Notes under the pieces: generated by a model
What the model was told of the DNA's origin: nothing
The model's input: only the letters and a program-made list of their open reading frames with translations
The model's database searches: none
Assembly (NCBI GenBank): GCA_903853385.1
Contig: CAINTJ010000102.1
Coordinates: forward strand, 1 to 64,000
Source of the DNA: an uncultured Gammaproteobacteria bacterium
GTDB lineage: Bacteria > Pseudomonadota > Gammaproteobacteria > Pseudomonadales > Pseudohongiellaceae
Direction: 5' to 3'
Length of the DNA: 64,000 nucleotides
Program-made: the position numbers and the translations under genes
Part shown: positions 1 to 64,000 of the stretch, piece by piece
How the letters are laid out: each line of letters begins with the position of its first letter
How positions within the stretch are numbered: the stretch's first letter is position 1

Positions 1-1
1 G

Positions 2-1306
2 CTATTGGTGGTATTTCTCGGTCTTGCCGGCTATGTCCTCGATCGTGCCTATCAGCAAAGTGTGGTTGCGGCAGTAGCAGAACGATTACAGCTGCAGGTT
101 TATGCGTTGTTGGGGGTGGCGGAACCGGAAGCCAACCGTTTTTTCCTGCCCGACCTCGAAGAGGCCCGTTTTACCCAGATCGACTCTGGTCTCTACGGCT
201 TCATCTTCGATCGCAACGGTCACGAACTCTGGCGCAGCCCTTCTGCACTCACGCTCAATCTGGATGTTTCGCCTTTGCTGAGCAGCAAGATGCAGCCTGG
301 GCAAACCAATTATGGCCAGGTCAGTGCCGGCGAACAGGGCACGCTGGCCTGGGCCAGCTATCGCACCTATTGGGAAGCGCTCGGCCAGTATTTCTATTTC
401 GTGGTAATGGAATCCACCGCACCCACCAATGCGCAGATTCAGGAATTCGAATCCACGCTCTATCTGTGGTTCGGTGCACTCACGGTGCTGCTGAGCATAG
501 CCCAATACTATTTTCTGCAATGGGGGCTGCGCCCCTTGCAGCAACTGGCGCAGGATGTATCAGCTATCGAAAGCGGCGCCCAGGACCAGTTGCAGCAACA
601 ATATCCGAGCGAGTTGGTGCCGGTGACTGAGAACCTGAATCTGCTGATCAAAAGCGAGCGCGAACGCCAGAATCATTTCCGTACCATGCTGGGCAATCTT
701 GCCCACAGCCTGAAGACGCCGTTGGCAGTGTTGTCCACAGCCTTGCAGGAAGCCAAACATCAGAGCCACTTTACTGAAGAGCATCAGAAGGACATGGCCG
801 AGCAGCTGCAGCGTATGGACCAGATTGTGTCCTATCAGCTCAGACGAGCCGTGAAAACCAATCAGGCAGCGCTGGCACGCCCGGTCGCGTTGGCGCCGGT
901 GCTCAATAAAATCATCGGTGCATTGCAGAAGGTCTACCGCGATAAAGCCACCAAAGTGCAGCTTGAACTTGCCGCAGGTGCGCAGTTTTACGGGGATGAA
1001 AGCGATCTGATGGAGCTGTGCGGCAATGTGCTCGACAACGCATTCAAATACGGACACACGCTGGTGCAAGTGAGGGCAATCCAGAAAGGCAAGGCTTTGC
1101 TGCTCGAGGTCAATGATGATGGCAATGGCATTGCCGAGAGTGATCGCCGCTATGTGCTGCAGCGCGGTGCACGTGCTGATACGGTCAAGAGCGGCCAGGG
1201 CATTGGCCTGGCAGTGGTGGCAGAAATCGTCAGCGCCTATGGTGGTGAGCTGAGCATAGATCGCAGTGAATGGGGCGGGGCCAGCATCAAGATGCGCCTG
1301 GGTTGA
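2..1306 (+). CDS. phoQ: PhoQ-like sensor histidine kinase, 5' truncated by the window edge
   Basis: This is the sensor kinase of a two-component system, set in the inner membrane, most like PhoQ. The reading frame is open from the first base, so the true start lies upstream. Seen: the end of a first membrane segment, a periplasmic region of about 130 residues, a second membrane segment (about residues 150-170), a HAMP-like linker, then the H-box NLAHSLKTPL with the phospho-accepting His near residue 234. The N-box ELCGNVLDNAFKYG and the G-boxes NDDGNGI and GQGIGLAV follow. The form LAHSLKTPLAVL is characteristic of PhoQ kinases. The partner regulator is presumably upstream, outside the window. 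The gene ends 25 bases from the convergent NRAMP-like transporter gene. PhoQ proteins sense Mg2+ and cationic peptides; that this one does is inferred. Confidence 0.85.
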   Translation, partial: LLVVFLGLAGYVLDRAYQQSVVAAVAERLQLQVYALLGVAEPEANRFFLPDLEEARFTQIDSGLYGFIFDRNGHELWRSPSALTLNLDVSPLLSSKMQPGQTNYGQVSAGEQGTLAWASYRTYWEALGQYFYFVVMESTAPTNAQIQEFESTLYLWFGALTVLLSIAQYYFLQWGLRPLQQLAQDVSAIESGAQDQLQQQYPSELVPVTENLNLLIKSERERQNHFRTMLGNLAHSLKTPLAVLSTALQEAKHQSHFTEEHQKDMAEQLQRMDQIVSYQLRRAVKTNQAALARPVALAPVLNKIIGALQKVYRDKATKVQLELAAGAQFYGDESDLMELCGNVLDNAFKYGHTLVQVRAIQKGKALLLEVNDDGNGIAESDRRYVLQRGARADTVKSGQGIGLAVVAEIVSAYGGELSIDRSEWGGASIKMRLG

Positions 1307-1331
1307 GGGTTGCTTCTGATCAGTTCCTCTG

Positions 1332-2621
1332 TCAGAAGAAGGTAAAAAACATAACTCCAACCACCAGGGTCATCACCAGCGTGCAGAGACAGGCTAGCAC
1401 AGTGAGTTTTTTGCTGATGACAAAGCGCCCCATCACCCGTTTGTTGGATGCCATTAACATCATTACCACCATGATCGGCACTGCAATAACCCCGTTGATT
1501 ACCGCGCTCCAATAGAGCGTCTTGATTGGATCCAGCGGCATGAAACAAAAGGCAATGCCGATAACAGTCGCCAGACCGATGATCGCGTAGAACTCTTTGG
1601 CGCCGCTGAAACTCAACTCCAGGCTGTGCTTCCATTTGAAAGCGCCCGCCATGGCATAAGCGGCAGATCCGGCCAGCACCGGTATGGCCAGCAGGCCGGT
1701 ACCGATAATGCCTGCCCCAAACAAATAGAATGCAAAATCGCCGGCAAGTGGCCGCAATGCCGATGCAGCCTCTGCTGAAGTTTTTATATCGGTAATGCCG
1801 TGGGTGTTCAGGGTCATGGCCGTGGTCAACACAATAAAAAATGCCACCAGGTTGGAGAAGCCCATGCCGATCATGGTGTCCAGCTTGATGCGCCTGAAGT
1901 TTTCGCCAGCTTGTTCGGGGGCAATTCTGAGGGCTTTTTCGCGCGGGATTGCTTCCAGCTCTTCTACTTCTTGCGAGGCTTGCCAAAAAAACAGATAGGG
2001 ACTGATGGTAGTGCCAAACACTGCTACCACTGTGGTGGCAAATGCTGGAGTCCATGAAATGGTCGGGAAAAACGTGTGGGTGACTACTTCAGTCCAGGAA
2101 ATTCTTACTACAAAGACAGTTGCAACATAGGCAAGCAATGCCAGGGTCAGCCACTTTAAAATGCGGACATAACGATGATAGGGAATAAAAATTTGCAAAC
2201 CCAAAGACACAACGCCAAAGGCCAGTGCATACCAGTGCGCCGGTCCGCCCATCAATAATTTCAGGGAATCGCCCATGGCGGCCAGATCGGCGGCGATGTT
2301 GATGATGTTGGCGACCAGTAACAGCCCTACAATAAAATACAGCAGGCTGGTGGAATAATGTTTGCGGATATTTTCCGAAAGTCCGCGGCCGCTAACCCTG
2401 CCAATTTGTGCGCTGACCATTTGAATACCCACCATGAGCGGGTAAGTAAACAGCAAGGTCCACAACATGTTGGTGCCAAACTGTGCGCCGGCCTGGGAAT
2501 AGGTGGCAATTCCGCTGGGGTCATCATCCGCTGCGCCGGAAATAAGTCCTGGGCCGAGCTTCTTGAGCCAGGAATTACTGGGTGGCACGGCCGCGTCGCT
2601 GGTGGCTGGATTGTTGCTCAT
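1332..2621 (-). CDS. NRAMP-family divalent metal ion transporter, possibly of the Mg-type (NRMT) branch
   Basis: A 429-residue inner-membrane protein with about 11 hydrophobic segments. The NRAMP signature in the first helix reads DDDPSGIATYSQAG, where classical NRAMPs have DPGN. The sixth-helix region reads TISPYLFFWQ, where classical NRAMPs have the metal-binding MPH. Loss of that methionine is associated in the literature with magnesium-type NRAMP-related transporters, so Mg2+ rather than Mn2+/Fe2+ is a reasonable guess. The start is placed at 2621, giving MSNNPATSD; an earlier in-frame ATG would run into the upstream receptor gene. It lies 65 bases downstream of that receptor on the same strand, so the two are probably co-transcribed. 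Confidence 0.82.
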   Translation of the reverse strand: MSNNPATSDAAVPPSNSWLKKLGPGLISGAADDDPSGIATYSQAGAQFGTNMLWTLLFTYPLMVGIQMVSAQIGRVSGRGLSENIRKHYSTSLLYFIVGLLLVANIINIAADLAAMGDSLKLLMGGPAHWYALAFGVVSLGLQIFIPYHRYVRILKWLTLALLAYVATVFVVRISWTEVVTHTFFPTISWTPAFATTVVAVFGTTISPYLFFWQASQEVEELEAIPREKALRIAPEQAGENFRRIKLDTMIGMGFSNLVAFFIVLTTAMTLNTHGITDIKTSAEAASALRPLAGDFAFYLFGAGIIGTGLLAIPVLAGSAAYAMAGAFKWKHSLELSFSGAKEFYAIIGLATVIGIAFCFMPLDPIKTLYWSAVINGVIAVPIMVVMMLMASNKRVMGRFVISKKLTVLACLCTLVMTLVVGVMFFTFF

Positions 2622-2686
2622 TGATTTCTGCAGGGGCAAGATCGAACAAAAGTGTTGGATCAAGCATAGCACTATGATTGGCTGGT

Positions 2687-4795
2687 TTACTGAAACTTGT
2701 AACTCACCCCCACGCGCAATGTCCTCGGCTCGGTGGCGCGGCTCAAACGACAATTCACCTGTGCACAGTTGATGTCTTCCGAAGTCAGGCCGGCAGGATC
2801 CAACCCTTTTACATAAGCCGGATAGTTGTAGACGATTTCCTTGTGGGCAGTGTCAAGCAGGTTGATGACTTCGGCATAGACGGTCAGAGAATTCCAGTGA
2901 TGGGCGCCGCGCAGATTGACCGAGGTCAGTGGCTGGGCACGATCAGAGTTGTCGGCCAGCAGCGGATATGCCCCCATGTAACGCACACGCAAGCTAACAT
3001 CCCAATCATTTTTGGTTGCAGAAATGCCGATCTGTGCTGCTTCCTCAAGTGAATCGTCCACATAGGGGCCGTCAGGATTGTTGAGGAAGCGGGCAGTGCT
3101 GCTGGTATATACGCCATCGATGCCCAGCCAATCCAGTGGTTGCCAGAACATGGTCAGTTCAAGGCCGTGGCGTTTGGATGCACCCTTGGGTTCGACTGCA
3201 TTGGAGTCCCCTACAAATATCAACTCACTATCCTGGCTAAGCCACCAATACGATGCCGTGAATTTGAATGCACCCAGGTTGGTGCGTGCGCCTACTTCAT
3301 AGCCAGTACCTGGTGACAAGCCGACTTGTGGTGTTACCTTGTCGACCACGCCGCGCCCATCATTGGAGTGGAAGCCTTGGCCCCAGCTCGCATACAGTTC
3401 CAGATTGTCGAGTGCGGTATAGGCAAGTCCCACTTTTGGCGAAACCCGGGCCTCGCTGTGCTGGCCGGCGTTGCTGCCTGGCGTGTGGGCAGTTACATCG
3501 AAATTGTAGTAATCGCCGCGGATATTGGCCATTAGCCGCAGGTCCCGGGTGGCATACCAGGTGGATTCCACGAATGCACCCAGGGAGCCTTCAATGATGG
3601 CATTGTCGCTGATGGGCGAGACAAGCATGCCTTTGTCGTAATGACTCACGCCAACCTTGCTTATGTCGTCATACCGGAAATTGCCACCACCCGTCACTTG
3701 CCAGCTGTCATTGTCGAACAGAGTCTTGTCGGCACTGCCGCCGAGGGTCCAGCGTTGGTCGAACTGGCCGATCTGATAATCGTAGGTGGGGTTCGATGTC
3801 ATGGCCCAGTTGTAATACTGGCCATAGAGGGTGGCATTCCAGTCCTTGCCCTGCAGCTGGCTAGTCATGATCCAACGAGAGGTGTTGCCGGTTGCAGTAG
3901 GGTCCAGTGCGCAAAAGGCATCCGGGCAAACCGAGGTGCCTATCGCGCGTTCCGGCACCTGCTCGGTCGGATCCCATTTGGCGTTGTAACCCGAGACCGT
4001 CACCATGGCCCGGCCATAACTGGTGTCCTTCACATACTTGCTCCACACCGCATAATGTTCGAGATCTTCCGGCTGCTGCCAGGGGCCGTTGTATTGTTTG
4101 TGCTCGCCTACCAGGGTCAGGGTGCCGCCATTGACTGACTCACTGATTCCGCCCACATAACGTTGCCAGCCGTTTTCACCTAGCTCGGTGGAAACGAAAG
4201 GGTGTTCCAGTTCGTCAATGGTCTTGATGAAGGATGCGCCCACCATCGCGAAATCGCCGAGATCGGCACGGTAGGGGCCTTTGCGGTAATCGATGCGATC
4301 AACGATTTCAGGGATGAGACCATTCACGTCCAGATAACCCTGACCATGACCGTGTGAACGCAGGTTCCAGGGCATGCCGTCGATGAGGGCCGTATAGTCA
4401 GTGCCGTGATCGAGGTTGAAGCCGCGCAGGAAATACTGGTTGGCTTTGCCGCTGCCTGAGTGCTGCACGGCAACCATGCCCGGCATCGATTCCAGTAATT
4501 CTGCGGTTTTGAACATCGGGCGTATCAGCAGATCGGCTCCTCCTACGGAACCCTCGCTGGCGGCTTCGGCCTTGCCCAGCAAATCCATGTTGCGGCCGAA
4601 CACCGCGATTTCTTCAATCTCGCCCTTGGGGGCGGCAGCGGGAGGCGAGTTGGCTTGTTGGGCCATGGCAGTTGATACAGCGAATACTGTGAGCGGGAAG
4701 CCCCTCACAACAGCGTTGGAAACTTGCTGGGCCAGCAGCCGTATAAGCGGTGTGTGTTTGTAGGGGCGGTTGATGTGCTTGATACTGCTGTTCAT
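2687..4795 (-). CDS. TonB-dependent outer-membrane receptor
   Basis: A 702-residue outer-membrane beta-barrel receptor driven by TonB-ExbB-ExbD. It has a long signal peptide ending near AMA-QQ (about residue 45). The plug domain follows, with EEIAVFGRN, an LLESMPGM segment, the RGFNLDHGTD motif and IDGMPWNLRSHGHG. A barrel of alternating aromatic strands ends in VGVSYKFQ; a C-terminal aromatic plus polar residue is usual for barrel insertion. The substrate cannot be read from sequence. Being first in an operon with an NRAMP-like transporter, it may bring a metal or metal complex through the outer membrane. A purine-rich AAGGAAAG precedes the ATG. Confidence 0.88.
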   Translation of the reverse strand: MNSSIKHINRPYKHTPLIRLLAQQVSNAVVRGFPLTVFAVSTAMAQQANSPPAAAPKGEIEEIAVFGRNMDLLGKAEAASEGSVGGADLLIRPMFKTAELLESMPGMVAVQHSGSGKANQYFLRGFNLDHGTDYTALIDGMPWNLRSHGHGQGYLDVNGLIPEIVDRIDYRKGPYRADLGDFAMVGASFIKTIDELEHPFVSTELGENGWQRYVGGISESVNGGTLTLVGEHKQYNGPWQQPEDLEHYAVWSKYVKDTSYGRAMVTVSGYNAKWDPTEQVPERAIGTSVCPDAFCALDPTATGNTSRWIMTSQLQGKDWNATLYGQYYNWAMTSNPTYDYQIGQFDQRWTLGGSADKTLFDNDSWQVTGGGNFRYDDISKVGVSHYDKGMLVSPISDNAIIEGSLGAFVESTWYATRDLRLMANIRGDYYNFDVTAHTPGSNAGQHSEARVSPKVGLAYTALDNLELYASWGQGFHSNDGRGVVDKVTPQVGLSPGTGYEVGARTNLGAFKFTASYWWLSQDSELIFVGDSNAVEPKGASKRHGLELTMFWQPLDWLGIDGVYTSSTARFLNNPDGPYVDDSLEEAAQIGISATKNDWDVSLRVRYMGAYPLLADNSDRAQPLTSVNLRGAHHWNSLTVYAEVINLLDTAHKEIVYNYPAYVKGLDPAGLTSEDINCAQVNCRLSRATEPRTLRVGVSYKFQ

Positions 4796-4980
4796 GCTGC
4801 TTTCCTTACCTTGCCAAGCGGGAGCGCCGATGGCCCCCTGAGGATGGCAAGGATTTTAAGGTCGGAACTGGCAAAACAGAGTTTATTAACAGCTAACGAA
4901 CGGTTAGGTTAACGCGGCACCAATACGTTAAGAAGTGTGATTAAGCTGCCCAATGCTGACCAACCAGGTTTTGCGGCAAC

Positions 4981-5418
4981 TCAGAAATTACATTCACTGG
5001 GATCGAGTTCGGTGCGCAGTTCATTGCCGTGCTGATCATAGGTGCGCTGGTAGCAGCGCCCCTGCAGATCGCGCAGCAGGCTGGTCTCATTGCGATGGAT
5101 CGGCACGGAGCTGGTCTCGGGCAGCTCGCTATAGGTATTGTGCTCGACAATGACCTCACGAGACGGGTAGTAATAGCCGCCGTAGGGATAGCCATAAGGA
5201 TGGCCATAATAGGGGGCGCCAAAGGCGCTGTAGCCGATACCCATGCCAATGCCCAAGCCGATACCAGGGTAGAGGTTGTGATGAGGGCGAATAACGCGAA
5301 CTGGACCATGCCCGATGCTATGGAAGCCGCGGCCGGCATGGCCGCCAGCCATCGCCAACACCGGCGCCAGTGTCAGTACCAAGGGTAGCAACAACATGCG
5401 TTTGAACAGTATTTTCAT
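4981..5418 (-). CDS. small exported Gly/Tyr/His-rich protein of unknown function
   Basis: A 145-residue protein. The start at 5418 (MKILFKRMLLLPL) is chosen because AGGAGA lies seven bases upstream; an in-frame ATG 33 bases earlier lacks such a site. A signal peptide ends at about LAMA-GG. The mature N-terminal half is a low-complexity Gly/Tyr/His/Pro tract (PGIGLGIGMGIGY, then GHPYGYPYGGYYYP). The C-terminal half has a conserved-looking segment with two cysteines, GRCYQRTYDQHGNELRTEL ending DPSECNF. No known family is recognised with confidence. It resembles small exported proteins annotated only as hypothetical. It diverges from the downstream esterase gene. Confidence 0.7.
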   Translation of the reverse strand: MKILFKRMLLLPLVLTLAPVLAMAGGHAGRGFHSIGHGPVRVIRPHHNLYPGIGLGIGMGIGYSAFGAPYYGHPYGYPYGGYYYPSREVIVEHNTYSELPETSSVPIHRNETSLLRDLQGRCYQRTYDQHGNELRTELDPSECNF

Positions 5419-5567
5419 AACACTTCTCCTGCCCGGATTGCCCATAAGCAAACTGGAGTAGAGTGTAGGGCTGAATCACTGAATAACAACTGAATAAGAG
5501 CAGGTGGTTGATGTACTGCAAAATTAAAGGTCCCCTTACGCTGTTTTGCCAGAGGTCTGCGCACTCC

Positions 5568-6464
5568 ATGCAACAGCATATGCATCCAATACCTCATATT
5601 TTGCGAGGCCTTTCGTTTGCTTCACTCTTGCTCAGCAGCGTGCTGCTGGCTCAGTCCCCCCAAGAAGTGCATGACCTGGTTTATGCCACTGTGGATGGTA
5701 AAACGCTGAAGCTGGATTTGTATGTGCCGGCCACCGGCCATGCACCTTTGGTAATCTATGTGCATGGCGGCGTGTGGCGCAATGGCGACAAAACTTCCGG
5801 CCGCAGCTTTGCCACTGCCTTGGCAGCTGAGGGCTTCGCAGTGGCGAGTCTGGATTTCCGGCAGACTGTGCAGGCACCCTTTCCGGCCAATATCCACGAC
5901 ATCAAGGCTGGCATCCGCTTTTTGCGTGCCCACGCTGGCCAATATGGTTACAGCGCCGAGCGCATCGGCATCACAGGAGAATCTTCCGGCGCCCATCTGG
6001 CTTTGTTGGCCGGCGTCACCAACGGCGTCAAGGAACTGGAAGGCAATGTTGGTGACCAGCTGACAACTGCTTCCGATGTGCAAGCCATCGTCAGTTATTT
6101 TGCTGCTACCGACCTTACGACCATTCTTGCCCAGTCGACACCGTTCGGGCTGGGAGTGCGTGAGCCGGGTCTCACACTATTGCTGGGCGCTTTGCCTGAT
6201 AAAGTTCCGGAACTGGCCAGGCTGGCAAGTCCGGTTTTCCATGTTGATGCCGGGGATCCGCCCCTGTATTTGTTGCATGGAGACCGTGATCCACAAATGC
6301 CGGTGAACCAGAGTCTGCAGATGTGGGGTGTCTACAAGGCCGCCAAGCTGGATGTCACTTTTGATCCGGTCCACGGGGCAGTCCACGGTGGCCCGCTATT
6401 CTTTACTCCCGAGCATCAGCAAGCGGTGGTGGCTTTTTTGCGCAGAACTCTTTTCAAGCCGTAA
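5568..6464 (+). CDS. exported alpha/beta-hydrolase, esterase/lipase type
   Basis: A serine hydrolase of the alpha/beta fold, about 298 residues. It shows an oxyanion-hole motif HGGVWRNGDK and the nucleophile elbow GESSGAH with Ser near residue 139. Candidate acid and His residues lie in HGDRDPQMP and VHGAVHGG near the C-terminus. This layout matches the carboxylesterase/lipase group (BD-FAE and hormone-sensitive-lipase relatives). A hydrophobic N-terminus (ILRGLSFASLLLSSVLLAQS) suggests export to the periplasm. The start at 5568 is uncertain: ATGs at 5508 and 5580 are also in frame, and none has a strong ribosome site. Substrate unknown. Confidence 0.83.
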   Translation: MQQHMHPIPHILRGLSFASLLLSSVLLAQSPQEVHDLVYATVDGKTLKLDLYVPATGHAPLVIYVHGGVWRNGDKTSGRSFATALAAEGFAVASLDFRQTVQAPFPANIHDIKAGIRFLRAHAGQYGYSAERIGITGESSGAHLALLAGVTNGVKELEGNVGDQLTTASDVQAIVSYFAATDLTTILAQSTPFGLGVREPGLTLLLGALPDKVPELARLASPVFHVDAGDPPLYLLHGDRDPQMPVNQSLQMWGVYKAAKLDVTFDPVHGAVHGGPLFFTPEHQQAVVAFLRRTLFKP

Positions 6465-6477
6465 TCATGCTCCGTAG

Positions 6478-6780
6478 GTTGAAGATTTCGAACCGCTTTA
6501 TGCAGTCGCCTCTGATCCGTTGATCGGGGAACAGCATCCTGAACCAACTCATTGCCAGCGTCCGGTGTTCCAGCGTTTCTTCGATGGCGGGTCGGCGGCG
6601 GGCGCCGCTTGGGTGGTTATCGATAAAGCAAGCGGAAAAGTGATGGGTTCATCACGTTATTACGAGTACGACCAGGCTGCGGGCGCAATAGCGATTGGGT
6701 ACACTTTTCTGGCACGCACAATCGGCGCTCTCGTAAAGCGCCGGAAAAACTGGGTGGCGTGTTATCACATGAAACGATGA
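6478..6780 (+). pseudogene. remnant of a RimJ/RimL-type GNAT acetyltransferase
   Basis: Translation from 6478 gives VEDFEPLYAVASDPLIGEQ and then HPEPTHCQRPVFQRFFDGG, followed by GSSRYYEYD and IAIGYTFLAR. This is the middle of a GNAT acetyltransferase of the RimJ/RimL type. A TAG at 6475 sits directly before the homologous part, so the N-terminal third is missing. After FLAR the sequence diverges into unrelated residues and stops, so the acetyl-CoA-binding C-terminal half is lost. An in-frame TTG at 6520 could start a short peptide, but it would lack a complete fold. Best read as a decayed gene. Confidence 0.7.
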
Positions 6781-6789
6781 GGAATCTTC

Positions 6790-7779
6790 ATGGTCAGCCC
6801 GAGCCTTATGCCTACTAGCGGATTACTGCAAGCGCTTGGCATTCTTGATACCCCTGCCGAAGCCAGATTTGACCGCGTGACCCGTCTGGCCTCGCGGTTG
6901 TTTGCAGTGCCGGCCGCCCTGATTGTGATGGTCGATGAAGAGCGACAGTGGATCAAATCCATGAGTGGTCCTGCAGCGGCAGAACTGGCCCGCAACAATA
7001 TGCTGTTTTCCCTTCACGTTGATGCCGATGCGATCTTGCAAATTGCCGATGTCAGTACCGATGCCCGCTTTAGCGGTCAGCGCATGGCGCACTCATTACT
7101 CAAATTCTATGTTGCTTGCCCCCTTCATTCGCGTGAAGGTCATCGTCTGGGGATATTGTGTCTGCTGGATTATGTGCCGCGTACGCTGGATGCAGCTTCA
7201 CTGGAATGCTTGCGCGATCTCGCCGCAGTTGTTGAAAGCGAATTAGGTGTGCTGGAACTGGCTTCGCACGATGCGTTGACCGGCATTCCCAACAAGCGCG
7301 GCTTTCTGTTGTTGGCACAGCAAAATTTGGCATTGTGTGCGCGGCAAGGCCATGCAGGCTCGCTGGTGTTGCTGGAGCTCACTGGCCTCCAGTCCATCAA
7401 CGATACCTATGGTCGTATCGAGGGTGATCTTGCACTGCTGGTATTGGCTGACCAGTTGAAAAAAGCTTTTCGGGGCTCTGACAGCTTTGCCCGCATCAGT
7501 GCCGACCAGTTTGCTGTGTTCCTTGCCAATGCGACCAAACAGCAAGCTGAAACAGTATTTGCCCGCTTTACCTATGCCTTGCAGCAGTACAATCTGGAAG
7601 CGTGTCGTGACTATCAGCTGGCATATGCGAGCGTCATCGTTGAATTCAGCCCGCAAAAAAACCTGATACTTGAGCAGTTGCTCGGCCAGGCTGAATCCGA
7701 ACTGCACCAGTTGAAAAATTCTACTCCTGGCTGGCCCGGGCCTGGACAGCCTAAATCACAGGCTCTGCATGGAATATAG
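6790..7779 (+). CDS. GAF-GGDEF domain protein with degenerate GGDEF active site
   Basis: A 329-residue cytoplasmic protein with no membrane segment. Residues 10-150 form a GAF sensory domain (opening LQALGILDTPAEARFDRVTR, then MVDEERQWIKS and CPLHSREGHRLGILCLLD). Residues 160-320 form a diguanylate-cyclase fold beginning DALTGIPNKRGF. Where active cyclases carry GGDEF, this protein has ISADQ (about residues 236-240, in RISADQF). The metal- and GTP-binding acidic pair is therefore gone and c-di-GMP synthesis is unlikely. It may act as a binding or regulatory relic. The start has a GAGGAA site six bases upstream. Confidence 0.85.
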   Translation: MVSPSLMPTSGLLQALGILDTPAEARFDRVTRLASRLFAVPAALIVMVDEERQWIKSMSGPAAAELARNNMLFSLHVDADAILQIADVSTDARFSGQRMAHSLLKFYVACPLHSREGHRLGILCLLDYVPRTLDAASLECLRDLAAVVESELGVLELASHDALTGIPNKRGFLLLAQQNLALCARQGHAGSLVLLELTGLQSINDTYGRIEGDLALLVLADQLKKAFRGSDSFARISADQFAVFLANATKQQAETVFARFTYALQQYNLEACRDYQLAYASVIVEFSPQKNLILEQLLGQAESELHQLKNSTPGWPGPGQPKSQALHGI

Positions 7780-7818
7780 AGTGGGTGTGTTCTGGCAAGT
7801 CATCGCTGGCCGCACGAA

Positions 7819-9987
7819 TCAAAAACTCAGCGATATCCCGGCGAAAAGAGTTCGGCGTGCTCCATATTGCGGTGCGCCTACCCCCACCCCGGTTCCGTCA
7901 CGCAGCAAGTACGATTGGTCGAACAAGTTGACCAACGCCAGCCGGCCTTGCAGTTTGCCGACTGCTGTTTCATTCCAGACATGGGTCAAGGACATATTCA
8001 CCGTGGCATGTTGCCCCAGTGTGGCTGCGTTGGGCTCTCCATTGTCGGAAGTGCGACGCATGCCACTGCCATACAGAAAGTCGGCACTGAGCTGGGAGTC
8101 GCCGAAATCATAGTGCACACCACCCGATAAGGAATAGGTTTGATCATGATCCAGGTAAACAAAGTGGTTGGCGATATAGCTTAATTCATCCGGGGCAAAC
8201 AACGATTGGCCCGAGATGATGTTTTTGCCCTGCGCTTTCTGCACGGTAAAATTCAGGAACCCGCCCCACAGCTTGTCGTTGTAGATGGCCGAAAATTCCA
8301 GACCTTGCGCACGGCCTTGCCGGTAGTTGAATGGCGACAGAATGAGCGCTTGTCCGAATTGGCCTTCGTCGATCAGGTTGGCAACTTTCTTGTAGTAAGC
8401 ATCGGCTGTCAGGGTCAGCAAAGCATTTAGCTTCCGGCTGATACCAACATCGAAATAATGTGTTTTCTCCGATTTGACATTATCCGATACCGGGATGGAC
8501 GCAGCATTGGTCGTATGGGCGTAGAGATTGATGCTGCCTTGGGAGGCCAGTTCCTGCGGTGGTGGTGTGAAGTAGCGCGAATAACCGGCGTGAAAAGCGG
8601 TGTCGTCGTTCAAGGCATAGGCCAGATTGAGACGGGGACTCCATTGATGTTCATCAACAAACGCTGCAACCTTGTCGAAGCGCAGGCCGTAGTTGAGCGT
8701 CAATGGCTCGGCAATATGCCATTCGTCTTGCATATACAGGCTGGTGAGGCTGCCGGTTTTGCCGGAATTGTCGACTATGGAAAGCGGATCTGTTCCCAGT
8801 TGCGCGCCCGTATTGTCAGCAGGGAACACAGCAACCGTGTTATTGCTGTGCGTGGTCTGGCGCGCATATTCGACGCCTGAGCGCACCGTGTGTGTGTTGT
8901 TCAGCTTGTAGCTGGCATCAAGCTGGACACCATTGGCGGTATTTCCGCGCAAGCTATTGGTTGCAACACCATTGAATATCAGGTCGCCAGCCAGGTCGGG
9001 TGTGTAATGCAGCTCGGAATACTGGTGAAAGCCGGAAACCTGAAAGTTCAAATTCCCCAGGCTCTTTTGATAAGACAAGACTATATAGCGGTTGGTCTCC
9101 GCTTGATGGTCGTTGAGCTGTGCTGAGGGCAAGCTGCTGAAGCCCTTGCCGGCGTCGCTAATGCCTGTCAGCGAAAATGCGACTGCTTGACCGGGATTGT
9201 TCGGTATCTGGAATGTTCCGCTATAGGTGCCAAACATGAGCCCGTAGCGGGTGTCATCGTCGGTGAAATACGACAAGCTGCCAAAGGTTTTGGCTTGGCG
9301 GGTATCGTCGTGAAGTGCACTTTTCCCGGGGAGTGGATTTTCAATGCCAAGTGAATTGGAGACATGGCTGGCGGACAGATAATAATTGAAATTACCCTGA
9401 CTGCCGAACAACTCGGCGCTGGGTTCAGCATAGTTGTTGCTGCCTGTAAGCATGCCAATTTGCCCACCCGGCTTGGTGCCACCTTCCTTGGTTTGAATGT
9501 CGACAATGCCGGCAGTGCGCAGGCCATATTGCGCGGGTAATGCGCCGGTAACGAATTCCACTTTATCAATCTGGCGGGTATCAATTGATTGCCCGAAGCC
9601 GGAAATGCTTTCCGGCAGCTGCACGCCATTGACCCGGTACTGGACGTTGCCATGATCATCACGGATGTGAATCGATCCGGAACCTTTGGAATCTTCAGAG
9701 ACGCCGGGTAGCCGCAACAACACTTCATTGAAGGGTGTGTCTTCGCCCTGGCCCAGCGTTTCGATCTTGTGTTCATCCAGCGTGTAAACTGTGGTTCCGA
9801 TTTTTGGCGACAGTTCGATACGAGCGCTCTTGAGATGGGCGCCGATTATTTCTATGACCTCAGGTGTTGCATCGGTGCTGGTGGCGGTATTGCCCGCGCT
9901 GCTGACCGTTTGGGAATGAACTGTGGAAGCCAGTGACAAACTTGCCAGCATTAGCGGCAATTTGCGCATGCATGTAATACGTTTCAT
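7819..9987 (-). CDS. TonB-dependent outer-membrane receptor, metal-type context
   Basis: A 722-residue TonB-dependent receptor. A signal peptide (MKRITCMRKLPLMLASLSLA, cleavage near VHSQ) is followed by a plug with VIEIIGAHL, FNEVLLRLPGVSEDSKGSG, IHIRDDHGNVQYRVNGVQLP and the FVTGALPAQYGLRTAGIVDI segment. The barrel ends RRTLFAGISLSF, with a terminal Phe. Upstream on the same strand, 176 bases away, is a small DUF2946-like protein rich in His and Cys. Such proteins are often seen beside copper or other metal receptors, so a metal or metallophore substrate is inferred. The 3' end faces the GAF-GGDEF gene. Confidence 0.88.
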   Translation of the reverse strand: MKRITCMRKLPLMLASLSLASTVHSQTVSSAGNTATSTDATPEVIEIIGAHLKSARIELSPKIGTTVYTLDEHKIETLGQGEDTPFNEVLLRLPGVSEDSKGSGSIHIRDDHGNVQYRVNGVQLPESISGFGQSIDTRQIDKVEFVTGALPAQYGLRTAGIVDIQTKEGGTKPGGQIGMLTGSNNYAEPSAELFGSQGNFNYYLSASHVSNSLGIENPLPGKSALHDDTRQAKTFGSLSYFTDDDTRYGLMFGTYSGTFQIPNNPGQAVAFSLTGISDAGKGFSSLPSAQLNDHQAETNRYIVLSYQKSLGNLNFQVSGFHQYSELHYTPDLAGDLIFNGVATNSLRGNTANGVQLDASYKLNNTHTVRSGVEYARQTTHSNNTVAVFPADNTGAQLGTDPLSIVDNSGKTGSLTSLYMQDEWHIAEPLTLNYGLRFDKVAAFVDEHQWSPRLNLAYALNDDTAFHAGYSRYFTPPPQELASQGSINLYAHTTNAASIPVSDNVKSEKTHYFDVGISRKLNALLTLTADAYYKKVANLIDEGQFGQALILSPFNYRQGRAQGLEFSAIYNDKLWGGFLNFTVQKAQGKNIISGQSLFAPDELSYIANHFVYLDHDQTYSLSGGVHYDFGDSQLSADFLYGSGMRRTSDNGEPNAATLGQHATVNMSLTHVWNETAVGKLQGRLALVNLFDQSYLLRDGTGVGVGAPQYGARRTLFAGISLSF

Positions 9988-10122
9988 GTTGAACCTGCAA
10001 TCGTACCTATGGTTTGCGAAAGGCTCAGGCGGCTAGAGCGGCTGAACCTTGGAAAGATCAGGTTGATGAAAGTCCGGTAACTGTGCATTGCACAAACCCT
10101 TCAGGAGCTTGCACAACAACAC

Positions 10123-10149
10123 TTGCAGCAGCCCAAAGGTCTGCTGCAA
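10123..10149 (-). repeat. perfect 9-bp inverted repeat (hairpin) between the DUF2946-like and TonB-receptor genes
   Basis: Arms TTGCAGCAG and CTGCTGCAA (10123-10131 and 10141-10149) enclose a 9-base loop. It lies 14 bases past the stop of the DUF2946-like gene and 135 bases before the receptor start, in the direction of transcription. There is no U-run, so it is not an ordinary intrinsic terminator. It may stabilise the upstream mRNA or set the ratio of the two genes. Confidence 0.55.
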
Positions 10150-10163
10150 CTAGTCAGGGATTT

Positions 10164-10499
10164 TCAGGCAGGAATGGGCGGGGGGGCGCGCCCCTGATAG
10201 GGCGAGCACAGGCAGTTGAGGGTGGGGGCAATGCTTTGAGTTACTACCAGGATTGCTATCGCAATACCGGACACAACCAAACTTTGTTCATGTTCGGTGT
10301 CATCACCCAGGGTTTGCACGTGACACATGGCACAATCAATGATTTCGTGCGAGTGGTTGTGCAAGGGGGAATGTTGCAGCAATTGCACGCCAAGCAACAT
10401 GAATGCCATCAAGGCGATCAGGTGGATCCGGCAGGATCTGTGCAATTTGTGCAGAAAGGGGAAGCGCATCGAGACGGTTCGGAAGACTGATGCAGTCAT
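10164..10499 (-). CDS. DUF2946-like small membrane protein with His/Cys metal-ligand motifs
   Basis: About 111 residues with a hydrophobic segment near residues 27-42 (HLIALMAFMLLGVQLLQ). A ligand-rich stretch PLHNHSHEIIDCAMCHVQ follows, with a CAMC pair, then a second hydrophobic segment (GIAIAILVVTQSIAP) and a tail NCLCSPYQGRAPP. The terminal RAPP and the His/Cys spacing resemble DUF2946 proteins found beside metal-related TonB receptors. The start is taken at 10499; ATGs at 10553 and 10469 are also in frame and no strong ribosome site decides. It is probably co-transcribed with the receptor gene downstream. Function unknown; metal sensing or handling is inferred. Confidence 0.6.
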   Translation of the reverse strand: MTASVFRTVSMRFPFLHKLHRSCRIHLIALMAFMLLGVQLLQHSPLHNHSHEIIDCAMCHVQTLGDDTEHEQSLVVSGIAIAILVVTQSIAPTLNCLCSPYQGRAPPPIPA

Positions 10500-10553
10500 A
10501 GTAGTAGGTGTTGGCGGAATTTGTAAATCATCTGCCCGCAAGTTTGACGCCAA

Positions 10554-10835
10554 TCACACGCTTTTACGGGCGATGGCTTGTTGCAGCTGATCCAGACTGC
10601 AACCTTTGATCTCCACAGTTTTGAGCGCATTGGTGTGGCCCGCCACTATAGAGACAGCATTATTGGCCAGGCCCAGGCGTTCTGCCAGCAGGGTGGCCAC
10701 GGCCACATTGGCGCGCCCGTTTTCGGGTGCCACATTTACCTTGATTTTTAGTTTGTCACCCAACCATTCGATGCCGGTGCGAGTGGCGCCCGGGATGACC
10801 TTGATCTGGATACGCAAGCTGGTCTCATTGTTCAT
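10554..10835 (-). CDS. yggU: DUF167/YggU family protein
   Basis: A 93-residue cytoplasmic protein of the DUF167 (YggU) family, whose members have known structures but no settled function. The family signature is complete: VIPGATRTGI, LKIKVNVAPENGRAN, then VATLLAERLGL and VSIVAGHTNALKTVEIKG. Length is normal. In many gammaproteobacteria this gene follows yggT, which is not present here, so the gene stands apart from its usual partner. It is 54 bases upstream of the DUF2946-like gene on the same strand. Confidence 0.9.
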   Translation of the reverse strand: MNNETSLRIQIKVIPGATRTGIEWLGDKLKIKVNVAPENGRANVAVATLLAERLGLANNAVSIVAGHTNALKTVEIKGCSLDQLQQAIARKSV

Positions 10836-11321
10836 GTTCTCAAGGTATCACGATTCAAAATTGCGAGTAGCGTTTACAGAGCCAGGACCCGCTTGCCTAT
10901 CCATCGAATATTGTGGTTATTAAAAGAATGCCCGTTCTTGAAATTGAGCTGAAAACAGCAATTTAAGATAGGTAAAATTTATGATCAGAAAATTCTGATT
11001 GACTAATGTTGCCAAGATGATTTCAATTGGGCTGAGGGGAAAAATATAAAAACCGGCGAGCACCTATATAGTGCTGCGACCAAGAAGTACCGAACGGTGT
11101 GGTTCGTCATTCATGCAGGTTCGGAAAACTCTGTTGTACAGTAACTATTGCCAATATTGACCAGTACTGACTGGTCACTGTATTTGTTACAGTAAAACTG
11201 CTTTGGCTCTGTATTTTATTTTTACTTGTCCCCTCTTTGGATGGCCCTGAGATATTTGCCGGATATACCGGTCAAACTCTGTCTGCCAAATTATCTAATT
11301 CAAATGTCTGAGGCGATTCTG
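10836..11321. other. 486-base intergenic region upstream of the large TonB receptor
   Basis: No convincing gene is seen. The stretch is AT-rich from about 10910 onward. It contains an inverted repeat ATCAGAA-AA-TTCTGAT (10984-10999), a longer one at 11158-11177, and two copies of TACAGTAA (11137-11144 and 11188-11195). These suggest a long regulated leader for the receptor gene. Confidence 0.6.
11158..11177 (+). promoter_or_regulatory. perfect 8-4-8 inverted repeat, candidate operator
   Basis: TGACCAGT-ACTG-ACTGGTCA is a perfect 8-bp inverted repeat about 145 bases upstream of the receptor start. The TACAGTAA copies at 11137 and 11188 flank it nearly symmetrically. The shape suits a dimeric helix-turn-helix repressor. 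No such regulator is encoded next to it in this window. Confidence 0.5.
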
Positions 11322-14300
11322 ATGAGAAGTTCCATTATTAAAAAATTCAAAGCCAAAGCTTTGGTAATTTCTGTTTCTGCTGTAACTGCTATGCTGATAG
11401 CTTCTCCGGTGCTGAGTGCCACGGAGGTCGAGGAAATCCAGGTTACCGGTACCCGTATCAAAACCACTGACGGTATGGCGACCCCCACTCCGGTAACTGC
11501 TCTTTCTACCAGTGAATTGAACGATTTCAATCCTGGCGGTACCGTTGCCGAGCAGCTTGATAACCTGCCACAGTTTTTCAATACCCAGACCGCGCAGCGT
11601 GGCGGTGGTGCACTGTTCGGTTCAGCCGGCGGTTCATTCCTGAACATGCGTAATCTGGGCCAGGCACGTACTCTGGTCCTGCTGGATGGCTCCCGCGTGG
11701 TCCCGGGCGACAAAAGCGGCTCGGTCAACGTGGATACCTTGCCCAATGCCTTGCTGAAAACGGTTGACGTAGTCACCGGCGGTGCATCGGCAGCCTACGG
11801 CGCTGATGCCATTGGTGGTGTTACCAACTTCATTATTGATCGTAAATTCCAGGGTTTTAAAGCGACCGTAGGCACTGGTATCACCGAGATGGGTGATGGC
11901 AAACGCGAAAACCTCTCCTTGGCATTTGGTCATAAATTCGGCGAAAAGCTCAACATTATCGGATCGGTTGACTCAAAACACATCGACCAGATCGAGCGTA
12001 GCGCAGCCGACATGAGTCCCGACTTCTACCAGCGCTGGGGCTGGGTGGGCAACCCGGCTTTCAAGGCCTCTGATCCTGCTGGCACTAACCCGCAGTACCT
12101 CATCAAGCCTTGGGTCCACTCTACCATCCAGTCGCCTTATGGCTTGATTGTTGGTGCCAACGTTGGCCCCGCCCTGGCCTCGCCCAGCGCGGTGGCTGCC
12201 GGTGCTCCGGCGGCGGTGTTCGCCGCCAGTGGCCTGAGCGCTATGAAATTCACCAAGGATGGCTCAGGCATCACGCCCTTCATCAAAGGCGACTACTACA
12301 CGACATCCGGGCAGGCAACCGCGTCCGGCGGGCCGGAAGGAGCACTGCATAACGAAGCGTTCAGCGTGGGTGGCGCCAATGGCCAGGAAGTGGTCGGCCG
12401 CTCCTTCTTCCTCGGTGGCGAATACCTGCTGACTGACAAAATCACCCTGACCGCCCAGGCCATGGCGGGTCGTTCCGAGTCCAACTCTGCCAGTAGCCGT
12501 GCTGGCTATGAAATGGAGGCCCCGTGGACCGTTACCGTATTCCGTGACAACCCGTACCTGCCTGCCAATGTGGCTGCGATCATGGATGCCAACAAATTCA
12601 CCGCACTGCAGGTGAACAAGGTTGGCTCCTTTATGAATGTCCCGGAAATCGGCTCCGGCCAGAGAGATCACAACGTGCTGACTACCCAGTCATGGGCGTT
12701 GGGTTTCGATGCTGACCTGAATGACAAGTGGTCGCTGAAAGGCAGCTTCCAGGATGGCACATCAGGACGCAATTCAACAGTAATCAACAAACTGCGTTCT
12801 GATCGCATGTTCCTGGCTGCCGATGCCGTGCGTGACCCTAAAACCGGCAACATCGTTTGCCGTGTATCGCTGGTTAATCCGACCCCGGCCCAGTTGGCTG
12901 CCTCGCCTTCCATCAAGGGGCTATATACTTCGGTTGAAGACAATTTACGCTCGCTTGATGGCACCACAGCACGCAAGCCGCTGTATTCACCAATCGGTCT
13001 GGATGCCGGCACCATCAGCGGTTGTGTGCCCTACGATGTGATGGGCAATGGCAACATCACTTCGGGTACCGTGAACTACGTGGGTACCACCAAAACCGGT
13101 CTGGGCTGGGTCAAACAGACGTTTTCCGAAGTTCTGCTGACCGGTGAAGTGTACAAGGGCTGGGGCTATGGCCCGGTTTCGGTGGCGACGGGCGTCAACT
13201 ATCGTAAACAAAGCTTCCACGATGGTTCACCTGATTACGCTACTGAAGAGTTGGGGCCACCCCGCAACGATCCTGCGCTGGGCATCCAGGGTATTCCCGC
13301 CGGTATCGCGTTGAATGGCAGCCCGAACCTGCACCAGTTCTCCACCACGCCAGAGATCTATGGCGGCTACAATGTGAAAGAGATGTTCGCTGAGCTGCAA
13401 TCGCCGTTCTGGCGTTCACAGTCCGGCAATCAGAGTATTGGGGGTTCGGTTGCCTATCGTGATTCCAATTACTCGACTTCCGGTCATGCCAAGACCTGGA
13501 AAGCCGGTGTCGATATCCAGCTCTATTCAGACCTGCGTGTGCGAGCAACCCGCTCCAAAGACGTGCGTGAGCCTACATTCTCCGAGCGTTTTGATTCTCA
13601 AGGGGGCGGCGGCTCTGTTAACGATCCGAGCAAACCAAGCCTCGGCTCGATACAGATTACGACCGTGGTAGTGGGCAATCCGAATTTGAAACCTGAATTT
13701 GCCAACACGGAAGTAATCGGTTTTGTTTATCAGCCGTCCTTCCTGTCGGGTGTGCAGCTTTCCTCTGACTGGTACAAGGTAGCTGTGACAGGTGCTATCG
13801 GCTCACTCGGTACACAGCGTATCGTCAATGACTGCGTGTCTGGTGTAGCTCCTGCATTGTGCGCGAACGTTGAGCGTGATGACGCGGGTATCATTGGTCG
13901 TGTGTTCAATCCTTACCTCAACGTTGCTTCTGCCTTTGTAATGGGGGTTGATACTGAGCTGGCTTACAAAATGGAGCCCAATCTCTTCAATTCACTTCCT
14001 GAAAAGCTCGCACTCAGATTGCTCTATGGTCACGTGACCGAGCGCTCCAACGTGTCGGTTGTCGGTGCTGCCAGCATTGATATTGTCGGTGGCGTGGGCG
14101 CCCCCAAAAATACTGCCACCTTGGTTGCCAACTACGATGTCGGCGCCTGGGGCCTCCAGTTATCAAGCCGCTGGATTGACACGGTAAGGTTGAGCAAGAT
14201 CGGTGGTGGCGGTGTGCTGGCACTCCCGGGTGTTGATTTCGACAACCCGTTTGTTTCATCGCATGTAGTATGGAATGGACAGCTGAGTTACAAGGGCCAA

Positions 14301-14468
14301 ACCAAGTCAGGTGCTGATTGGTCGGTTGGCTTGGCAGTCCAGAACATATTGAACGAAAACCCACCCATCATCGCCAGCGTGTCTTCACGTGGGGGTACGC
14401 AGAACGTCAGCGATACCTATGATGCAGAAGGTCGTCGTTACGCGCTGAACGTCAACTACAAGTTCTAG
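11322..14468 (+). CDS. large TonB-dependent receptor, oligosaccharide/peptide-type
   Basis: A 1048-residue TonB-dependent receptor of the very large class usually linked to uptake of oligosaccharides, peptides or other bulky nutrients. The start at 11322 (MRSSIIKKFKAKAL) gives a normal signal peptide ending near VLSA-TEV. The TonB-box region EVEEIQVTGTRIKT follows, then the plug with NLPQFFNTQTA, LNMRNLGQARTLVLLDG and the GGASAAYGADAIGGVTNFI motif. The C-terminal strand is RRYALNVNYKF, ending in Phe as expected. No substrate-specific enzyme genes lie beside it, so the ligand is open. It has its own leader with palindromes and its own terminator, so it looks monocistronic. Confidence 0.9.
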   Translation: MRSSIIKKFKAKALVISVSAVTAMLIASPVLSATEVEEIQVTGTRIKTTDGMATPTPVTALSTSELNDFNPGGTVAEQLDNLPQFFNTQTAQRGGGALFGSAGGSFLNMRNLGQARTLVLLDGSRVVPGDKSGSVNVDTLPNALLKTVDVVTGGASAAYGADAIGGVTNFIIDRKFQGFKATVGTGITEMGDGKRENLSLAFGHKFGEKLNIIGSVDSKHIDQIERSAADMSPDFYQRWGWVGNPAFKASDPAGTNPQYLIKPWVHSTIQSPYGLIVGANVGPALASPSAVAAGAPAAVFAASGLSAMKFTKDGSGITPFIKGDYYTTSGQATASGGPEGALHNEAFSVGGANGQEVVGRSFFLGGEYLLTDKITLTAQAMAGRSESNSASSRAGYEMEAPWTVTVFRDNPYLPANVAAIMDANKFTALQVNKVGSFMNVPEIGSGQRDHNVLTTQSWALGFDADLNDKWSLKGSFQDGTSGRNSTVINKLRSDRMFLAADAVRDPKTGNIVCRVSLVNPTPAQLAASPSIKGLYTSVEDNLRSLDGTTARKPLYSPIGLDAGTISGCVPYDVMGNGNITSGTVNYVGTTKTGLGWVKQTFSEVLLTGEVYKGWGYGPVSVATGVNYRKQSFHDGSPDYATEELGPPRNDPALGIQGIPAGIALNGSPNLHQFSTTPEIYGGYNVKEMFAELQSPFWRSQSGNQSIGGSVAYRDSNYSTSGHAKTWKAGVDIQLYSDLRVRATRSKDVREPTFSERFDSQGGGGSVNDPSKPSLGSIQITTVVVGNPNLKPEFANTEVIGFVYQPSFLSGVQLSSDWYKVAVTGAIGSLGTQRIVNDCVSGVAPALCANVERDDAGIIGRVFNPYLNVASAFVMGVDTELAYKMEPNLFNSLPEKLALRLLYGHVTERSNVSVVGAASIDIVGGVGAPKNTATLVANYDVGAWGLQLSSRWIDTVRLSKIGGGGVLALPGVDFDNPFVSSHVVWNGQLSYKGQTKSGADWSVGLAVQNILNENPPIIASVSSRGGTQNVSDTYDAEGRRYALNVNYKF

Positions 14469-14544
14469 TTGGAGGGTTTCGACAGGCAGTAGCAGCGGCA
14501 TTATCCCCATGATGTCGCTGCTACGGTCTGAAACAAAAAAGAAT

Positions 14545-14567
14545 GGGGCTTCGGCCCCGTTTTTTTT
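14545..14567 (+). terminator. intrinsic terminator after the large TonB receptor
   Basis: Stem GGGGC/GCCCC (14545-14549 and 14554-14558) closes a TTCG tetraloop and is followed by a G and eight T (14560-14567). It sits 76 bases past the receptor stop codon. Confidence 0.9.
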
Positions 14568-14588
14568 GGCTGCAAAGCAGGGCGGAGT

Positions 14589-15701
14589 TCAGGTCAGGCA
14601 GGCTGGATCAAAAGCATAGCCTCCCTCCAGCCACGCACATACTTCCTGCGCCATCGGATCTGGCAGCCATTGTTGATACAACGCCAGCAAGCGGGATTTT
14701 TCCGCAGCATCAAACTGGACAAGCCCCTGCCACTGAAAGCGTTCGCTATCCTGCGCGAGCTGCGCCAGCACGTGTGGATTGGTGACAACAGCCGCTAACG
14801 AGCACTTGCCGGGTACTGCTTGCTGATAAAGTGCGGCCAGGCTTGCCAGTGGAATTTGCGACAAATAGGCCTGATTCATGGGATTGGCCAGCAGGCCACT
14901 GCACAGTTCTCTGATCGGGGTCAGAGTAAAAACTTCATCCTGATTCAGCAGCGCTCCGGCTTTGGGGTTTTTACTCTGACCGCGTTGATCAAACGGTTGC
15001 AAATGCAGAAACGCTGTCAGGCGTTTGGCATCATTGACCGGATAGTTGTCCCACAGCAGTGGCTTGCGCTGCAGCTTGGCGCCTATTTCGAGCAGATGAT
15101 CGCGTGGGTAGCTATGGGAAATCACCCTGGGGCCTGTCCACAATACATCCACCTCTGCAGGCAAGGCCTGGCCCAGTTGTTCCAGATAATGTTCGGGCTG
15201 CTCGCCGAAATGTTTCACCAGCAAGGGGTCGCTTGAGTAATAGGTCGGACACAACACAAACTTTTCTGCATTGCTGTGCCGGCTGATGCAATCAAAGATT
15301 TGCAGCTGGGTGGTGGCCAGTCCGGGCAATTCACCCAGCATGTCGTCAAACAACACTGCCAGCAGCGGGGCCTGCAGCTGGTTGAGTTGTTCAAGTTTGC
15401 GCAACAGCAGGTCGCGTTTGGTGGCAGAGAAATCCCGATAGAGTTCAAACGGACTAAGGCCAACACCGAATTCGATGCCCAGGCTGGCGCAATGCCGGGC
15501 AAGTGACTTTAGCTCGGTGAAGGTTGAGTCCGGATAAGGCATGAACCATTGCTTGCGCAGATAGTCATCATTCTTGGGCGCGTAAAGATAGGTAGTGAAC
15601 TGTTGCGCCGCCAGAAAGCTGGCATGATCCTGCCGCGCCAGCCAGCTCCATTGCCGCCCAAAAAAACCTTCTACCGTGCCGCAGCGAAAAGGGGGATTCA
15701 C
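14589..15701 (-). CDS. GH84-type beta-N-acetylglucosaminidase (O-GlcNAcase-like), cytosolic, with an in-frame insertion
   Basis: A 370-residue glycoside hydrolase family 84 catalytic domain (NAGidase). Seen in order: GTVEGFFGRQWSW, YLYAPKNDDYLRKQW, the paired catalytic aspartates in LAVLFDDM, CPTYYS, VLWTGPRVIS and LLWDNYPVND, then NPMNQAYLSQ. These match the fold shared with human OGA and Clostridium NagJ. No signal peptide or accessory domain is present, so it should act in the cytoplasm on GlcNAc conjugates. The start is GTG, overlapping the rhodanese stop as GTGA, so the two are coupled. Between PFDQR and IRELCSG lie about 21 extra residues encoded by a palindromic element (14919-14981). 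Confidence 0.85.
   Translation of the reverse strand: MNPPFRCGTVEGFFGRQWSWLARQDHASFLAAQQFTTYLYAPKNDDYLRKQWFMPYPDSTFTELKSLARHCASLGIEFGVGLSPFELYRDFSATKRDLLLRKLEQLNQLQAPLLAVLFDDMLGELPGLATTQLQIFDCISRHSNAEKFVLCPTYYSSDPLLVKHFGEQPEHYLEQLGQALPAEVDVLWTGPRVISHSYPRDHLLEIGAKLQRKPLLWDNYPVNDAKRLTAFLHLQPFDQRGQSKNPKAGALLNQDEVFTLTPIRELCSGLLANPMNQAYLSQIPLASLAALYQQAVPGKCSLAAVVTNPHVLAQLAQDSERFQWQGLVQFDAAEKSRLLALYQQWLPDPMAQEVCAWLEGGYAFDPACLT
14919..14981. repeat. REP-like palindromic element inserted in frame in the GH84 gene
   Basis: Perfect 15-bp arms GGTCAGAGTAAAAAC (14919-14933) and GTTTTTACTCTGACC (14967-14981) enclose 33 bases. The total of 63 bases is 21 codons, so the GH84 frame is kept. GGGTCAGAGTAAAA-type ends recur in gammaproteobacterial genomes near REP-associated tyrosine transposases (Y1_Tnp/RAYT). 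That link is recalled, not tested here. Confidence 0.75.
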
Positions 15702-16048
15702 TGCGCTTGGGAGGAATTGGCTTCAGCAATTTTGCGCAGCTTGCGAACATCCGTGATGCCGCCGGCATTGCTCACTTTGGAAAAGCCGGCAGCATCCAGC
15801 AAGGCCTTGGCCTCACCGGCACGCTTGCCGCTGCGGCAATACAGTACCAGCTCGGCATCCTTGCCATATTTTTTGGCAAGTTCGTCAGCTTTGATAGTGG
15901 CCAGCGGGATGTTGGTGTCACCGCTGATGTGGTCGGCGCTGAACTCTTCGGTAGTGCGCACGTCAATCCACACTTTCTCTGCGAGTGTGGAGCAGCTGAG
16001 CAGCATGGTGAAGCACAACAGCACAAATTTCCTGAAAATGTTTGTCAT
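15698..16048 (-). CDS. periplasmic rhodanese-like sulfurtransferase (PspE type)
   Basis: A 116-residue single-domain rhodanese. An N-terminal signal peptide (FVLLCFTMLLSCSTLAEK) precedes VWIDVRTTEEFSADHISG and the active-site loop LYCRSGKRAGEA, whose Cys carries the persulfide. Length and layout match PspE-like periplasmic thiosulfate sulfurtransferases. The ending GFSKVSNAGGITD is usual for the family. A Cys in LLSCSTLAEK could also be read as a weak lipobox. It is the first gene of a coupled pair with the GH84 gene, although no biochemical link between the two is known. Confidence 0.85.
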   Translation of the reverse strand: MTNIFRKFVLLCFTMLLSCSTLAEKVWIDVRTTEEFSADHISGDTNIPLATIKADELAKKYGKDAELVLYCRSGKRAGEAKALLDAAGFSKVSNAGGITDVRKLRKIAEANSSQAQ

Positions 16049-16092
16049 CGCACTATCCTCTGAAGTGTTGCGGGGACCTGTGGTTAGTCTGC

Positions 16093-17271
16093 TTATTTGT
16101 TGAGGTGACGCGCCATCAGTTCTTTTACGCGTCGCATCGCTTCCTTGATATTGTCGGTACTGCTGGCATAGCTGAAACGGATAAAACCTTCTCCCATATG
16201 TCCGAAGCTGGTGCCTGCCACAGTGGCAACGCCGGCTTCCTCCAGCAACAATTCTTCCAGTTGTTTCGACTTCATGCCGGTGCCGCTAATGTTGGGGAAT
16301 GCATAGAATGCGCCCTTGGGCACAATGCAGGAAAAACCAGGGATTTCGTTCAGCAATTTCACAATCAATTGCCGGCGTTCATCAAAAGTTTTCACCATCA
16401 TGTCGACCGCATCCTGCGGCCCGGTGAGTGCTTCAATACCGGCGCGCTGGATGATGGCAGAAGGGCAGGAGTTGCTATTGATCTGCAGGCGCTCAGCATG
16501 ATCGATCAGCGAGGCCGGCCATACGCCATAGCCCAGCCGCCAGCCGGTCATTGAATAAGTCTTGCTCCAGCCGTCCAGCAAGATGGTGCGGTCACGGATT
16601 GATTCATATTCCATGAAACTGACGTGCTTCATGCCGTCATAGAGCAGGCGGGCGTAGATCTCATCGGCCAGCAGCACCACATGCGGATGCTTCTCCAGGC
16701 CCTTGACGAAGCGCTCGATCACATCGCGCTCCAGCACGCCGCCGGTGGGATTGGCGGGTGTGTTGATGATGATGAGGCGGGTGTTGGGAGTGATCTGCGC
16801 CAGTACACGATCCGGGTCGAAAGCGAAGCCGGTGGACTCCTGCAGTTCAATCGGCACGGCTTTGGCGCCGCTGAACTTGATCATCGATTCGTAGATCGGA
16901 AAACCGGGATTCGGATACATGATCTCTGCACCGGGTTCGCCAAACATCATGATCGCAAAGAACATGGTGGGCTTGCCGCCTGGCACGATCATCACGTTTT
17001 CCTTGTCTATTTGCACACCGCGGTATTTCTTGATGTCGTTGGCAACTGCTTCGCGCAGCTCCGGCAGACCCTTGGCGGGGGTATAGAAATGAAAGCCGTC
17101 ATCAATCGCTTTCTTGCCAGCCTCCATGATATTGGCCGGGGTACGGAAATCCGGTGAGCCGATGCCGAGGTTGACGATGCTGCGGCCTTGCGCTTCCAGG
17201 GCTTTGGCTTTGGCGAGAATTTTAAAAGCGGATTCTGTCCCTAAACGGGACATTGCTTGCGCAAGTTGCAT
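16093..17271 (-). CDS. PLP-dependent aminotransferase, class I/II
   Basis: A 392-residue fold-type I aminotransferase, close to aspartate/aromatic aminotransferases of the AspC-like group. Visible: the N-terminal SRLGTESAFKILAKAKALEA and GIGSPDFRTP, the INTPANPTGG loop, LLADEIYARL with the PLP-ring aspartate, and GWSKTYSMTGWRLGY with the Schiff-base lysine. A substrate-carboxylate arginine candidate lies in GEGFIRFSYASS. The sequence alone does not choose between aspartate, alanine or prephenate substrates. It is followed 44 bases later by the rhodanese gene on the same strand. Confidence 0.88.
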   Translation of the reverse strand: MQLAQAMSRLGTESAFKILAKAKALEAQGRSIVNLGIGSPDFRTPANIMEAGKKAIDDGFHFYTPAKGLPELREAVANDIKKYRGVQIDKENVMIVPGGKPTMFFAIMMFGEPGAEIMYPNPGFPIYESMIKFSGAKAVPIELQESTGFAFDPDRVLAQITPNTRLIIINTPANPTGGVLERDVIERFVKGLEKHPHVVLLADEIYARLLYDGMKHVSFMEYESIRDRTILLDGWSKTYSMTGWRLGYGVWPASLIDHAERLQINSNSCPSAIIQRAGIEALTGPQDAVDMMVKTFDERRQLIVKLLNEIPGFSCIVPKGAFYAFPNISGTGMKSKQLEELLLEEAGVATVAGTSFGHMGEGFIRFSYASSTDNIKEAMRRVKELMARHLNK

Positions 17272-17704
17272 GCTTACCTCAGGGTTTAAGCGGGTGGATT
17301 CGGGAACTATTCCAGTTTGGTTCTGCCTGCCCGGCCACGCTGGGCGGATAGGTGCAGTGAAGCTGTGAAACTATAAAAACAGGTTGTGAAAATCAATGCA
17401 AATTCCGGAGTTCAGCCAAAGTATTTCACGGGCTGCTTCCCCGGTTTTCCTGATTAAGTAAGTAGCAACGGTATTCCTGATTGGTTAGTGCGCAGCCTTG
17501 CGGCGACAAGCCGGTTCCCGGCTGAATACCAATGGATAATTCACTATAAAACAATAAAAGTTTCATAAGAATAATAAATATAATATATACGATACAAAAG
17601 GTTACAGAGGGCCGGGGCAGCTTGGCAGATTGGAAGATCGCTGCATCTGGTCTTGCTGGCACAGCGCGAGGTGTTGGCTGCGCCAGTCCCGGCAGCTGAG
17701 TGGA
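17272..17704. other. 433-base intergenic region
   Basis: No gene is supported. Bases about 17540-17600 form a marked AT-rich island that could hold the promoter of the leftward aminotransferase gene, though no clean -35/-10 pair is evident. The remaining sequence shows no clear hairpin. Confidence 0.5.
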
Positions 17705-19342
17705 TTAGTGGGGGTGATAGTGTGCGATGACCTGCGCCGCCAGCGCACTGGTGGAGGCATCAAAATCCGTCGGCAGCGAGCCGCTGCTGAGTGCTTTGAA
17801 CACGCCTGAACCCAGGGTTTTGCCCAGTTCTACCCCCCATTGATCAAATGCATTCATGTCGAGCAGCACACTTTGCACAAACACCTTGTGTTCATAGAGT
17901 GCAATCAGGGCGCCGAGAGTTTGCGGATTCAATGACTGCATCAGCAAAGTATTGCTGGGGCGGTTGCCCGGGCACACTTTGAACGGCGCCAGCCATGCGG
18001 CTTGGGCTGGCGTCTTGCCTTGCTGTAGCAGTTCAGCAGTGGCTTGCTTCAGCGTAAGGCCGGCCATCAAGGCCTGGCTCTGGGCAAAGCAGTTGGCCAG
18101 CAATTGCAAATGCGCTTGTGGCTGCGGGCTGGCGCTGGCAATGGCACAGATGAAATCTGCCGGAATAAAGCGGGTGCCCTGATGCAGCAATTGATGGAAC
18201 GAATGCTGGCCATTGGTGCCGGCACTGCCCCAGATGATGCCGCCGCTTTGGCACTGCAGTGTGTTGCCGTGTTGGTCCACTTGCTTGCCCAGGCTTTCCA
18301 TATCGAGTTGTTGCAGAAAGGCTGGCAGCAAATACAGGTTCTGCAAATACGGCAGCACTGCATGGCTGTGGGCATTGTGACCGTGGTAATACCAGTGTGT
18401 GAGCAAGGCCATAATTACCGGCATGTTTTGTCCGGGTTCCGCACTGCGAAAATGTTCATCCATCAAATGAGCGCCATGCAACAGCGAACGGAAATTCTGC
18501 ATGCCAATGCCGAGTGCAATCGGCAAGCCGATCGCTGACCACAACGAATAGCGGCCACCCACCCAATCCCACATCGGGAAAATATGTTCGGCAGCAATGC
18601 CGAACTCTGCTGCTTTGCCGGTATTGGCACTCACGGCAACAAAATGGTGCGGGAGGGCCGACTCCGGAATGCCGCTGGCGAGTACCCAGGCACGCGCGGC
18701 ATGGGCGTTCTGCATGGTTTCCACAGTAGTGAATGTTTTGGAAGCAATCACAAACAGGGTTGAACTTGCCTGCAAGGTGGACAGTGTTTGTGCAAGATGA
18801 ACAGGATCAACATTCGAGACGAAGTGGCATTGCAACCGGCTTGAATGAAACGGGGTGAGCGCGGCATAGGCCATCGCTGGCCCCAGATCGGAGCCGCCGA
18901 TGCCGATATTCACTACAGTTTTGATCGGTGTGCTGTGGTAACCACGCCACTGGCCTTCATGTACAGCCCCCACAAAGCGCTCCATGCTGGCCAGCGCAGC
19001 GTGAACCTGCTGTTCGCGGGCAGTGCTGTGCTGGGGTGAGCGCAGCAACATGTGCAGGGCCGGCCGGTCTTCGGTGTTATTGATGTGGTCGCCCCGGAAC
19101 AGCGAGTCAATCTTGTCTTGCAGGCCGGCTCGCTGCGCCAGTTGCAGTAAAACCTGCTTGATAGTGTCAGTGAGCAGGTTTTTGGAATAGTCCAGCTGCA
19201 ATCCTGCCGCACTGAGGTGGTAACGCTGTGCGCGGCCAGGGTCTGAGTTGAACAATTCTTTCAGGGGCGGGAGGGCAGTGGCGGCCAGCGCTGTCATCTG
19301 CTGCCATTCTTCACTGTGGGTGAGAGGAGCCGTGGTATTCAT
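17705..19342 (-). CDS. pgi: glucose-6-phosphate isomerase
   Basis: Interconverts glucose 6-phosphate and fructose 6-phosphate in glycolysis and gluconeogenesis. At 545 residues it is the normal bacterial length. Signatures: NIGIGGSDLGPAMAYAAL, VSNVDPVHLAQTL, ASKTFTTVETMQNA, WDWVGGRYSLWSAIGLPIAL and the C-terminal FDQWGVELGKTLG containing the catalytic-region lysine. The start is set at 19342 (MNTTAPLTHSEEWQQM), preceded by AGG; a longer frame exists but adds residues with no homology. The gene stands alone and diverges from tRNA-Thr. Confidence 0.95.
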   Translation of the reverse strand: MNTTAPLTHSEEWQQMTALAATALPPLKELFNSDPGRAQRYHLSAAGLQLDYSKNLLTDTIKQVLLQLAQRAGLQDKIDSLFRGDHINNTEDRPALHMLLRSPQHSTAREQQVHAALASMERFVGAVHEGQWRGYHSTPIKTVVNIGIGGSDLGPAMAYAALTPFHSSRLQCHFVSNVDPVHLAQTLSTLQASSTLFVIASKTFTTVETMQNAHAARAWVLASGIPESALPHHFVAVSANTGKAAEFGIAAEHIFPMWDWVGGRYSLWSAIGLPIALGIGMQNFRSLLHGAHLMDEHFRSAEPGQNMPVIMALLTHWYYHGHNAHSHAVLPYLQNLYLLPAFLQQLDMESLGKQVDQHGNTLQCQSGGIIWGSAGTNGQHSFHQLLHQGTRFIPADFICAIASASPQPQAHLQLLANCFAQSQALMAGLTLKQATAELLQQGKTPAQAAWLAPFKVCPGNRPSNTLLMQSLNPQTLGALIALYEHKVFVQSVLLDMNAFDQWGVELGKTLGSGVFKALSSGSLPTDFDASTSALAAQVIAHYHPH

Positions 19343-19445
19343 GGTGCTGCCTGTAGTCCTGGTATGAAAGCAAGGGCGAATGACAAAAACCTCAATATGC
19401 AAGATTTGTCATCGTCGATAATTCATCGCAAGTGTAACGTAAACA

Positions 19446-19475
19446 TTGCCCGAACCGCCCTGTGGTTGATACCAT
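19446..19475 (+). promoter_or_regulatory. candidate sigma-70 promoter for tRNA-Thr
   Basis: TTGCCC and TACCAT are 18 bases apart and are followed by a GC-rich discriminator before the tRNA starts at 19490. The -35 and -10 elements are imperfect, but a GC-rich discriminator is typical of stringently controlled stable-RNA promoters. Confidence 0.4.
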
Positions 19476-19489
19476 GCCGCCGCTTTAAG

Positions 19490-19565
19490 GCCGGTATAGC
19501 TCAGACGGTAGAGCAACTGACTTGTAATCAGTGGGTCCCGAGTTCGATTCTTGGTGCCGGCACCA
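19490..19565 (+). tRNA. tRNA-Thr (anticodon TGT)
   Basis: A 76-base cloverleaf with encoded CCA. Acceptor GCCGGTA pairs with TGCCGGC (one G-T pair), followed by discriminator A and CCA. The anticodon stem ACTGA/TCAGT holds the loop CTTGTAA, so the anticodon is TGT at 19523-19525. The T-loop GTTCGATTC is canonical. Confidence 0.97.
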
Positions 19566-19680
19566 TTCATGAACAGACCTCCTTGCTACTGTTGAGTAAT
19601 CAGCGCAGTGCAGGGAGGCGCTGCTTCAGGCGCGGCAGGCGCTCCTTCAGCTTGCGAAGCCAAGACCCCCATCCCGGCCG

Positions 19681-19935
19681 CTATAGTTCCAATCCCTTCT
19701 GGTCAGGTTGCCATTTGGCCAACTCTAGCTGGGCTTTGCCAATACCCAGATTTTTCAGCCAGCGGGCCACTGCATCCAGACTGATCCAGGTTTTCAATTT
19801 GCCGGCAGTGGTGTGCACGGTGACGCTGCTGGTCAAATGCTCCGCCTCAATATAAAACGCGCGGCCATTGGCAATAATGCGGATTTTTTTGACGGCACCG
19901 GCATCGATCAGTGCGCGAAGAGTGCGCTCATCCAT
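19681..19935 (-). CDS. ParC-family partition-associated-like small protein
   Basis: An 84-residue soluble protein, MDERTLRALIDAGAVKKIRI, then GRAFYIEAEHLT, TTAGKLKTWISLDAVARWLK and LGIGKAQLELAKWQP. It resembles short chromosomal and plasmid proteins annotated as plasmid replication/partition-related or ParC-family, found in Pseudomonas and Xanthomonas relatives. No parA or parB gene is present nearby, so a role in partition is not supported by context. Function is effectively unknown. Confidence 0.65.
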   Translation of the reverse strand: MDERTLRALIDAGAVKKIRIIANGRAFYIEAEHLTSSVTVHTTAGKLKTWISLDAVARWLKNLGIGKAQLELAKWQPDQKGLEL

Positions 19936-20034
19936 GCCTTAATCCTGGATTTTTCATGGGTTGCTTCAGTCTGGACAAGTAGTAATCAAGAGGCTGCCAA
20001 GATGGTACAAATAGCCTGTTTTGGCAAGCAGGTA

Positions 20035-21105
20035 CTACTTGGCATCCAACGCAAATAATTCAGCCAGAATGCCGCGCCATTCCCGGTATTGCTGTTCAAA
20101 GGTGCCGGTGAGCCGGTGCAGCGCATCGTTGGTTTGCAGCTCGGTGGGTTCAATTTCATTGGTGAAGCCTTCGCCCAGTTCGTCGACATAAAGCTCCTGC
20201 AATTTGGCCCAGCGGTAATTGTTGTAGCTTTGTTGCAGTGCACGATAACTGCCGTGCTGAAAGTCCGAAGTACTGGCTAGCACGCGGGCATTGCGGGTTT
20301 CGCTGCTTTCTGCTTGTTCACGCTGGGACTGGCGCCACAGCCCGTACAGCGGTTTGGCGGCGCTATAGAAGCGGGCATATTCCTCATCGACCACATCAAT
20401 GAACTCATATTCCCGGCCGCGGATTGTGAGGATGCGTTTCATCAAGGGATCGGTAGCAGCTGGCATGCGCTTGAGGGTGACTTCCCCTTTGGGGCTTTCT
20501 TCCAGATACGGTGAAAATGCCGCAGGCACGAGCCCAAGCCCGTATCTCAGCAAGGACACATTCTTCATTTTGCTGAGTTCATCAGTGCTTAGTTGCTGGG
20601 CTTGTTGTTTCAGTCCGTTGGTGATCTCGCCAAACATTTGTGCAAAATCATCCTCGGCCAGGGCGTCGCCGCTCAAGGCATGACTTGCCATGGCGGTGCC
20701 ATTGAATACGCGATCAATCCATACCCGTCCGGTACTGTCGGTGGCTTTGATGGCAAGCTGCAGCACATTGCCGTCCGACTTGAGAATCTGGCCGCTGATG
20801 CGCAGATCAGCGCCATTGTCGAGCAGCGGTAAGACCCGCACTGCTCCGAAGTTGCCACTTTGTTCGAGGCGGTAACGCAGATACATCGGCAATAAGCGGG
20901 TTTCACTGACCGCCACCGCCTGCACCGGATCAGGTTTGGTTGGCTCTTTTTTGGCTGGCGTTACCGCTTTTTCCGGCGGTTTTTCCGCTTGCGTGAAGAT
21001 CTGGATGCTGACGTCCACAAAATGCTCTTCATCACTGGCGCGGACCCAGGAGCTAGCCACCAGCAGCACCAACAACCAGGGCCGGAATAGCTGCTTGCGC
21101 TTCAT
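20035..21105 (-). CDS. exported protein of unknown function, second gene of an envelope operon
   Basis: A 356-residue protein not recognised as any named family. The start at 21105 overlaps the upstream lipoprotein stop as ATGA. A signal peptide (LFRPWLLVLLVASSWVRASD) is followed by a Lys/Pro-rich linker (AEKPPEKAVTPAKKEPTKPD). A region that reads like an outer-membrane or glycosyl-complex accessory domain comes next (YRLEQSGNFGAVRVLP, DLRISGQILKSDGNVLQLAI, WIDRVFNGTA). The C-terminal half is helical and charged, with GREYEFIDVVDEEYARFY and many Gln and Glu. The first half resembles domains that assess additive properties, but no function can be assigned. It belongs with the lipoprotein gene. 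Confidence 0.75.
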   Translation of the reverse strand: MKRKQLFRPWLLVLLVASSWVRASDEEHFVDVSIQIFTQAEKPPEKAVTPAKKEPTKPDPVQAVAVSETRLLPMYLRYRLEQSGNFGAVRVLPLLDNGADLRISGQILKSDGNVLQLAIKATDSTGRVWIDRVFNGTAMASHALSGDALAEDDFAQMFGEITNGLKQQAQQLSTDELSKMKNVSLLRYGLGLVPAAFSPYLEESPKGEVTLKRMPAATDPLMKRILTIRGREYEFIDVVDEEYARFYSAAKPLYGLWRQSQREQAESSETRNARVLASTSDFQHGSYRALQQSYNNYRWAKLQELYVDELGEGFTNEIEPTELQTNDALHRLTGTFEQQYREWRGILAELFALDAK

Positions 21106-21797
21106 TTGCTGTGGCCTTGTTGTGAACACACTTTGTTGCGGGTCAAAGTTTGCTTGCAATCATAATGATCATCTTGCGAAACAAAACGCGTGTAGTAATT
21201 GCTGATCACAATGGGAGAGGTCACCCGGTCCGAACCAATGGTGGAGGTGACGTTGAGTTGCGTCCCGTCCGGACTCAAACTGAACAAGTGGCTGACTTGC
21301 AGTCCGCCGGCCATATACATCTGGAACACCATACGATCATTGGTCCAGCCGCAGCGTTCACTGCCAAAGGCATTGGTGCGCTGCACAAATTGTTTCTCGT
21401 GATAGAGGCAGCGCAAGTTGAAGTCATTCTCGCGTTCCACATTGACACTCGCATCGTCCTGTTTGATGTTAAGCAGTGGCATGCGGGTGATCTCTTCTGC
21501 CAACTGGGCCAGACCGTTGATCGACTTGGCGTCGAGCCCCGAGGCTTCCTTGAAGCCGGCGTTTTCGTTGGTGTTGCGTACAATCCCGCGCCGGATATCG
21601 GCAACGTAGAGTTGAAATCTGTTGGAGAAGACATCACTTGCCTGATAGTTCTTTTCCCAGTGACCGGAAAAATCCGGCAGCTTGGCATTGTGGAGCTGCG
21701 TGGATTCAGGCTTGAATGTTTGCTCATGGGTCGTGGCACATGAGGCGAGCATCAGGGCTGCACTGCAAACAAGAATTTTTTTCAAACAGAATGGCAT
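21102..21797 (-). CDS. lipoprotein of unknown function, first gene of an envelope operon
   Basis: A 231-residue protein with a clear lipobox (ALMLASC, Cys near residue 20), so it is lipid-anchored, probably in the outer membrane. The mature part has PDFSGHWEKNYQASDVFSNR, then a central region with two cysteines (NLRCLYHEKQ and GSERCGWTNDRMVF), and TSTIGSDRVTSPIVISNYYT near the end. The central and C-terminal parts read like a beta-rich ligand-binding domain. The gene is translationally coupled to the next (ATGA). It is unrelated to its other neighbours, and no function is known. Confidence 0.78.
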   Translation of the reverse strand: MPFCLKKILVCSAALMLASCATTHEQTFKPESTQLHNAKLPDFSGHWEKNYQASDVFSNRFQLYVADIRRGIVRNTNENAGFKEASGLDAKSINGLAQLAEEITRMPLLNIKQDDASVNVERENDFNLRCLYHEKQFVQRTNAFGSERCGWTNDRMVFQMYMAGGLQVSHLFSLSPDGTQLNVTSTIGSDRVTSPIVISNYYTRFVSQDDHYDCKQTLTRNKVCSQQGHSK

Positions 21798-22180
21798 GCA
21801 GGGCTGAAACTATGGATGCAGGGAAGACAGATGAGCATCTTAGCGAGTGTGGCGGACAGAGCAATTAAATTCCTCTTAGAACGAAATATTGAATAAATCC
21901 AATAAATTTATGCACATAGAGGAACTTCGTGAAGTGGCTGATTAAGAAAGTGTTCTAAATTTATGAGGCTGGATTCAGGTTCGATTAACTCTTTGAAAAT
22001 AATAGAGAAAATATGACAAACAAAATCAATGTCAGGCAGTTTGTCACAGTCTTGCCGACGCAGTGTCACAATGCCCCGCCAGGTTACACACACACTTATC
22101 CACAGTTTGTGCACAAAATTACTACAAGCCACGTAGATCTACGTACCATGGCAAGACAGGAATGAGGGAGGACCGCTAGC
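21798..22180. other. 383-base divergent intergenic region between the lipoprotein and thioesterase genes
   Basis: No gene is supported. An AT-rich part (21840-22020) is followed by a GC-richer part that holds one DnaA-box-like TTATCCACA (22096-22104) and two perfect palindromes described separately. Confidence 0.5.
22096..22144 (+). promoter_or_regulatory. DnaA-box-like site with two perfect palindromes upstream of the thioesterase gene
   Basis: TTATCCACA (22096-22104) is followed one base later by the 12-bp palindrome TTTGTGCACAAA (22106-22117) and then by the 14-bp palindrome ACGTAGATCTACGT (22131-22144). They end 36 bases before the thioesterase start, so they lie in its promoter zone and could be operators. 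A lone DnaA box does not make an origin. Confidence 0.5.
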
Positions 22181-22594
22181 ATGACAGCAACCTGGCAATT
22201 GCAAATGGCCGTACGCGACTATGAGTGCGACATGCAGGGCGTGGTCAACAATGCTGTGTACCAGAACTATCTGGAGCATGCCCGCCATGAATTCCTCAAA
22301 TTGCGTGGACTCGATTTTGCCGTGCTGGCCAAGGCTGGCATCAATCTGGTGGTGGTGCGGGCGGAACTCGATTACAAAGGCTCATTGACCAGCGGCGACA
22401 AATTCACCATCAGCACGACACTTGAGCAGCAGTCCCGCTTGAAATTTGCTTTCAAGCAAACCATCACGCGTGATGCCGACAACAAGCTGATGCTGGAGGC
22501 TCTGGTCATAGGCACCGGCGTCAATCCGCAAGGCAAGCCCTATCTGCCTGATCAATTGCTGCCCTTGATGCGCTCGCTCACTCACCAACCCTGA
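22181..22594 (+). CDS. acyl-CoA thioesterase, hot-dog fold (4HBT/YbgC type)
   Basis: A 137-residue hot-dog-fold enzyme that hydrolyses acyl-CoA or related thioesters. The N-terminal motif VRDYECDMQGVVNNAVYQNYLEH fits the YbgC/FcbC pattern, with the aspartate of ECDMQG in the usual active-site place. The long helix HARHEFLKLRGL and the strand region VVVRAELDYKGSLTSGD follow. Length is normal. A GGGAGG lies about ten bases before ATG. It is 30 bases upstream of the peroxiredoxin gene, so the two and the esterase gene may form one operon. Confidence 0.88.
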   Translation: MTATWQLQMAVRDYECDMQGVVNNAVYQNYLEHARHEFLKLRGLDFAVLAKAGINLVVVRAELDYKGSLTSGDKFTISTTLEQQSRLKFAFKQTITRDADNKLMLEALVIGTGVNPQGKPYLPDQLLPLMRSLTHQP

Positions 22595-22624
22595 TCAAAT
22601 CAGGATTTTCTGCCAGGAGACAAC

Positions 22625-23098
22625 ATGGCTCTGCCCAAAATCGGCAACCTCGCACCGCAATTTACCTTGATGGATCAGGACGGCAATCAGCAGTCACTGA
22701 AGGATTTTCGTGGCCAGGCGGTAGTCGTCTATTTTTATCCGAAAGCACTGACGCCCGGTTGTACCGTGCAAGCGCGCATGTTGCGCGACAGCAAGAAAGA
22801 ATTGGGCAAGCGCAATATCAAGGTGTTTGGCATCAGTGGCGACCAGCCTAAATTGCTGACCAGGTTCGTCGAGAAAGAAAAACTCAATTTCACACTGCTG
22901 TCGGATCCCGATCATGCCGTTGCCGAAAAATATGGCGTCTGGGGGTTGAAGAAATTCATGGGGCGCGAATACATGGGCATTCACCGGATGAGTTTCATCA
23001 TCGATGCCGATGGTCGTCTTCGTCACATCATGGAAAAAGTGAATACCAAGACCCATCACGATGAAGTGCTGGCGTGGATCGGCCAGAACCTCAAGTAA
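22625..23098 (+). CDS. bcp: thioredoxin-dependent thiol peroxidase, BCP-type peroxiredoxin with a single cysteine
   Basis: A 157-residue peroxiredoxin of the BCP/PrxQ group, which reduces hydroperoxides in the cytoplasm. The peroxidatic Cys46 sits in YPKALTPGCTVQA; VWGLKKFMGREYMGIHRMSF is the usual BCP C-terminal core. The resolving Cys found five residues later in E. coli BCP is Arg51 here, and no other Cys exists in the protein. It must therefore work as a one-cysteine enzyme with an external thiol. Its stop overlaps the next start (TAATG). Confidence 0.93.
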   Translation: MALPKIGNLAPQFTLMDQDGNQQSLKDFRGQAVVVYFYPKALTPGCTVQARMLRDSKKELGKRNIKVFGISGDQPKLLTRFVEKEKLNFTLLSDPDHAVAEKYGVWGLKKFMGREYMGIHRMSFIIDADGRLRHIMEKVNTKTHHDEVLAWIGQNLK

Positions 23099-23862
23099 TG
23101 CGACTGCATTTCAAACACTATCCGGGCACAGGGCCGACGCTGCTGATTCTGCACGGGCTCTACGGCAACCAGGGCAATTGGGCTGCCCAGGCCAGGCAGT
23201 TGGCGCCGCACTTCAATGTCTATGCACTGGATGCCCGCAATCATGGCCAATCGCCGTGGGCTGACACCATGGGGCTGGCCGAGATGGCAACAGACGTAGC
23301 GGACACCATGCGCACCTTGGCGCTGCCGCATGCGCATTTGCTCGGTCATTCGATGGGGGGCAAAACCGCGATGATGCTGGCGCTGACCCAGCCCGGGCTG
23401 GTGCAAAGCCTGTGTGTGGTTGATATAGCACCTGTTGCCTATCCCCAGGCCGGCGATGGCGTGATCAAAGCCTTGTGTGAGCTGGACCTGAGCTCAATCA
23501 GTACGCGTGGCGATGCTGACAACAAGCTGGCAGTCAGCATCCCGGAAAAATTCATTCGTGATTTTTTACTGGCCAATCTGCAGCGTTCGCAAACTGGCGG
23601 CTGGTGCTGGCGATTCAATCTGCCGGTGCTGGCCTCCTGTTTCCAGCAAGTGACGGGCTGGCCAGGCGGACTTGGCACTTACCCAGGACCCACGCTGTTC
23701 ATCAAAGGCGAACACTCCAGCTACATCCTGCCCGATTATGAGGCCGCCACGCTGCAACAATTTCCTCACACCCAGCTTAAAGTGGTCAATGGTGCCGGCC
23801 ACTGGGTGCACAGCGAAAAGCCGGAAGCGGTGCTGCGGCTGATCAGGAATTTCCTGGGATAA
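23098..23862 (+). CDS. alpha/beta-hydrolase, YbfF-like esterase
   Basis: A 254-residue soluble alpha/beta hydrolase. Visible: LHGLYGNQGNWAAQARQLAP with the oxyanion-hole segment, LDARNHGQSP, the nucleophile elbow GHSMGGKTA, and the C-terminal VNGAGHWVHSEKPEAVLRLI holding the catalytic His. This pattern is that of E. coli YbfF, an esterase of broad and unclear physiological substrate. The start at 23098 shares a base with the peroxiredoxin stop (TAATG), so it is coupled to it. No signal peptide. Confidence 0.88.
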   Translation: MRLHFKHYPGTGPTLLILHGLYGNQGNWAAQARQLAPHFNVYALDARNHGQSPWADTMGLAEMATDVADTMRTLALPHAHLLGHSMGGKTAMMLALTQPGLVQSLCVVDIAPVAYPQAGDGVIKALCELDLSSISTRGDADNKLAVSIPEKFIRDFLLANLQRSQTGGWCWRFNLPVLASCFQQVTGWPGGLGTYPGPTLFIKGEHSSYILPDYEAATLQQFPHTQLKVVNGAGHWVHSEKPEAVLRLIRNFLG

Positions 23863-23884
23863 CCCACAGAGCAAGTGCTGCCAC

Positions 23885-24469
23885 TTATTGCAGCCGGCAG
23901 TTCTTCGAAAACTGGGCCTTGAGAAAATCCATCTGGTCTGCCCGGATACGTTTGCTGTTCACCAGTGCGAGATATTCGGCCGGATTGGGTTGATACGGCA
24001 GTGCCAGCAATTCCATATTGGCTTCCTGGGGTGTCTTGTTCTGCTTGTAGTGGTTGCAGCGCTTGCAGGCAGCGACCACGTTTACCCAGACATTCATGCC
24101 GCCACGCGAAGTGGGTACGATGTGATCGCAGCTCAGGTCACGGTCGGGAAATTCCTTGCCGCAATACATGCACAGGTTCTGGTCGCGGCGAAACAGGATG
24201 CGGTTGCTTAGCGCGGGTTTCTTGGGTCGGCCACCATGCAGGGCACCTTCACAGGCAATGATGCTATGCAGGATGATGAAGCTGCGTTCACCGGAATAGC
24301 GGGAAGTGCCGCCATAGACCGTGCGAACCCGGTCACCCATGGTCCAGGTGACCAGTTCGCGGGCATACAGCGTAGTGGCTTCCTGCCAGGTCAGCCATTC
24401 CACCGGGCTGCCTGCGAGATTCAGCCGCAAAATATGCGAGTGTTCGTCTGACTTTTCTATGCGGTACAT
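23885..24469 (-). CDS. HNH endonuclease-type protein
   Basis: A 194-residue soluble protein with an HNH nuclease fold near its C-terminal half. Zinc-knuckle pairs are CMYC and CKRC, and the catalytic strand reads LSCDHIVPTSRGGMNVWVNV. A conserved N-terminal region (EWLTWQEATTLYARELVTWT) precedes it. The layout matches a chromosomal HNH protein widespread in gammaproteobacteria and cyanobacteria, not a mobile-element nuclease. No phage genes surround it. Its DNA target is unknown. It converges with the esterase gene, 22 bases apart. Confidence 0.85.
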   Translation of the reverse strand: MYRIEKSDEHSHILRLNLAGSPVEWLTWQEATTLYARELVTWTMGDRVRTVYGGTSRYSGERSFIILHSIIACEGALHGGRPKKPALSNRILFRRDQNLCMYCGKEFPDRDLSCDHIVPTSRGGMNVWVNVVAACKRCNHYKQNKTPQEANMELLALPYQPNPAEYLALVNSKRIRADQMDFLKAQFSKNCRLQ

Positions 24470-24592
24470 TGCGTAGTTACAAGTCCTGAAGATACTGCGT
24501 TGGTATAGCGGTGGTTGGTCTACCTTACCGTTGCATCGACTCTTGCATGTTGCGGGCTGAATTTAATGGCATAAACCGGGGGCGTCAACACC

Positions 24593-24613
24593 AGTGACAC
24601 GCGCAGTGACACG
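24593..24613. repeat. short direct repeat AGTGACACG
   Basis: Two copies of AGTGACACG (24593-24601 and 24605-24613) with a 12-base period lie in the 201-base gap between the 3'-phase dehydrogenase gene end and the start of the HNH gene. It may be a regulator site for the HNH gene or chance. Confidence 0.3.
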
Positions 24614-24670
24614 TAAATGCAAAAATTAACTGAAACCTCGCAATAAACTGTGCTGGCGCTCACCCTTCGC

Positions 24671-25552
24671 TCAGGCCTTTTTAGGGGGCTCCAGCAGGGC
24701 AATCAGTGAGGATGTATCCCAGCGGTTCCCGCTCATTTGCTGTACCTGGGCATAATAACCATCAACCAGCCGGGTCACCGGCAAGGTAGAGCCGTTACGT
24801 TCGGCTTCCTGCAGTGCAATGCCAAGATCCTTGCGCATCCAGTCAACCGCGAAACCGAAATTGAACTCGTTATTTTGCATGGTTTGCCAGCGATTCTGCA
24901 TCTGCCACGACGAGGCGGCACCTTTGCTGATCACGTCCATCACCAGCGCGACATCAAGCCCGGCATGTTTGGCGAAATGGATGCCTTCTGCCAGCGCTTG
25001 CACCAGTCCGGTGATACAAATCTGGTTTACCATTTTGGTCAGTTGTCCGTAGCCGGACGGCCCGATCAGTTTCACGCTGGCAGCGAAACTGCGGATCACC
25101 GGTTCGGCTCTGGCAAAGGCCGCTGCATCGCCACCGGCCATTACCGTGAGCGTGCCGTTCTGTGCCCCCGCCTGGCCGCCGGAAACCGGGGCATCAATAA
25201 AATACAGGCCATGCTGCTGGGACGCTTCCGCCAGCTCGCGTGCCACGAGGGCAGAGGTGGTGGTGTGGTCGATTATCACGCTGCCGGGCTGGGCCGTTGC
25301 AAATACCCCGTCTTTGCCGGCGATGACCTGGCGCAAATCGTCATCGTTGCCTACGCAGGTAAAAATGAATTCGGCATTTTTGGCAGCTTCCGCCGGAGTG
25401 GCGGCAGTATGCCCGCCGTGCGTTTGTTGCCAGCGTACGGCTTTTTCAGCAGTACGGTTGTAAACGGTAACCTGGTGGCCGGCTTTGACGAGGTGGCCAG
25501 CCATCGGATAGCCCATCGTGCCGAGACCTATAAATGCTGTGCGAACTCCCAT
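24671..25552 (-). CDS. NAD(P)-dependent beta-hydroxyacid dehydrogenase (HIBADH/GarR family)
   Basis: A 293-residue dehydrogenase of the 3-hydroxyisobutyrate/2-hydroxy-3-oxopropionate reductase family. The N-terminal Rossmann motif is FIGLGTMGYPMAGHLVKAGH. The substrate signature FIDAPVSGGQAGAQNGTLTVMAGG and the catalytic lysine region GYGQLTKMVNQICITGLVQ follow. The start at 25552 has GAGGAG six bases upstream. Substrate cannot be fixed from sequence; tartronate semialdehyde and hydroxyisobutyrate are both possible. It diverges from pdxH by 80 bases. Confidence 0.87.
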   Translation of the reverse strand: MGVRTAFIGLGTMGYPMAGHLVKAGHQVTVYNRTAEKAVRWQQTHGGHTAATPAEAAKNAEFIFTCVGNDDDLRQVIAGKDGVFATAQPGSVIIDHTTTSALVARELAEASQQHGLYFIDAPVSGGQAGAQNGTLTVMAGGDAAAFARAEPVIRSFAASVKLIGPSGYGQLTKMVNQICITGLVQALAEGIHFAKHAGLDVALVMDVISKGAASSWQMQNRWQTMQNNEFNFGFAVDWMRKDLGIALQEAERNGSTLPVTRLVDGYYAQVQQMSGNRWDTSSLIALLEPPKKA

Positions 25553-25632
25553 GAAAGCTCCTCTATGGCTTGCGTGCTGAAGACGCGCCACTATACTCCA
25601 ACACGCTATACCAAGGTCAAAAGGGTTGAGTC

Positions 25633-26271
25633 ATGAATCTGGAAGAATTTCGCCGGGATTATCTGCAGGGAGGACTGCGCCGCGACGAGCTGCCGGAGGA
25701 TCCCATGCAGCTGTTTGCGTCCTGGCAGCAGCAGGCCATCACATCACTCATCCTGGACCCCACCGCGGTGGTACTGGCGACCGTGGGTGCAGATCACCGG
25801 CCATCCCAGCGCATCGTGTTGCTGAAAAGTTTTGACAAGCGCGGACTGGTGTTTTTCACCAATTACAGCAGTCGCAAGGCCCGCGAAATCGCCATCAACC
25901 AGCAGGTAAGTTTATTGTTCCCGTGGCATGCACTGGAGCGTCAAGTAAAAATTTGCGGGCATGCGGGAAAAGTCAGCTTGCTGGAATCGGCCAAATATTT
26001 TGCAACGCGGCCCCGCGAATCACAGTTGGCCGCCTGGGCTTCGCCACAAAGTGCGCCGCTGACCTCCAGAAAATTCCTGATGTCCCAACTGGAGTCGATC
26101 CGCCACAAGTTCAACAATGGCGAGGTGCCATTGCCGGATTTCTGGGGCGGTTTCAGAGTTGTGCCACAGGAAATTGAATTTTGGCAAGGCGGCGGCAACC
26201 GGCTGCATGATCGTTTCCATTATGACTTGCAAGCGGATGGGCACTGGCAAATCAGCCGGCTGGCACCGTGA
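25633..26271 (+). CDS. pdxH: pyridoxamine 5'-phosphate oxidase
   Basis: An FMN enzyme that makes pyridoxal phosphate from pyridoxine or pyridoxamine phosphate. At 212 residues it has the usual length. Signatures: [16 protein letters not shown] at the N-terminus, [38 protein letters not shown] for FMN binding, and [24 protein letters not shown] with the substrate-binding Arg and His. Product supply serves PLP enzymes such as the aminotransferase at 16 kb. ATG is preceded by a weak AGGG. Confidence 0.95.
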
Positions 26272-26335
26272 ATCACAAGAAATCGACACACTGGTTGCGA
26301 AAGGGTAAACCTGCTCCGGCCGGCGAGACTCTCTG

Positions 26336-27211
26336 CTAGAGCACAAACCACAACAAGGCCGGCAGTGACGCAAATGACAACAAGGTGGAAATCACCACAG
26401 TGCCTGCCACTTCTTCCGGGCTGCGGTTGTAGCGTACGGCGAACAGATAGGAAAATACCGCCACCGGCATCGAGCTCTGCAGGATCATGATGCCGCGCGC
26501 AACACCGGTAAGGCCGAGCCAGTGCGCTAGCAACACTCCCACCCCGAAACCCATGCCCAGCCGCAGCACTGACAGTGCTGCGCTGCGCTTGAGGCTGGTG
26601 ATCTCAAAGCGTGCCAGAGAAACCCCCATCGCAATCAGCATCAACGGAATCGTGAAATTACCCAGCAATTTGGTGGTGTTCTCGATCCACTGCGGTGGCC
26701 GGGTACCGGTAAACAGGCACAGCACGGTAATGATGACCGCATAGAACATCGGGTTGCGCAGCAGTTCCCTGAACGACAGTTTGCCGGAGGAAATCATCAT
26801 GCCGATCGTGAAGGCGAACACGGTGTTGACCATGAAATAGGTCATGCCCAGCGCCAGTCCTTCATTGCCGAACGCCAGCAAACACAGCGGCATGCCCATG
26901 TTGCCGACATTCGGGAAAATCTGCCCGGGCAGCCAGGTGCGCTGCTCCAGTTTCGCAAAGTAAAGCACGCTGCCGCCGATAACGCCGAACACCAGCAGTG
27001 CCACGAAGGCTGCCAGCGCCATCTGCTTGAAGGCGTCCATGTCGACGCTGATTTCCATGAAGGTGGAAAAGATCAGACAGGGCGCGCCCACTTCCATCAC
27101 CAATCGCGACACGAACGGCGTATCGAAGGCGAGGCCCTGCTTCACCCAGCCATAGCCGAGCAGGGCGCAGATGAAAACCGGGGCGATGACGGCAAGGATG
27201 TTCAGCAACAT
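26336..27211 (-). CDS. AEC-family inner-membrane transporter
   Basis: A 291-residue protein with about ten hydrophobic segments, of the auxin efflux carrier (AEC) family. Family features include LGYGWVKQGLAFDTPFVSRLVMEVGAPCLIF, the FPNVGNMGMPLCLLAFG motif and SSMPVAVFSYLFAVRYNRSPEEVAGTVV. Bacterial AEC proteins move small carboxylates such as malonate or malate; the substrate here is unknown. It lies 54 bases past the phosphofructokinase stop, with a GC-rich hairpin between. Confidence 0.88.
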   Translation of the reverse strand: MLLNILAVIAPVFICALLGYGWVKQGLAFDTPFVSRLVMEVGAPCLIFSTFMEISVDMDAFKQMALAAFVALLVFGVIGGSVLYFAKLEQRTWLPGQIFPNVGNMGMPLCLLAFGNEGLALGMTYFMVNTVFAFTIGMMISSGKLSFRELLRNPMFYAVIITVLCLFTGTRPPQWIENTTKLLGNFTIPLMLIAMGVSLARFEITSLKRSAALSVLRLGMGFGVGVLLAHWLGLTGVARGIMILQSSMPVAVFSYLFAVRYNRSPEEVAGTVVISTLLSFASLPALLWFVL

Positions 27212-27247
27212 GTGAGTTGGTTCAAATGATCAGAATCAGCAGGAAAC

Positions 27248-27262
27248 GGGGGGCTGTCCCCC
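27248..27262 (-). repeat. GC-rich hairpin between PPi-PFK and AEC genes
   Basis: GGGGGG-CTGT-CCCCC on the + strand (27248-27262) makes a hairpin with a four-base loop three bases after the PFK stop. There is no U-run in the direction of transcription. It may be a solitary REP-like element or an mRNA-stabilising end. Confidence 0.5.
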
Positions 27263-27265
27263 TAA

Positions 27266-28531
27266 TTATTTGCCTGTCCATGCTGCCAGTTTCTTCGGCA
27301 CCAGCACCTGCTGCAAGCGTGCATACTGCGGCAATCCATTCTGGTAAGGCGGATAGTCTTCGCCCTGAATCAGTGGGGAAAAATACTCTTTTGCCAAGGC
27401 AGTGATGCCAAAGCCGTCGGCGGTAATGAAATCACGCGGCATTTTCTTTTCAACGTTGGCAACATCGCTGAGTTTAGCTTCACCGACACTCCAGCGATAA
27501 GGAGTATTACTTTCGCGCACGATGATGGGCATCACCGCATTCTTGCCGGCCAGTGCCAGCTCTACCGCCGCCTTGCCCATCGCATAAGCCTGCGCCACGT
27601 CAGTGCCGGAGGCAATATGGCGGGCTGCGCGTTGCAGATAATCGGACACAGCCCAGTGATATTTATAACCGAGTTCGGCTTTGATCATGGTGGCCAGTGT
27701 CGGCGCCACGCCACCGAGCTGCACGTGGCCAAAGGCATCCTTGCTGCCGGCATCGGCGAGGAAAGTGCCGTCGGCGTAATGGGCGCCTTCGCTGACGACG
27801 ATCGCGCAGTAGCCATATTTGTTCACGCAGTCCTTCACTTTGGCTAGGAACGCGGCTTTATCAAACGCAATTTCCGGGAACACAATGATGTGCGGCGCAT
27901 CGCCTTCCTGTTCGGCAGCCAGGCCGGCGGCACCGGCAATCCAGCCGGCATGGCGGCCCATGACTTCCATCACAAACACCTTGGTGGAGCTTTCGCACAT
28001 GGAGGCAACATCAAGGCCGGCTTCGCGGATCGACACGGCGACATATTTGGCGACCGAGCCAAAACCGGGACAGGTGTCGGTAAGCGGCAAATCGTTATCA
28101 ACGGTCTTGGGCACGCCAATGCAGGTGATCGGAAAATTCATCTGCTGGCTGAACTGCGCCACCTTGTTGGCGGTGTCTTGCGAGTCGCCGCCACCGTTAT
28201 AGAAGAAATAGCCGATGTCGTGTGCCTTGAATACTTCGATCAGGCGTTCGTACTCGGCCCGGTTTTGATCGACACCCTTCAGCTTGTAACGACAGGAGCC
28301 AAACGCACCGGCCGGTGTGTGGCGCAACGAGGCGATGGTGGCAGCGCTTTCCACGCTGGTATCGATCAGCTCTTCACGCAAGGCGCCGATAATGCCATTA
28401 CGGCCGGCAAACACCTTGCCCAGCGCCGGGTGTTTGCGGGCGGTTTCAATTACACCGCAGGCGGAGGCGTTGATGACGGCAGTAACACCGCCCGATTGTG
28501 CATAGAAAATGTTGTTGGCTGGCCTGGACAT
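27266..28531 (-). CDS. 6-phosphofructokinase, pyrophosphate-dependent type
   Basis: Phosphorylates fructose 6-phosphate, here most likely with pyrophosphate. The 421 residues are longer than the 320 of E. coli PfkA. GGGDS (113-117) places an Asp where ATP enzymes have Gly (E. coli residue 104), and VPKTVDNDL (140-148) places a Lys where they have Gly (residue 124). Both changes mark PPi use. MEVMGRHAGWIAG and the C-terminal GYKYHWAVSDYLQRAA complete the family pattern. PPi-PFK is reversible, so it can serve gluconeogenesis too. No ATP-PFK is in this window. Confidence 0.92.
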   Translation of the reverse strand: MSRPANNIFYAQSGGVTAVINASACGVIETARKHPALGKVFAGRNGIIGALREELIDTSVESAATIASLRHTPAGAFGSCRYKLKGVDQNRAEYERLIEVFKAHDIGYFFYNGGGDSQDTANKVAQFSQQMNFPITCIGVPKTVDNDLPLTDTCPGFGSVAKYVAVSIREAGLDVASMCESSTKVFVMEVMGRHAGWIAGAAGLAAEQEGDAPHIIVFPEIAFDKAAFLAKVKDCVNKYGYCAIVVSEGAHYADGTFLADAGSKDAFGHVQLGGVAPTLATMIKAELGYKYHWAVSDYLQRAARHIASGTDVAQAYAMGKAAVELALAGKNAVMPIIVRESNTPYRWSVGEAKLSDVANVEKKMPRDFITADGFGITALAKEYFSPLIQGEDYPPYQNGLPQYARLQQVLVPKKLAAWTGK

Positions 28532-28652
28532 CGACGACTCCTGTGAGCAATGCCGCGATTCTACTTTTTACCGAGTGCTGGAATATAGAGCCAATAGGAA
28601 TAATCGCCAGGTTTTGCGACAATCCAGCCACCGTCGTTTACGATACACCTTC

Positions 28653-30050
28653 ATGCGCATTCATATTCTCGGCATTTGCGGTACTTTCATGGGCAGCCTG
28701 GCCGTGCTGGCCAAACAGCTCGGTCATGAGGTCAGCGGTTCCGACCAGAGCGTATACCCTCCCATGAGTACCCAGCTGGAGGAGCAGGGCATTGCGCTGT
28801 GCAGTGGCTATGATCCGCAGCACATGCTCGCCAGCAAGCCTGACCTGATCGTGATCGGCAATACCTGCTCACGCGGCAATGCTTCGGTTGAATATATTCT
28901 CGAACATGGCCTGCCCTTTACTTCCGGCCCGGCCTGGCTGGCTCAGCATGTGCTGCGCGGCCGCTGGGTGCTGGGTGTGGCAGGCACCCACGGCAAAACC
29001 ACTACCACCAGCATGCTGGCGTGGATACTGGACTATGCCGGCATGGACCCCGGCTATCTGATCGGCGGCGTGCCGAAGAATTTCAGTGTTTCCGCCCGTC
29101 TGGGCAGCTCGGATTTCTTCGTGATTGAAGCCGATGAATACGACAGCGCCTTCTTCGACAAGCGCTCGAAGTTCATTCATTACCTGGCGCGCACCGTCAT
29201 CATGGGCAATCTCGAGTTCGATCATGCCGACATTTTCCGCAGTGTCGAAGATATCCAGATCCAGTTTCAGCATCTGTGCAAAACCATTCCTCAACACGGC
29301 CTGATTGTGGCCCCCACCGGCTCCGCAACCCTTGAACAAGTGTTGGCAGTGGATGGTGAGAAAACCCGCACAGTGTGGTGTGGATTGCAGCGTTGCGGCA
29401 GGGCGGGTTCATCCGGCGCCGACTGGAGCTACACCCCGCTGAGCGACGATGGCTCCAGCTTCCGGATCCAGCACGGCAACGACACTGCCGATGTGGCGTG
29501 GGCGATGCTGGGTGACCACAACATGCAGAATGCCATAGCCGCTGTCGCTGCTGCCGCCCATGCCGGCGTGCCGTTGAAGATCAGTGCGGAGGCTTTGGCG
29601 GATTTTGCTGGTGTGAAACGCCGGCTTGAATTGATTGGCAAAGTACGTGAAGTCAGTGTCTATGATGATTTCGCCCATCACCCGACTGCGATCGATACCA
29701 CGTTAAAAGGCTTGCGCGCAGCGATGCACAAGCAAGGTTCCAGCGGCCGCCTGATTGCGGTGATTGAGGCGCGTTCCAACACGATGAAAATGGGGTATCA
29801 CCAAAAGACCCTGGCGGCTTCTGTGGATGCCGCTGATTCAGTGCTGTGGTTTAAAAGTACTGCCACCAAACTTGACCTGGATGCGATAGCAAAACAGGCC
29901 AAGGCCGAATTCCTGTGCATGGACAACACCGAGACGATGCTGGTGTGGCTGAAAAACCACCTCAGAGCCGGCGATCAGGTGGTGATCATGAGCAATGGCG
30001 GATTTGAAGGCATGCATCAGCGTTTGCTCAAGGCTTTGCAGGAAAGCTAG
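28653..30050 (+). CDS. mpl: UDP-N-acetylmuramate:L-alanyl-gamma-D-glutamyl-meso-diaminopimelate ligase
   Basis: A cytoplasmic Mur ligase that attaches recycled murein tripeptide to UDP-MurNAc. The 465 residues start at 28653 (MRIHILGICGTFMGSLAVLA), the form typical of Mpl. The ATP loop GVAGTHGKTTTTSMLAWILD, the central EADEYDSAFFDKRSKF and the C-terminal VYDDFAHHPTAIDTTLKGLR are diagnostic. A longer upstream frame has no homology. The next gene starts two bases past its stop and is probably co-transcribed. Confidence 0.95.
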   Translation: MRIHILGICGTFMGSLAVLAKQLGHEVSGSDQSVYPPMSTQLEEQGIALCSGYDPQHMLASKPDLIVIGNTCSRGNASVEYILEHGLPFTSGPAWLAQHVLRGRWVLGVAGTHGKTTTTSMLAWILDYAGMDPGYLIGGVPKNFSVSARLGSSDFFVIEADEYDSAFFDKRSKFIHYLARTVIMGNLEFDHADIFRSVEDIQIQFQHLCKTIPQHGLIVAPTGSATLEQVLAVDGEKTRTVWCGLQRCGRAGSSGADWSYTPLSDDGSSFRIQHGNDTADVAWAMLGDHNMQNAIAAVAAAAHAGVPLKISAEALADFAGVKRRLELIGKVREVSVYDDFAHHPTAIDTTLKGLRAAMHKQGSSGRLIAVIEARSNTMKMGYHQKTLAASVDAADSVLWFKSTATKLDLDAIAKQAKAEFLCMDNTETMLVWLKNHLRAGDQVVIMSNGGFEGMHQRLLKALQES

Positions 30051-30051
30051 A

Positions 30052-30663
30052 GTGCAGAGCCAGATAGATACCATCCCCTTGTTTCCACTCAATTCGGTGA
30101 TGTTCCCGAAGGGGCGCATATCCCTGCAGATTTTTGAACCGCGCTACATCGACATGGTGGCCCAGTGCATGCGCGATGGTGGTGGCTTCGGCATTGTGCT
30201 GATTTCGGAAGGCAGCGAAGTGATGCGGCTTGGGCAGAAGATGGATGTACATCGGGTCGGCACGTTTTGCGAAGTGGTCGATTGGAACCAGTTACCCAAC
30301 GGTCTGTTGGGTATCACCGTGGAAGGCCGCCGCACGTTCCAGTTGGTGGAAACCTGGCGTGAGAGCAACCAGTTGTGTCGGGCGGTGGTGAAGTTCAGGG
30401 AACAGGATGGAATTTCCGGCTCGGCAGTGGAGGTGGGCTTTGAGTTTGAGGAGTACGTTGAGCTCTTGAAGGGCTTGTCGCGCCATCCGGCCATCGCGGA
30501 TTTGAAGCTGGAGGTAAGTTTTGACAATCTGCGGGAAGTCGCCTGGCGGCTCAGCGATTTGTTGCCGATCGCCAGCAAGGAAAAACAAACCTTGCTGGAA
30601 CTGGAAGATCCGATTGCCAGGCTGCAGCAGATAGAGCTTTATATCAAGGCCATGAACAATTGA
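30052..30663 (+). CDS. LON substrate-binding domain (PUA-like) protein
   Basis: A 203-residue protein equal to the N-terminal substrate-recognition domain of Lon, without ATPase or protease. Visible: IPLFPLNSVMFPKGRISLQIFEPRY and FGIVLISEGSEV at the front, then VVDWNQLPNGLLGITVEGRRTF. The start is GTG at 30052 with AGGAAAG upstream; the gene follows mpl after two bases. Such stand-alone domains are conserved in proteobacteria, with unknown adaptor or recognition role. Confidence 0.87.
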   Translation: MQSQIDTIPLFPLNSVMFPKGRISLQIFEPRYIDMVAQCMRDGGGFGIVLISEGSEVMRLGQKMDVHRVGTFCEVVDWNQLPNGLLGITVEGRRTFQLVETWRESNQLCRAVVKFREQDGISGSAVEVGFEFEEYVELLKGLSRHPAIADLKLEVSFDNLREVAWRLSDLLPIASKEKQTLLELEDPIARLQQIELYIKAMNN

Positions 30664-30681
30664 TATTGATTGGCTGGGCGG

Positions 30682-30897
30682 CTAGCCAAGTGCGTAGTGA
30701 TTGATAACGGCAGCAATAAGGGCAAAGATCACGATGATGCCCACGTTCCAGGCCAGCAAAGCCCAGATCCTGAATTTTTTGCCTGCAGGCGGATAGAATC
30801 CGGTCCGGTCATATTCGCGTTCAGGCACTGCAGTCTGCGAGGTTTTGGTCTCCGCAGCGGCACTGGCAGGTTGTTCTGGCATATCGGTAGGGGTCAT
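30682..30897 (-). CDS. small single-span membrane protein of unknown function
   Basis: A 71-residue protein with a polar N-terminus rich in Ala, Thr and Glu, a motif REYDRTGFYPPAGKKFRIW, and one membrane helix (ALLAWNVGIIVIFALIAAVI) near the C-terminus. The Phe-Tyr-Pro-Pro motif and the helix look conserved rather than random. It converges with the LON-domain gene by 18 bases. No family is recognised. Confidence 0.6.
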   Translation of the reverse strand: MTPTDMPEQPASAAAETKTSQTAVPEREYDRTGFYPPAGKKFRIWALLAWNVGIIVIFALIAAVINHYALG

Positions 30898-31015
30898 AGG
30901 CTGGTGATGGGGTGGCAGTGACGATCCAGCCTGCTATTGTACCCGCATAAACAGACGTCATGGTTTTTGCCACCCCAGCTGGCAAGTCTTTGGATAAGTC
31001 TTACTGGAACCAGTG

Positions 31016-31978
31016 ATGAGTATCAAGCGACCTTCAATCAAGCAGCTGGAATATTTTCTGACGGTGGCGCGTGCTTCCAGTTTCCGGGGCGCCGCCGAGC
31101 AATTGGGCCTGACCCAGCCGGCACTCACCATCCAGGTGGCCGCGCTGGAAGCCTTGCTGGGCAAGCAGTTGTTCGATCGCTCGCGCGCGGGCACCTTGCT
31201 GTCGCCGGCCGGTCGCGAATTGCTGCCGCTGGCGCGTGAAATTCTCGATCATTACCAGCAACTGGCTGACATGAGTGCACAGGTGCAGCAGGAGATGTCT
31301 GGCACATTTCGCATGGGGGTTTCGCCCACGATCGGTCCTTATCTGCTGCCGCGCGTGCTGCCGCAATTGCATCAACGCTTTCCCTTGCTGAAATTGCACA
31401 TCCACGAAACCTTGCCGCGTCTGCTTGAACAAGGGCTCGATGCCGGCGACTACGATCTGATTCTTACCGTGCTGCCAATGAGTGCCGGCAACAACCGCAT
31501 CCGGCCGCTGTTCACGGAAGCCCTGCATGCGGTATTCCATGTGGATCATCCGCTTGCCAAAAAACAGAAACTCAAGGGTCGCGATCTGCATCAGCAGGCA
31601 GTGCTGGGTATAGATGACATGCATCATTTGCATCGGCAGATTGTCGGATTGTGCGAGAAATACGGCGCCAATCTGTTGCGGCAGCAGGAAGCCAACACGC
31701 TGTCGTCGATGCGGCTGATGGCAATGCTGGGCATGGGCATTGCCTTCCTGCCCGAGTTGTTCCTGCAGGCGGAGCTTAACCAGTCAGAAAATCTGAAAGC
31801 CTGCAAACTGGAGGACGAGGAGCTAAGTCGTACTCACATCGCCATGTGGCGCAAGAACGCGGCTTCCCGGCATCTGTTCCAGAAACTGTCCTACGAGATC
31901 AAGGCCATTGCGTTGGAGCAATTCGGCAACATTCTGGTGGAAGCGGGCACGGATGATAATGTGCCGGAGAACTGGTGA
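31016..31978 (+). CDS. LysR-type regulator, OxyR-like but without the peroxidatic cysteine
   Basis: A 320-residue LysR regulator. The winged-helix DNA-binding domain (residues 1-60) reads PSIKQLEYFLTVARASSFRG followed by AEQLGLTQPALTIQVAALEA. The effector domain is OxyR-like (LPMSAGNNRIRPLFTEALHA). In the redox loop, DDMHHLHRQIVGLC aligns with E. coli EDGHCLRDQAMGFC: the Cys199 position is His204, while the Cys208 position keeps Cys213. Classical disulfide sensing is therefore not possible. GTG at 31013 is an alternative start. It may respond to another ligand. Confidence 0.85.
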   Translation: MSIKRPSIKQLEYFLTVARASSFRGAAEQLGLTQPALTIQVAALEALLGKQLFDRSRAGTLLSPAGRELLPLAREILDHYQQLADMSAQVQQEMSGTFRMGVSPTIGPYLLPRVLPQLHQRFPLLKLHIHETLPRLLEQGLDAGDYDLILTVLPMSAGNNRIRPLFTEALHAVFHVDHPLAKKQKLKGRDLHQQAVLGIDDMHHLHRQIVGLCEKYGANLLRQQEANTLSSMRLMAMLGMGIAFLPELFLQAELNQSENLKACKLEDEELSRTHIAMWRKNAASRHLFQKLSYEIKAIALEQFGNILVEAGTDDNVPENW

Positions 31979-32052
31979 GCGGTGCATGTGATGAAACCGC
32001 TGCCTAATTCAGGTTTGCAGCGGCTTGTTGTCAAGCCTGCCGGGCGGGATAC

Positions 32053-32085
32053 AAAAAAGGGGCTAGCCGTCAGGCTAGCCCCTTT
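32053..32085 (-). terminator. intrinsic terminator downstream of tRNA-Met, possibly bidirectional
   Basis: Stem GGGGCTAGCC/GGCTAGCCCC with loop of four bases and a leading run of six A on the + strand, so six T on the - strand, follows tRNA-Met on its own strand within six bases. The + strand side has only three T, so it is weaker for the LysR gene. Confidence 0.85.
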
Positions 32086-32090
32086 ATGTT

Positions 32091-32167
32091 TGGTAGCGAT
32101 GGGTGGACTTGAACCACCGACACCCGCATTATGAATGCGGTGCTCTAACCAACTGAGCTACATCGCC
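32091..32167 (-). tRNA. tRNA-Met (anticodon CAT, elongator type)
   Basis: A 77-base cloverleaf on the minus strand with encoded CCA. The acceptor GGCGATG pairs with CATCGCT, with a G-T pair at the first position. The anticodon stem CCGCA/TGCGG encloses TTCATAA, giving CAT. A variable loop and GTTCAAGTC T-arm are normal. The body resembles elongator tRNA-Met; a lysidine-modified Ile tRNA is the other possibility for CAT. It follows ychF and a terminator lies just downstream. Confidence 0.95.
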
Positions 32168-32198
32168 TCAATTCATTGAGGGCGCGAATTCTAAGCTG

Positions 32199-33290
32199 TC
32201 ACACATTAAAACGGAAGTGCATTACATCACCGTCCTGCACGATGTATTCCTTGCCCTCCAGACGCCATTTGCCGGCATCCTTGGCGCCCTGTTCGCCCTT
32301 GTACTGGATGAAGTCGGCATAGGCCATGACTTCGGCGCGGATAAAGCCCTTCTCAAAGTCGGTATGGATCACAGCGGCAGCCTTGGGGGCAGTGGCGCCG
32401 ATTTTGACGGTCCAGGCCCGCACTTCCTTCACACCGGCGGTGAAATAGGTTTGCAGGCCCAATAATTCATAGCCGCCGCGGATGACACGGTCGAGGCCGG
32501 GTTCGCTCATACCCAGATCCTGCAGGAATTCCATCTTTTCTTCCGGTGCCAGCTCGGCAATCTCTGCTTCCAGCTTGTTGCAGATGACCACCACCACCGC
32601 ATTTTCCGCTTTGGAAATGGCGTTGACCTGATCCAGAAACGGATTGTTAGTGAAGCCTTTTTCATCAACGTTGGCGATATACATGGTGGGTTTGGCAGTC
32701 AGCAGGTGGAAGCCGTAGATGGCGGCCTGCTCATCCTTGTCGAGCTCGAGGCTGCGCACCGGCTGGCCCAGATTGAGATGAGCTTGCACGCGGGTCAGCA
32801 CATCCTTGACCTTGATGGCCTCCTTGTCCTGGCCCCGGGCAGCCTTGGTGGCGCGATCCAGGCCTTTTTCCACGGTTTCCAGATCGGCCAGCGCCAGCTC
32901 AGTGTTGATGATTTCAATATCGTTCTTGGGATCGATCTTGTTGGCTACGTGAATCACGTTGTCATCGGCAAAGCAGCGCACGACATGGGCAATGGCATCG
33001 CATTCGCGGATGTTGGCAAGGAATTTATTGCCCAGACCCTCACCTTTGGAGGCGCCGGCAACGAGACCTGCGATATCGACGAATTCCACGGCAGTGGGCA
33101 CGACCCGTTCCGGTTTGACGATTGCTGCCAGCGCAGTCATGCGGAAATCAGGCACCGGCACAATGCCGGAGTTGGGCTCAATTGTGCAGAACGGAAAGTT
33201 TTCCGCCGCGATGCCAGCCTGGGTGAGGGCGTTAAACAGTGTGGATTTGCCAACGTTGGGCAAGCCAACGATACCGCATTTGATACCCAT
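32199..33290 (-). CDS. ychF: YchF/OLA1 translation-associated ATPase
   Basis: A 363-residue Obg-family P-loop protein that prefers ATP and associates with the ribosome. Motifs: [18 protein letters not shown] (Walker A), [20 protein letters not shown] and [10 protein letters not shown] in the G4 region, then the helical domain and the C-terminal TGS domain ending [15 protein letters not shown]. Length is normal. It is one base downstream of pth on the same strand and ahead of tRNA-Met. Confidence 0.96.
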
Positions 33291-33291
33291 G

Positions 33292-33882
33292 TCAGTTTTC
33301 CTTTGGTTTTGTATGAAGCTGGTTCATGGCAAGCTGGATATTGCCCTGCGCCAACAGCGGCATAAGCGCTACCGCTTTGCCAACCTCTGCTTCAAAAGCG
33401 GGTTCTTCCGATTTTTTGAAATTACCCAATACATAGTTCAATACCAGCGAGGCATGACCTGGATGGCCGATGCCCAGACGCAACCGCGCAAAATCGGCCG
33501 AGCCCAGCGCGCGGATAATATCGCGTACGCCATTATGCCCGCCGTGCCCACCGCCAACCTTCAAGCGGGTGGTGCCCAGCGGCAAATCCAGTTCGTCATA
33601 GGCAATCAGGATTTGCGCGGGTTCCAGCTTGTAGAACTGACAGAACGGTTGCACCGAATCTCCGCTCTTGTTCATGAAAGTAGTTGGAAACAACAAGCGT
33701 ACTTCGTGGCCATTCAAATCGATGCGTCCAGCGTGGCCCTTGAATCGGGCCTCTGGCTTCAACTCGCACTTGTAGGCTGCTGCCAGCGCGGCAAGCCACA
33801 GGGCGCCGGCATTGTGCCGGTTGCATTGATATTGTTGGCCCGGGTTTCCCAGGCCAACAACCAGTGCGATGGCAGCGCTCAT
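33292..33882 (-). CDS. pth: peptidyl-tRNA hydrolase
   Basis: A 196-residue enzyme that frees tRNA from prematurely released peptidyl-tRNA. Signatures: [20 protein letters not shown] with the catalytic His, [38 protein letters not shown] with the Asp, and [14 protein letters not shown]. Length and motifs are normal. It lies between rplY and ychF in the usual gammaproteobacterial order. Confidence 0.96.
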
Positions 33883-33908
33883 GTTGCAGCGATGCTACGC
33901 GGACAATG

Positions 33909-34622
33909 TTACTTCTTGGCCGGAGCTTTGGCTGGAGCCTTGGCCGCAGCAGCTTTGGCAGGAGCGGCCTTGGCCGGAGCAGCTTTGCCTGAAGCAGCAG
34001 CACCTTCAGCGCCAGCAGCAGGAGCATCATCACTGCCTTTCTTGATCATCTTGATCGACACAACCGCCAAGTCACCGGCAGGGCCATGCCCCAGCGATAC
34101 GCTGTGCACGCCTTCTGGCAGTTTCAGGTCGGAGATGTGCATGGAATGGCCAAGGCCCAGGTGAGCAATATCAATTTCGATATAGGTGGGCAGGTGCTTC
34201 GGAAGACAGGAGATTTCCAGTTCGGTCATGATATGCGAAACCACGCCGCCCTGTTTGACACCAGGCGCAATGGCTTCGTTCTGGAAGTGCAGTGGTACTT
34301 TGATGTGCAGCGGGCGATCGTCAAATACACGCTGGAAATCAGCATGCAAAAGGCGTGGCTGCGCAGGGTGGCGCTGCAAATCCTTGATGATGGCATTTTC
34401 TGCCACACCGTCAACATTCAACGTGACGATGGAAGTGAAAAACGCTTCATTTTCCAGTACGTAGGCCAAATCCTTGTGGCTGATCGAAATGTTGGCAGGT
34501 GCCTTTTCGCCACCATAAAGGATGGCTGGGATTACGCCAGCTTTACGACGCAGGCGGCGGCTCGCACCTTTCCCTGCGCTGGACCTGGCTGCGGCCTCGA
34601 GAACAAATTTTTGTTTGGACAT
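33909..34622 (-). CDS. rplY: 50S ribosomal protein L25/Ctc, with an Ala/Lys/Pro tail
   Basis: A 5S-rRNA-binding ribosomal protein of the long L25/TL5/Ctc type, 237 residues. The N-terminal L25 domain opens EAAARSSAGKGASRRLRRKA, then PAILYGGEKAP. The second domain has RVFDDRPLHIKVPLHF and LPTYIEIDIAHLGLGHSMHI. A low-complexity Ala/Lys/Pro tail (repeated AAPAK and APAK) makes up the last 35 residues. It sits between prs and pth as in other Pseudomonas-like genomes. Confidence 0.95.
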   Translation of the reverse strand: MSKQKFVLEAAARSSAGKGASRRLRRKAGVIPAILYGGEKAPANISISHKDLAYVLENEAFFTSIVTLNVDGVAENAIIKDLQRHPAQPRLLHADFQRVFDDRPLHIKVPLHFQNEAIAPGVKQGGVVSHIMTELEISCLPKHLPTYIEIDIAHLGLGHSMHISDLKLPEGVHSVSLGHGPAGDLAVVSIKMIKKGSDDAPAAGAEGAAASGKAAPAKAAPAKAAAAKAPAKAPAKK

Positions 34623-34748
34623 TGTGTATTCCTCTGCGAGAACCCGGCGGGTACTCGCTTGTGGTGTTGGGTTTGCACCCGGTATTCCCTGAGCCTGCTT
34701 GCGACCGGCAAGTCCAGGGGGTTGCCTTCAAGACCTGTTGGTTAAGGG

Positions 34749-35699
34749 TTAACCCTCGTCAAACATGGCACTGACGGATTCTTCGTTGCTGACCCGGCGG
34801 ATACTCTCGCCCAGGAAGCGGGCCAGTTGCAGCTGGCGGATTTTCTTGCACTTGCGCGCTTCATCATTGAGCGGGATGGTGTCGGTCACCACCAGTGAAT
34901 CGAGCGTGGAATTATTGATATTGTGGATGGCATGGCCTGACAAAACTGCATGGGTACAGTAAGCCACAACCTTGGTGGCACCTTGTTCCTTGAGTGCATC
35001 AGCGGCTTTGCAAAGCGTACCGGCAGTATCAACCATGTCGTCAACGATCACGCAGGTGCGACCTTTTACTTCGCCGATCAGATGCATCACTTCAATTTCG
35101 TTGGCTTTGGGGCGGCGCTTGTCGATGATGGCAAGGTCGGTGCCCAGTTGTTTGGCAAAAGCGCGGGCACGCACCACGCCGCCGATGTCGGGGGATACCA
35201 CGGTCAGGTTTTCGTAGGACTGGTTGCGTACATCTTCCACCAGCACCACTGAACCATAGACGTTGTCGACCGGAATGCTGAAAAAGCCCTGAATCTGTTC
35301 GGCGTGCAAATCAATGGTGAGCACACGGTTGATGCCGGAAGCGCTCATCATGTCCGCTACCACTTTGGCGCTGATGGGCACACGGGCGGAGCGCACCCGG
35401 CGATCCTGGCGGGCATAACCAAAATAAGGCACTACCGCAGTAATGCGATTGGCTGAGGAGCGATGCAGGGCATCTGCCATCAACAGCAGCTCCATCAGGT
35501 TGTCATTGGTGGGATGGCAAGTAGGCTGGATGATGAACACATCCTGGCCCCGCACATTTTCGTTCAGCTCGACATTGATCTCGCCGTCGCTGAATTTGCG
35601 CACATCGGCACGCCCAAGCGGAACACCCAGCCATTTGGCCACTTTCTGGGCCAGTTCGGGGTTGGCATTGCCGCTGAAAACCATCAAGTTGTTCGCCAT
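34749..35699 (-). CDS. prs: ribose-phosphate pyrophosphokinase
   Basis: Makes PRPP from ribose 5-phosphate and ATP for nucleotide, His and Trp synthesis. At 316 residues it has the normal length. Visible: [20 protein letters not shown], the ATP loop [55 protein letters not shown] and the PRPP loop [14 protein letters not shown]. It is followed by rplY and preceded by tRNA-Gln and ispE. Confidence 0.97.
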
Positions 35700-35779
35700 G
35701 CTGGGACCTGTTTGTTTTGCCTGTCTCTGTGGGCTTGGCTTGTTCAGTTGTTAGCTCTTGCAGGCAAGCCTGCGTTATA

Positions 35780-35854
35780 TGGCTGGGGTGGCTGGATTCG
35801 AACCAACGAATGCAAGGATCAAAACCTTGTGCCTTACCACTTGGCGACACCCCA
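35780..35854 (-). tRNA. tRNA-Gln (anticodon TTG)
   Basis: A 75-base cloverleaf on the minus strand with encoded CCA. Acceptor TGGGGTG pairs with CACCCCA, discriminator G. The anticodon stem AAGG/CCTT holds TTTTGAT, giving TTG. The T-arm has GTTCGAATC. It lies between ispE and prs, its normal place, and starts seven bases past the ispE stop. Confidence 0.97.
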
Positions 35855-35861
35855 AAAAAGT

Positions 35862-36722
35862 TTACTGCTCCAGCAAGTCCAGCAGCGGAGACCGGTTGAC
35901 CCCGCGAGCCACAAACCCCTGGCAACCCGGTATCTGGTTGGACGTTGCTGCTGGTAGCCTGGACAGAATTTCCGTTGCTGCTGCTTGGGTCGGGAAACTC
36001 GCAAAAACACTGGCGCCGGTACCGGTCATGCGAGCCTCGGCAAACTGGTCCAACCAGTCCAAAGCTGCTTTTATCGGCGGATACAACTTGCAGGACACTG
36101 CCTGACAGTCATTCCGGCTACCCAAAAACGGGAAGGCGCGCATTGTCAGGGAGGGGCTATTCCTTGTCAATTCAGGATGGCAGAAAATTTCCCGGGTGGC
36201 GACCTCGCACGGGGGGGTCAACACCACATACCAGCGCTCAGGAACTGTTTGATTGACAAGCTTTTCTCCCACACCGTCGGCAAAGGCGCTATAGCCGTGT
36301 ACGAACGCCGGGACATCAGCCCCGAGACTGAGTCCCAGCTTATGCAGCGCGGAGGGTGTCAATCCGCACTGCCAAAGCTGATTGAGTGCCAGCAACGTGG
36401 TGGCGGCATCCGAGCTGCCCCCTCCCAGCCCGGCTCCGGCAGGCAGGCGTTTATGCAGGTGGATATGGCAAAACGGTGGAGCGGTGGCGTGGGGAGCCAG
36501 CAAGCGGGCCGCCCGCAGCACCAGATTGTCGTCATTCGCCAGTTCGGGGCGTGAACAGCTCAAACTCAGGGTTGAAGCTGTATCTTGATCAAATTCGAGC
36601 TCGTCACCGTAATCGAGCAGCTGAAATACAGTTTCCAGGTTGTGGTAACCGTCTGCCCGGCGCCCAGTGATGTGCAGGAACAGGTTCAATTTGGCCGGTG
36701 CCGGCAGCTTGAGCTTGCTCAT
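35862..36722 (-). CDS. ispE: 4-diphosphocytidyl-2-C-methyl-D-erythritol kinase
   Basis: Phosphorylates CDP-ME in the non-mevalonate isoprenoid pathway. The 286 residues begin MSKLKLPAPAKLNLFLHITG. The GHMP ATP-binding loop is LPAGAGLGGGSSDAATTLLA, and the C-terminal motif is RMTGTGASVFASFP. The start is fixed by overlap with the lolB stop (ATGA at 36719-36722); a longer frame inside lolB has no homology. It feeds the ispB product line at 56 kb. Confidence 0.96.
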   Translation of the reverse strand: MSKLKLPAPAKLNLFLHITGRRADGYHNLETVFQLLDYGDELEFDQDTASTLSLSCSRPELANDDNLVLRAARLLAPHATAPPFCHIHLHKRLPAGAGLGGGSSDAATTLLALNQLWQCGLTPSALHKLGLSLGADVPAFVHGYSAFADGVGEKLVNQTVPERWYVVLTPPCEVATREIFCHPELTRNSPSLTMRAFPFLGSRNDCQAVSCKLYPPIKAALDWLDQFAEARMTGTGASVFASFPTQAAATEILSRLPAATSNQIPGCQGFVARGVNRSPLLDLLEQ

Positions 36723-37345
36723 GGGGTCGCCGCGTTGAGCTGCCATTGATCGATCAGAAAGGTCAGTTGCAAATCCCCGGTAGCCAGCTTGATGCGCCCG
36801 GGCAGCACCACATCCTGCACTTGAACATAGCGTTCGAACGTCAACTGCCACAGCCGCCCCCTGTTGTCGCGTTGGGACAAACTGGACAAACGTGAGCTGG
36901 CATCGAATTCAGTGGTGGCAGCAATGCCCGGCACTGGCAAGGCCCTGACCCAATACAGCAAATAGGCCGCCGGAAATTCGAAATTAAGGTAATCCTTGGT
37001 GAGGGCTTCCAGATTTGGCAATTGCACCGGCTTTTCACCGGCTTTCTCCACGGTTACGCCATGATCACCCCCATAAACGCGAGTAGCACCCAGGCCGATC
37101 ATTCCCCACAATCTAATTTCAAAGCGCTGCTGTTGCTGCTGCCAGTTGAGGTTGACGGTATCTGATTTTTGGCTTTGTTTGACATTGAGCCTGCCAGTCA
37201 AGGCCCAGTTTGGATACGCGCGCAGCGCCTGCTCATTGGCCTGAAAGTCAGTGTTGCCAATCGGCGCAACCGGTTGCAGGCTGGTGCAGGCGGCCAGTGC
37301 AAGCCACATCAACAGAGCACTTATGCGGATAAGAACAGAGGACAC
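36719..37345 (-). CDS. lolB: outer-membrane lipoprotein insertion factor LolB
   Basis: A 208-residue lipoprotein that receives lipoproteins from LolA and inserts them in the outer membrane. The lipobox LALAAC puts the lipidated Cys near residue 20. LTGRLNVKQSQKSDTVNLNW, RFEIRLWGMIGLGATRVYGG and LPVPGIAATTEFDASSRLSS match the LolB beta-barrel pattern. It overlaps ispE by four bases and is eight bases past the TPR-protein stop, so the three are likely one operon. Confidence 0.93.
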   Translation of the reverse strand: MSSVLIRISALLMWLALAACTSLQPVAPIGNTDFQANEQALRAYPNWALTGRLNVKQSQKSDTVNLNWQQQQQRFEIRLWGMIGLGATRVYGGDHGVTVEKAGEKPVQLPNLEALTKDYLNFEFPAAYLLYWVRALPVPGIAATTEFDASSRLSSLSQRDNRGRLWQLTFERYVQVQDVVLPGRIKLATGDLQLTFLIDQWQLNAATP

Positions 37346-37353
37346 AGGTCGCT

Positions 37354-39216
37354 TCAGAAAGAGGCCGAAGGATCCAGCCGTTGTACCGTGTTGCGCACGT
37401 ACACGCTGTCAGGCTGGCTGCTAAGGGCAGAGCGCCAGATCTTGGTGGCTGCCGATTTTTCACCCAGCACCCACAGTACTTCACCCAGATGGGCTGCCAC
37501 TTCCGGATCGGGATAGAGCTTGTAGGCTTTGTCGAGCACTTCCCGGGCTTCGCTCAGCATCCCGAGTTTGTATTGAACCCATCCGAGGCTGTCCATGATG
37601 GCTGGATCATTGGGGGCCAGCTCAGCAGCACGCTTGATCAGTTCATAGGCTTCCTGCAAACGGTTGGTGCGATCCGCCAGCGTGTAGCCGAGACTGTTGT
37701 AGGCCACCGGACTTTGCGGCTGCAGCAGTATGATCTTGCGCAGATCGGTTTCCATCAGAGCCAGATCGTTGGTGTCCTGGCTGAGTACCGAGCGCAGGAA
37801 CAGCAGATCAACATTGTTGGGGAAAGCGCCCACTGAGTTGTTGAGAATGGAGTTGGCCAGATCGTATTTCTTTTGCTCAATCAGGATATTGGCTTCCAGC
37901 GTCAGCAGTGGAATGTTGAGGTCGGAATTGCGGAAACGGATGTTTTGCAGGTAGGCGTGCAGCTCTTCGTCACGGTTGGCGCGCACCATCAGCTCCGAGA
38001 GATTGCGCAAGGCCTGCAGGAAGTTGCCGCCGGTTTTTACTTGTTGATACTGTTCAATAGCGCTCTCGACATGGTTCTGCTGGCCCTCAATGAAACCCAG
38101 GTAATAGTGGGCATCATCCAGTTTCTGGCCGTTTTTTATGAGTCGCTGCAGATAGTTCTGGGCCTCGCCAAGCTGGTTTACTTCCATGCACAACAAGGCC
38201 AGTGAATAGAGCATTTCGTAATCGCCGGGATTCTGCTGCACCAGAACTGAGAATTGTTCGCGCGCTTCCGGGAATTTATGGTCGGTGATGAGCCGGCGCC
38301 CATAGAGCAAGCGCAGCTCCTTGTGATCGGCATAGGTGCGTACACCTTGTTGCAGCTTTTTGAAGGAGTTGGTGTGATCAGCCATGATCTCCAGCAACTG
38401 CACTTGCAGCAGTACCAGATCGGCACCATTGACACTGGCTGGCAGCTTGTCGAGCTGGGCTTTGGTGTCGCGATCACGGCGTTCCACTTCCTTCAGCATC
38501 TGTTCGATGATGGCAAGCGCCGGTTTGGGTTGTTTGTCCAGCTGGTACAAATGGGCGAGACTGAGGCGGAGTGATTCGTGGGTGGGGTAGTGTTTGAGCA
38601 AGCTTTCATAATCATCGATTAGCCCGCTCAACACCGGGGTGCCGGCACCGGCAGTTGCCGCTATACGCGCTGACAACATCCGGAAATCCACTTCCTGACC
38701 CTGTTCCAGCAAAAGGTTGAACTGGTGGAAGGCATCGCGGTAGCGGGACAGGCTTATCAGTTCCAGGGCTATCGTCTGGCGTGGCTCAACGGCTTGTTGA
38801 TCCTGCAGCAGCCACAACTCCGCCATTTCAATTGCCAGATTGGGTTCATGCGAGAATGCCGCGATGTGCGTGGCTCGCTCGATGATGCTGATATTGTTGC
38901 TCTCGCGTGCCAGCTTGGCGTATTCGCTGAGCGCCAGCGCGCTTTGCCCCCGCTGTCCGGCCAGCTCAGCCATGATCGAGCGCGTCAGTTGATCTTCAGT
39001 AAAATTGCCGTATTTGGCGGCTTCACTGGCAGCAATGGCGGGCTTGCCAGCAGTTTCGAGCGGGTGTGCTGCCGGTTTTGCCGCTATAGGGTTGACTACA
39101 GTGGAAGAGCAGCCCGCAAGCGAAAGCAACGCAGCTGTCAGCACCAGGGATAGGGCTGAAACAGGTTTGCGGATCCGGACAAGGGCGGTAACAAAGAAGT
39201 AACGAGAGAGCGGCAT
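37354..39216 (-). CDS. TPR-repeat lipoprotein
   Basis: A 620-residue protein with a lipobox (LLSLAGC, Cys near residue 36) and multiple tetratricopeptide repeats. Good TPR units lie around residues 75-130, 210-250, 335-400 and 480-570, including AYNSLGYTLADRTNRLQEAY and DSLGWVQYKLGMLSEAREVL. TPR scaffolds usually bind other proteins; this one is lipid-anchored and probably faces the periplasm. In Pseudomonas-like genomes such a gene precedes lolB, ispE and prs, as here. Partners unknown. It diverges from hemA. Confidence 0.9.
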   Translation of the reverse strand: MPLSRYFFVTALVRIRKPVSALSLVLTAALLSLAGCSSTVVNPIAAKPAAHPLETAGKPAIAASEAAKYGNFTEDQLTRSIMAELAGQRGQSALALSEYAKLARESNNISIIERATHIAAFSHEPNLAIEMAELWLLQDQQAVEPRQTIALELISLSRYRDAFHQFNLLLEQGQEVDFRMLSARIAATAGAGTPVLSGLIDDYESLLKHYPTHESLRLSLAHLYQLDKQPKPALAIIEQMLKEVERRDRDTKAQLDKLPASVNGADLVLLQVQLLEIMADHTNSFKKLQQGVRTYADHKELRLLYGRRLITDHKFPEAREQFSVLVQQNPGDYEMLYSLALLCMEVNQLGEAQNYLQRLIKNGQKLDDAHYYLGFIEGQQNHVESAIEQYQQVKTGGNFLQALRNLSELMVRANRDEELHAYLQNIRFRNSDLNIPLLTLEANILIEQKKYDLANSILNNSVGAFPNNVDLLFLRSVLSQDTNDLALMETDLRKIILLQPQSPVAYNSLGYTLADRTNRLQEAYELIKRAAELAPNDPAIMDSLGWVQYKLGMLSEAREVLDKAYKLYPDPEVAAHLGEVLWVLGEKSAATKIWRSALSSQPDSVYVRNTVQRLDPSASF

Positions 39217-39317
39217 GCTGTGAGTATAACGATACAGTCAGCGCCCCGCCAATTGTTGGTGGAGCTCATGTGGCTTAACGGGTAAAATGCCGGCCTCATT
39301 CCCCGGGTTTCCCTTTC

Positions 39318-40655
39318 ATGTCGCTGCTGGTGCTGGGCATCAATCACAACACTGCTACCGTTGCCGTGCGCGAAAAACTCGCTTTTGCTCCTGAACACAT
39401 GCAGGACGCCTTGCAGCAGGCTTGCCGCAAGGCGGGTCTGGCAGAAGTATCCATTTTGTCTACCTGCAACCGCACTGAGCTGTATGCGGTGCCGGAACAG
39501 GCCTCGCCTCTGTATGAAGAATGTGCAGATCAGGGAAAAACTGTGGAAGCCATTACCCGCTGGCTCTGCGAATACCACAAGCTCGGCCCCGGCGAACTGG
39601 AATCAGCCCTGTATCTGCATGGCAATGAGCAGGCCGTGCGCCATCTGATGCGGGTTGCGAGCGGACTCGATTCCATGGTGCTGGGCGAACCCCAGATTCT
39701 CGGCCAGATAAAATCAGCCTATGCCGTGGCACAGCAGGCTGCCACGCTGGGTACTACCTTGCATCGCACCTTTGAAGAAGTGTTTACGGTTGCCAAACAA
39801 GTGCGTACAGAAACTGCGATTGGCGAAAGTCCGGTGTCAGTTGCTTTTGCTGCAGTCACGCTGGCGCAGCAGATATTTACCGATATTCATACAGCTTCTG
39901 CACTGATGATCGGTGCCGGTCGCACCATCGAACTCGTGGTGCAGCATTTGAAAGAAGCCGGTGTGACAAACATTGTGGTGGCCAACCGCACCTTGACCAA
40001 CGCGCGTGAGTTGAGCCGCAAATACGGCGTGAAAGAAGTGTTGTTGTCGGATATTCCGGAAGTGCTTGTCCACACTGACATCGTAGTGTCATCCACCGCC
40101 AGCCAATTGCCGATTCTGGGCAAGGGTGCGGTGGAGCGCGCGCTCAAGGCGCGTCGGCACAAACCCATTTTCATGGTCGATCTGGCTGTGCCGCGCGATA
40201 TCGAGCCGGAAGTCGCCGAGCTGGAAGACGTCTATCTTTATACAGTTGATGATTTGCGAGAAGTGATCGACGACAGCCTCAAAAACCGCCAGGAAGCTGC
40301 GCTTGAAGCTGAAATTATCATCGACAAGGGCGTCGAGGTTTTCATGCGCAAGCAGCGCGGCCTTGGCATAGTGGCCACCCTGCGCAATTTTCGTGACAAA
40401 GCCGAACAACAGCGTGATGCCGAGCTCGACAAGGCGCTCAAGGCGCTGGAGCGTGGCGCTGATCCAGTGGTTGTGGTGAAAGAACTGGCGCGACTGCTTA
40501 CCAACAAATTGATCCATTCCCCCAGTGTGCAAATGAAGAAGGCTAGCGCCGACGGTCATCATGAACTCATCCATCTCGCCGAGCAGCTGTTCGAACTGGA
40601 AGCCAGTAACGAAGCAGCCACTGCGCCCGACCTCGTTACAGCCAAAAAACAATGA
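39318..40655 (+). CDS. hemA: glutamyl-tRNA reductase
   Basis: First step of C5 haem synthesis: reduces Glu-tRNA to glutamate-1-semialdehyde. The 445 residues have the active-site Cys in [12 protein letters not shown], the [20 protein letters not shown] segment, the NADPH-binding region [20 protein letters not shown] and [12 protein letters not shown]. The C-terminal dimerisation helices end in a Glu- and Ala-rich tail. The frame overlaps prfA. A TAAAAT (39283-39288) upstream could be its -10. Confidence 0.96.
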
Positions 40656-41737
40656 TGAATCCCTCGATAGTTGCCAAGCTCGAATCCCTGCTCGAGCGGC
40701 ATGAAGAATTGCAGCATTTGCTCAGTGACAGCGAAACCATCGCTGTGCAGGACAAATTCCGCGCGTTTTCCAAGGAGTATTCAGAACTGGAGCCGGTGGT
40801 GCAGTGTTTTCGCCATTTGCAGCAAGTGCTCCGCAATTTGCAGGAAGCCGATCAGATGCAGAAGGACAGCGATGCGGATGTGCGTGAAATGGCTGCAGAA
40901 GAAGTGGTCAGTAACAGCAAGCGCCGTGAAGAACTGGAAACCGAACTGCAGAAATTGCTGTTGCCGAAAGATCCGCGCGATTCCTGCAATATCTTCCTGG
41001 AAATTCGCGCGGGAACCGGCGGTGATGAGGCTGCAATTTTCTCGGGTGATTTGTTTCGCATGTATTCACGCTATGCCGAATCGCAGGGCTGGAAGCTGGA
41101 GATTCTCAGCGAGCGGCGTGGTGAGCATGGCGGCTACAAGGAGCTGATTGCGCGGGTGGAAGGCAATAATGTGTATGGCAAGCTCAAATTCGAGTCGGGT
41201 GCGCACCGGGTGCAGCGGGTACCGGAGACCGAAGCCCAGGGCAGGGTGCATACCTCTGCCTGCACAGTTGCCATTTTGCCCGAACAGGCGGAGCAGGCCG
41301 AGATCGAATTGAACAAGAGCGAATTACGCATCGATACTTTCCGTGCCAGCGGTGCCGGAGGTCAGCACGTCAACAAGACGGATTCAGCCATCCGTATCAC
41401 GCATTTGCCGAGCGGCATTGTGGTGGAATGCCAGGATGAACGCTCACAGCACAAGAACCGCGCGCGGGCGATGTCATTGCTGCATGCCAAGCTGCAGGCA
41501 GTGGCTGACGCAGAGCGTAAAAAGGAAATGACCGATACGCGTCGCGATCTGGTTGGTTCCGGGGATCGCTCGGAAAAAATCCGCACCTATAACTATCCTG
41601 ACAGTCGCGTCACCGACCATCGTATAAAGCTTACTTTGTACAAGCTGGCCGACATCATGAATGGCGACATGGAAGATCTTATCCAGCCGCTGCTGGCCGA
41701 ACACCAGGCCGACCAGCTGGCAGAATTGGCCAAGTAA
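40655..41737 (+). CDS. prfA: peptide chain release factor 1
   Basis: Recognises UAG and UAA and triggers peptide release. 360 residues. The codon-recognition domain opens [18 protein letters not shown], and the GGQ loop is [32 protein letters not shown] and [13 protein letters not shown] are also diagnostic. Two start codons stand in a row: ATG at 40652 overlaps the hemA stop, and ATG at 40655 gives the usual M-x-PSIVAKLE start, which is preferred. The stop overlaps prmC (TAATG). Confidence 0.96.
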
Positions 41738-42585
41738 TGGCATCCACAGTGCGTTCTGCACTCACCAAGGCTGTTGCGATGCTCGGCATGAGCGACAGCG
41801 CTGATCTGGATGCACAGCTGTTGCTGGCAAGGTTGCTGGACAAGCCCCGGAGCTGGCTTTATACCTGGCCCGAACAGCCGTTAAGCCCCGCACAGGAACT
41901 TGCTTTTGCAAATCTGGTGGACCGTCGCCGTCAGGGTGAGCCGGTTGCATATCTCACCGGCAAACGTAATTTCTGGAAGCTGGAATTGCTGGTGAATCCG
42001 GCCGTGTTGATTCCGCGTCCGGAAACCGAGTTACTGGTAGAACTGGCGCTCGAGCTTGGCCAAGACCAGCAGGGTCCGGTGGCAGATTTGGGCACTGGCT
42101 CCGGTGCCATTGCATTGGCGCTGGGACTGGAGCGACCTGATTGGCAGATTCATGCCAGTGAGATCAGTGACCAGGCATTGCTGACTGCGATGCACAATTT
42201 GCAGGCGAGTGGTCTGCAAAATGTGAGGTTGTACAGTGGCTCCTGGTTCAGCCCGTTGCCAGCCATTCACTTCCAGCTGGTGGTCAGCAATCCGCCTTAT
42301 ATTGATGCGGCGGATCCGCATTTGTTGCAGCAGGAGCTGGCATTCGAGCCCCGCATGGCGCTGGTGGCAGGTGAGCAGGGCCTGGCCGATCTGCAGCAAA
42401 TCGCGGTAGAGGCACGTGCGCATTTGCTGCCAGGCGGCTGGTTGTTGCTAGAACATGGCTGGCAGCAAGCGGAAGCTGTGCGCTTGCAGCTGGCGCAACT
42501 GGGTTATTCGCAGATTCTCACAAAGCAGGATCATGGCGGGCGCGATCGGGTTACACTGGGCCGGTGGACGGAGCAGGAACTATGA
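41737..42585 (+). CDS. prmC: peptide chain release factor N5-glutamine methyltransferase
   Basis: Methylates the GGQ glutamine of release factors with S-adenosylmethionine. 282 residues. The N-terminal helical domain has LLDKPRSWLYTWPEQPL, then VAYLTGKRNFWKLELLVNP and PRPETELLVELAL. The AdoMet loop is VADLGTGSGAIALALGLERP, and the catalytic NPPYI sits in VVSNPPYIDAADPHL. It sits directly after its substrate gene prfA with coupled starts and overlaps the next gene by ATGA. Confidence 0.95.
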   Translation: MASTVRSALTKAVAMLGMSDSADLDAQLLLARLLDKPRSWLYTWPEQPLSPAQELAFANLVDRRRQGEPVAYLTGKRNFWKLELLVNPAVLIPRPETELLVELALELGQDQQGPVADLGTGSGAIALALGLERPDWQIHASEISDQALLTAMHNLQASGLQNVRLYSGSWFSPLPAIHFQLVVSNPPYIDAADPHLLQQELAFEPRMALVAGEQGLADLQQIAVEARAHLLPGGWLLLEHGWQQAEAVRLQLAQLGYSQILTKQDHGGRDRVTLGRWTEQEL

Positions 42586-43325
42586 ACGACGAACAATTGC
42601 TGCGTTACAGCCGGCAATTGATGTTGCCGCAGGTTGAAGTGGCCGGGCAGGAAAAATTGCTGGCGTCCCGCGTGCTGATCATGGGTCTGGGGGGGCTGGG
42701 TTGTCCGGCAGCAATGTACCTGGCGGCGGCAGGAGTGGGTCAGCTGACGCTGGTAGACCATGACAAGGTCGAACTCTCCAATCTGCAACGCCAAATTGCG
42801 CATCACACCGCCAGTATCGGCCTGTTCAAAGTGGACTCAGCGCGTGCAACCATTGCGGCGCTTAATCCTGCTGTCAGCGTCGATGCTATCAACCGCAAGC
42901 TTGCAGGAGACGAACTGGCGGCATTAGTGGCCAGGCATGATGCAGTCCTGGATTGCACCGATAATTTTACGATTCGTTTTGCACTGAATAGTGCGTGTTT
43001 TGCCGGCAGGGTGCCGCTGGTCTGTGCTGCTGCAATCCGGCTGGAAGCACAGATTGCAGTGTTTGATCCCCGTCAGCCGGATTCCCCTTGTTATCGCTGT
43101 CTATATGAGGAAGATGCAGAGGCTGATTTGAGTTGTGCCCATAATGGCGTGTTGGCGCCATTGGTGGGAGTTATAGGCAGTTTGCAGGCGCTGGAATGCC
43201 TCAAACTGCTCACAGGTATCGGCAAGACCCTCGCAGGAAGGTTGTTGCTGCTGGATGCTTCCACGCTGGAATGGCGGGAGTTGAGGCTGCGTAAAAAGGC
43301 GGATTGCCCGGTGTGTCAAGATTGA
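42582..43325 (+). CDS. moeB: MoeB/ThiF-family adenylyltransferase
   Basis: An E1-like enzyme that adenylates the C-terminus of a ubiquitin-like sulfur carrier (MoaD or ThiS). 247 residues. NDEQLLRYSRQLMLPQVEVAG, the ATP loop GLGGLGCPAAMYLAAAGVG, VDHDKVELSNLQRQIAH and the zinc cysteine pairs CYRC and CPVC are present. The start at 42582 overlaps the prmC stop. In E. coli this place is taken by prmC-sirB; here the prmC-moeB order matches Pseudomonas. MoeB and ThiF cannot be told apart by sequence alone. Confidence 0.88.
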   Translation: MNDEQLLRYSRQLMLPQVEVAGQEKLLASRVLIMGLGGLGCPAAMYLAAAGVGQLTLVDHDKVELSNLQRQIAHHTASIGLFKVDSARATIAALNPAVSVDAINRKLAGDELAALVARHDAVLDCTDNFTIRFALNSACFAGRVPLVCAAAIRLEAQIAVFDPRQPDSPCYRCLYEEDAEADLSCAHNGVLAPLVGVIGSLQALECLKLLTGIGKTLAGRLLLLDASTLEWRELRLRKKADCPVCQD

Positions 43326-43401
43326 CCTGCATCGGTCCGGCTGAAAAAATACGGCCAATAAATGTTCAAAAAAGTTAACTGTTGTCTGAGAGGACTTATA
43401 T

Positions 43402-43713
43402 ATGCGTATTATCAGCGTGATCTTGTTCGGCTTGTTGTTGTCAGCCTGCAGTGTCAACTGGGTGAAACTGACTCCGCAAGGGGAAAATGTGGCAATTTTG
43501 CAGGCCGCTGAGGTCAGTAATTGCACGCCAAACGGCACAACCACAGTATCAGTCATCAGCAAGGTGATTGTGAATCGCCAGCCGGCCGACGTCCAGGAAG
43601 AGTTACGCACCCTGGCTCGCAACCGTGCTGCAGATCGCGGAGATGCGATTGTTGCCACCGGAGCTGTCGCCAATGGCGAACAGACCTACAACATCTATCG
43701 TTGCCGACGCTGA
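43402..43713 (+). CDS. DUF4156 family lipoprotein
   Basis: A 103-residue lipoprotein with lipobox LLLSAC (Cys near residue 16). The mature part has [52 protein letters not shown] and the terminal NIYRCRR. The Cys pair and spacing match DUF4156 proteins, whose function is not known. Its stop lies 11 bases before the helicase start, but the functions look unrelated. Confidence 0.85.
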
Positions 43714-43723
43714 GACAGCCAGA

Positions 43724-45205
43724 ATGGAACCAAACGAAAGCCCTAACATAGAACCAATCCAGGACACTTCTGCAGTCGCGCCCATTGAGCCGATTGCGTC
43801 AATTGAACCAGCTGCCTCCATTGAGTCAATTGAATCCATTGAATCCATTGAATCCATTGAATCGATTGAATCGATTGAATCGATTGCACCAGTCAGCCTG
43901 CCGCCCAATGCGATGAGCAATGTCAGGTTCCGCGATTTCAACTTGCCGGAACCTTTGCTGAAGGCCTTTGACGACCTTGGTTTCGAATACTGCACCCCCA
44001 TCCAGGCGCAAAGCATTCCGATCACGCTGCAAGGCCACGATGTCACCGGCAAGGCCCAGACCGGCACCGGCAAAACCGCGGCTTTTCTCACCGCCATCAT
44101 CAACGATCTGCTCAACAATCCGCTCGATGAAGAGCGTTATATCGGTGAGCCGCGCGCTTTGATCATCGCCCCCACACGCGAACTGGTGATGCAAATCGCC
44201 AAGGACGCCAAGTTGCTGCTCAAATACACTGATCTGAAACTGGTCACGCTGGTGGGTGGCATGGATTACCAGAAGCAGCAGCAGGATCTGGAGCGTGGAC
44301 TGGTCGACATCGTGGTGGCAACACCGGGCCGGCTTATCGACTTCATGGGCAACAAGGCCATCTGGCTGGGTCTGGTGGAAATGCTGGTGATAGATGAAGC
44401 CGACCGCATGCTCGACATGGGCTTTATTCCTCAGGTCAGGCAGATCATCGCGCAAACGCCACGCAAGGAAAACCGGCAGACCATGCTGTTCAGTGCGACC
44501 TTTACCGATGACATCCTGACGCTGGCCGAGCGCTGGGCGCTGGATCCGATCAAGGTGGAGGTATCCTCGCCGCGTCAGACCACCGACAACGTCAAACAGC
44601 TGGTTTATCTGGTGACGACCGACCAGAAATATCCTTTGTTGTACAACCTGATCAAGAGCGAGGAAGGCGAGCGCGTGATTGTGTTTACCAATCGGCGTGA
44701 CCAGGCCCGCAAACTGGCGGACAACCTGCATCGCAACGGCATCAACGTGGGGCTGTTGTCAGGTGAAGTTTCCCAGCCCAAGCGCGTGCGCACGCTGGAA
44801 GAGTTCCGCACCGCCGAAATCCAGGTGTTGGTGGCAACTGATGTGGCTGGTCGTGGCCTGCACATTGATGACATCTCGCATGTGGTCAATTTCACGTTGC
44901 CGGAAGAGCCGGAAGATTATGTGCACCGCATTGGCCGCACTGGTCGCGCTGGTGCGCTGGGCACTTCCATCAGTTTTGCCTGTGAAGATGACTCCTTCCT
45001 GCTGCCTGGCATCGAAGCCAAGATCGGCATGAAGCTGCCCTGTGAACATCCGACGCCGGAAATGCTGGTAACACCGCCGCCTTTCACGCTGCCCACCAAA
45101 TTCAAGGCAGAGCCGATGGAAGCTGGACGCAGCCGCGGCGGTAGTGGCAGCAGCGGTGGCAGTCGTGGTGGTTCGCGCGATCGCGGCAGACCGCCGCGCA
45201 GATAA
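43724..45205 (+). CDS. rhlB: DEAD-box RNA helicase, RhlB-like, with an N-terminal Ser-Ile-Glu repeat
   Basis: An ATP-dependent RNA helicase, 493 residues from ATG 43724. From residue 64 it follows Rhl[21 protein letters not shown], the Q motif [23 protein letters not shown] (motif I), PTRELVMQ (Ia), [13 protein letters not shown] (II, DEAD), FSATF (III), [20 protein letters not shown] (V) and [12 protein letters not shown] (VI). The first 60 residues are acidic and include seven Ser-Ile-Glu units from 9-base DNA repeats. The C-terminus is Gly/Arg/Ser-rich. An alternative start at MSNVRFRDF (43913) would drop the repeat. Confidence 0.92.
43817..43888 (+). repeat. 9-base tandem repeat encoding Ser-Ile-Glu units
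   Basis: Seven copies of TC[A/C/G]ATTGA[A/G] run from 43817 to 43879, with an eighth that ends in GCA. Copy changes keep the frame, so the length of the helicase N-terminus could vary between strains. Confidence 0.9.
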
Positions 45206-45259
45206 AGCTGCAGGTTAAATGATGGATCAAAAACCGCTGGCTGAGTGATTGACGCTCAG

Positions 45260-45634
45260 CTAGCCGGCTTGCAGCAGATTACGGGTCCAGAACTCGATGC
45301 GGGTTCCTTCCGGATCATGCACGTAGAAATAAGGCGCCCGCCAACCCTGGGCGCGGATTTCGGTCGTGGCAATCTTGTGCCCGGCAAACAAAACATGCAC
45401 GGCCGGCAAATCCTCCACAAAGAATGAAAACGTCAATCCCGCGCCATCGCCTGGCGCGATCGTGCAGCGGGTTGCATCCGCAATACTCACATGCGCCGCC
45501 CCGTTCACGCTGAATTCCATGAACCAGTCATCCTTCTGGAAACTGATGTCGAGCTTCAACACATCGCGGTAGAAGTGGCGGCTGCGTTCCCAGTGACGAC
45601 AGTAGAGGATGGTGTTGGCGGCGAGGATTTTCAT
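45260..45634 (-). CDS. VOC-superfamily (glyoxalase-like) protein
   Basis: A 124-residue protein of the vicinal oxygen chelate fold. The N-terminal half has NTILYCRHWERSRHFYRDVL and WFMEFSVNGAAHVSIAD; the C-terminal half has FFVEDLPAVHVLFAGHKIAT and FYVHDPEGTRIEFWTRN, the usual VOC ending with a metal-binding Glu. Substrate unknown; many VOC proteins are lyases, dioxygenases or resistance proteins. It converges with the helicase gene, 54 bases away. Confidence 0.85.
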   Translation of the reverse strand: MKILAANTILYCRHWERSRHFYRDVLKLDISFQKDDWFMEFSVNGAAHVSIADATRCTIAPGDGAGLTFSFFVEDLPAVHVLFAGHKIATTEIRAQGWRAPYFYVHDPEGTRIEFWTRNLLQAG

Positions 45635-45672
45635 GCTGTATCCCTCTGATCCTGGCGAAAGCCGGTTGCTGG

Positions 45673-45987
45673 TTAAAGAGCGCCGGCGTTGTTCAGTATC
45701 CTGGCGTAGTCACTGCCATGACGATGTTCAGCAACCAGTTGGACTATGGTCTTGCCACTGGGACCGGGTTCATTGAGATTGCGGCCGGCTGCCACAAAAA
45801 ACGCAATAAAGCGCGCAAATGCATCCGGCTCCATGCCGCGATAGGCTTTCAGCAATACGTGATAATCAGCAGGTTCACCGGCTACTGGCTGCAGATGCAG
45901 GAACGCCTGGATACGCTCGTCACTCCACCATTCATCGGTGACTGCAAGCTGGGTGCGGGCGGCGCCGGTCTTTTTTTCGGATTTCAT
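45673..45987 (-). CDS. PA4642-family protein
   Basis: A 104-residue soluble protein matching a family of unknown role named for Pseudomonas PA4642. Visible: VTDEWWSDERIQAFLHLQPV, HVLLKAYRGMEPDAFARFIA, FFVAAGRNLNEPGPSG and IVQLVAEHRHGSDYARIL. It is seven bases upstream from gatB's 3' end side on the same strand, following gatB in transcription. It may be co-transcribed with gatCAB. Confidence 0.82.
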   Translation of the reverse strand: MKSEKKTGAARTQLAVTDEWWSDERIQAFLHLQPVAGEPADYHVLLKAYRGMEPDAFARFIAFFVAAGRNLNEPGPSGKTIVQLVAEHRHGSDYARILNNAGAL

Positions 45988-45994
45988 GGTTGCT

Positions 45995-47428
45995 TCACTT
46001 CTTCAATTTGTTGAGCAGGATGTCATTCACCTGCGCCGGATTGGCCTTGCCCTTGCTCTCTTTCATCACCTGGCCGACAAAAAAGGTAAACACTTTGTCC
46101 TGCCCGCTGCGATATTGTTCGAGCTGCTTCGGATTGGCAGCGATGATTGTGTCGATCAGTTTTTCAATCGCACCGCTGTCGGTCACTTGCTTGAGGCCTT
46201 TGCTTTCGATGATCGTGTCGGCACTGCCTTCGCCGTTAATCATCGCTTCAAACACGGTCTTGGCGATCTTGCTGGAGATGGTGTTGTCCTTGATGCGGCT
46301 GATCAGGCCGGCGAGGGCGTGGGCGCTGACCGGGCTGTGTGCGATATCGAGTTCTGATTTGTGCAGCACCGATTGCAGATCACCCATCACCCAGTTGGCA
46401 GATAGCTTGGCATCGCCGCAGGCATTGGCAACCACTTCAAAGAAATCCGCTGTGGCACGGTCTGCTGATAGCACGTCGGCATCGTAGTCGCTGAGGCCAT
46501 AATGGCTCTGGAATCGTTGGCTTTTGAGGTCGGGCAGCTCCGGCAACGTGGTTTTCACTGCGGCGATAAATGCGTCATCAATCACTACCGGCAGCAGGTC
46601 AGGCTCGGGGAAATAACGGTAATCATTGGCTACTTCCTTGCTGCGCATTGAGCGGGTTTCATTCCGGTCGGGATCGTACAGGCGGGTTTCCTGAATGATG
46701 CGGCCACCGTCTTCGAGGATGTCAATCTGGCGCTGGGCTTCTATCAGGATGGCTTTCTCGACAAAACGGAACGAGTTGATGTTCTTGATTTCGGCACGCG
46801 TACCAAACTTGCTGTCGCCTTGCTGTCGCACGGAAACGTTGGCATCACAGCGCATGGAGCCCTGTGACATGTCGCCATCGGAAATGCCGAGATAAAGTAT
46901 CAATGAATGCAGCTTCTTCAGGTAGGCGACCGCTTCTTTGGCGCTGCGCAATTCCGGCTCGGAAACGATTTCCAGCAGCGGGGTACCGGCACGGTTGAGA
47001 TCAATGCCGGTGTCATTGGGAAACAGTTCATGCAGGGATTTGCCGGCATCTTCTTCCAGATGGGCACGTGTGACGCCAATGGTTCTGCTGGTGCCGTCAT
47101 CAAGCGTGATCGTCAACGAGCCTTTGCCGACGATCGGATGATCAAGCTGGCTGGTCTGATACCCTTTGGGCAAATCCGGGTAAAAATAGTTTTTGCGGTC
47201 AAATACCGATTTTTTCCCAATATGGGCGCCAATGGCCAGGCCGAATTTCACGGCCATGCGCAGCGCCTCGCCATTCAACACCGGCAAGGTGCCCGGCAGT
47301 GCCAGATCAAAGACATTGGCTTGTGTATTGGGTTCGGCGCCAAAAGTGGTGGCAGAACCCGAAAATAATTTGGATTTGGTAGCGAGCTGTACATGCACTT
47401 CCAGCCCGATGACGGTTTCCCATGCCAT
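45995..47428 (-). CDS. gatB: Asp-tRNA(Asn)/Glu-tRNA(Gln) amidotransferase subunit B
   Basis: Subunit B of GatCAB, which converts Glu-tRNA(Gln) and Asp-tRNA(Asn) to the amidated forms. 477 residues from [50 protein letters not shown] and [14 protein letters not shown] are diagnostic; the C-terminal YqeY-like domain ends [11 protein letters not shown]. The start at 47428 replaces a longer non-homologous frame. It follows gatA by 22 bases. Confidence 0.96.
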
Positions 47429-47450
47429 GGTTTTGTCTCCTGATGCTCTG

Positions 47451-48932
47451 CTACACGCCGGGCGTGTGGGTATGCCAGTCAGTCGCCTGCTGGAAGCGAT
47501 GGGCAAGGTTGAGAAGCTGAGCTTCGGAAAAGTCGCGACCGACTATTTGCAAGCCGATTGGCAACCCGTTCACCAGGCCGGCTGGTACCGATAAGCCTGG
47601 CAGTCCGGCCAGGTTGACGGCGATGGTGTAGATATCTTCGAGATACATCGTTACCGGGTCCTTGGTTTTGGAGCCCAGCGGAAATGCCGTGTGCGGTGAG
47701 GTTGGCCCCATGATCACGTCGACTTCCCGGAATGCGCGATCGAAGTCGTCCTTGATCAGTCGGCGCACTTTCTGGGCCTTGATGTAGTAGGCATCGTAAT
47801 AACCGGCTGACAGCGCGTAGGTGCCGATCATGATGCGGCGCTTTACTTCATCGCCGAAACCTTCGCCACGGGTGCGTTTGTACATATCCTCCAGATCCAC
47901 CGGTTTGTCGCAGCGGTAGCCGAAGCGCACGCCGTCATAACGTGACAGGTTGGCCGAGGCTTCTGCCGGCGCCAGCACGTAATAGGCCGAAACCGACAAA
48001 TGGCTGTTGTCGAGACTGATTTCCTTCAGCACCGCGCCCTGTTTCTCGAATTCGCTGAGTGCGGCGCGAATCTGTTTTTCCACTTCCGGATTGAGCCCGA
48101 CTGCGAAATGCTGCTTGGGCAAGCCGATGCGCAAGCCTTTCAGCGGTTGATCGAGCGTAGCCAGATAATCCGGCACCGGCACATCAACGCTGGTGGAATC
48201 CTTCGGATCAAAACCGGACATCATCTGCATCAGGATCGCAGCATCTTCAGCGCTGCGGGTCAGTACGCCGGCCTGGTCAAGGCTGGAGGCAAACGCGATC
48301 ATGCCCCAGCGTGACACCCGGCCATAGGTGGGCTTGATGCCGGTGAGACCGCAAAAAGAGGCGGGTTGGCGGATGGAGCCGCCGGTATCGGTGGCTGTGG
48401 CGGCCGGGCACAGGTGGGCCGCTACCGCCGCCGCTGAGCCACCTGAGGAGCCGCCAGGCACCAACGTGTGATTCCATGGGTTCTTCACCGGTCCATACCA
48501 GGAAGTTTCATTGGATGAACCCATCGCAAACTCGTCCATATTGGTCTTGCCCAGCATCACCATGCCGGCCTGGCGCATTTTTTCGACCACGGTGGCGTCG
48601 TAAGGAGCGATAAAGTTGTCGAGCATGCGGGAGCCGCAGGCGGTGCGGACGCCGCTAGTGCAGAAAATGTCCTTATGGGCGAACGGGATGCCGGCATAGG
48701 GGGCGGCAGTACCGGCCGCCCTGGCCTGGTCGGCAGCCTGTGCCTGCGCCAGCGCCTGTTCACCGGTAACGGTGACATAGGCATTCAATTCGGGATTGTG
48801 CTGGTCAATGCGCTCGAGATAGGCCCGGGTAAGCTCAACACTGGTGAAATCCTTGCGTGCGAGCGAGCGTGCCAGTTCGGCAACACCTTGTTTCAATGCG
48901 TCATTCATCTTGGGGGTCATTTCACTAGTCAT
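47451..48932 (-). CDS. gatA: Asp-tRNA(Asn)/Glu-tRNA(Gln) amidotransferase subunit A
   Basis: The glutaminase/amidase subunit of GatCAB. 493 residues with the amidase-signature Ser-cis-Ser-Lys triad: the Lys in [18 protein letters not shown], and the two Ser in [15 protein letters not shown] and [17 protein letters not shown]. Ammonia from Gln is passed to GatB. Three ATGs lie close together at the start; 48932 is chosen since GGAG lies about nine bases before. It is five bases past gatC. Confidence 0.96.
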
Positions 48933-48937
48933 CGGCC

Positions 48938-49225
48938 TTACTCCAGCACCTTAGGCACCAGGAACAGCCCCTGGTCGACACTTGGGGCCAGTTTCAGCAG
49001 CAGATCGCGCTGGTTGGTTTCAGTGACCACATCGTCACGCAGGCGTTGCGAGGCATCAAAGCCGTGGGCAAGCGGCTCCACACCGGCGGTATCGACTGCC
49101 TGCATCTGGTCGATCATCGACAGAATATTGGTAATACGGCTGAGGGCTTCGCTTTGTTCGGCGGCCCCAAGTTGCAAGCGCGCCAGATGGGCGATATAAG
49201 CGATGTCCTTGAGTTCAAGAGCCAT
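48938..49225 (-). CDS. gatC: Asp-tRNA(Asn)/Glu-tRNA(Gln) amidotransferase subunit C
   Basis: The small assembly subunit of GatCAB, 95 residues from [40 protein letters not shown] and [20 protein letters not shown] match the family. A longer frame upstream has no homology. It is the first gene of gatCAB and diverges from mreB. Confidence 0.94.
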
Positions 49226-49234
49226 GAGGGGTGA

Positions 49235-50446
<1,212 letters not shown>

Positions 50447-50473
50447 GAGGGTTAAACCTCGGGGCAGGTCACC

Positions 50474-51382
50474 ATAAAGTCGCTATTTGCTCAAACCAAT
50501 GCGCACGGCTACAAACTGGTGGGGCTGGCCCTGTTATCACTGGTCCTGATGTTTGCGGACAGTCGTTTCGACTTTCTGGGTCGTGTGCGTTATTACATCG
50601 CCATCGTTGTCACGCCTTTGCACCTGATGGCTGATTTGCCGTCGCGCACATCGGATGCTTTTCATAATTTCTTCAAAACCCGCACAGATCTCGAAGATGA
50701 CAACCTGCGCCTGCAGGATGAAATGCTGATGCTGCAATTCAAATTGCAGAAACTTGATCACCTGGACGCCGAAAACCAGCGACTCAACGAATTGCTGAAA
50801 GCCACTTACATCATTGATGACGTTGCCGTGCGGGCCCAGTTGCTGGGGGAATCACCGGATCCGTTTTCCAAGCGGGTCATTATCAACAAAGGCAGTAATG
50901 AAGGTGTTTTCATCGGGCAGCCGGTGATTGATGCCCACGGTTTGATGGGGCAAGTGGTGCAAGTGGAGCCTCTCACCAGCTGGGTGCTGCTGATTACCGA
51001 TCCCCTGCATGCGACCCCTGTGCAGGTGAATCGCAATGGACTGCGCGCCATTGCCGCCGGCACGTCGGACATTCTGCATCAGCTTATGCTCGAAAACGTG
51101 TCGATTACTGCGGATATCCAGGTGGGCGACGAATTGGTCACATCCGGGCTTGACCAGCGATTGCCGGCTGGTTATCCGGTAGGCGTGGTGAGCAGCGTCA
51201 AGAATGATCCCGGGCAGTCGTTTGCCAACATCAAGGTCACGCCAAGCGCTCAACTTGATCGGAGCCGCAATGTGCTGCTGTTGTTCAGCTCGGCAGAATC
51301 CAAAGCGGCCCGTGCCGCAGCGAAAATTGAAGCTAGTGGAAATGCGCTACAGCCGACGCCCCACGTAGAAGGCAGGCAGTAA
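50474..51382 (+). CDS. mreC: rod-shape protein MreC, probably starting at ATA
   Basis: A membrane-anchored periplasmic scaffold linking MreB to the elongasome. Translation in frame from 50474 reads (ATA)-KSLFAQTNAHGYKLVGLAL, which aligns with the usual M-K-P-[IL]-F start of MreC. AGG lies six bases before. No ATG, GTG or TTG exists in frame between the stop at 50453 and GTG at 50519; use of that GTG would remove 15 conserved N-terminal residues. The rest is normal: one membrane helix, coiled coil (NLRLQDEMLMLQFKLQKLDH) and beta domains VVIN-like (VIINKGSNEGVFIGQPVIDA). It overlaps mreD. Confidence 0.85.
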   Translation: MKSLFAQTNAHGYKLVGLALLSLVLMFADSRFDFLGRVRYYIAIVVTPLHLMADLPSRTSDAFHNFFKTRTDLEDDNLRLQDEMLMLQFKLQKLDHLDAENQRLNELLKATYIIDDVAVRAQLLGESPDPFSKRVIINKGSNEGVFIGQPVIDAHGLMGQVVQVEPLTSWVLLITDPLHATPVQVNRNGLRAIAAGTSDILHQLMLENVSITADIQVGDELVTSGLDQRLPAGYPVGVVSSVKNDPGQSFANIKVTPSAQLDRSRNVLLLFSSAESKAARAAAKIEASGNALQPTPHVEGRQ

Positions 51383-51879
51383 TGGTCGACATCAGCGGCA
51401 AATCCAGAAATATATGGGTCATCGTATTGTCATTGGTGTTTGCCGGTGTGCTGGCGATAGTGCCGATCCCGCTGTGGCTGGCACTGTGGCGCCCGGACTG
51501 GATAGCACTGACACTGATATATTGGGTAATTGCCTTGCCTCACCGCATTGGCATGGTAGCGGCATGGCTGGTAGGCCTGCTGGTCGATGTGCTGGAAGGC
51601 ACCCTGCTGGGCCTGCATGCAATCGTGCTCATGATGTCAGCCTATATTGCTCTCACGCTTTACCAGCGCCTGCGCATGTTCACGCCATTACAGCAGAGTC
51701 TGACCATCCTGATGCTGATTGGCGCAGGACAGCTTCTGATATTCTGGGTGCAGGCAGCTACCGGGCAGAATACTGCCGATAATCTTGCGTTTGTGCTTTC
51801 TTCAATGACCAGTGCGCTGCTATGGCCGCTGGTGTTTGTGTGCCTCCGGTTCTGTCGGCGTTCTTTCAATGTCGGCTGA
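51382..51879 (+). CDS. mreD: rod-shape-determining membrane protein MreD
   Basis: A 165-residue inner-membrane protein with about five to six helices, including WIALTLIYWVIALPHRIGMV and LVGLLVDVLEGTLLGLHAIV, the family signature. It works with MreB, MreC and PBP2/RodA. The start is coupled to mreC by TAATG. The PepSY gene begins only 16 bases later and may be read from the same transcript. Confidence 0.93.
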   Translation: MVDISGKSRNIWVIVLSLVFAGVLAIVPIPLWLALWRPDWIALTLIYWVIALPHRIGMVAAWLVGLLVDVLEGTLLGLHAIVLMMSAYIALTLYQRLRMFTPLQQSLTILMLIGAGQLLIFWVQAATGQNTADNLAFVLSSMTSALLWPLVFVCLRFCRRSFNVG

Positions 51880-51894
51880 CGGTTTGCGCAGGCT

Positions 51895-52794
51895 GTGCAG
51901 CCCATGACGGCCTGGCAGCGCTGGTTGCAGGCGCCCAACACACTGTGGTTGCGTCGCATGTTGTTTCAGGTGCATTTGTGGCTGGGCATCGGTTTCGGTG
52001 TGTACATCCTCATGCTGAGTCTGAGCGGCAGTGCAGTGGTGCTGCGGCCCCAGTTCAGCCGCTGGTTTGTTCACAACGAAGCGGCGTCTTCGCAAGAGCC
52101 GAGGCTCGAAGGCGGCCAGCTCGAAGCAAAAATTGCAGCAGCCTATGCCGGCTTCACGGTCAAACGCGTGGTGCCATCGACCAGAGGCCGGCGCGCCACC
52201 TATGTAGCGCTCGAACAGGATGGAGTGGAGTCAACACGGTATTTCGACCCGTACTCAGGACTTGATCTCGGCCCCACCTTCCCCTGGCCGGTTGCCAGTA
52301 TGGAGTGGCTGGTCAGTTTGCATGATGATCTCTTGCTGGGCCCTTATGGCAAGACGGTGAACGGCCTTGGAGGTGCGCTGTTGCTTGGCATGCTGGTAAC
52401 AGGTGTCATTCTTTGGTGGCAAGGCAAGCGGCGCTGGCAGGAAGGTCTTGTGATCAGTGCCAAAAGCCCGCGCAGTTTTATGTGGCAATTGCACAGTTTT
52501 GTCGGTTTTTGGGCCATATTTCTGCTTTTTGTCTGGGGAGTGACCGCAGTGTATTTTGCCTGGCCACAGCCGTTTGATGCGGTTATTGACTGGATGGATG
52601 ACAATCCGGCAGATGGTGACCGGCCTGACGCCTGGCTGCTGTTTCTGATACGCATGCACTTTGGCCGCTTTCGTGATGCGCTGTGGGCCAATATCCTGTG
52701 GATGTTGCTGGGCTTGTTGCCGGCGCTGTTGTATGTGTCGGGCTTTCTGCTGTGGTACCGACGCGTCCTGAAAAAACTTCCTGAAAAACTGTAG
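51895..52794 (+). CDS. PepSY-associated membrane protein, short form
   Basis: A 299-residue inner-membrane protein of the PepSY_TM type. Four hydrophobic regions: residues 22-50 (QVHLWLGIGFGVYILMLSLS), about 155-180, about 200-225 and 260-290. Conserved histidines lie in FQVHLWLG, SLHDDLLLG, LHSFVGF and RMHFGRF. Proteins of this group include ferric-siderophore and other reductases. GTG at 51895 is followed by ATG at 51904; either may start it. It is followed by a longer PepSY protein, suggesting a two-subunit unit. Confidence 0.8.
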   Translation: MQPMTAWQRWLQAPNTLWLRRMLFQVHLWLGIGFGVYILMLSLSGSAVVLRPQFSRWFVHNEAASSQEPRLEGGQLEAKIAAAYAGFTVKRVVPSTRGRRATYVALEQDGVESTRYFDPYSGLDLGPTFPWPVASMEWLVSLHDDLLLGPYGKTVNGLGGALLLGMLVTGVILWWQGKRRWQEGLVISAKSPRSFMWQLHSFVGFWAIFLLFVWGVTAVYFAWPQPFDAVIDWMDDNPADGDRPDAWLLFLIRMHFGRFRDALWANILWMLLGLLPALLYVSGFLLWYRRVLKKLPEKL

Positions 52795-52811
52795 TACACT
52801 CGTGCAAAGTG

Positions 52812-52829
52812 AATGTCAGACCTGACCCC
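52812..52829 (+). repeat. solitary REP-like half-site
   Basis: AATGTCAGACCTGACCCC lies between the two PepSY genes. TCAGACCTGACCCC-type ends resemble arms of REP elements in gammaproteobacteria, but the matching arm is absent, so it may be a remnant or chance. Confidence 0.35.
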
Positions 52830-52840
52830 AGCGTAGGCGT

Positions 52841-54430
52841 GTGCGTATTTTCAAATCAATTCTGATCCTGAGTCATCGCTACATCGGCATCCCGCTGAGC
52901 CTTTTTTTTGTGATGTGGTTTGTGTCGGGATTTTTCATGATCTACAGCGGTGGCATGCCGAAAGTTACCGACGACATGCAATTGGCTGGTGCCCAGCCGC
53001 TCGATCTCGCCCAGGTAAAAATCACTCCTGCCCAAGCAGCAGCAGTGGCTGGTTATGAGCCGCCAGCGGCTGTGCTGCGCACGATTCTGGGGCGGCCGGT
53101 CTATGAATTGGGTGACCCCGGCTATCACAGCAGCCTGGTCTATGCCGACACTGGCGAGCTGATGCAGCCGCTCACTTCCGCGCAGGGCGCAGAGCTGGCA
53201 AGCAGCTTTCTTTCCATTCCTGCATCACTGTTTCGTCTGCAACAGACCCTCGAAGACCATACTGACCAGTGGACATTTACTGTCGGACGCGATCTGCCGC
53301 TCTACCAATATGTGGTCGATGATGCTGCCGCCACACAAGTGTATGTCTCAGTCAATTCCGCCAGAGTGAGTACCTATACCACTCGCCAAAGCCGTGCACT
53401 GGCCTGGCTGGGCACAATACCGCACTGGCTGTATTTCGAAACCTTGCGCGACCACCAGCAGTTGTGGAATTCGGTGCTGGTGTGGTCGGCCGGTCTGGGT
53501 TGTGTGATGGCAGTGCTGGGTTTGGGTCTGGGATTTACCCAGTTCCGCACAGTGCGCCCTTTCGAATGGCGGCGCGCGATTCCCTATAAAGGGCTGATGC
53601 GCTGGCATTATTTGCTGGGCTCAGTGTTCGGCCTGGTAACGCTCACGTGGGTGTTCAGCGGCCTGGTATCAATGGAACCATGGGCCTGGACCCGTGTGCA
53701 GGGCTTGAAAGTGCCGCCAGGTACTTTGGCGGGCAGTGAGCTGAAACTGCAGGAATTCCAGTTGCCGGATATGCTGCAGTTGCAGTTATTGACCGGATCC
53801 CCCGTCAAACAGCTGGAATTTGCGCGCGTGCTGGGCGCGCCCTATTTCATTGCCGGCTTTGTGCCGGTCAAGGCAGATGTTGGCAGCAAGCGGGACAGGT
53901 TACACCAGCCTTACAATATCAACGGCCAGTTACAGGCTGCGGCGCTGATGGTGGATGCGCAGACCGGCCAGCAGCACCCGGGTTTTGATGCTGCCCGGCT
54001 GGTGTCTGCACTTGAAGCTGCCATAATGGATGCCAAGGTGACCGACAGCGCCATCCTCACTGACTATGACGATTATTACTATTCGCGGGGCAACCAGTTG
54101 CCGTTGCCGGTATTGCGCATCAAGTTCGATGATCCTGAACAGAGCTGGCTTTACGTGGATCCGGTACGCGGCAAACTGTTGTCACTGGTCCACAAGTGGA
54201 GCCGACTGGAGCGCTGGTTGTACAACGGCCTGCACAGTCTTGATTTTGCTTTCTGGTATCACCGGCGTCCCTTGTGGGACATTGGCATGCTGGTGTTGTT
54301 GAGCGGTGGACTGGGCACCAGTTTGCTCGGGCTGTATTTCGGCATGCGCCGCTTGAAAAATGATCTGGCACTGGTTGCCAATAAACTGTTCAGGAAAAAA
54401 TCTTCCAAGGGTGTGCCGTATGCAGCGTAG
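52841..54430 (+). CDS. PepSY domain membrane protein, long form
   Basis: A 529-residue inner-membrane protein with about four to five helices: an N-terminal one (SHRYIGIPLSLFFVMWFVSGF), central ones around residues 210-235 and 255-285, and a C-terminal one near 485-505. Between them are periplasmic PepSY-like domains such as QVKITPAQAAAVAGYEPPAA and ALMVDAQTGQQHPGF. Conserved His residues include SHRYIGIP, MRWHYLLGS, LHSLDFAFWYHRRPLWD. The start is GTG (VRIFKSILI). The gene overlaps the following sugar dehydrogenase gene by 11 bases. Together with the shorter PepSY protein it may form an electron-transfer or metal-reductase unit; this is inferred. Confidence 0.82.
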   Translation: MRIFKSILILSHRYIGIPLSLFFVMWFVSGFFMIYSGGMPKVTDDMQLAGAQPLDLAQVKITPAQAAAVAGYEPPAAVLRTILGRPVYELGDPGYHSSLVYADTGELMQPLTSAQGAELASSFLSIPASLFRLQQTLEDHTDQWTFTVGRDLPLYQYVVDDAAATQVYVSVNSARVSTYTTRQSRALAWLGTIPHWLYFETLRDHQQLWNSVLVWSAGLGCVMAVLGLGLGFTQFRTVRPFEWRRAIPYKGLMRWHYLLGSVFGLVTLTWVFSGLVSMEPWAWTRVQGLKVPPGTLAGSELKLQEFQLPDMLQLQLLTGSPVKQLEFARVLGAPYFIAGFVPVKADVGSKRDRLHQPYNINGQLQAAALMVDAQTGQQHPGFDAARLVSALEAAIMDAKVTDSAILTDYDDYYYSRGNQLPLPVLRIKFDDPEQSWLYVDPVRGKLLSLVHKWSRLERWLYNGLHSLDFAFWYHRRPLWDIGMLVLLSGGLGTSLLGLYFGMRRLKNDLALVANKLFRKKSSKGVPYAA

Positions 54431-55610
54431 TTGCAGTGTGTTGGTTCTGTTGATGTTGGTTGCCTTCAATCCGGCAACCGCCCAGCAAAATGCTCTGGCC
54501 GAAGGGCCATGGTTCTTCAATACCTATGCTCCCGCGGGGAAGATCAAGGTTTCGGTGTTGGCCAAAGGTATCGACAAGGCCTTCGGCATGGCGTTTCTGC
54601 CGGATGGCAATATCCTGATAGCGGAAGCAGCTGGTAATTTGCGCTTGATTCGTGGCGGCAAGCTGGAGGCCAAATCCGTGAGCGGCATTCCGGCAGTTGC
54701 CAAGGGTGCCACTGCCGGCCTCATGGATGTCGTGCTGCATCCTGATTTTTCGCATAACCGTCTGGTCTACTTCACCTATGTCAAAGCGGGCAAGCCACCG
54801 AAGGGCGAGGACTATTATTCCACGATGGCAATGGGGCGTGGTCGTCTCAATGAAGCGGAAAACGCGCTGACCGAGGTGAAGGATGTGTTTGTGGCAGATG
54901 CATGGTCTGCAGTGAAGGGCGGCTTTGGTTCACGTTTGCGCTTCGCACCCGATGGCAAATTGTTCATGTCATCGCCATTCCGGCGTGATCCGGTCAATCC
55001 GCAAAACCCGCACAGCGATATCAGCAAAATGCTGCGGCTGAATGATGATGGGTCCATTCCCTCCGACAATCCTTTTGTTGGCAACAAGGACTATTTGCCG
55101 GAAATCTGGTCGATAGGCCATCGCGCCATTGAAGGCATTGCTTATCATCCACTCACAGGCGAACTGTGGGCCAGCGAGCATGGTCCGCAAGGTGGCGATG
55201 AAATCAACATCATCCACAAAGCCGGCAATTATGGTTGGCCGCTGGTGTCATTTGGCCGTGATTATGACGGTTCACGCGTTTCCAAGGTCCCGGCAATGGA
55301 CGGTATGTTGCTGCCGGAAGTGATCTGGGTGCCGTCCATCGCTACCAGCGGCATGATGTTCTATACCGGCGAACGCTTTCCGCAGTGGAAGCACAACCTG
55401 TTCGTGGGCGGCATGATGCGAGGGCGCATCCCGGGCACCGGCCATGTTGAGCGTATTGAGTTCAACAGTGAGGGAGAGCAGAAGCGCGAAAGCTTGCTGG
55501 AAGATCTGCACCAGCGCATTCGTGATGTGCAGCAAGGCCCTGACGGCTTGATCTATGTGCTGACCGAAGAAAAGAATGGCGCCTTGCTGGTAATCGAACC
55601 GGTGCAGTGA
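54420..55610 (+). CDS. PQQ-type soluble aldose sugar dehydrogenase, exported
   Basis: A 396-residue periplasmic beta-propeller of the glucose/sorbosone dehydrogenase (YliI/Asd) family. A signal peptide (SVLVLLMLVAFNPATAQQN) leads to IDKAFGMAFLPDGNILIAEA, DVVLHPDFSHNRLVYFTYVK, GSRLRFAPDGKLFMSS, WSIGHRAIEGIAYHPLTGEL and WASEHGPQGGDEINIIHKAG, holding His/Arg residues that bind PQQ in the family. The ATG at 54420 lies within the 3' end of the PepSY gene. Whether PQQ is made by this organism cannot be told from the window. Electrons might pass to the PepSY proteins, which is speculative. Confidence 0.87.
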   Translation: MQRSCSVLVLLMLVAFNPATAQQNALAEGPWFFNTYAPAGKIKVSVLAKGIDKAFGMAFLPDGNILIAEAAGNLRLIRGGKLEAKSVSGIPAVAKGATAGLMDVVLHPDFSHNRLVYFTYVKAGKPPKGEDYYSTMAMGRGRLNEAENALTEVKDVFVADAWSAVKGGFGSRLRFAPDGKLFMSSPFRRDPVNPQNPHSDISKMLRLNDDGSIPSDNPFVGNKDYLPEIWSIGHRAIEGIAYHPLTGELWASEHGPQGGDEINIIHKAGNYGWPLVSFGRDYDGSRVSKVPAMDGMLLPEVIWVPSIATSGMMFYTGERFPQWKHNLFVGGMMRGRIPGTGHVERIEFNSEGEQKRESLLEDLHQRIRDVQQGPDGLIYVLTEEKNGALLVIEPVQ

Positions 55611-55655
55611 GAGTCAAAGCGCAATGGCTGGCAATGGTTTTCTGCTGTGCCGCAG

Positions 55656-56621
55656 TCAGTGGCTGCGGTTGATGGCGGCATCTGCCACCAGTTCGAGCCC
55701 GCGCCGGTAGGGCGATGCGGGTAGCCCGGCGAGATTGCTGAGCGCGCTATCAATACGCTGTTGCGCCAGCTTGCGGGCATGGGCCAGTGCGCCGGAACTT
55801 TTTACGATGGCGATGATTTCCTCCAGTTTGCCAAGGCCGCCGTTTTGTATCGCCGCGGTGACAAGCTGTCGCTCGTTGGCAGTACCATGCTGCAGGATGT
55901 AGATCAGTGGCATTGTAGGTTTGCCTTCGGCCAGATCATCTCCTACATTCTTGCCCAGTTCTGCGCCATTGCCTTCGTAATCGAGCACATCATCAATCAG
56001 TTGAAAGGCCATGCCGACTTCCAGTCCGAAATCATGCAATTGCTGCTGGAGGGTGGTGGAGGCGCCAGCAAGAATGGCGGCAGAACTGCAGGCCGCCGCG
56101 AACAGGATGGCGGTCTTGTGGTGAATCACCTGCAAATACGCAGCTTCGGTGGTCTCAGGGTTGTGCTTGTGAAGCAGTTGCAATACTTCGCCTTCGGAGA
56201 TGCGATTGGTGGTGGAAGCCATCACATCCATGATCGGCATGCTGCCAATGCTGACCAGAAGTTCAAAAGCGCGTGAATAAATGAAATCGCCGACCAGTAC
56301 GCTGGAAGGATTGTCCCATTTCACATTGGCGGTCGGGCGGCCTCTGCGCATTTCCGACATGTCGACCACATCATCGTGCAACAGGGTGGCGGTGTGCAGG
56401 AACTCGATGACGGTAGCCAGATCAATGTGCTGGGTTCCTTGGTAGCCCAGGGCTCTGGCGCATAGCAGCGCCATGGTGGGGCGCATGCGCTTGCCGCCGG
56501 CTTCGACAATATAATGGCCGATGCTCTCAATCAGGGGGACCTGTGAGTGCAGTTGGGCTACGACTTTGCCGTTAAGGGCGGCGAAATCATCTGCCACAAT
56601 GGCATGGATATGCTTGACCAT
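55656..56621 (-). CDS. ispB: octaprenyl (polyprenyl) diphosphate synthase
   Basis: Builds the long isoprenoid side chain of ubiquinone and menaquinone. 321 residues. First Asp-rich motif LHDDVVDMSEMRRGRPTANV, second MAFQLIDDVLDYEGNGAELG, and GKRMRPTMALLCARALGYQG for substrate binding are present. The pattern agrees with E. coli IspB. It lies divergent from rplU-rpmA, as in E. coli. Confidence 0.94.
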   Translation of the reverse strand: MVKHIHAIVADDFAALNGKVVAQLHSQVPLIESIGHYIVEAGGKRMRPTMALLCARALGYQGTQHIDLATVIEFLHTATLLHDDVVDMSEMRRGRPTANVKWDNPSSVLVGDFIYSRAFELLVSIGSMPIMDVMASTTNRISEGEVLQLLHKHNPETTEAAYLQVIHHKTAILFAAACSSAAILAGASTTLQQQLHDFGLEVGMAFQLIDDVLDYEGNGAELGKNVGDDLAEGKPTMPLIYILQHGTANERQLVTAAIQNGGLGKLEEIIAIVKSSGALAHARKLAQQRIDSALSNLAGLPASPYRRGLELVADAAINRSH

Positions 56622-56792
56622 GGGTTACCTGTAAGCTGACGGGGGTCGGCACGGCCCGGGGGCGCCGGGAAGAGCACGGCATCCTACTGTCTGCACCCGC
56701 CCAATTCAACGTAACTGCTTGCTTGTTCACCCCCTGGCGCCAGTGAGAGGGCCCCCCTGCCCAGATTCCGGGGCCGGCAGTGAAAACAAGGG

Positions 56793-56822
56793 TTGCGCCT
56801 GCAGGGGGTATTTCCGTACAAT
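56793..56822 (+). promoter_or_regulatory. rplU: candidate sigma-70 promoter for rplU-rpmA
   Basis: TTGCGC (56793-56798) and TACAAT (56817-56822) are 18 bases apart, which fits a -35/-10 pair. They lie about 127 bases before the rplU start. Confidence 0.55.
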
Positions 56823-56886
56823 CGCCGCCCTTCGCAAGGGGCTCGTTTAAGCGAGTCTGTGAATGGCATTGATCGACCAAAGTCAG

Positions 56887-56922
56887 ACCATCGGATATAC
56901 CATCAGATAGACCATCAAAGGC
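56887..56922 (+). repeat. 12-base tandem repeat in the rplU leader
   Basis: ACCATCGGATAT, ACCATCAGATAG and ACCATCAAAGGC follow one another without gaps, then a partial CCATCAGG. They lie in the presumed 5' untranslated leader and could form an RNA element. Confidence 0.5.
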
Positions 56923-56948
56923 CCATCAGGCCAGGATTGGAGCGGGAT

Positions 56949-57260
56949 ATGTACGCAGTAATTTTAAGTGGCGGCAAGCAGCATCGTGTAGTTGAAGGTG
57001 AAGTGCTGAAGCTGGACAAAATCGAAGAAGCAACTGGTGCCAGCATTAGTTTTGACAAAGTGCTGATGGCAGGTTCGGGTGCAGATGTAAAAATCGGCGC
57101 GCCTTATATTGAAAATGGCAAGGTTACTGCTGAAATCATCAGCCATGGCCGTGCCGACAAAGTAACAATCATCAAATTCCGTCGTCGCAAGCATTACCGT
57201 AAACAACAGGGCCACAGACAGTGGTTCACTGAAGTGAAGATCACCGGCATCAGTGCCTGA
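56949..57260 (+). CDS. rplU: 50S ribosomal protein L21
   Basis: A 103-residue ribosomal protein of the large subunit from [20 protein letters not shown] to the conserved [16 protein letters not shown] and the ending KITGISA. Length is normal. The start is fixed by the family N-terminus; a longer frame is not homologous. rpmA follows after 63 bases in the usual rplU-rpmA order. Confidence 0.97.
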
Positions 57261-57323
57261 TCAGCGACACAGCCTGCAGCTGCACAGCCCAGGCCCTTAC
57301 TTTAGAAAGTTCAGGAGTAGACA

Positions 57324-57596
57324 ATGGCTCACAAGAAGGCAGGCGGTAGTACCACTAACGGCCGCGACTCGCAATCCAAACGCCTCGGCGTGAAACGCTA
57401 CGGCGGTCAAGTAGTGCTGGCCGGCAATATCCTTATCCGTCAGCGCGGTACCAAGTACCATGCAGGTGAAAATGTTGGCATGGGCAAGGATCACACCTTG
57501 TTTGCCAAAGCGACCGGGGCAGTGCAGTTCCAGCTTAAAGGTCCGCGTGCCCGCATGTTTGTGAGCATTGTGCCAGCGGAAACGGCTGCCGCTTAA
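57324..57596 (+). CDS. rpmA: 50S ribosomal protein L27
   Basis: A 90-residue ribosomal protein with the conserved [20 protein letters not shown] start, whose N-terminal tail reaches the peptidyl-transferase centre. [12 protein letters not shown] and [19 protein letters not shown] are diagnostic. It needs no N-terminal trimming, unlike some Firmicutes L27. A strong terminator follows 24 bases later. Confidence 0.97.
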
Positions 57597-57611
57597 GCCA
57601 AGCATGGAATC

Positions 57612-57643
57612 AAAAAAAGCCCTGTTTTACAGGGTTTTTTTTT
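57612..57643 (+). terminator. intrinsic terminator after rpmA
   Basis: Stem CCCTG/CAGGG (57620-57624 and 57630-57634) with loop TTTTA is preceded by seven A and followed by nine T (57635-57643). Confidence 0.9.
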
Positions 57644-57745
57644 ATGCATTATCCATGTATCGGTAGTAATGCTGTTTAATTGTGATGGGCGCGGTTATGG
57701 AGCAGTGGCTTCGAACGCCGCAGGCGCCTAGAGTCGTGGGAAGTC

Positions 57746-58936
57746 ATGAAATTCGTTGATGAAGCAGAAATCATTGTGGAAGCAGGTAATGGCGGCAATG
57801 GCTGTCTGAGTTTCCTGCGCATGAAATTCATGGATAAGGGCGGTCCAGACGGGGGAGATGGCGGCGATGGTGGCAGCATCTATCTGGTTGCCGATGACAG
57901 CCTCAACACCCTGGTAGATTTCCGTTTTGAGCCGCGTTACCGCGCCAAGGCGGGTGAACGGGGCGGCAAAACCAATTGCTCCGGCCTCAGTGGCGATGAT
58001 CTGCTGGTAAGGGTGCCGGTGGGCACCAGCGTCTATGAAGCGGATACCCAGGAATTGATGGGTGATCTGGTCAACCCCGGCCAGCGCTTGCTGGTGGCGC
58101 AAGGCGGCCTGCGCGGGCTTGGCAATGCGCGTTTCAAATCCAGCGTCAATCGCAGTCCGCGCAAAACCACCAATGGCAAACCCGGTGAAATCCGCCGCTT
58201 GCAGCTGCAGTTGAAGCTGGTGGCTGATGTGGGGCTGCTGGGCTTGCCCAATGCGGGTAAATCCTCACTGATTACAGCAGTTTCCTCGGCCCGTCCCAAA
58301 GTGGCCGACTATCCTTTTACTACCCTGATCCCCAATCTGGGCGTGGTCAGCGTGGGCGAAGAGAGCAGCTTTGTGATGGCCGATATCCCTGGCCTCATTG
58401 AAGGCGCCTCATCCGGTGCTGGTTTAGGCATCCGTTTTCTCAAACATCTGGCCCGCACCCGCGTGTTGTTGCATCTGGTGGATGTGGCGCCACTGGATCA
58501 GAGCGATCCGGTTGAAGCTGCAAAAGTCATCATCCATGAGCTGGAACAGTTTTCGCCAACCTTGAGCGTGCGTGAACGCTGGCTAGTGCTGAACAAAATG
58601 GATTTGATACCCCTGGATGAGCGCCAGGCGCTGCAGGACCACATAGTGGAAGCGTTGCAATGGTCCGGCCGGGTGTTTGCGATTTCGGCAGTTGAGCGTT
58701 TGGGTACGCGTGAACTGTGTGAAGACTTGATGGAATCGATCAACGAGCAGAAGCGCTTGTTGCGGGAAGATGAAGACTATCGGGCACAGGACCAGAAAGT
58801 GCAGGAGCAAATGCAGTACGAAATTCGCCAGAGCATTGAACGGGCCCGGGACTTGTGGCGTGAGCGCAGCAACGGCAATGATGCTGATGACCTGGACGAT
58901 GATGATCTGGACGTGGAAGTGGAATACCGGGATTAG
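57746..58936 (+). CDS. obgE: Obg-family GTPase (ObgE/CgtA)
   Basis: An essential ribosome-associated GTPase tied to 50S assembly and the stringent response. 396 residues: the glycine-rich Obg domain opens [19 protein letters not shown], then the G domain with [20 protein letters not shown] (G1), DIPGLIEG (G3) and NKMDLIP (G4). The C-terminal tail is acidic ([15 protein letters not shown]). It lies downstream of the rpmA terminator and just ahead of proB. Confidence 0.97.
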
Positions 58937-58939
58937 ACG

Positions 58940-60061
58940 ATGGGCAACCGCGATCTTCTCAAGACAGCCCGCACCTGGGTGATCAAGATTGGCAGCTCCC
59001 TGCTGACCGACAATGGCAGGGGGCTCAACCTCGACAGCATCGCCCGCTGGGGCCAACAGATCTGCCAGTTGCAGGACCAGGGGCTGGATGTGGTGCTGGT
59101 GTCGTCAGGAGCCGTGGCAGAGGGCGTCAGTCGCCTGGGCTTGCCCGGAAGGCCTACTGCCATCCATGAGCAGCAGGCGGCAGCTGCGGTGGGTCAGATG
59201 GGTTTGATCCAGGCCTATGAATCCCAGTTCAAGAAGTTCGGCAAGCATACTGCCCAGATTCTGCTCACCCATGACGATCTCTCCAATCGCAAGCGTTATC
59301 TGAATGCACGCTCAACACTGCGGGCCTTGCTCGACATGAAGGTGATCCCGGTCATCAATGAAAATGACACTGTGGTCACCGATGAAATCTGTTTTGGTGA
59401 CAATGATACGTTGGCAGCCCTGGTCGCCAATCTCATCAACGCCGATGTGCTGGTAATCCTCACTGACCAGCAAGGGGTGTTCGACGCCGACCCACGCACT
59501 AACAGCGAAGCCAAACTGATCAGCGAAGCCAGCAGCCATGACGATATGCTGATGGCAGTGGCCGGCGGCGGCGGCGCGCTGGGCAAAGGCGGCATGCTCA
59601 CCAAGATCCGGGCAGCCCGCCTGGCTTCACGTTCCGGCACGGCCACCATCATCGTGCATGGCAGTTCACCGGATGTGCTGGTAGCCCTGCAGCGCGGCGT
59701 TGAGCTGGGTACGTTGTTGTTGCCTGAGAAACAGCCGATTGCGGCCCGCAAGCAATGGCTGGCCAGTCATCTGCAGGTGCGTGGCATCCTGGTGCTGGAT
59801 CCGGGCGCTGTGAAGGTGCTGACCGGTTCCGGCAAGAGTTTGTTGCCAGTGGGCGTGAAAGCCGTCAGCGGCCAGTTCAAACGTGGCGATCTGGTGGCGT
59901 GTCACGATGAAAGCGGCAAAGCCATTGCCCACGGCCTGGTGAATTACGACTTTGATGAAACTGCACTGATTATTGGCAAACCCAGCGAGCAGATCACCAG
60001 TATTCTGGGTTATGAAGGTGAGCACGAGCTGATTCATCGCGACAATCTGGCGCTGCTGTAA
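58940..60061 (+). CDS. proB: glutamate 5-kinase with PUA domain
   Basis: First enzyme of proline synthesis. 373 residues: the amino-acid-kinase domain begins [20 protein letters not shown], with [39 protein letters not shown] and GTGG-like [16 protein letters not shown]. The last 90 residues form a PUA domain ([20 protein letters not shown] and [20 protein letters not shown]). It starts three bases after obgE, the conserved obgE-proB order. Confidence 0.96.
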
Positions 60062-60104
60062 CTGCAAACTCCTCGATATTTCCCCTCAGGTTGGCGTACT
60101 TGCG

Positions 60105-60133
60105 TTGACAGCCTCCAACCGCAGCCGTTAAGT
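60105..60133 (+). promoter_or_regulatory. candidate promoter for the TEDW/MBL operon
   Basis: A perfect TTGACA (60105-60110) and TTAAGT (60128-60133) are 17 bases apart, giving a start about 65 bases before the first gene. The -10 is weak. Confidence 0.45.
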
Positions 60134-60204
60134 TTGGGACAATAACAGGGCAGGCTCAAGCAGCGCTGCCAATAACAAGGTTTGCATCATCAGAGGGGCT
60201 TTCC

Positions 60205-61068
60205 ATGAATTCACTCATTCGCAGTGTGCTGTTGCTTGCGCTGGCCGCCGGCAGCTGCTTGCTGTCATCAGCGGCAATGTCAGAAAAGAATCTGGCCGGG
60301 GTGTGGGTAGGAACCTATTCGGAGGACTGGCCAGACCGTTTTCCCGGCCCGGAACTGGGAGACTACGCTGGTCTGCCGATCAACGACGCCGACCGCCTGC
60401 GCGCGTTGTCGTGGAGCGCTTCACTGATCGCATTGCCGGAATACCAGTGCCGCGTGCATCCATCTGATTATGCCAACAGCTTTGCCGACATCCGCCTCTG
60501 GGAAGAACGTGATCCGATCACCGAAAAACTGATCGCGCTGCATCTGCAGCATTTTGCGTGGCAAACCCGCCGAACCATCTGGATGGATGGTCGTGAACAT
60601 CCGCCTGAATATGCGCAGCACACCTCGATGGGCTTCTCCACCGGTCAATGGGATGGGCAGGTATTGACGATCCATACCACCCATCTGAAAGAGGGCTGGT
60701 TGCGGCGCAACGGCGCTGCCCGCAGTGACAAGGCGACTGTTACCGAACATTTCATCCGTCACGGCGATATCCTGACCTGGACCGTGGTGGTCAACGATCC
60801 GATTTATCTGGAAGAACCTTTCATTCGCAATCGTGATTATCGCTATAGCGTCGATAACCAGGTCGCCAACTATGCTTGTGACAGTGTCGTCGAAATGGTG
60901 CGAGCCCCTGGTTACATTCCGCACCATCTGCCTGGCACCAATGAAGATGTGAAAATTTTCGCGGAAACCCACGGCATTCCCTACAAGGCAGCCATGGGTG
61001 GTGCCGCCACGATGTATCCCGAATACATCAAGGTGATCCGTTCACTGCCTGTTCCCTCACCACGTTAA
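60205..61068 (+). CDS. secreted protein of unknown function, family A copy 1 (EDW family)
   Basis: A 287-residue protein with a signal peptide (SVLLLALAAGSCLLSSAAMS). The mature N-terminus has LAGVWVGTYSEDWPDRFPGP and GDYAGLPINDADRLRALSWS, then WEERDPITEKLIALHL, WQTRRTIWMDGREHPPEYAQ and VLTIHTTHLKEGWLRRNGAA. The segments WVGTYSEDW, GDYAG and the TTHLKEGWLRRNG motif recur in the third gene of the operon (WVAVVTEDW, GDYPG, TTQMAPGYVRKNG), so the two are paralogues. No characterised family is recognised. Its stop overlaps the MBL gene (TAATG). Confidence 0.8.
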   Translation: MNSLIRSVLLLALAAGSCLLSSAAMSEKNLAGVWVGTYSEDWPDRFPGPELGDYAGLPINDADRLRALSWSASLIALPEYQCRVHPSDYANSFADIRLWEERDPITEKLIALHLQHFAWQTRRTIWMDGREHPPEYAQHTSMGFSTGQWDGQVLTIHTTHLKEGWLRRNGAARSDKATVTEHFIRHGDILTWTVVVNDPIYLEEPFIRNRDYRYSVDNQVANYACDSVVEMVRAPGYIPHHLPGTNEDVKIFAETHGIPYKAAMGGAATMYPEYIKVIRSLPVPSPR

Positions 61069-62081
61069 TGGAGACGAAGACGATGCAATCCCTATCTGTT
61101 TCCAGCTTCTGCAAGCGTGGTGTGCTGCTGGCCCTGGGCATTTTGCTCGCCAGTGGCAGCCATGCCCAGCAGCAGGATTTCTCCAAAGTGAAAATTGAAG
61201 CGCTGAAAGTGCGCGACAACATTTACATGCTGGTGGGTTCCGGCGGCAATATCACCTTGCAAATTGGTGCCGACGGCGTCCTGATCGTTGATACCCAGTA
61301 TGCGGAATTGTCCGACCGGATCCTCGCCAAGATCCGCGAACTGTCCAAAGGCCCAATACGCTACATCATCGACACCCATCATCATGCTGACCACACCGGC
61401 GGCAACGCCAAGCTGCGTGCAGCGGGCATGACAGTTTCGGGTGGCAACGTTGGCGGCGATATTGCTGATGCCGGCGCCGGTGCCCAGATCATTGCGCACG
61501 AGAATGCGTTGCTGCACATGACAGCGCCTCCGGCCGCCGGCCAGCCGGCGATACCCTCGGCAGCATTGCCCACCCTGACCTATTTCACGCCCAAGAAGGA
61601 TCTGTGGTTCAACGGTGAAGGCATCCGCATCATGTACGAACCCAATGCCCACACTGACGGAGACAGCATTGTCTATTTTCGGCAGTCCGATGTGATTTCA
61701 TCCGGCGATGTGTACGTTACCAACCAGTACCCGTTCATCGATATTGCCAATGGCGGCAGCATCCAGGGCATCATCGCCGCTGCCAATAACATCATTGATC
61801 TGATCATCCCGGTCTATGGCCAGGATGGCGGTACGCTGGTGATTCCCGGTCATGGCCGGCTAAGCGACATCGGCGACGTGATCAACTATCGCGAAATGCT
61901 GACCATAATCCGGGATCGTATTGCGGACATGATCAGGAAAGGCATGACGCTGGAGCAGGTGAAGGCTGCCAAACCTACCCAGGATTATGACCCGCGTTGG
62001 GGCGCCAGCAGCGGTTTCTGGACCACCACGCAGTTCGTGGAAGCTGTCTACAAAAATCTCAGCACTGCCCAGGGTAAATGA
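61068..62081 (+). CDS. secreted metallo-beta-lactamase-fold hydrolase
   Basis: A 337-residue MBL-fold enzyme with a signal peptide (GVLLALGILLASGSHAQQ). Metal motif HHHADHTGG gives the HxHxDH ligands at His104, His106, Asp108 and His109. Other candidate ligands are in NAHTDGDS (His), SSGDVYV (Asp) and IPGHGR (His), a full two-zinc set. The periplasmic location fits lactone, lactamase or thioesterase-like activity, but the substrate is open. It lies between two paralogous unknown genes, coupled to both by TAATG and ATGA. Confidence 0.87.
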   Translation: METKTMQSLSVSSFCKRGVLLALGILLASGSHAQQQDFSKVKIEALKVRDNIYMLVGSGGNITLQIGADGVLIVDTQYAELSDRILAKIRELSKGPIRYIIDTHHHADHTGGNAKLRAAGMTVSGGNVGGDIADAGAGAQIIAHENALLHMTAPPAAGQPAIPSAALPTLTYFTPKKDLWFNGEGIRIMYEPNAHTDGDSIVYFRQSDVISSGDVYVTNQYPFIDIANGGSIQGIIAAANNIIDLIIPVYGQDGGTLVIPGHGRLSDIGDVINYREMLTIIRDRIADMIRKGMTLEQVKAAKPTQDYDPRWGASSGFWTTTQFVEAVYKNLSTAQGK

Positions 62082-62833
62082 CCATGATGAAATTGTTCCG
62101 ATTTGCAATTGCACTGGGCCTGTATGCGGGTGCTGCAGTGGCGCAGCCACCAGGACCGGGTCCCCAGGGGCCGGCCACCGCTAAAGCGGTCGCCCCCCAC
62201 GACATTACTGGCTACTGGGTTGCGGTGGTCACTGAAGACTGGCGTTATCGCATGATCACCGCCAAGGCGGGCGATTACCCTGGAATCAATCTGACCCCGG
62301 CCGCACAGCTGGTGGCCAATGCCTGGGATCCTGCCAAGGACATTGCCGCGGGCAACGTCTGCAAGGCCTATGGCGCTGGTGGTCTCTTGCGTTTGCCAAC
62401 TCGACTCCACATCACCTGGTCCAGCGATAACGTACTCAGTATCGAGACCGATGCTGGCAAGCAAAAGCGGCTCTTGAAGTTTGGCTCAGCGCAGGATGGC
62501 GCCGGCGCCGGCACTTTGCAGGGTGTTTCAAAGGCGCGTTGGGATTTGCAACGTGAGCGTGCGTTTGGTCCGGTTGTGAATGGGACGCTGGAAGTTGTTA
62601 CCACCCAGATGGCGCCAGGCTATGTGCGTAAAAACGGGGTGCCATATGGAGAGGGTGCCAAGTTGACCGAATATTACGAAACGGTGAAGGAAGACAATGG
62701 TGAGCAATTCCTGATCGTCATTGCCAACCTGGAAGATGCGGCCAATTTGGCCCAGCCGGTACTGACCAGCACCAATTTCAAACGCGAACCGGATGGCAAG
62801 AAGTGGGATCCGAGTGAGTGCATGGCAAAGTAA
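62078..62833 (+). CDS. secreted protein of unknown function, family A copy 2 (EDW family)
   Basis: A 251-residue protein with a signal peptide ending near AVAQ and a short Gly/Pro-rich linker. The mature part has ITGYWVAVVTEDWRYRMITA, GDYPGINLTPAAQLVANAWD, CKAYGAGGLLRLPTRLHITW, VVTTQMAPGYVRKNGVPYGE and KLTEYYETVKEDNGEQFLIV. It shares with the first gene the order [TY]EDW, GDY.G, an Asp-Trp-rich block and a TT-GY-RKNG block. It starts within the MBL stop (ATGA). Function unknown. Confidence 0.8.
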   Translation: MTMMKLFRFAIALGLYAGAAVAQPPGPGPQGPATAKAVAPHDITGYWVAVVTEDWRYRMITAKAGDYPGINLTPAAQLVANAWDPAKDIAAGNVCKAYGAGGLLRLPTRLHITWSSDNVLSIETDAGKQKRLLKFGSAQDGAGAGTLQGVSKARWDLQRERAFGPVVNGTLEVVTTQMAPGYVRKNGVPYGEGAKLTEYYETVKEDNGEQFLIVIANLEDAANLAQPVLTSTNFKREPDGKKWDPSECMAK

Positions 62834-62857
62834 GTGATACACACATCAAGCATGCAT

Positions 62858-62887
62858 AAAAAAGCCGGGATCAAACCCGGCTTTTTT
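62858..62887 (+). terminator. bidirectional intrinsic terminator
   Basis: Stem GCCGGG/CCCGGC (62864-62869 and 62876-62881), loop ATCAAA, flanked by six A (62858-62863) and six T (62882-62887). It serves the EDW/MBL operon and the opposing DUF6152 gene. Confidence 0.92.
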
Positions 62888-62907
62888 ATGTGTGGGCAGA
62901 CCTGGTA

Positions 62908-63315
62908 TCAGTCGAAACTTTCACCTTTCTGGCCCCAACCGAAATTGTCGGAAGTGCGACGAATACTCTGCATGCGCAAGCGATGGTCGCCCTCATCCCG
63001 GCTTGGCTGCCCGACTACAATCACCTCATCGCCGATTTTGAATGAGTCGCGGGTAAGTCCCTGGCGTTCCAGCGCAGTGGAACCACCCCATTCAATGCCC
63101 CATCGTTGTTCAACGCCTTTGGCATCGGGTGCAATTACCATCACGGAGGAATGCGGGTTGCGGAAATTCATCTGGACCAGCTTGCCTTTGATTTCTGCTT
63201 TTTTCTCAAGATCATAGCTGGCGGAGAATGAATGATGGGCCTGGGCAACCGACAGGGTTGTCAACAACCCCCAGACTGCCAAACCGGCCATTGTTATTTT
63301 TTTAACTGTTTGCAT
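62908..63315 (-). CDS. DUF6152 family exported protein
   Basis: A 135-residue exported protein. The start at 63315 gives a signal peptide (ITMAGLAVWGLLTTLSVAQA), followed directly by HHSFSASYDLEKKAEIKGKL and FRNPHSSVMVIAPD, the diagnostic DUF6152 start. The C-terminal half has WGGSTALERQGLTRDSFKIG and GDEVIVVGQPSRDEGDHRLR. Its location beside the EDW/MBL operon fits a shared exported pathway, but no function is known for DUF6152. Confidence 0.85.
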   Translation of the reverse strand: MQTVKKITMAGLAVWGLLTTLSVAQAHHSFSASYDLEKKAEIKGKLVQMNFRNPHSSVMVIAPDAKGVEQRWGIEWGGSTALERQGLTRDSFKIGDEVIVVGQPSRDEGDHRLRMQSIRRTSDNFGWGQKGESFD

Positions 63316-63388
63316 GGTGTGTCGACCCCCTCGGTCAAAGTGACATGCAACAGTATAGCCCGCAGCAGTACACTTTGCAGCGGGCAAC

Positions 63389-63411
63389 AAAAAACCGGCA
63401 CAGGGCCGGTT
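63389..63411 (-). terminator. intrinsic terminator after rpsT
   Basis: On the minus strand ACCGGC/GCCGGT with a five-base loop is followed by six T, 45 bases past the rpsT stop. Confidence 0.9.
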
Positions 63412-63455
63412 CAGGTAGAACCAGCCAGCAGCATGCCGCTGGCTGATTGCTTCGA

Positions 63456-63728
63456 TCAGGCAGCTACTTGCAAAGCCTTGATAGAAGCATTCAGACGGCT
63501 CTTGTGACGAGCGGCCTTGTTCTTGTGGATGATGCCTTTGTCGGCCATACGGTCGATCACGGGCACTGCTTCCACATAGGCTGCAGTGGCGGCGGCATGG
63601 TCTTTGGTTTCAATGGCAGCGATTACCTTTTTCAGGTAGGTGCGAACCATGGAACGGAAACTGGCGTTGTGCTGACGGCGTTTTTCGGCCTGTTTGGCAC
63701 GCTTTTGAGCTTGTACGGTATTGGCCAA
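63456..63728 (-). CDS. rpsT: 30S ribosomal protein S20, TTG start
   Basis: A 90-residue basic ribosomal protein: [20 protein letters not shown], then [14 protein letters not shown] and the C-terminal [20 protein letters not shown]. The initiation codon is TTG (read as Met), with AGGAG six bases upstream; E. coli rpsT is also started by UUG, where it takes part in feedback control. The gene is isolated and diverges from the unread gene at the window end. Confidence 0.97.
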
Positions 63729-64000
63729 GGGAAACTCCTGAACTCAATGATTTATATGATTAATGCGACTTTTTATAGATACTTAACAGGTATTAAACGG
63801 GTACTGAATCCATAGCTGGAAGCTTGCTTTCCAACCCGCCTGAGGCGGCTCGAAAAAAGGCGTGCACTATGCTTTTGCCAAGGCTAAAAGTCAAGCCTGG
63901 CTTGGTGTTGTGGCGGCTGGCAAGCAGGGGTAACTGCCGGTAACATGCGGAAAATTTTCGGTTTCCCCCCTAAGTAATGTCTTCTTGCCCTTTTCTAGCT
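63729..64000. other. 272-base region upstream of rpsT at the window end
   Basis: It holds the rpsT promoter side (AT-rich 63740-63790), a short hairpin CCGCC-TGA-GGCGG near 63828-63840, a GAAAATTTTC palindrome (63950-63959), and a possible gene start near 63977. No complete gene is seen. Confidence 0.45.
63977..64000 (+). CDS. possible start of a gene cut by the window end
   Basis: ATG at 63977 opens an eight-codon frame MSSCPFLA to the window edge. In many gammaproteobacteria murJ or ribF is divergent from rpsT, so this could be murJ. The visible residues are too few to tell. Confidence 0.25.

Follow-up and report, generated by a model that had tools for sequence, protein, structure and literature searches.

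The DNA analysed here, referred to as the window, is a stretch of 64,000 nucleotides from an uncultured member of the Pseudohongiellaceae. On its reverse strand, a coding sequence of 370 amino acids with a GTG start (14592-15701) encodes a GH84 (NAGidase/O-GlcNAcase-like) protein, which matches the Pfam NAGidase domain (PF07555) at 1.8e-54 and has 5DIY, 2XSA and BT_4395 as relatives in the PDB; GH84 matches are present in 39 of the 145 genomes searched. The paired aspartates of GH84 active sites are catalytic, and the pair found here (D119 and D120; 15342-15347, reverse strand) is intact and invariant among 22 homologues. Two further family motifs on the same strand are likewise preserved: DNYPVND (residues 218-224; 15030-15050), in which N219 to D224 are invariant and D218 nearly so across 22 homologues, and NPMNQ (residues 273-277; 14871-14885), conserved in the homologue alignment. 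The protein bears the marks of its family, namely the NAGidase domain, the Asp-Asp pair and the DNYPVND/NPM motifs.

Between these two motifs, the gene is occupied by a palindrome. Its first arm (14919-14933, forward strand), the 15-mer GGTCAGAGTAAAAAC, is matched by a second arm (14967-14981, reverse strand) that is its perfect reverse complement at 15 of 15 positions, and the two are separated by a 33-nt spacer (14934-14966) that forms the loop of the hairpin and is mostly missing from the sister species' copy described below. With two extra bases at each end, the whole inserted palindrome spans 14917-14983; one end reads GGGGTCAG (14917-14924), and the other, GCGGTCAG, differs from it by a single change. 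The palindrome is the top-ranked short-distance inverted repeat within the window, and as RNA it folds at -28.7 kcal/mol (z = -4.5), a stability equalled by none of 200 shuffles. From arm to arm, the 63 bp (14919-14981, reverse strand) translate into exactly 21 codons, GQSKNPKAGALLNQDEVFTLT, which constitute residues 241-261 of the protein. The coding frame passes through both arms (GGT CAG AGT AAA AAC ... GTT TTT ACT CTG ACC) without a stop, and the open reading frame is uninterrupted by any stop or frameshift across the insert. An initial annotation had described this perfect inverted repeat with its 33 intervening bases as an in-frame addition to a GH84 enzyme whose motifs are kept on either side; on all three points the present analysis agrees with it.

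The insertion site in GH84 homologues

We aligned 27 GH84 orthologues across the site, of which 23 fall outside the four nearest species. Nineteen of these 23 share one common gap of 19 residues at the insertion point, located between (P)FxxR and the segment that runs up to NPMNQ, and in the remaining four the gap measures 16-18 residues. Distant homologues hence show the clean gap that the initial annotation had proposed looking for. Solved GH84 structures such as 5DIY display a plain junction with no extra residues at this point, the placement in a loop resting on alignment to 5DIY and its relatives; single-sequence structure prediction of the protein was uninformative (pLDDT 36). Compared with the homologues, the protein is longer by a net 19 residues (57 nt), since approximately three residues of the original loop are replaced or unalignable; the anticipated gap of 21-22 residues is accordingly corrected to 19. 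In two congeneric species, G001 and G004, the loop is 12 and 6 residues longer than is typical, and arms are not recognisable in either of these longer loops. Loop length hence varies even without the arms, and the loop appears to tolerate changes in length.

A copy at the orthologous site in a sister species

The closest species, G005 (81% identity), carries GGTCAGAATAAAAATGAAATTTTTACTCTGACC in its GH84 protein. This is the element of the window's species, seated at identical codons, with a spacer shorter by 30 nt and an undisturbed frame; here both ends of the palindrome read GGGGTCAG. Since both species keep the gene order aminotransferase, rhodanese, GH84, TonB receptor, the two sites are orthologous. 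Outside of the insert, the two genes differ by a dN of 0.118 and a dS of 1.02, a dN/dS of approximately 0.12; the host gene has thus been under purifying selection, which suggests that it has been kept functional. The earlier proposal that the element owes its retention to selection on frame fits both this ratio and the in-frame nature of the 30-nt difference, any use of the peptide itself being hypothetical.

The element might be an artefact of assembly or binning, as the window's genome is a draft of 143 contigs. The element, however, lies in the interior of a 126-kb contig, is in frame, and is found independently at the orthologous site in G005, which makes this explanation very improbable.

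Alternatively, TIRYT hairpins (the class to which we assign the element below) could have entered one hot spot independently, a long-spacer form in the window's species and a short-spacer form in G005. Both spacer forms do occur elsewhere in the genus (for example, with a spacer of 3 nt at G003:C95), the codons immediately to the left of the insert differ between the two species (GATCAACGC versus GAAAAAAGG), and the arms are nearer to the consensus than the age of the split would predict. Against this idea, the codon boundary is identical, the right side of the insert, ATGAA(G/A)TTTTTACTCTGACCCCGAT, is common to both species with spacer bases included, and one 30-nt deletion in the spacer accounts for the difference. 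We consider repeated insertion unlikely, and favour a single insertion that predates the split.

The arms are conserved between the two species at 33 of 36 nucleotides, a level reached by 20 of 337 windows along the gene, and at 11 of 12 third codon positions, a level reached by 8 of 337. This excess over the rest of the gene is weak (about 5% of windows do as well) and only suggestive; it may indicate constraint, or else an insertion that came later or took place more than once. Constraint could reflect co-option, whereby the inserted sequence or its mRNA hairpin would be selected for an effect on the enzyme, its partners or translation. Such a role would fit the retention of the frame in two species at a dS near 1, the conserved third positions of the arms, and the very stable mRNA hairpin formed by the insert in both. 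Ten residues from the middle of the insert are nonetheless absent from one of the two species, homologues manage without any of it, and the conservation excess is slight, all of which renders co-option improbable.

A dispersed hairpin family linked to Y1 transposases

The exact 15-nt arm recurs in 22 of 145 related genomes, with up to 23 exact arms in a relative, whereas the reversed control yields one match in total. With one genome per species scanned, at least 118 stretches contain the full palindrome. Gammaproteobacteria account for almost all of them, and the carriers include Seongchinamella unica, symbionts of Solemya and tubeworms, and SAR86 MAGs. A typical copy has the form ATATTTGGGGTCAGAGTAAAAA - spacer - TTTTTACTCTGACCCCAAATAT and mostly measures 60-75 bp from arm to arm. 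Intergenic copies, which the initial annotation had proposed looking for in the window's own genome, were recovered from relatives. Variation of loop length in G001 and G004 without arms might have allowed the palindrome to be read as a coincidental inverted repeat, lying in a loop that is simply hypervariable; the recurrence of the exact arm and its architecture at more than 100 places in other genomes, against reversed controls near zero, rules this reading out.

The outer core of the hairpin, GTCAGAGT, was fixed by our search, and covariation was accordingly judged on the inner stem bases. Over 165 elements, stem positions 13-18 covary strongly, with position 14 paired at a frequency of 0.84 as compared to 0.42 after shuffling. 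It is therefore the hairpin itself, beyond mere sequence, that is conserved. The dominant inner-stem subtype of GTCAGAGT hairpins tends to be species-specific (in G001, G003, G009 and G010), as exemplified by AACTTGATC in G010 and CGAATTTCC in G001, a pattern that would fit co-evolution of the hairpin with the transposase in each lineage. One palindrome lies in a MAG labelled Klebsiella pneumoniae (CAMCQE010000096.1) and resembles copies from aquatic Gammaproteobacteria, which suggests that this record is mislabelled or contaminated.

Arms of the same kind flank transposase genes in relatives of the window's species. In genome G119 (contig C8), a Y1 transposase with an intact HUH motif (NHVHLL) and YIELNPVRAG is bounded by an exact 25-nt inverted repeat, ATATTTAGGGTCAGAGTAAAAACTA, that contains the arm; a Y1/HUH transposase of Seongchinamella unica shows the same layout, and in G003, a species of the same genus as the window's, a transposase (on contig C48) is flanked by a variant arm, GGGGTCAGAGTAATTTGAT. 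For the arm-flanked transposases, Pfam reports Y1_Tnp alone. The initial assignment of the element to REP/RAYT-related mobile palindromes is borne out by these genes. On another contig of G119 (C3:286867-289291), three HUH transposase genes lie in tandem, two of them flanked by inverted repeats of GATCAATAGGGTCAGAGTC, which represents a further subtype within this repeat family.

Within the window's own 143-contig draft genome, we found neither a second exact 15-nt arm nor a canonical Y1_Tnp gene (no match to PF01797, and none flanked by the same arms). The initial annotation had looked to this genome for both, and had named the lack of other arm copies there as grounds for rejecting its reading; taken literally, that is what the genome shows. 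A relaxed search that fixed just the eight-base core does bring out two diverged hairpins, one at C45:1075-1144 and the other, which is intergenic, at C91:8584-8629. Located through a protein of the sister species, a gene on contig C45 that combines Y1 and Bac_DnaA_C domains is common to four other species of the genus, and its HUH motif is degenerate, reading HYQ or EYH where HVH would be expected. G005 contains several hairpins of the subtype found in GH84, and G003 carries canonical transposases; the GH84 copy has the appearance of a relic, left stranded by a subtype that persists in those two genomes.

The Y1/DnaA_C gene has a TIRYT-type hairpin directly downstream in both the window's genome (G000:C45:47-1144; hairpin within 1060-1150) and G005 (C94:2556-3662; hairpin within 2540-2640). 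The spacer of this hairpin, GAAGCGGGTAAACTG, is conserved between the species, but the two sides of the inner stem have changed together (GAGTCGTATTTCC/GGAAATCCGACTC versus GAGTAAAAATTCC/GGAGTTTTTACTC), a pattern that, judged from this pair of sequences, would represent concerted evolution of the arms. A truncated second copy of the start of the gene sits exactly at a contig end (G000:C30, 110987-111073), possibly as the result of a duplication or an assembly break.

Rarity of the hairpin within genes

Among the 115 palindromes with enough flanking sequence to be assessed, only 18 fall within any open reading frame of at least 100 amino acids, as compared to 81% of random positions. Fifteen of these 18 reading frames were scanned for domains, and in none does the hairpin lie inside a recognised domain. 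Where two palindromes occur in long reading frames with clear domains, the hairpin is ahead of the domain, and it likewise precedes the domain of a third spanning reading frame, from the genus. Such reading frames, for ATP sulfurylase (L100), iPGM (L168) and inositol phosphatase (L272), were rejected as in-frame cases, as each hairpin comes before the domain and is probably upstream of the true start; two spanning reading frames in the genus (L263 and L264) were discarded as coding cases, their hairpins being intergenic. Across the 115 palindromes and the copies in the genus, no gene-internal copy other than that in GH84 was found, and elsewhere the family avoids genes.

Relationship to known palindromic elements

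Tyrosine transposases with long terminal inverted repeats that share the sequence GGGGWSAS have been set apart, as TIRYT, from the GTAG class of REP/RAYT systems (PMC3733652, PMC6006769); the names TIRYT and TIRtron appear in PMC3733652 (2013), and the group corresponds to subclass 2.1 in PMC6006769 (2018), whose transposases have a C-terminal HTH/DnaA_C-like domain (PMC6006769). Because the outer end GGGGTCAG at 14917-14924 fits GGGGWSAS (GGGG[AT][CG]A[CG]), and GTAG is absent (GTAG, CTAC, CGTC and GACG all being missing from 14891-15010), we assign the element to the TIRYT-type hairpins and reject a classical GTAG REP or REPIN. The annotated resemblance of the ends to REP/RAYT elements accordingly survives as kinship with a related mobile palindrome, with GGGGWSAS rather than GTAG at its ends.

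The element shares with TIRYT/TIRtron families their GGGGWSAS ends, their inverted pairs and the flanking of HUH tyrosine transposase genes by the arms; dispersal is seen in relatives, with up to 23 exact arms, as compared to one exact copy and two diverged hairpins in the window's own genome. It departs from them in that the GH84 copy is intragenic; in its accessible portion, PMC3733652 reports intragenic GTAG and CGTC REPs and not TIR families. Those intragenic REPs (for example in Opitutus terrae, Rickettsia conorii and Thioalkalivibrio) similarly add 20-30 residues to known enzymes, but belong to another tag class and reside in other host genes. REPINs, inverted REP doublets associated with RAYTs (Bertels and Rainey 2011, PMC3116915), resemble the element in forming a single hairpin from an inverted pair, in size (mostly 60-75 bp), in being mainly extragenic as a family, and in their ties to Y1 transposases; the GH84 element differs by lacking GTAG, by having one continuous arm as its stem instead of two REP hairpins, and by numbering one copy plus two diverged ones in its own genome. 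The palindromic elements of Rickettsia and their Wolbachia equivalents (PMC2229807) are likewise in-frame palindromes in conserved proteins with function apparently preserved. The parallel to them drawn in the initial annotation holds in principle, given an in-frame palindrome within a gene whose function is suggested by the dN/dS of 0.12. The Rickettsia elements are nevertheless longer (105-146 bp, as opposed to 63-67 bp) and frequently intragenic, whereas the GH84 element is linked to TIRYT transposases, has a gammaproteobacterial host and comes from a family for which an intragenic site is exceptional, distinctions that we draw by description.

Discussion

Together, our data are best explained by a TIRYT-type hairpin that entered the GH84 gene ahead of the split between the two species and that has survived as a selfish, frame-neutral passenger in a tolerant loop, a reading to which we assign a probability of roughly 0.85. 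Three observations weigh on the other side: the window's genome has neither another exact copy nor an intact transposase, the loops of G001 and G004 are longer in spite of having no arms, and the arms slightly surpass most of the gene in their conservation between the species. The element itself, its orthologous site and conserved frame, selection on the host gene and the absence of the insert from other species are direct observations. As to mechanism, a non-autonomous hairpin element with GGGGTCAG ends would have depended for its copying on an HUH/Y1 tyrosine transposase that acts on the single strand in its folded form, and this folding-dependent enzyme presumably inserted it into the gene before the window's species and the sister species diverged. 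The hairpin would have been kept because the net change of 57 nt is a multiple of three, the arms leave the frame free of stops, and the loop between DNYPVND and the NPMNQ segment tolerates changes in length. Purifying selection would afterwards have maintained the gene, and an in-frame deletion of 30 nt probably shortened the spacer in the sister species, a gain in the window's species being less likely. The copy is presumably now immobile, and its peptide would have no useful function. We regard it as quite unlikely that TIRYT hairpins serve as a separate source of new protein segments in Gammaproteobacteria, with the GH84 insert, beyond being tolerated, preserved in its nucleotide sequence for some function of the peptide or of the mRNA hairpin in the coding region.

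Rickettsia and Wolbachia already provide palindromic repeats that are translated in frame (PMC2229807), and GTAG and CGTC REPs have been described within genes (PMC3733652). We found no earlier report in the searchable literature of a conserved enzyme that contains a TIRYT-type hairpin, and a full-text search returned no paper containing the arm sequence; the present hairpin, which has an orthologous counterpart in another species, adds a new example. The type of event is rare but already known, and the established principle is unchanged. What the GH84 locus provides is a two-species case in which a selfish hairpin, from a little-studied family linked to a transposase, has been turned into protein; many relatives show the site in its empty state, and the extent to which the family avoids genes has been measured. 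The locus also ties an abundant gammaproteobacterial repeat (the GGGGTCAGAGT hairpins) to its class of transposase, and shows a route by which new loops enter conserved enzymes.

Follow-up and report, generated by a model that had tools for sequence, protein, structure and literature searches.

An exported EDW-MBL-EDW gene trio and its DUF6152 partner in an uncultured gammaproteobacterium: conservation, predicted folds and candidate functions

The window analysed in this study (64,000 nucleotides of DNA from an uncultured gammaproteobacterium) contains three closely joined genes encoding exported proteins and a fourth gene, also encoding an exported protein, that converges on them (Table 1). 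The locus raises the question of whether these four proteins form a functional unit and, if so, what such a unit may do.

Layout and conservation of the trio

The genes of the trio are joined by a TAATG overlap at 61067 and an ATGA overlap at 62078, as read from the sequence; on these grounds the first-pass annotation had proposed that the three proteins are made together. Both overlaps are present. However, the reading frame of gene 2 contains a second ATG at 61083, whose ribosome-binding site (GGAG, nine bases upstream) is the better one, so the start of the MBL-fold protein is uncertain and the TAATG overlap is perhaps not the true one. The spacing of genes 1 and 2 ranges from -20 to +14 nt in most relatives, which makes co-translation plausible whichever start is used. 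The gap between gene 3 and the DUF6152 gene is occupied by the terminator-like hairpin listed in Table 1, which agrees with the earlier description of DUF6152 as facing the trio across a shared terminator; the hairpin was missing from the output of a simple consensus terminator scan. The flanking ORFs, judged by eye from the sequence, are presumably proB (upstream) and the gene of ribosomal protein S20 (downstream).

Table 1. Features of the locus (positions are those of the window)
Feature	Position	Strand	Basis or remark
Gene 1, exported EDW-superfamily protein, 287 aa	60205..61068	+	ORF
Cys82 codon of gene 1 (counterpart in gene 3: Cys95)	60448..60450	+	
Cys225 codon of gene 1 (counterpart in gene 3: Cys248)	60877..60879	+	
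Gene 2, exported MBL-fold protein, 337 aa	61068..62081	+	alternative start 61083; PF00753, E 6e-12
HHHADH zinc motif of gene 2 (H104, H106, D108, H109)	61377..61394	+	alignment
Remaining zinc ligands of gene 2 (H195, D214, H262)	61650 (H195), 61707 (D214), 61851 (H262)	+	alignment
Gene 3, second exported EDW-superfamily protein, 251 aa	62078..62833	+	ORF; homology to gene 1
Bidirectional terminator-like hairpin, gene 3/DUF6152 gap	62851..62894		19-bp stem, -29.6 kcal/mol, z -7.1
Gene 4, DUF6152, 135 aa precursor, predicted OB-fold	62908..63315	-	PF19649, E 3e-22
His29 codon (NPH motif) of mature DUF6152	63151..63153	-	
His1-His2 codons of mature DUF6152	63232..63237	-	directly after AQA signal-peptidase site

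A scan with gene 1 across 84,980 species genomes yielded 60 loci, in most of which gene 1 is followed by an MBL gene; the complete order gene 1-MBL-gene 3 was observed in about 40 loci, distributed over Gammaproteobacteria and Acidobacteriota. The neighbourhood, on whose conservation the first-pass annotation had staked its proposal, is retained in two phyla. DUF6152 is a true member of it: close Gammaproteobacteria share the convergent arrangement of the window, six loci (L085, L089, L092, L098, L102, L106) have DUF6152 between MBL and gene 3, and in L068-L070 it is enclosed by a pair of gene 3 copies. Fusion of gene 1 with the MBL gene into a single ORF is seen in L097, L099, L100 and L104. 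Across 34 modules the protein distances of gene 1 and MBL (r 0.93), gene 1 and gene 3 (0.75), and MBL and gene 3 (0.77) are correlated to a degree reached in none of 2000 permutations, which suggests that the module moves as a unit, shared phylogeny accounting for part of these co-distances.

In a sister genus of the same family each genome contains 14-22 matches of the gene 3 type (gene 1 homologues included), and the two genomes that were read have about ten trios each, complete or nearly so. The flanks of these trios are mutually unrelated and consist mostly of housekeeping genes; no recurrent catabolic gene was found among them. Pfam tallies of the flanking genes were diverse and indicated no substrate. 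Our literature search found no published description of an EDW-MBL-EDW/DUF6152 system, in line with the earlier statement that no described pathway has such a layout. A tandem EDW pair was also detected in a MAG record titled Bordetella parapertussis (L087), an organism label that we regard as doubtful.

The EDW barrels and the MBL-fold protein

Genes 1 and 3 had been described as divergent paralogues, and this relationship was confirmed by sequence comparison: BLASTP aligned them with an E value of 7e-12, and a profile-profile comparison (hhalign) of the gene 1 and gene 3 families, represented by 55 and 47 relatives, gave an E value of 7.3e-42 across 213 columns, in which the two invariant cysteines coincide. 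This rules out chance similarity, and the two are, at the level of sequence, full-length homologues that share the EDW, GDY.G and TT...G[WY].R[RK]NG blocks. Neither gene matched any model of Pfam or NCBIfam, and the EDW part of the other EDW proteins of the source genome had no Pfam match either; the EDW superfamily is without a model in both collections. No sequence relatives of EDW were found in PDB, and a plasmid search with gene 3 returned no match. The gene 3 subtype is present as a single copy in the source genome.

The AF2 model of gene 1 (pLDDT 89, pTM 0.82) shows a nine-stranded barrel (residues ~30-217), with a helical insert (61-90) after strand one and a helical C-terminal tail. 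The nearest solved folds are those of FABP, CRBP and NanoLuc (best Z 8.2, rmsd 3.3, 116 residues), a borderline similarity, since Z values of 7-8 are common without kinship. The match nevertheless agrees with the position of the invariant GxW motif (Gly 92-100%, Trp 89-100% across EDW subgroups) in strand one; the EDW fold is predicted to be a calycin-like (FABP/NanoLuc-type) barrel. EDW resembles the calycins (FABP/CRBP, NanoLuc-type, lipocalin) in this first-strand GxW, in its predicted succession of one strand, helices and eight strands, and in the best structural matches of the gene 1 model. It differs from them in having (i) no sequence similarity to any solved structure, the structural match reaching only Z ~8, (ii) two invariant cysteines, (iii) the long helical insert, and (iv) the C-terminal tail. 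The cysteines at the positions of Cys82 (98-100%) and Cys225 (100%) are present in all four EDW subgroups and may form a disulfide in gene 1. Eight residues (G32, W34, C82, R123, G143, W149, D198, C225) are shared by genes 1 and 3, by EDW proteins that stand alone and by those fused to DUF6152.

Gene 2 is a member of the MBL superfamily (PF00753, 46 bits against a cut-off of 22.7), as judged from its fold and from its HxHxDH, H, D and H ligands; all seven zinc-ligand positions are occupied, so that the earlier description of a complete zinc MBL in the middle of the trio was correct. The best NCBIfam match was TIGR04559 (quinoprotein relay system zinc metallohydrolase 2; E 7.6e-22), whose operon partners differ; with 78 bits, far under the curated cut-off of 280, gene 2 was rejected as an equivalog of this family. 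Assignment to the class B beta-lactamases was likewise rejected (score/cut-off in bits: B1 44/200, B2 41/240, B3 32/240).

The complete set of zinc ligands is kept in 39 of the 69 operon MBLs and near relatives and is not found in the remaining 30, one of which (L052) is cut at a contig end, an artefact rather than a degenerate protein, which leaves 29 of 69 with lost ligands. The MBL tree requires at least three to four ligand changes, which indicates that the loss was not a single event, and intact and ligand-poor MBLs were found together within one genome. Such frequent loss means that hydrolysis cannot be the constant function of the module. However, the MBL of the window lies inside a clade with intact ligands, most of its close relatives also retaining all of them, and on this sequence evidence it is likely to be hydrolytic. 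Three loci (L099, L100, L104) contain two adjacent trios in opposite orientation, one of them with fused gene 1 and MBL, ringed by further DUF6152 and EDW genes; zinc ligands are absent from the fused MBL of L104 and from the two MBLs that were read in each of L099 and L100.

DUF6152 and its expansion alongside EDW

Gene 4 belongs to DUF6152 (PF19649, 78.9 bits against a gathering cut-off of 27), as had been annotated. Metal-binding proteins often have a mature end that starts with two histidines, and the histidine brace is a T-shaped copper coordination. The mature N-terminus of DUF6152, deduced from signal-peptidase sites in the sequence, carries His-His directly after an AxA-type site in all 81 domains with that region. 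By sequence, the mature N-terminal histidine and a second conserved histidine that could serve as a ligand (His2), both expected of histidine-brace proteins, are thus present in 81 of 81; a third histidine occupies mature position 28-30 in 80 of them. Only one of the 726 other exported-like ORFs in these loci has His-His after a candidate site. The three histidines constitute a candidate N-terminal-histidine metal site.

The AF2 model of mature DUF6152 (pLDDT 92.8, pTM 0.84) has the five strands and the helix between strands 3 and 4 that define an OB-fold, and it matches the OB-folds of SSB/PriB with Z values of up to 9.3; the family is therefore predicted to adopt this fold. The best sequence relative in PDB reached only E 0.63. 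A mature N-terminal histidine chelates transition metals in LPMOs, CopC and the signal-strapping families (PMC12537917, PMC10952591). DUF6152 resembles the signal-strapped metalloproteins DUF4198, DUF6702, Ang-1 and Ang-2 (PMC12537917) in being exported and in having a conserved first mature histidine and further possible ligands; it is unlike them in its predicted OB-fold, its His-His start and its pairing or fusion with EDW barrels. DUF6152 was not found in the main text of the signal-strapping paper, and literature searches for DUF6152, PF19649 and a histidine brace with an OB fold returned no paper. PF19649 is an uncharacterised family, and neither its His-His N-terminus nor its partnership with EDW was found described in the literature.

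The source genome contains 37 DUF6152 matches and about 42 EDW genes, 38 of which (out of 42) are located within 3 kb of a DUF6152; 2.8 would be expected under uniform placement, genome statistics being based on the coordinates of search matches. Many EDW genes are fused in one frame with DUF6152, the latter being N-terminal. The first-pass annotation had mentioned neither this genome-wide expansion of the two families nor the His-His start of DUF6152. Between 18 and 75 copies of DUF6152 were detected in eight trio-bearing genomes of the family, and 1-2 in six trio-less genomes of other genera. Two genomes without gene 3 are exceptions to this pattern (G160 with 57 copies, and G177, 88% complete, with 19), and the association is weakened as evidence by the shared descent of the genomes.

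Several individual loci are worth mentioning. A 35-kb contig (G000:C60, loci L127 and L128) encodes seven DUF6152 alternating with about ten EDW domains, often fused, together with one or more TonB receptors. In L133:5212-6795 and 8582-10084, DUF6152 is adjoined by EDW proteins that reach about 500 aa (the usual length is 250-300 aa). The cultured Aurantiacibacter rhizosphaerae GH3-10 carries a DUF6152-EDW pair, both frames being open, with a short overlap and unrelated neighbours (L107:7207-8393), and would be a tractable host for its study.

About 25 loci of PQQ-dependent dehydrogenases (e.g. L134:5775-8111, L129:10289-12415) were identified in the 2.95 Mb source genome; nine of the 25 lie within 6 kb of a DUF6152 (2.9 expected, P 0.001), a modest enrichment. 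This genome also contains a second repeated module, MBL-DUF1592 (PSD)-DUF1552 (HXXSHH)-ankyrin-repeat protein, at L121:6679-12925, L122, L123, L124, L125, L126, L140 and L143, the copies in L140 and L143 being without MBL. There are 19 full copies of DUF1592, and six of nine MBL relatives are located within 3 kb of one (0.3 expected).

Possible functions of the module

The folds predicted for the parts of the locus are known ones, their combination was not found described, and one superfamily is without a model. The reading that we favour, if tentatively, starts from the observed gene order, homology, conservation, fused forms, expansion and ligand residues. It proposes a four-part exported module, in which the EDW barrels and the MBL constitute a ligand-binding complex, hydrolytic in the lineage of the window, accompanied by a metal-holding DUF6152. 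Genes 1 and 3, as two subtypes of EDW barrel, would act in the periplasm by binding a small ligand that is probably hydrophobic, and both would flank the MBL in a stoichiometric complex, which is suggested by the order of the genes, their fused forms and the correlation of distances. The zinc-competent MBL of the window lineage would most likely hydrolyse the bound ligand (an ester, lactone or similar), and the MBLs poor in zinc ligands that occupy this position in other lineages could only bind or scaffold. DUF6152 would be a small OB-fold partner of the EDW barrels, and a transition metal, be it copper, nickel or zinc, is probably bound at its His-His N-terminus. Precedents exist for a barrel that binds a ligand, for hydrolysis by an MBL and for a metal site at an N-terminal histidine.

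The repeated loss of zinc ligands by operon MBLs of several lineages (29 of 69), while the operon was kept, would also fit a trio acting as a ligand sensor or scavenger, with barrels and MBL jointly offering a surface for binding, and with an intact zinc site in the window that is ancestral or structural; the isolated position of the modules amid unrelated genes points the same way. We consider this somewhat unlikely, however, since purifying selection for catalysis best explains the retention of all ligands in the window clade and most of its close relatives. The first-pass annotation had suggested a periplasmic catabolic or detoxification module. In such a pathway the MBL would degrade a specific substrate delivered by EDW, and the products would feed quinoprotein dehydrogenases, which accords with the complete zinc site of gene 2, the modest enrichment of PQQ dehydrogenases near DUF6152, and some TonB receptors and esterases near EDW/DUF6152. 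This suggestion was not supported and appears unlikely: the sister-genus trios have no recurrent catabolic neighbour, the window is flanked by the presumed proB and S20 genes, unrelated flanks indicate no substrate, and the zinc ligands are often lost.

It is also doubtful whether the role of DUF6152 is to sequester metal or, as a chaperone, to load it into exported metalloenzymes, the MBL included. Its N-terminal His-His and third histidine would suit such a role, for which DUF4198, DUF6702 and the anglerases (PMC12537917) offer a precedent; however, 18-75 copies per genome is a high number for a chaperone, and most copies pair with EDW, not with metalloenzymes.

Beyond the favoured four-part module, a new class of metalloenzyme is possible. 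DUF6152-EDW might, though we regard this as quite improbable, represent an unrecognised class of exported metalloproteins, in which a His-His metal site on an OB-fold is combined, often within one chain, with a ligand-binding calycin barrel that presents substrates to the metal. Such a system would have expanded to dozens of copies per genome to serve different substrates, the EDW-MBL-EDW trio being a second chemistry on the same barrel.

In some uncultured lineages, two exported families without an assigned function run to dozens of copies and are nearly always side by side. For DUF6152, a family on which the literature searches returned nothing, the His-His start offers a first hypothesis, metal binding, that can be tested directly; the conserved trio offers a defined set of proteins for co-expression. 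If DUF6152 and EDW are indeed a metalloenzyme pair with exchangeable substrate barrels, a share of these genomes that is otherwise without explanation would be accounted for.
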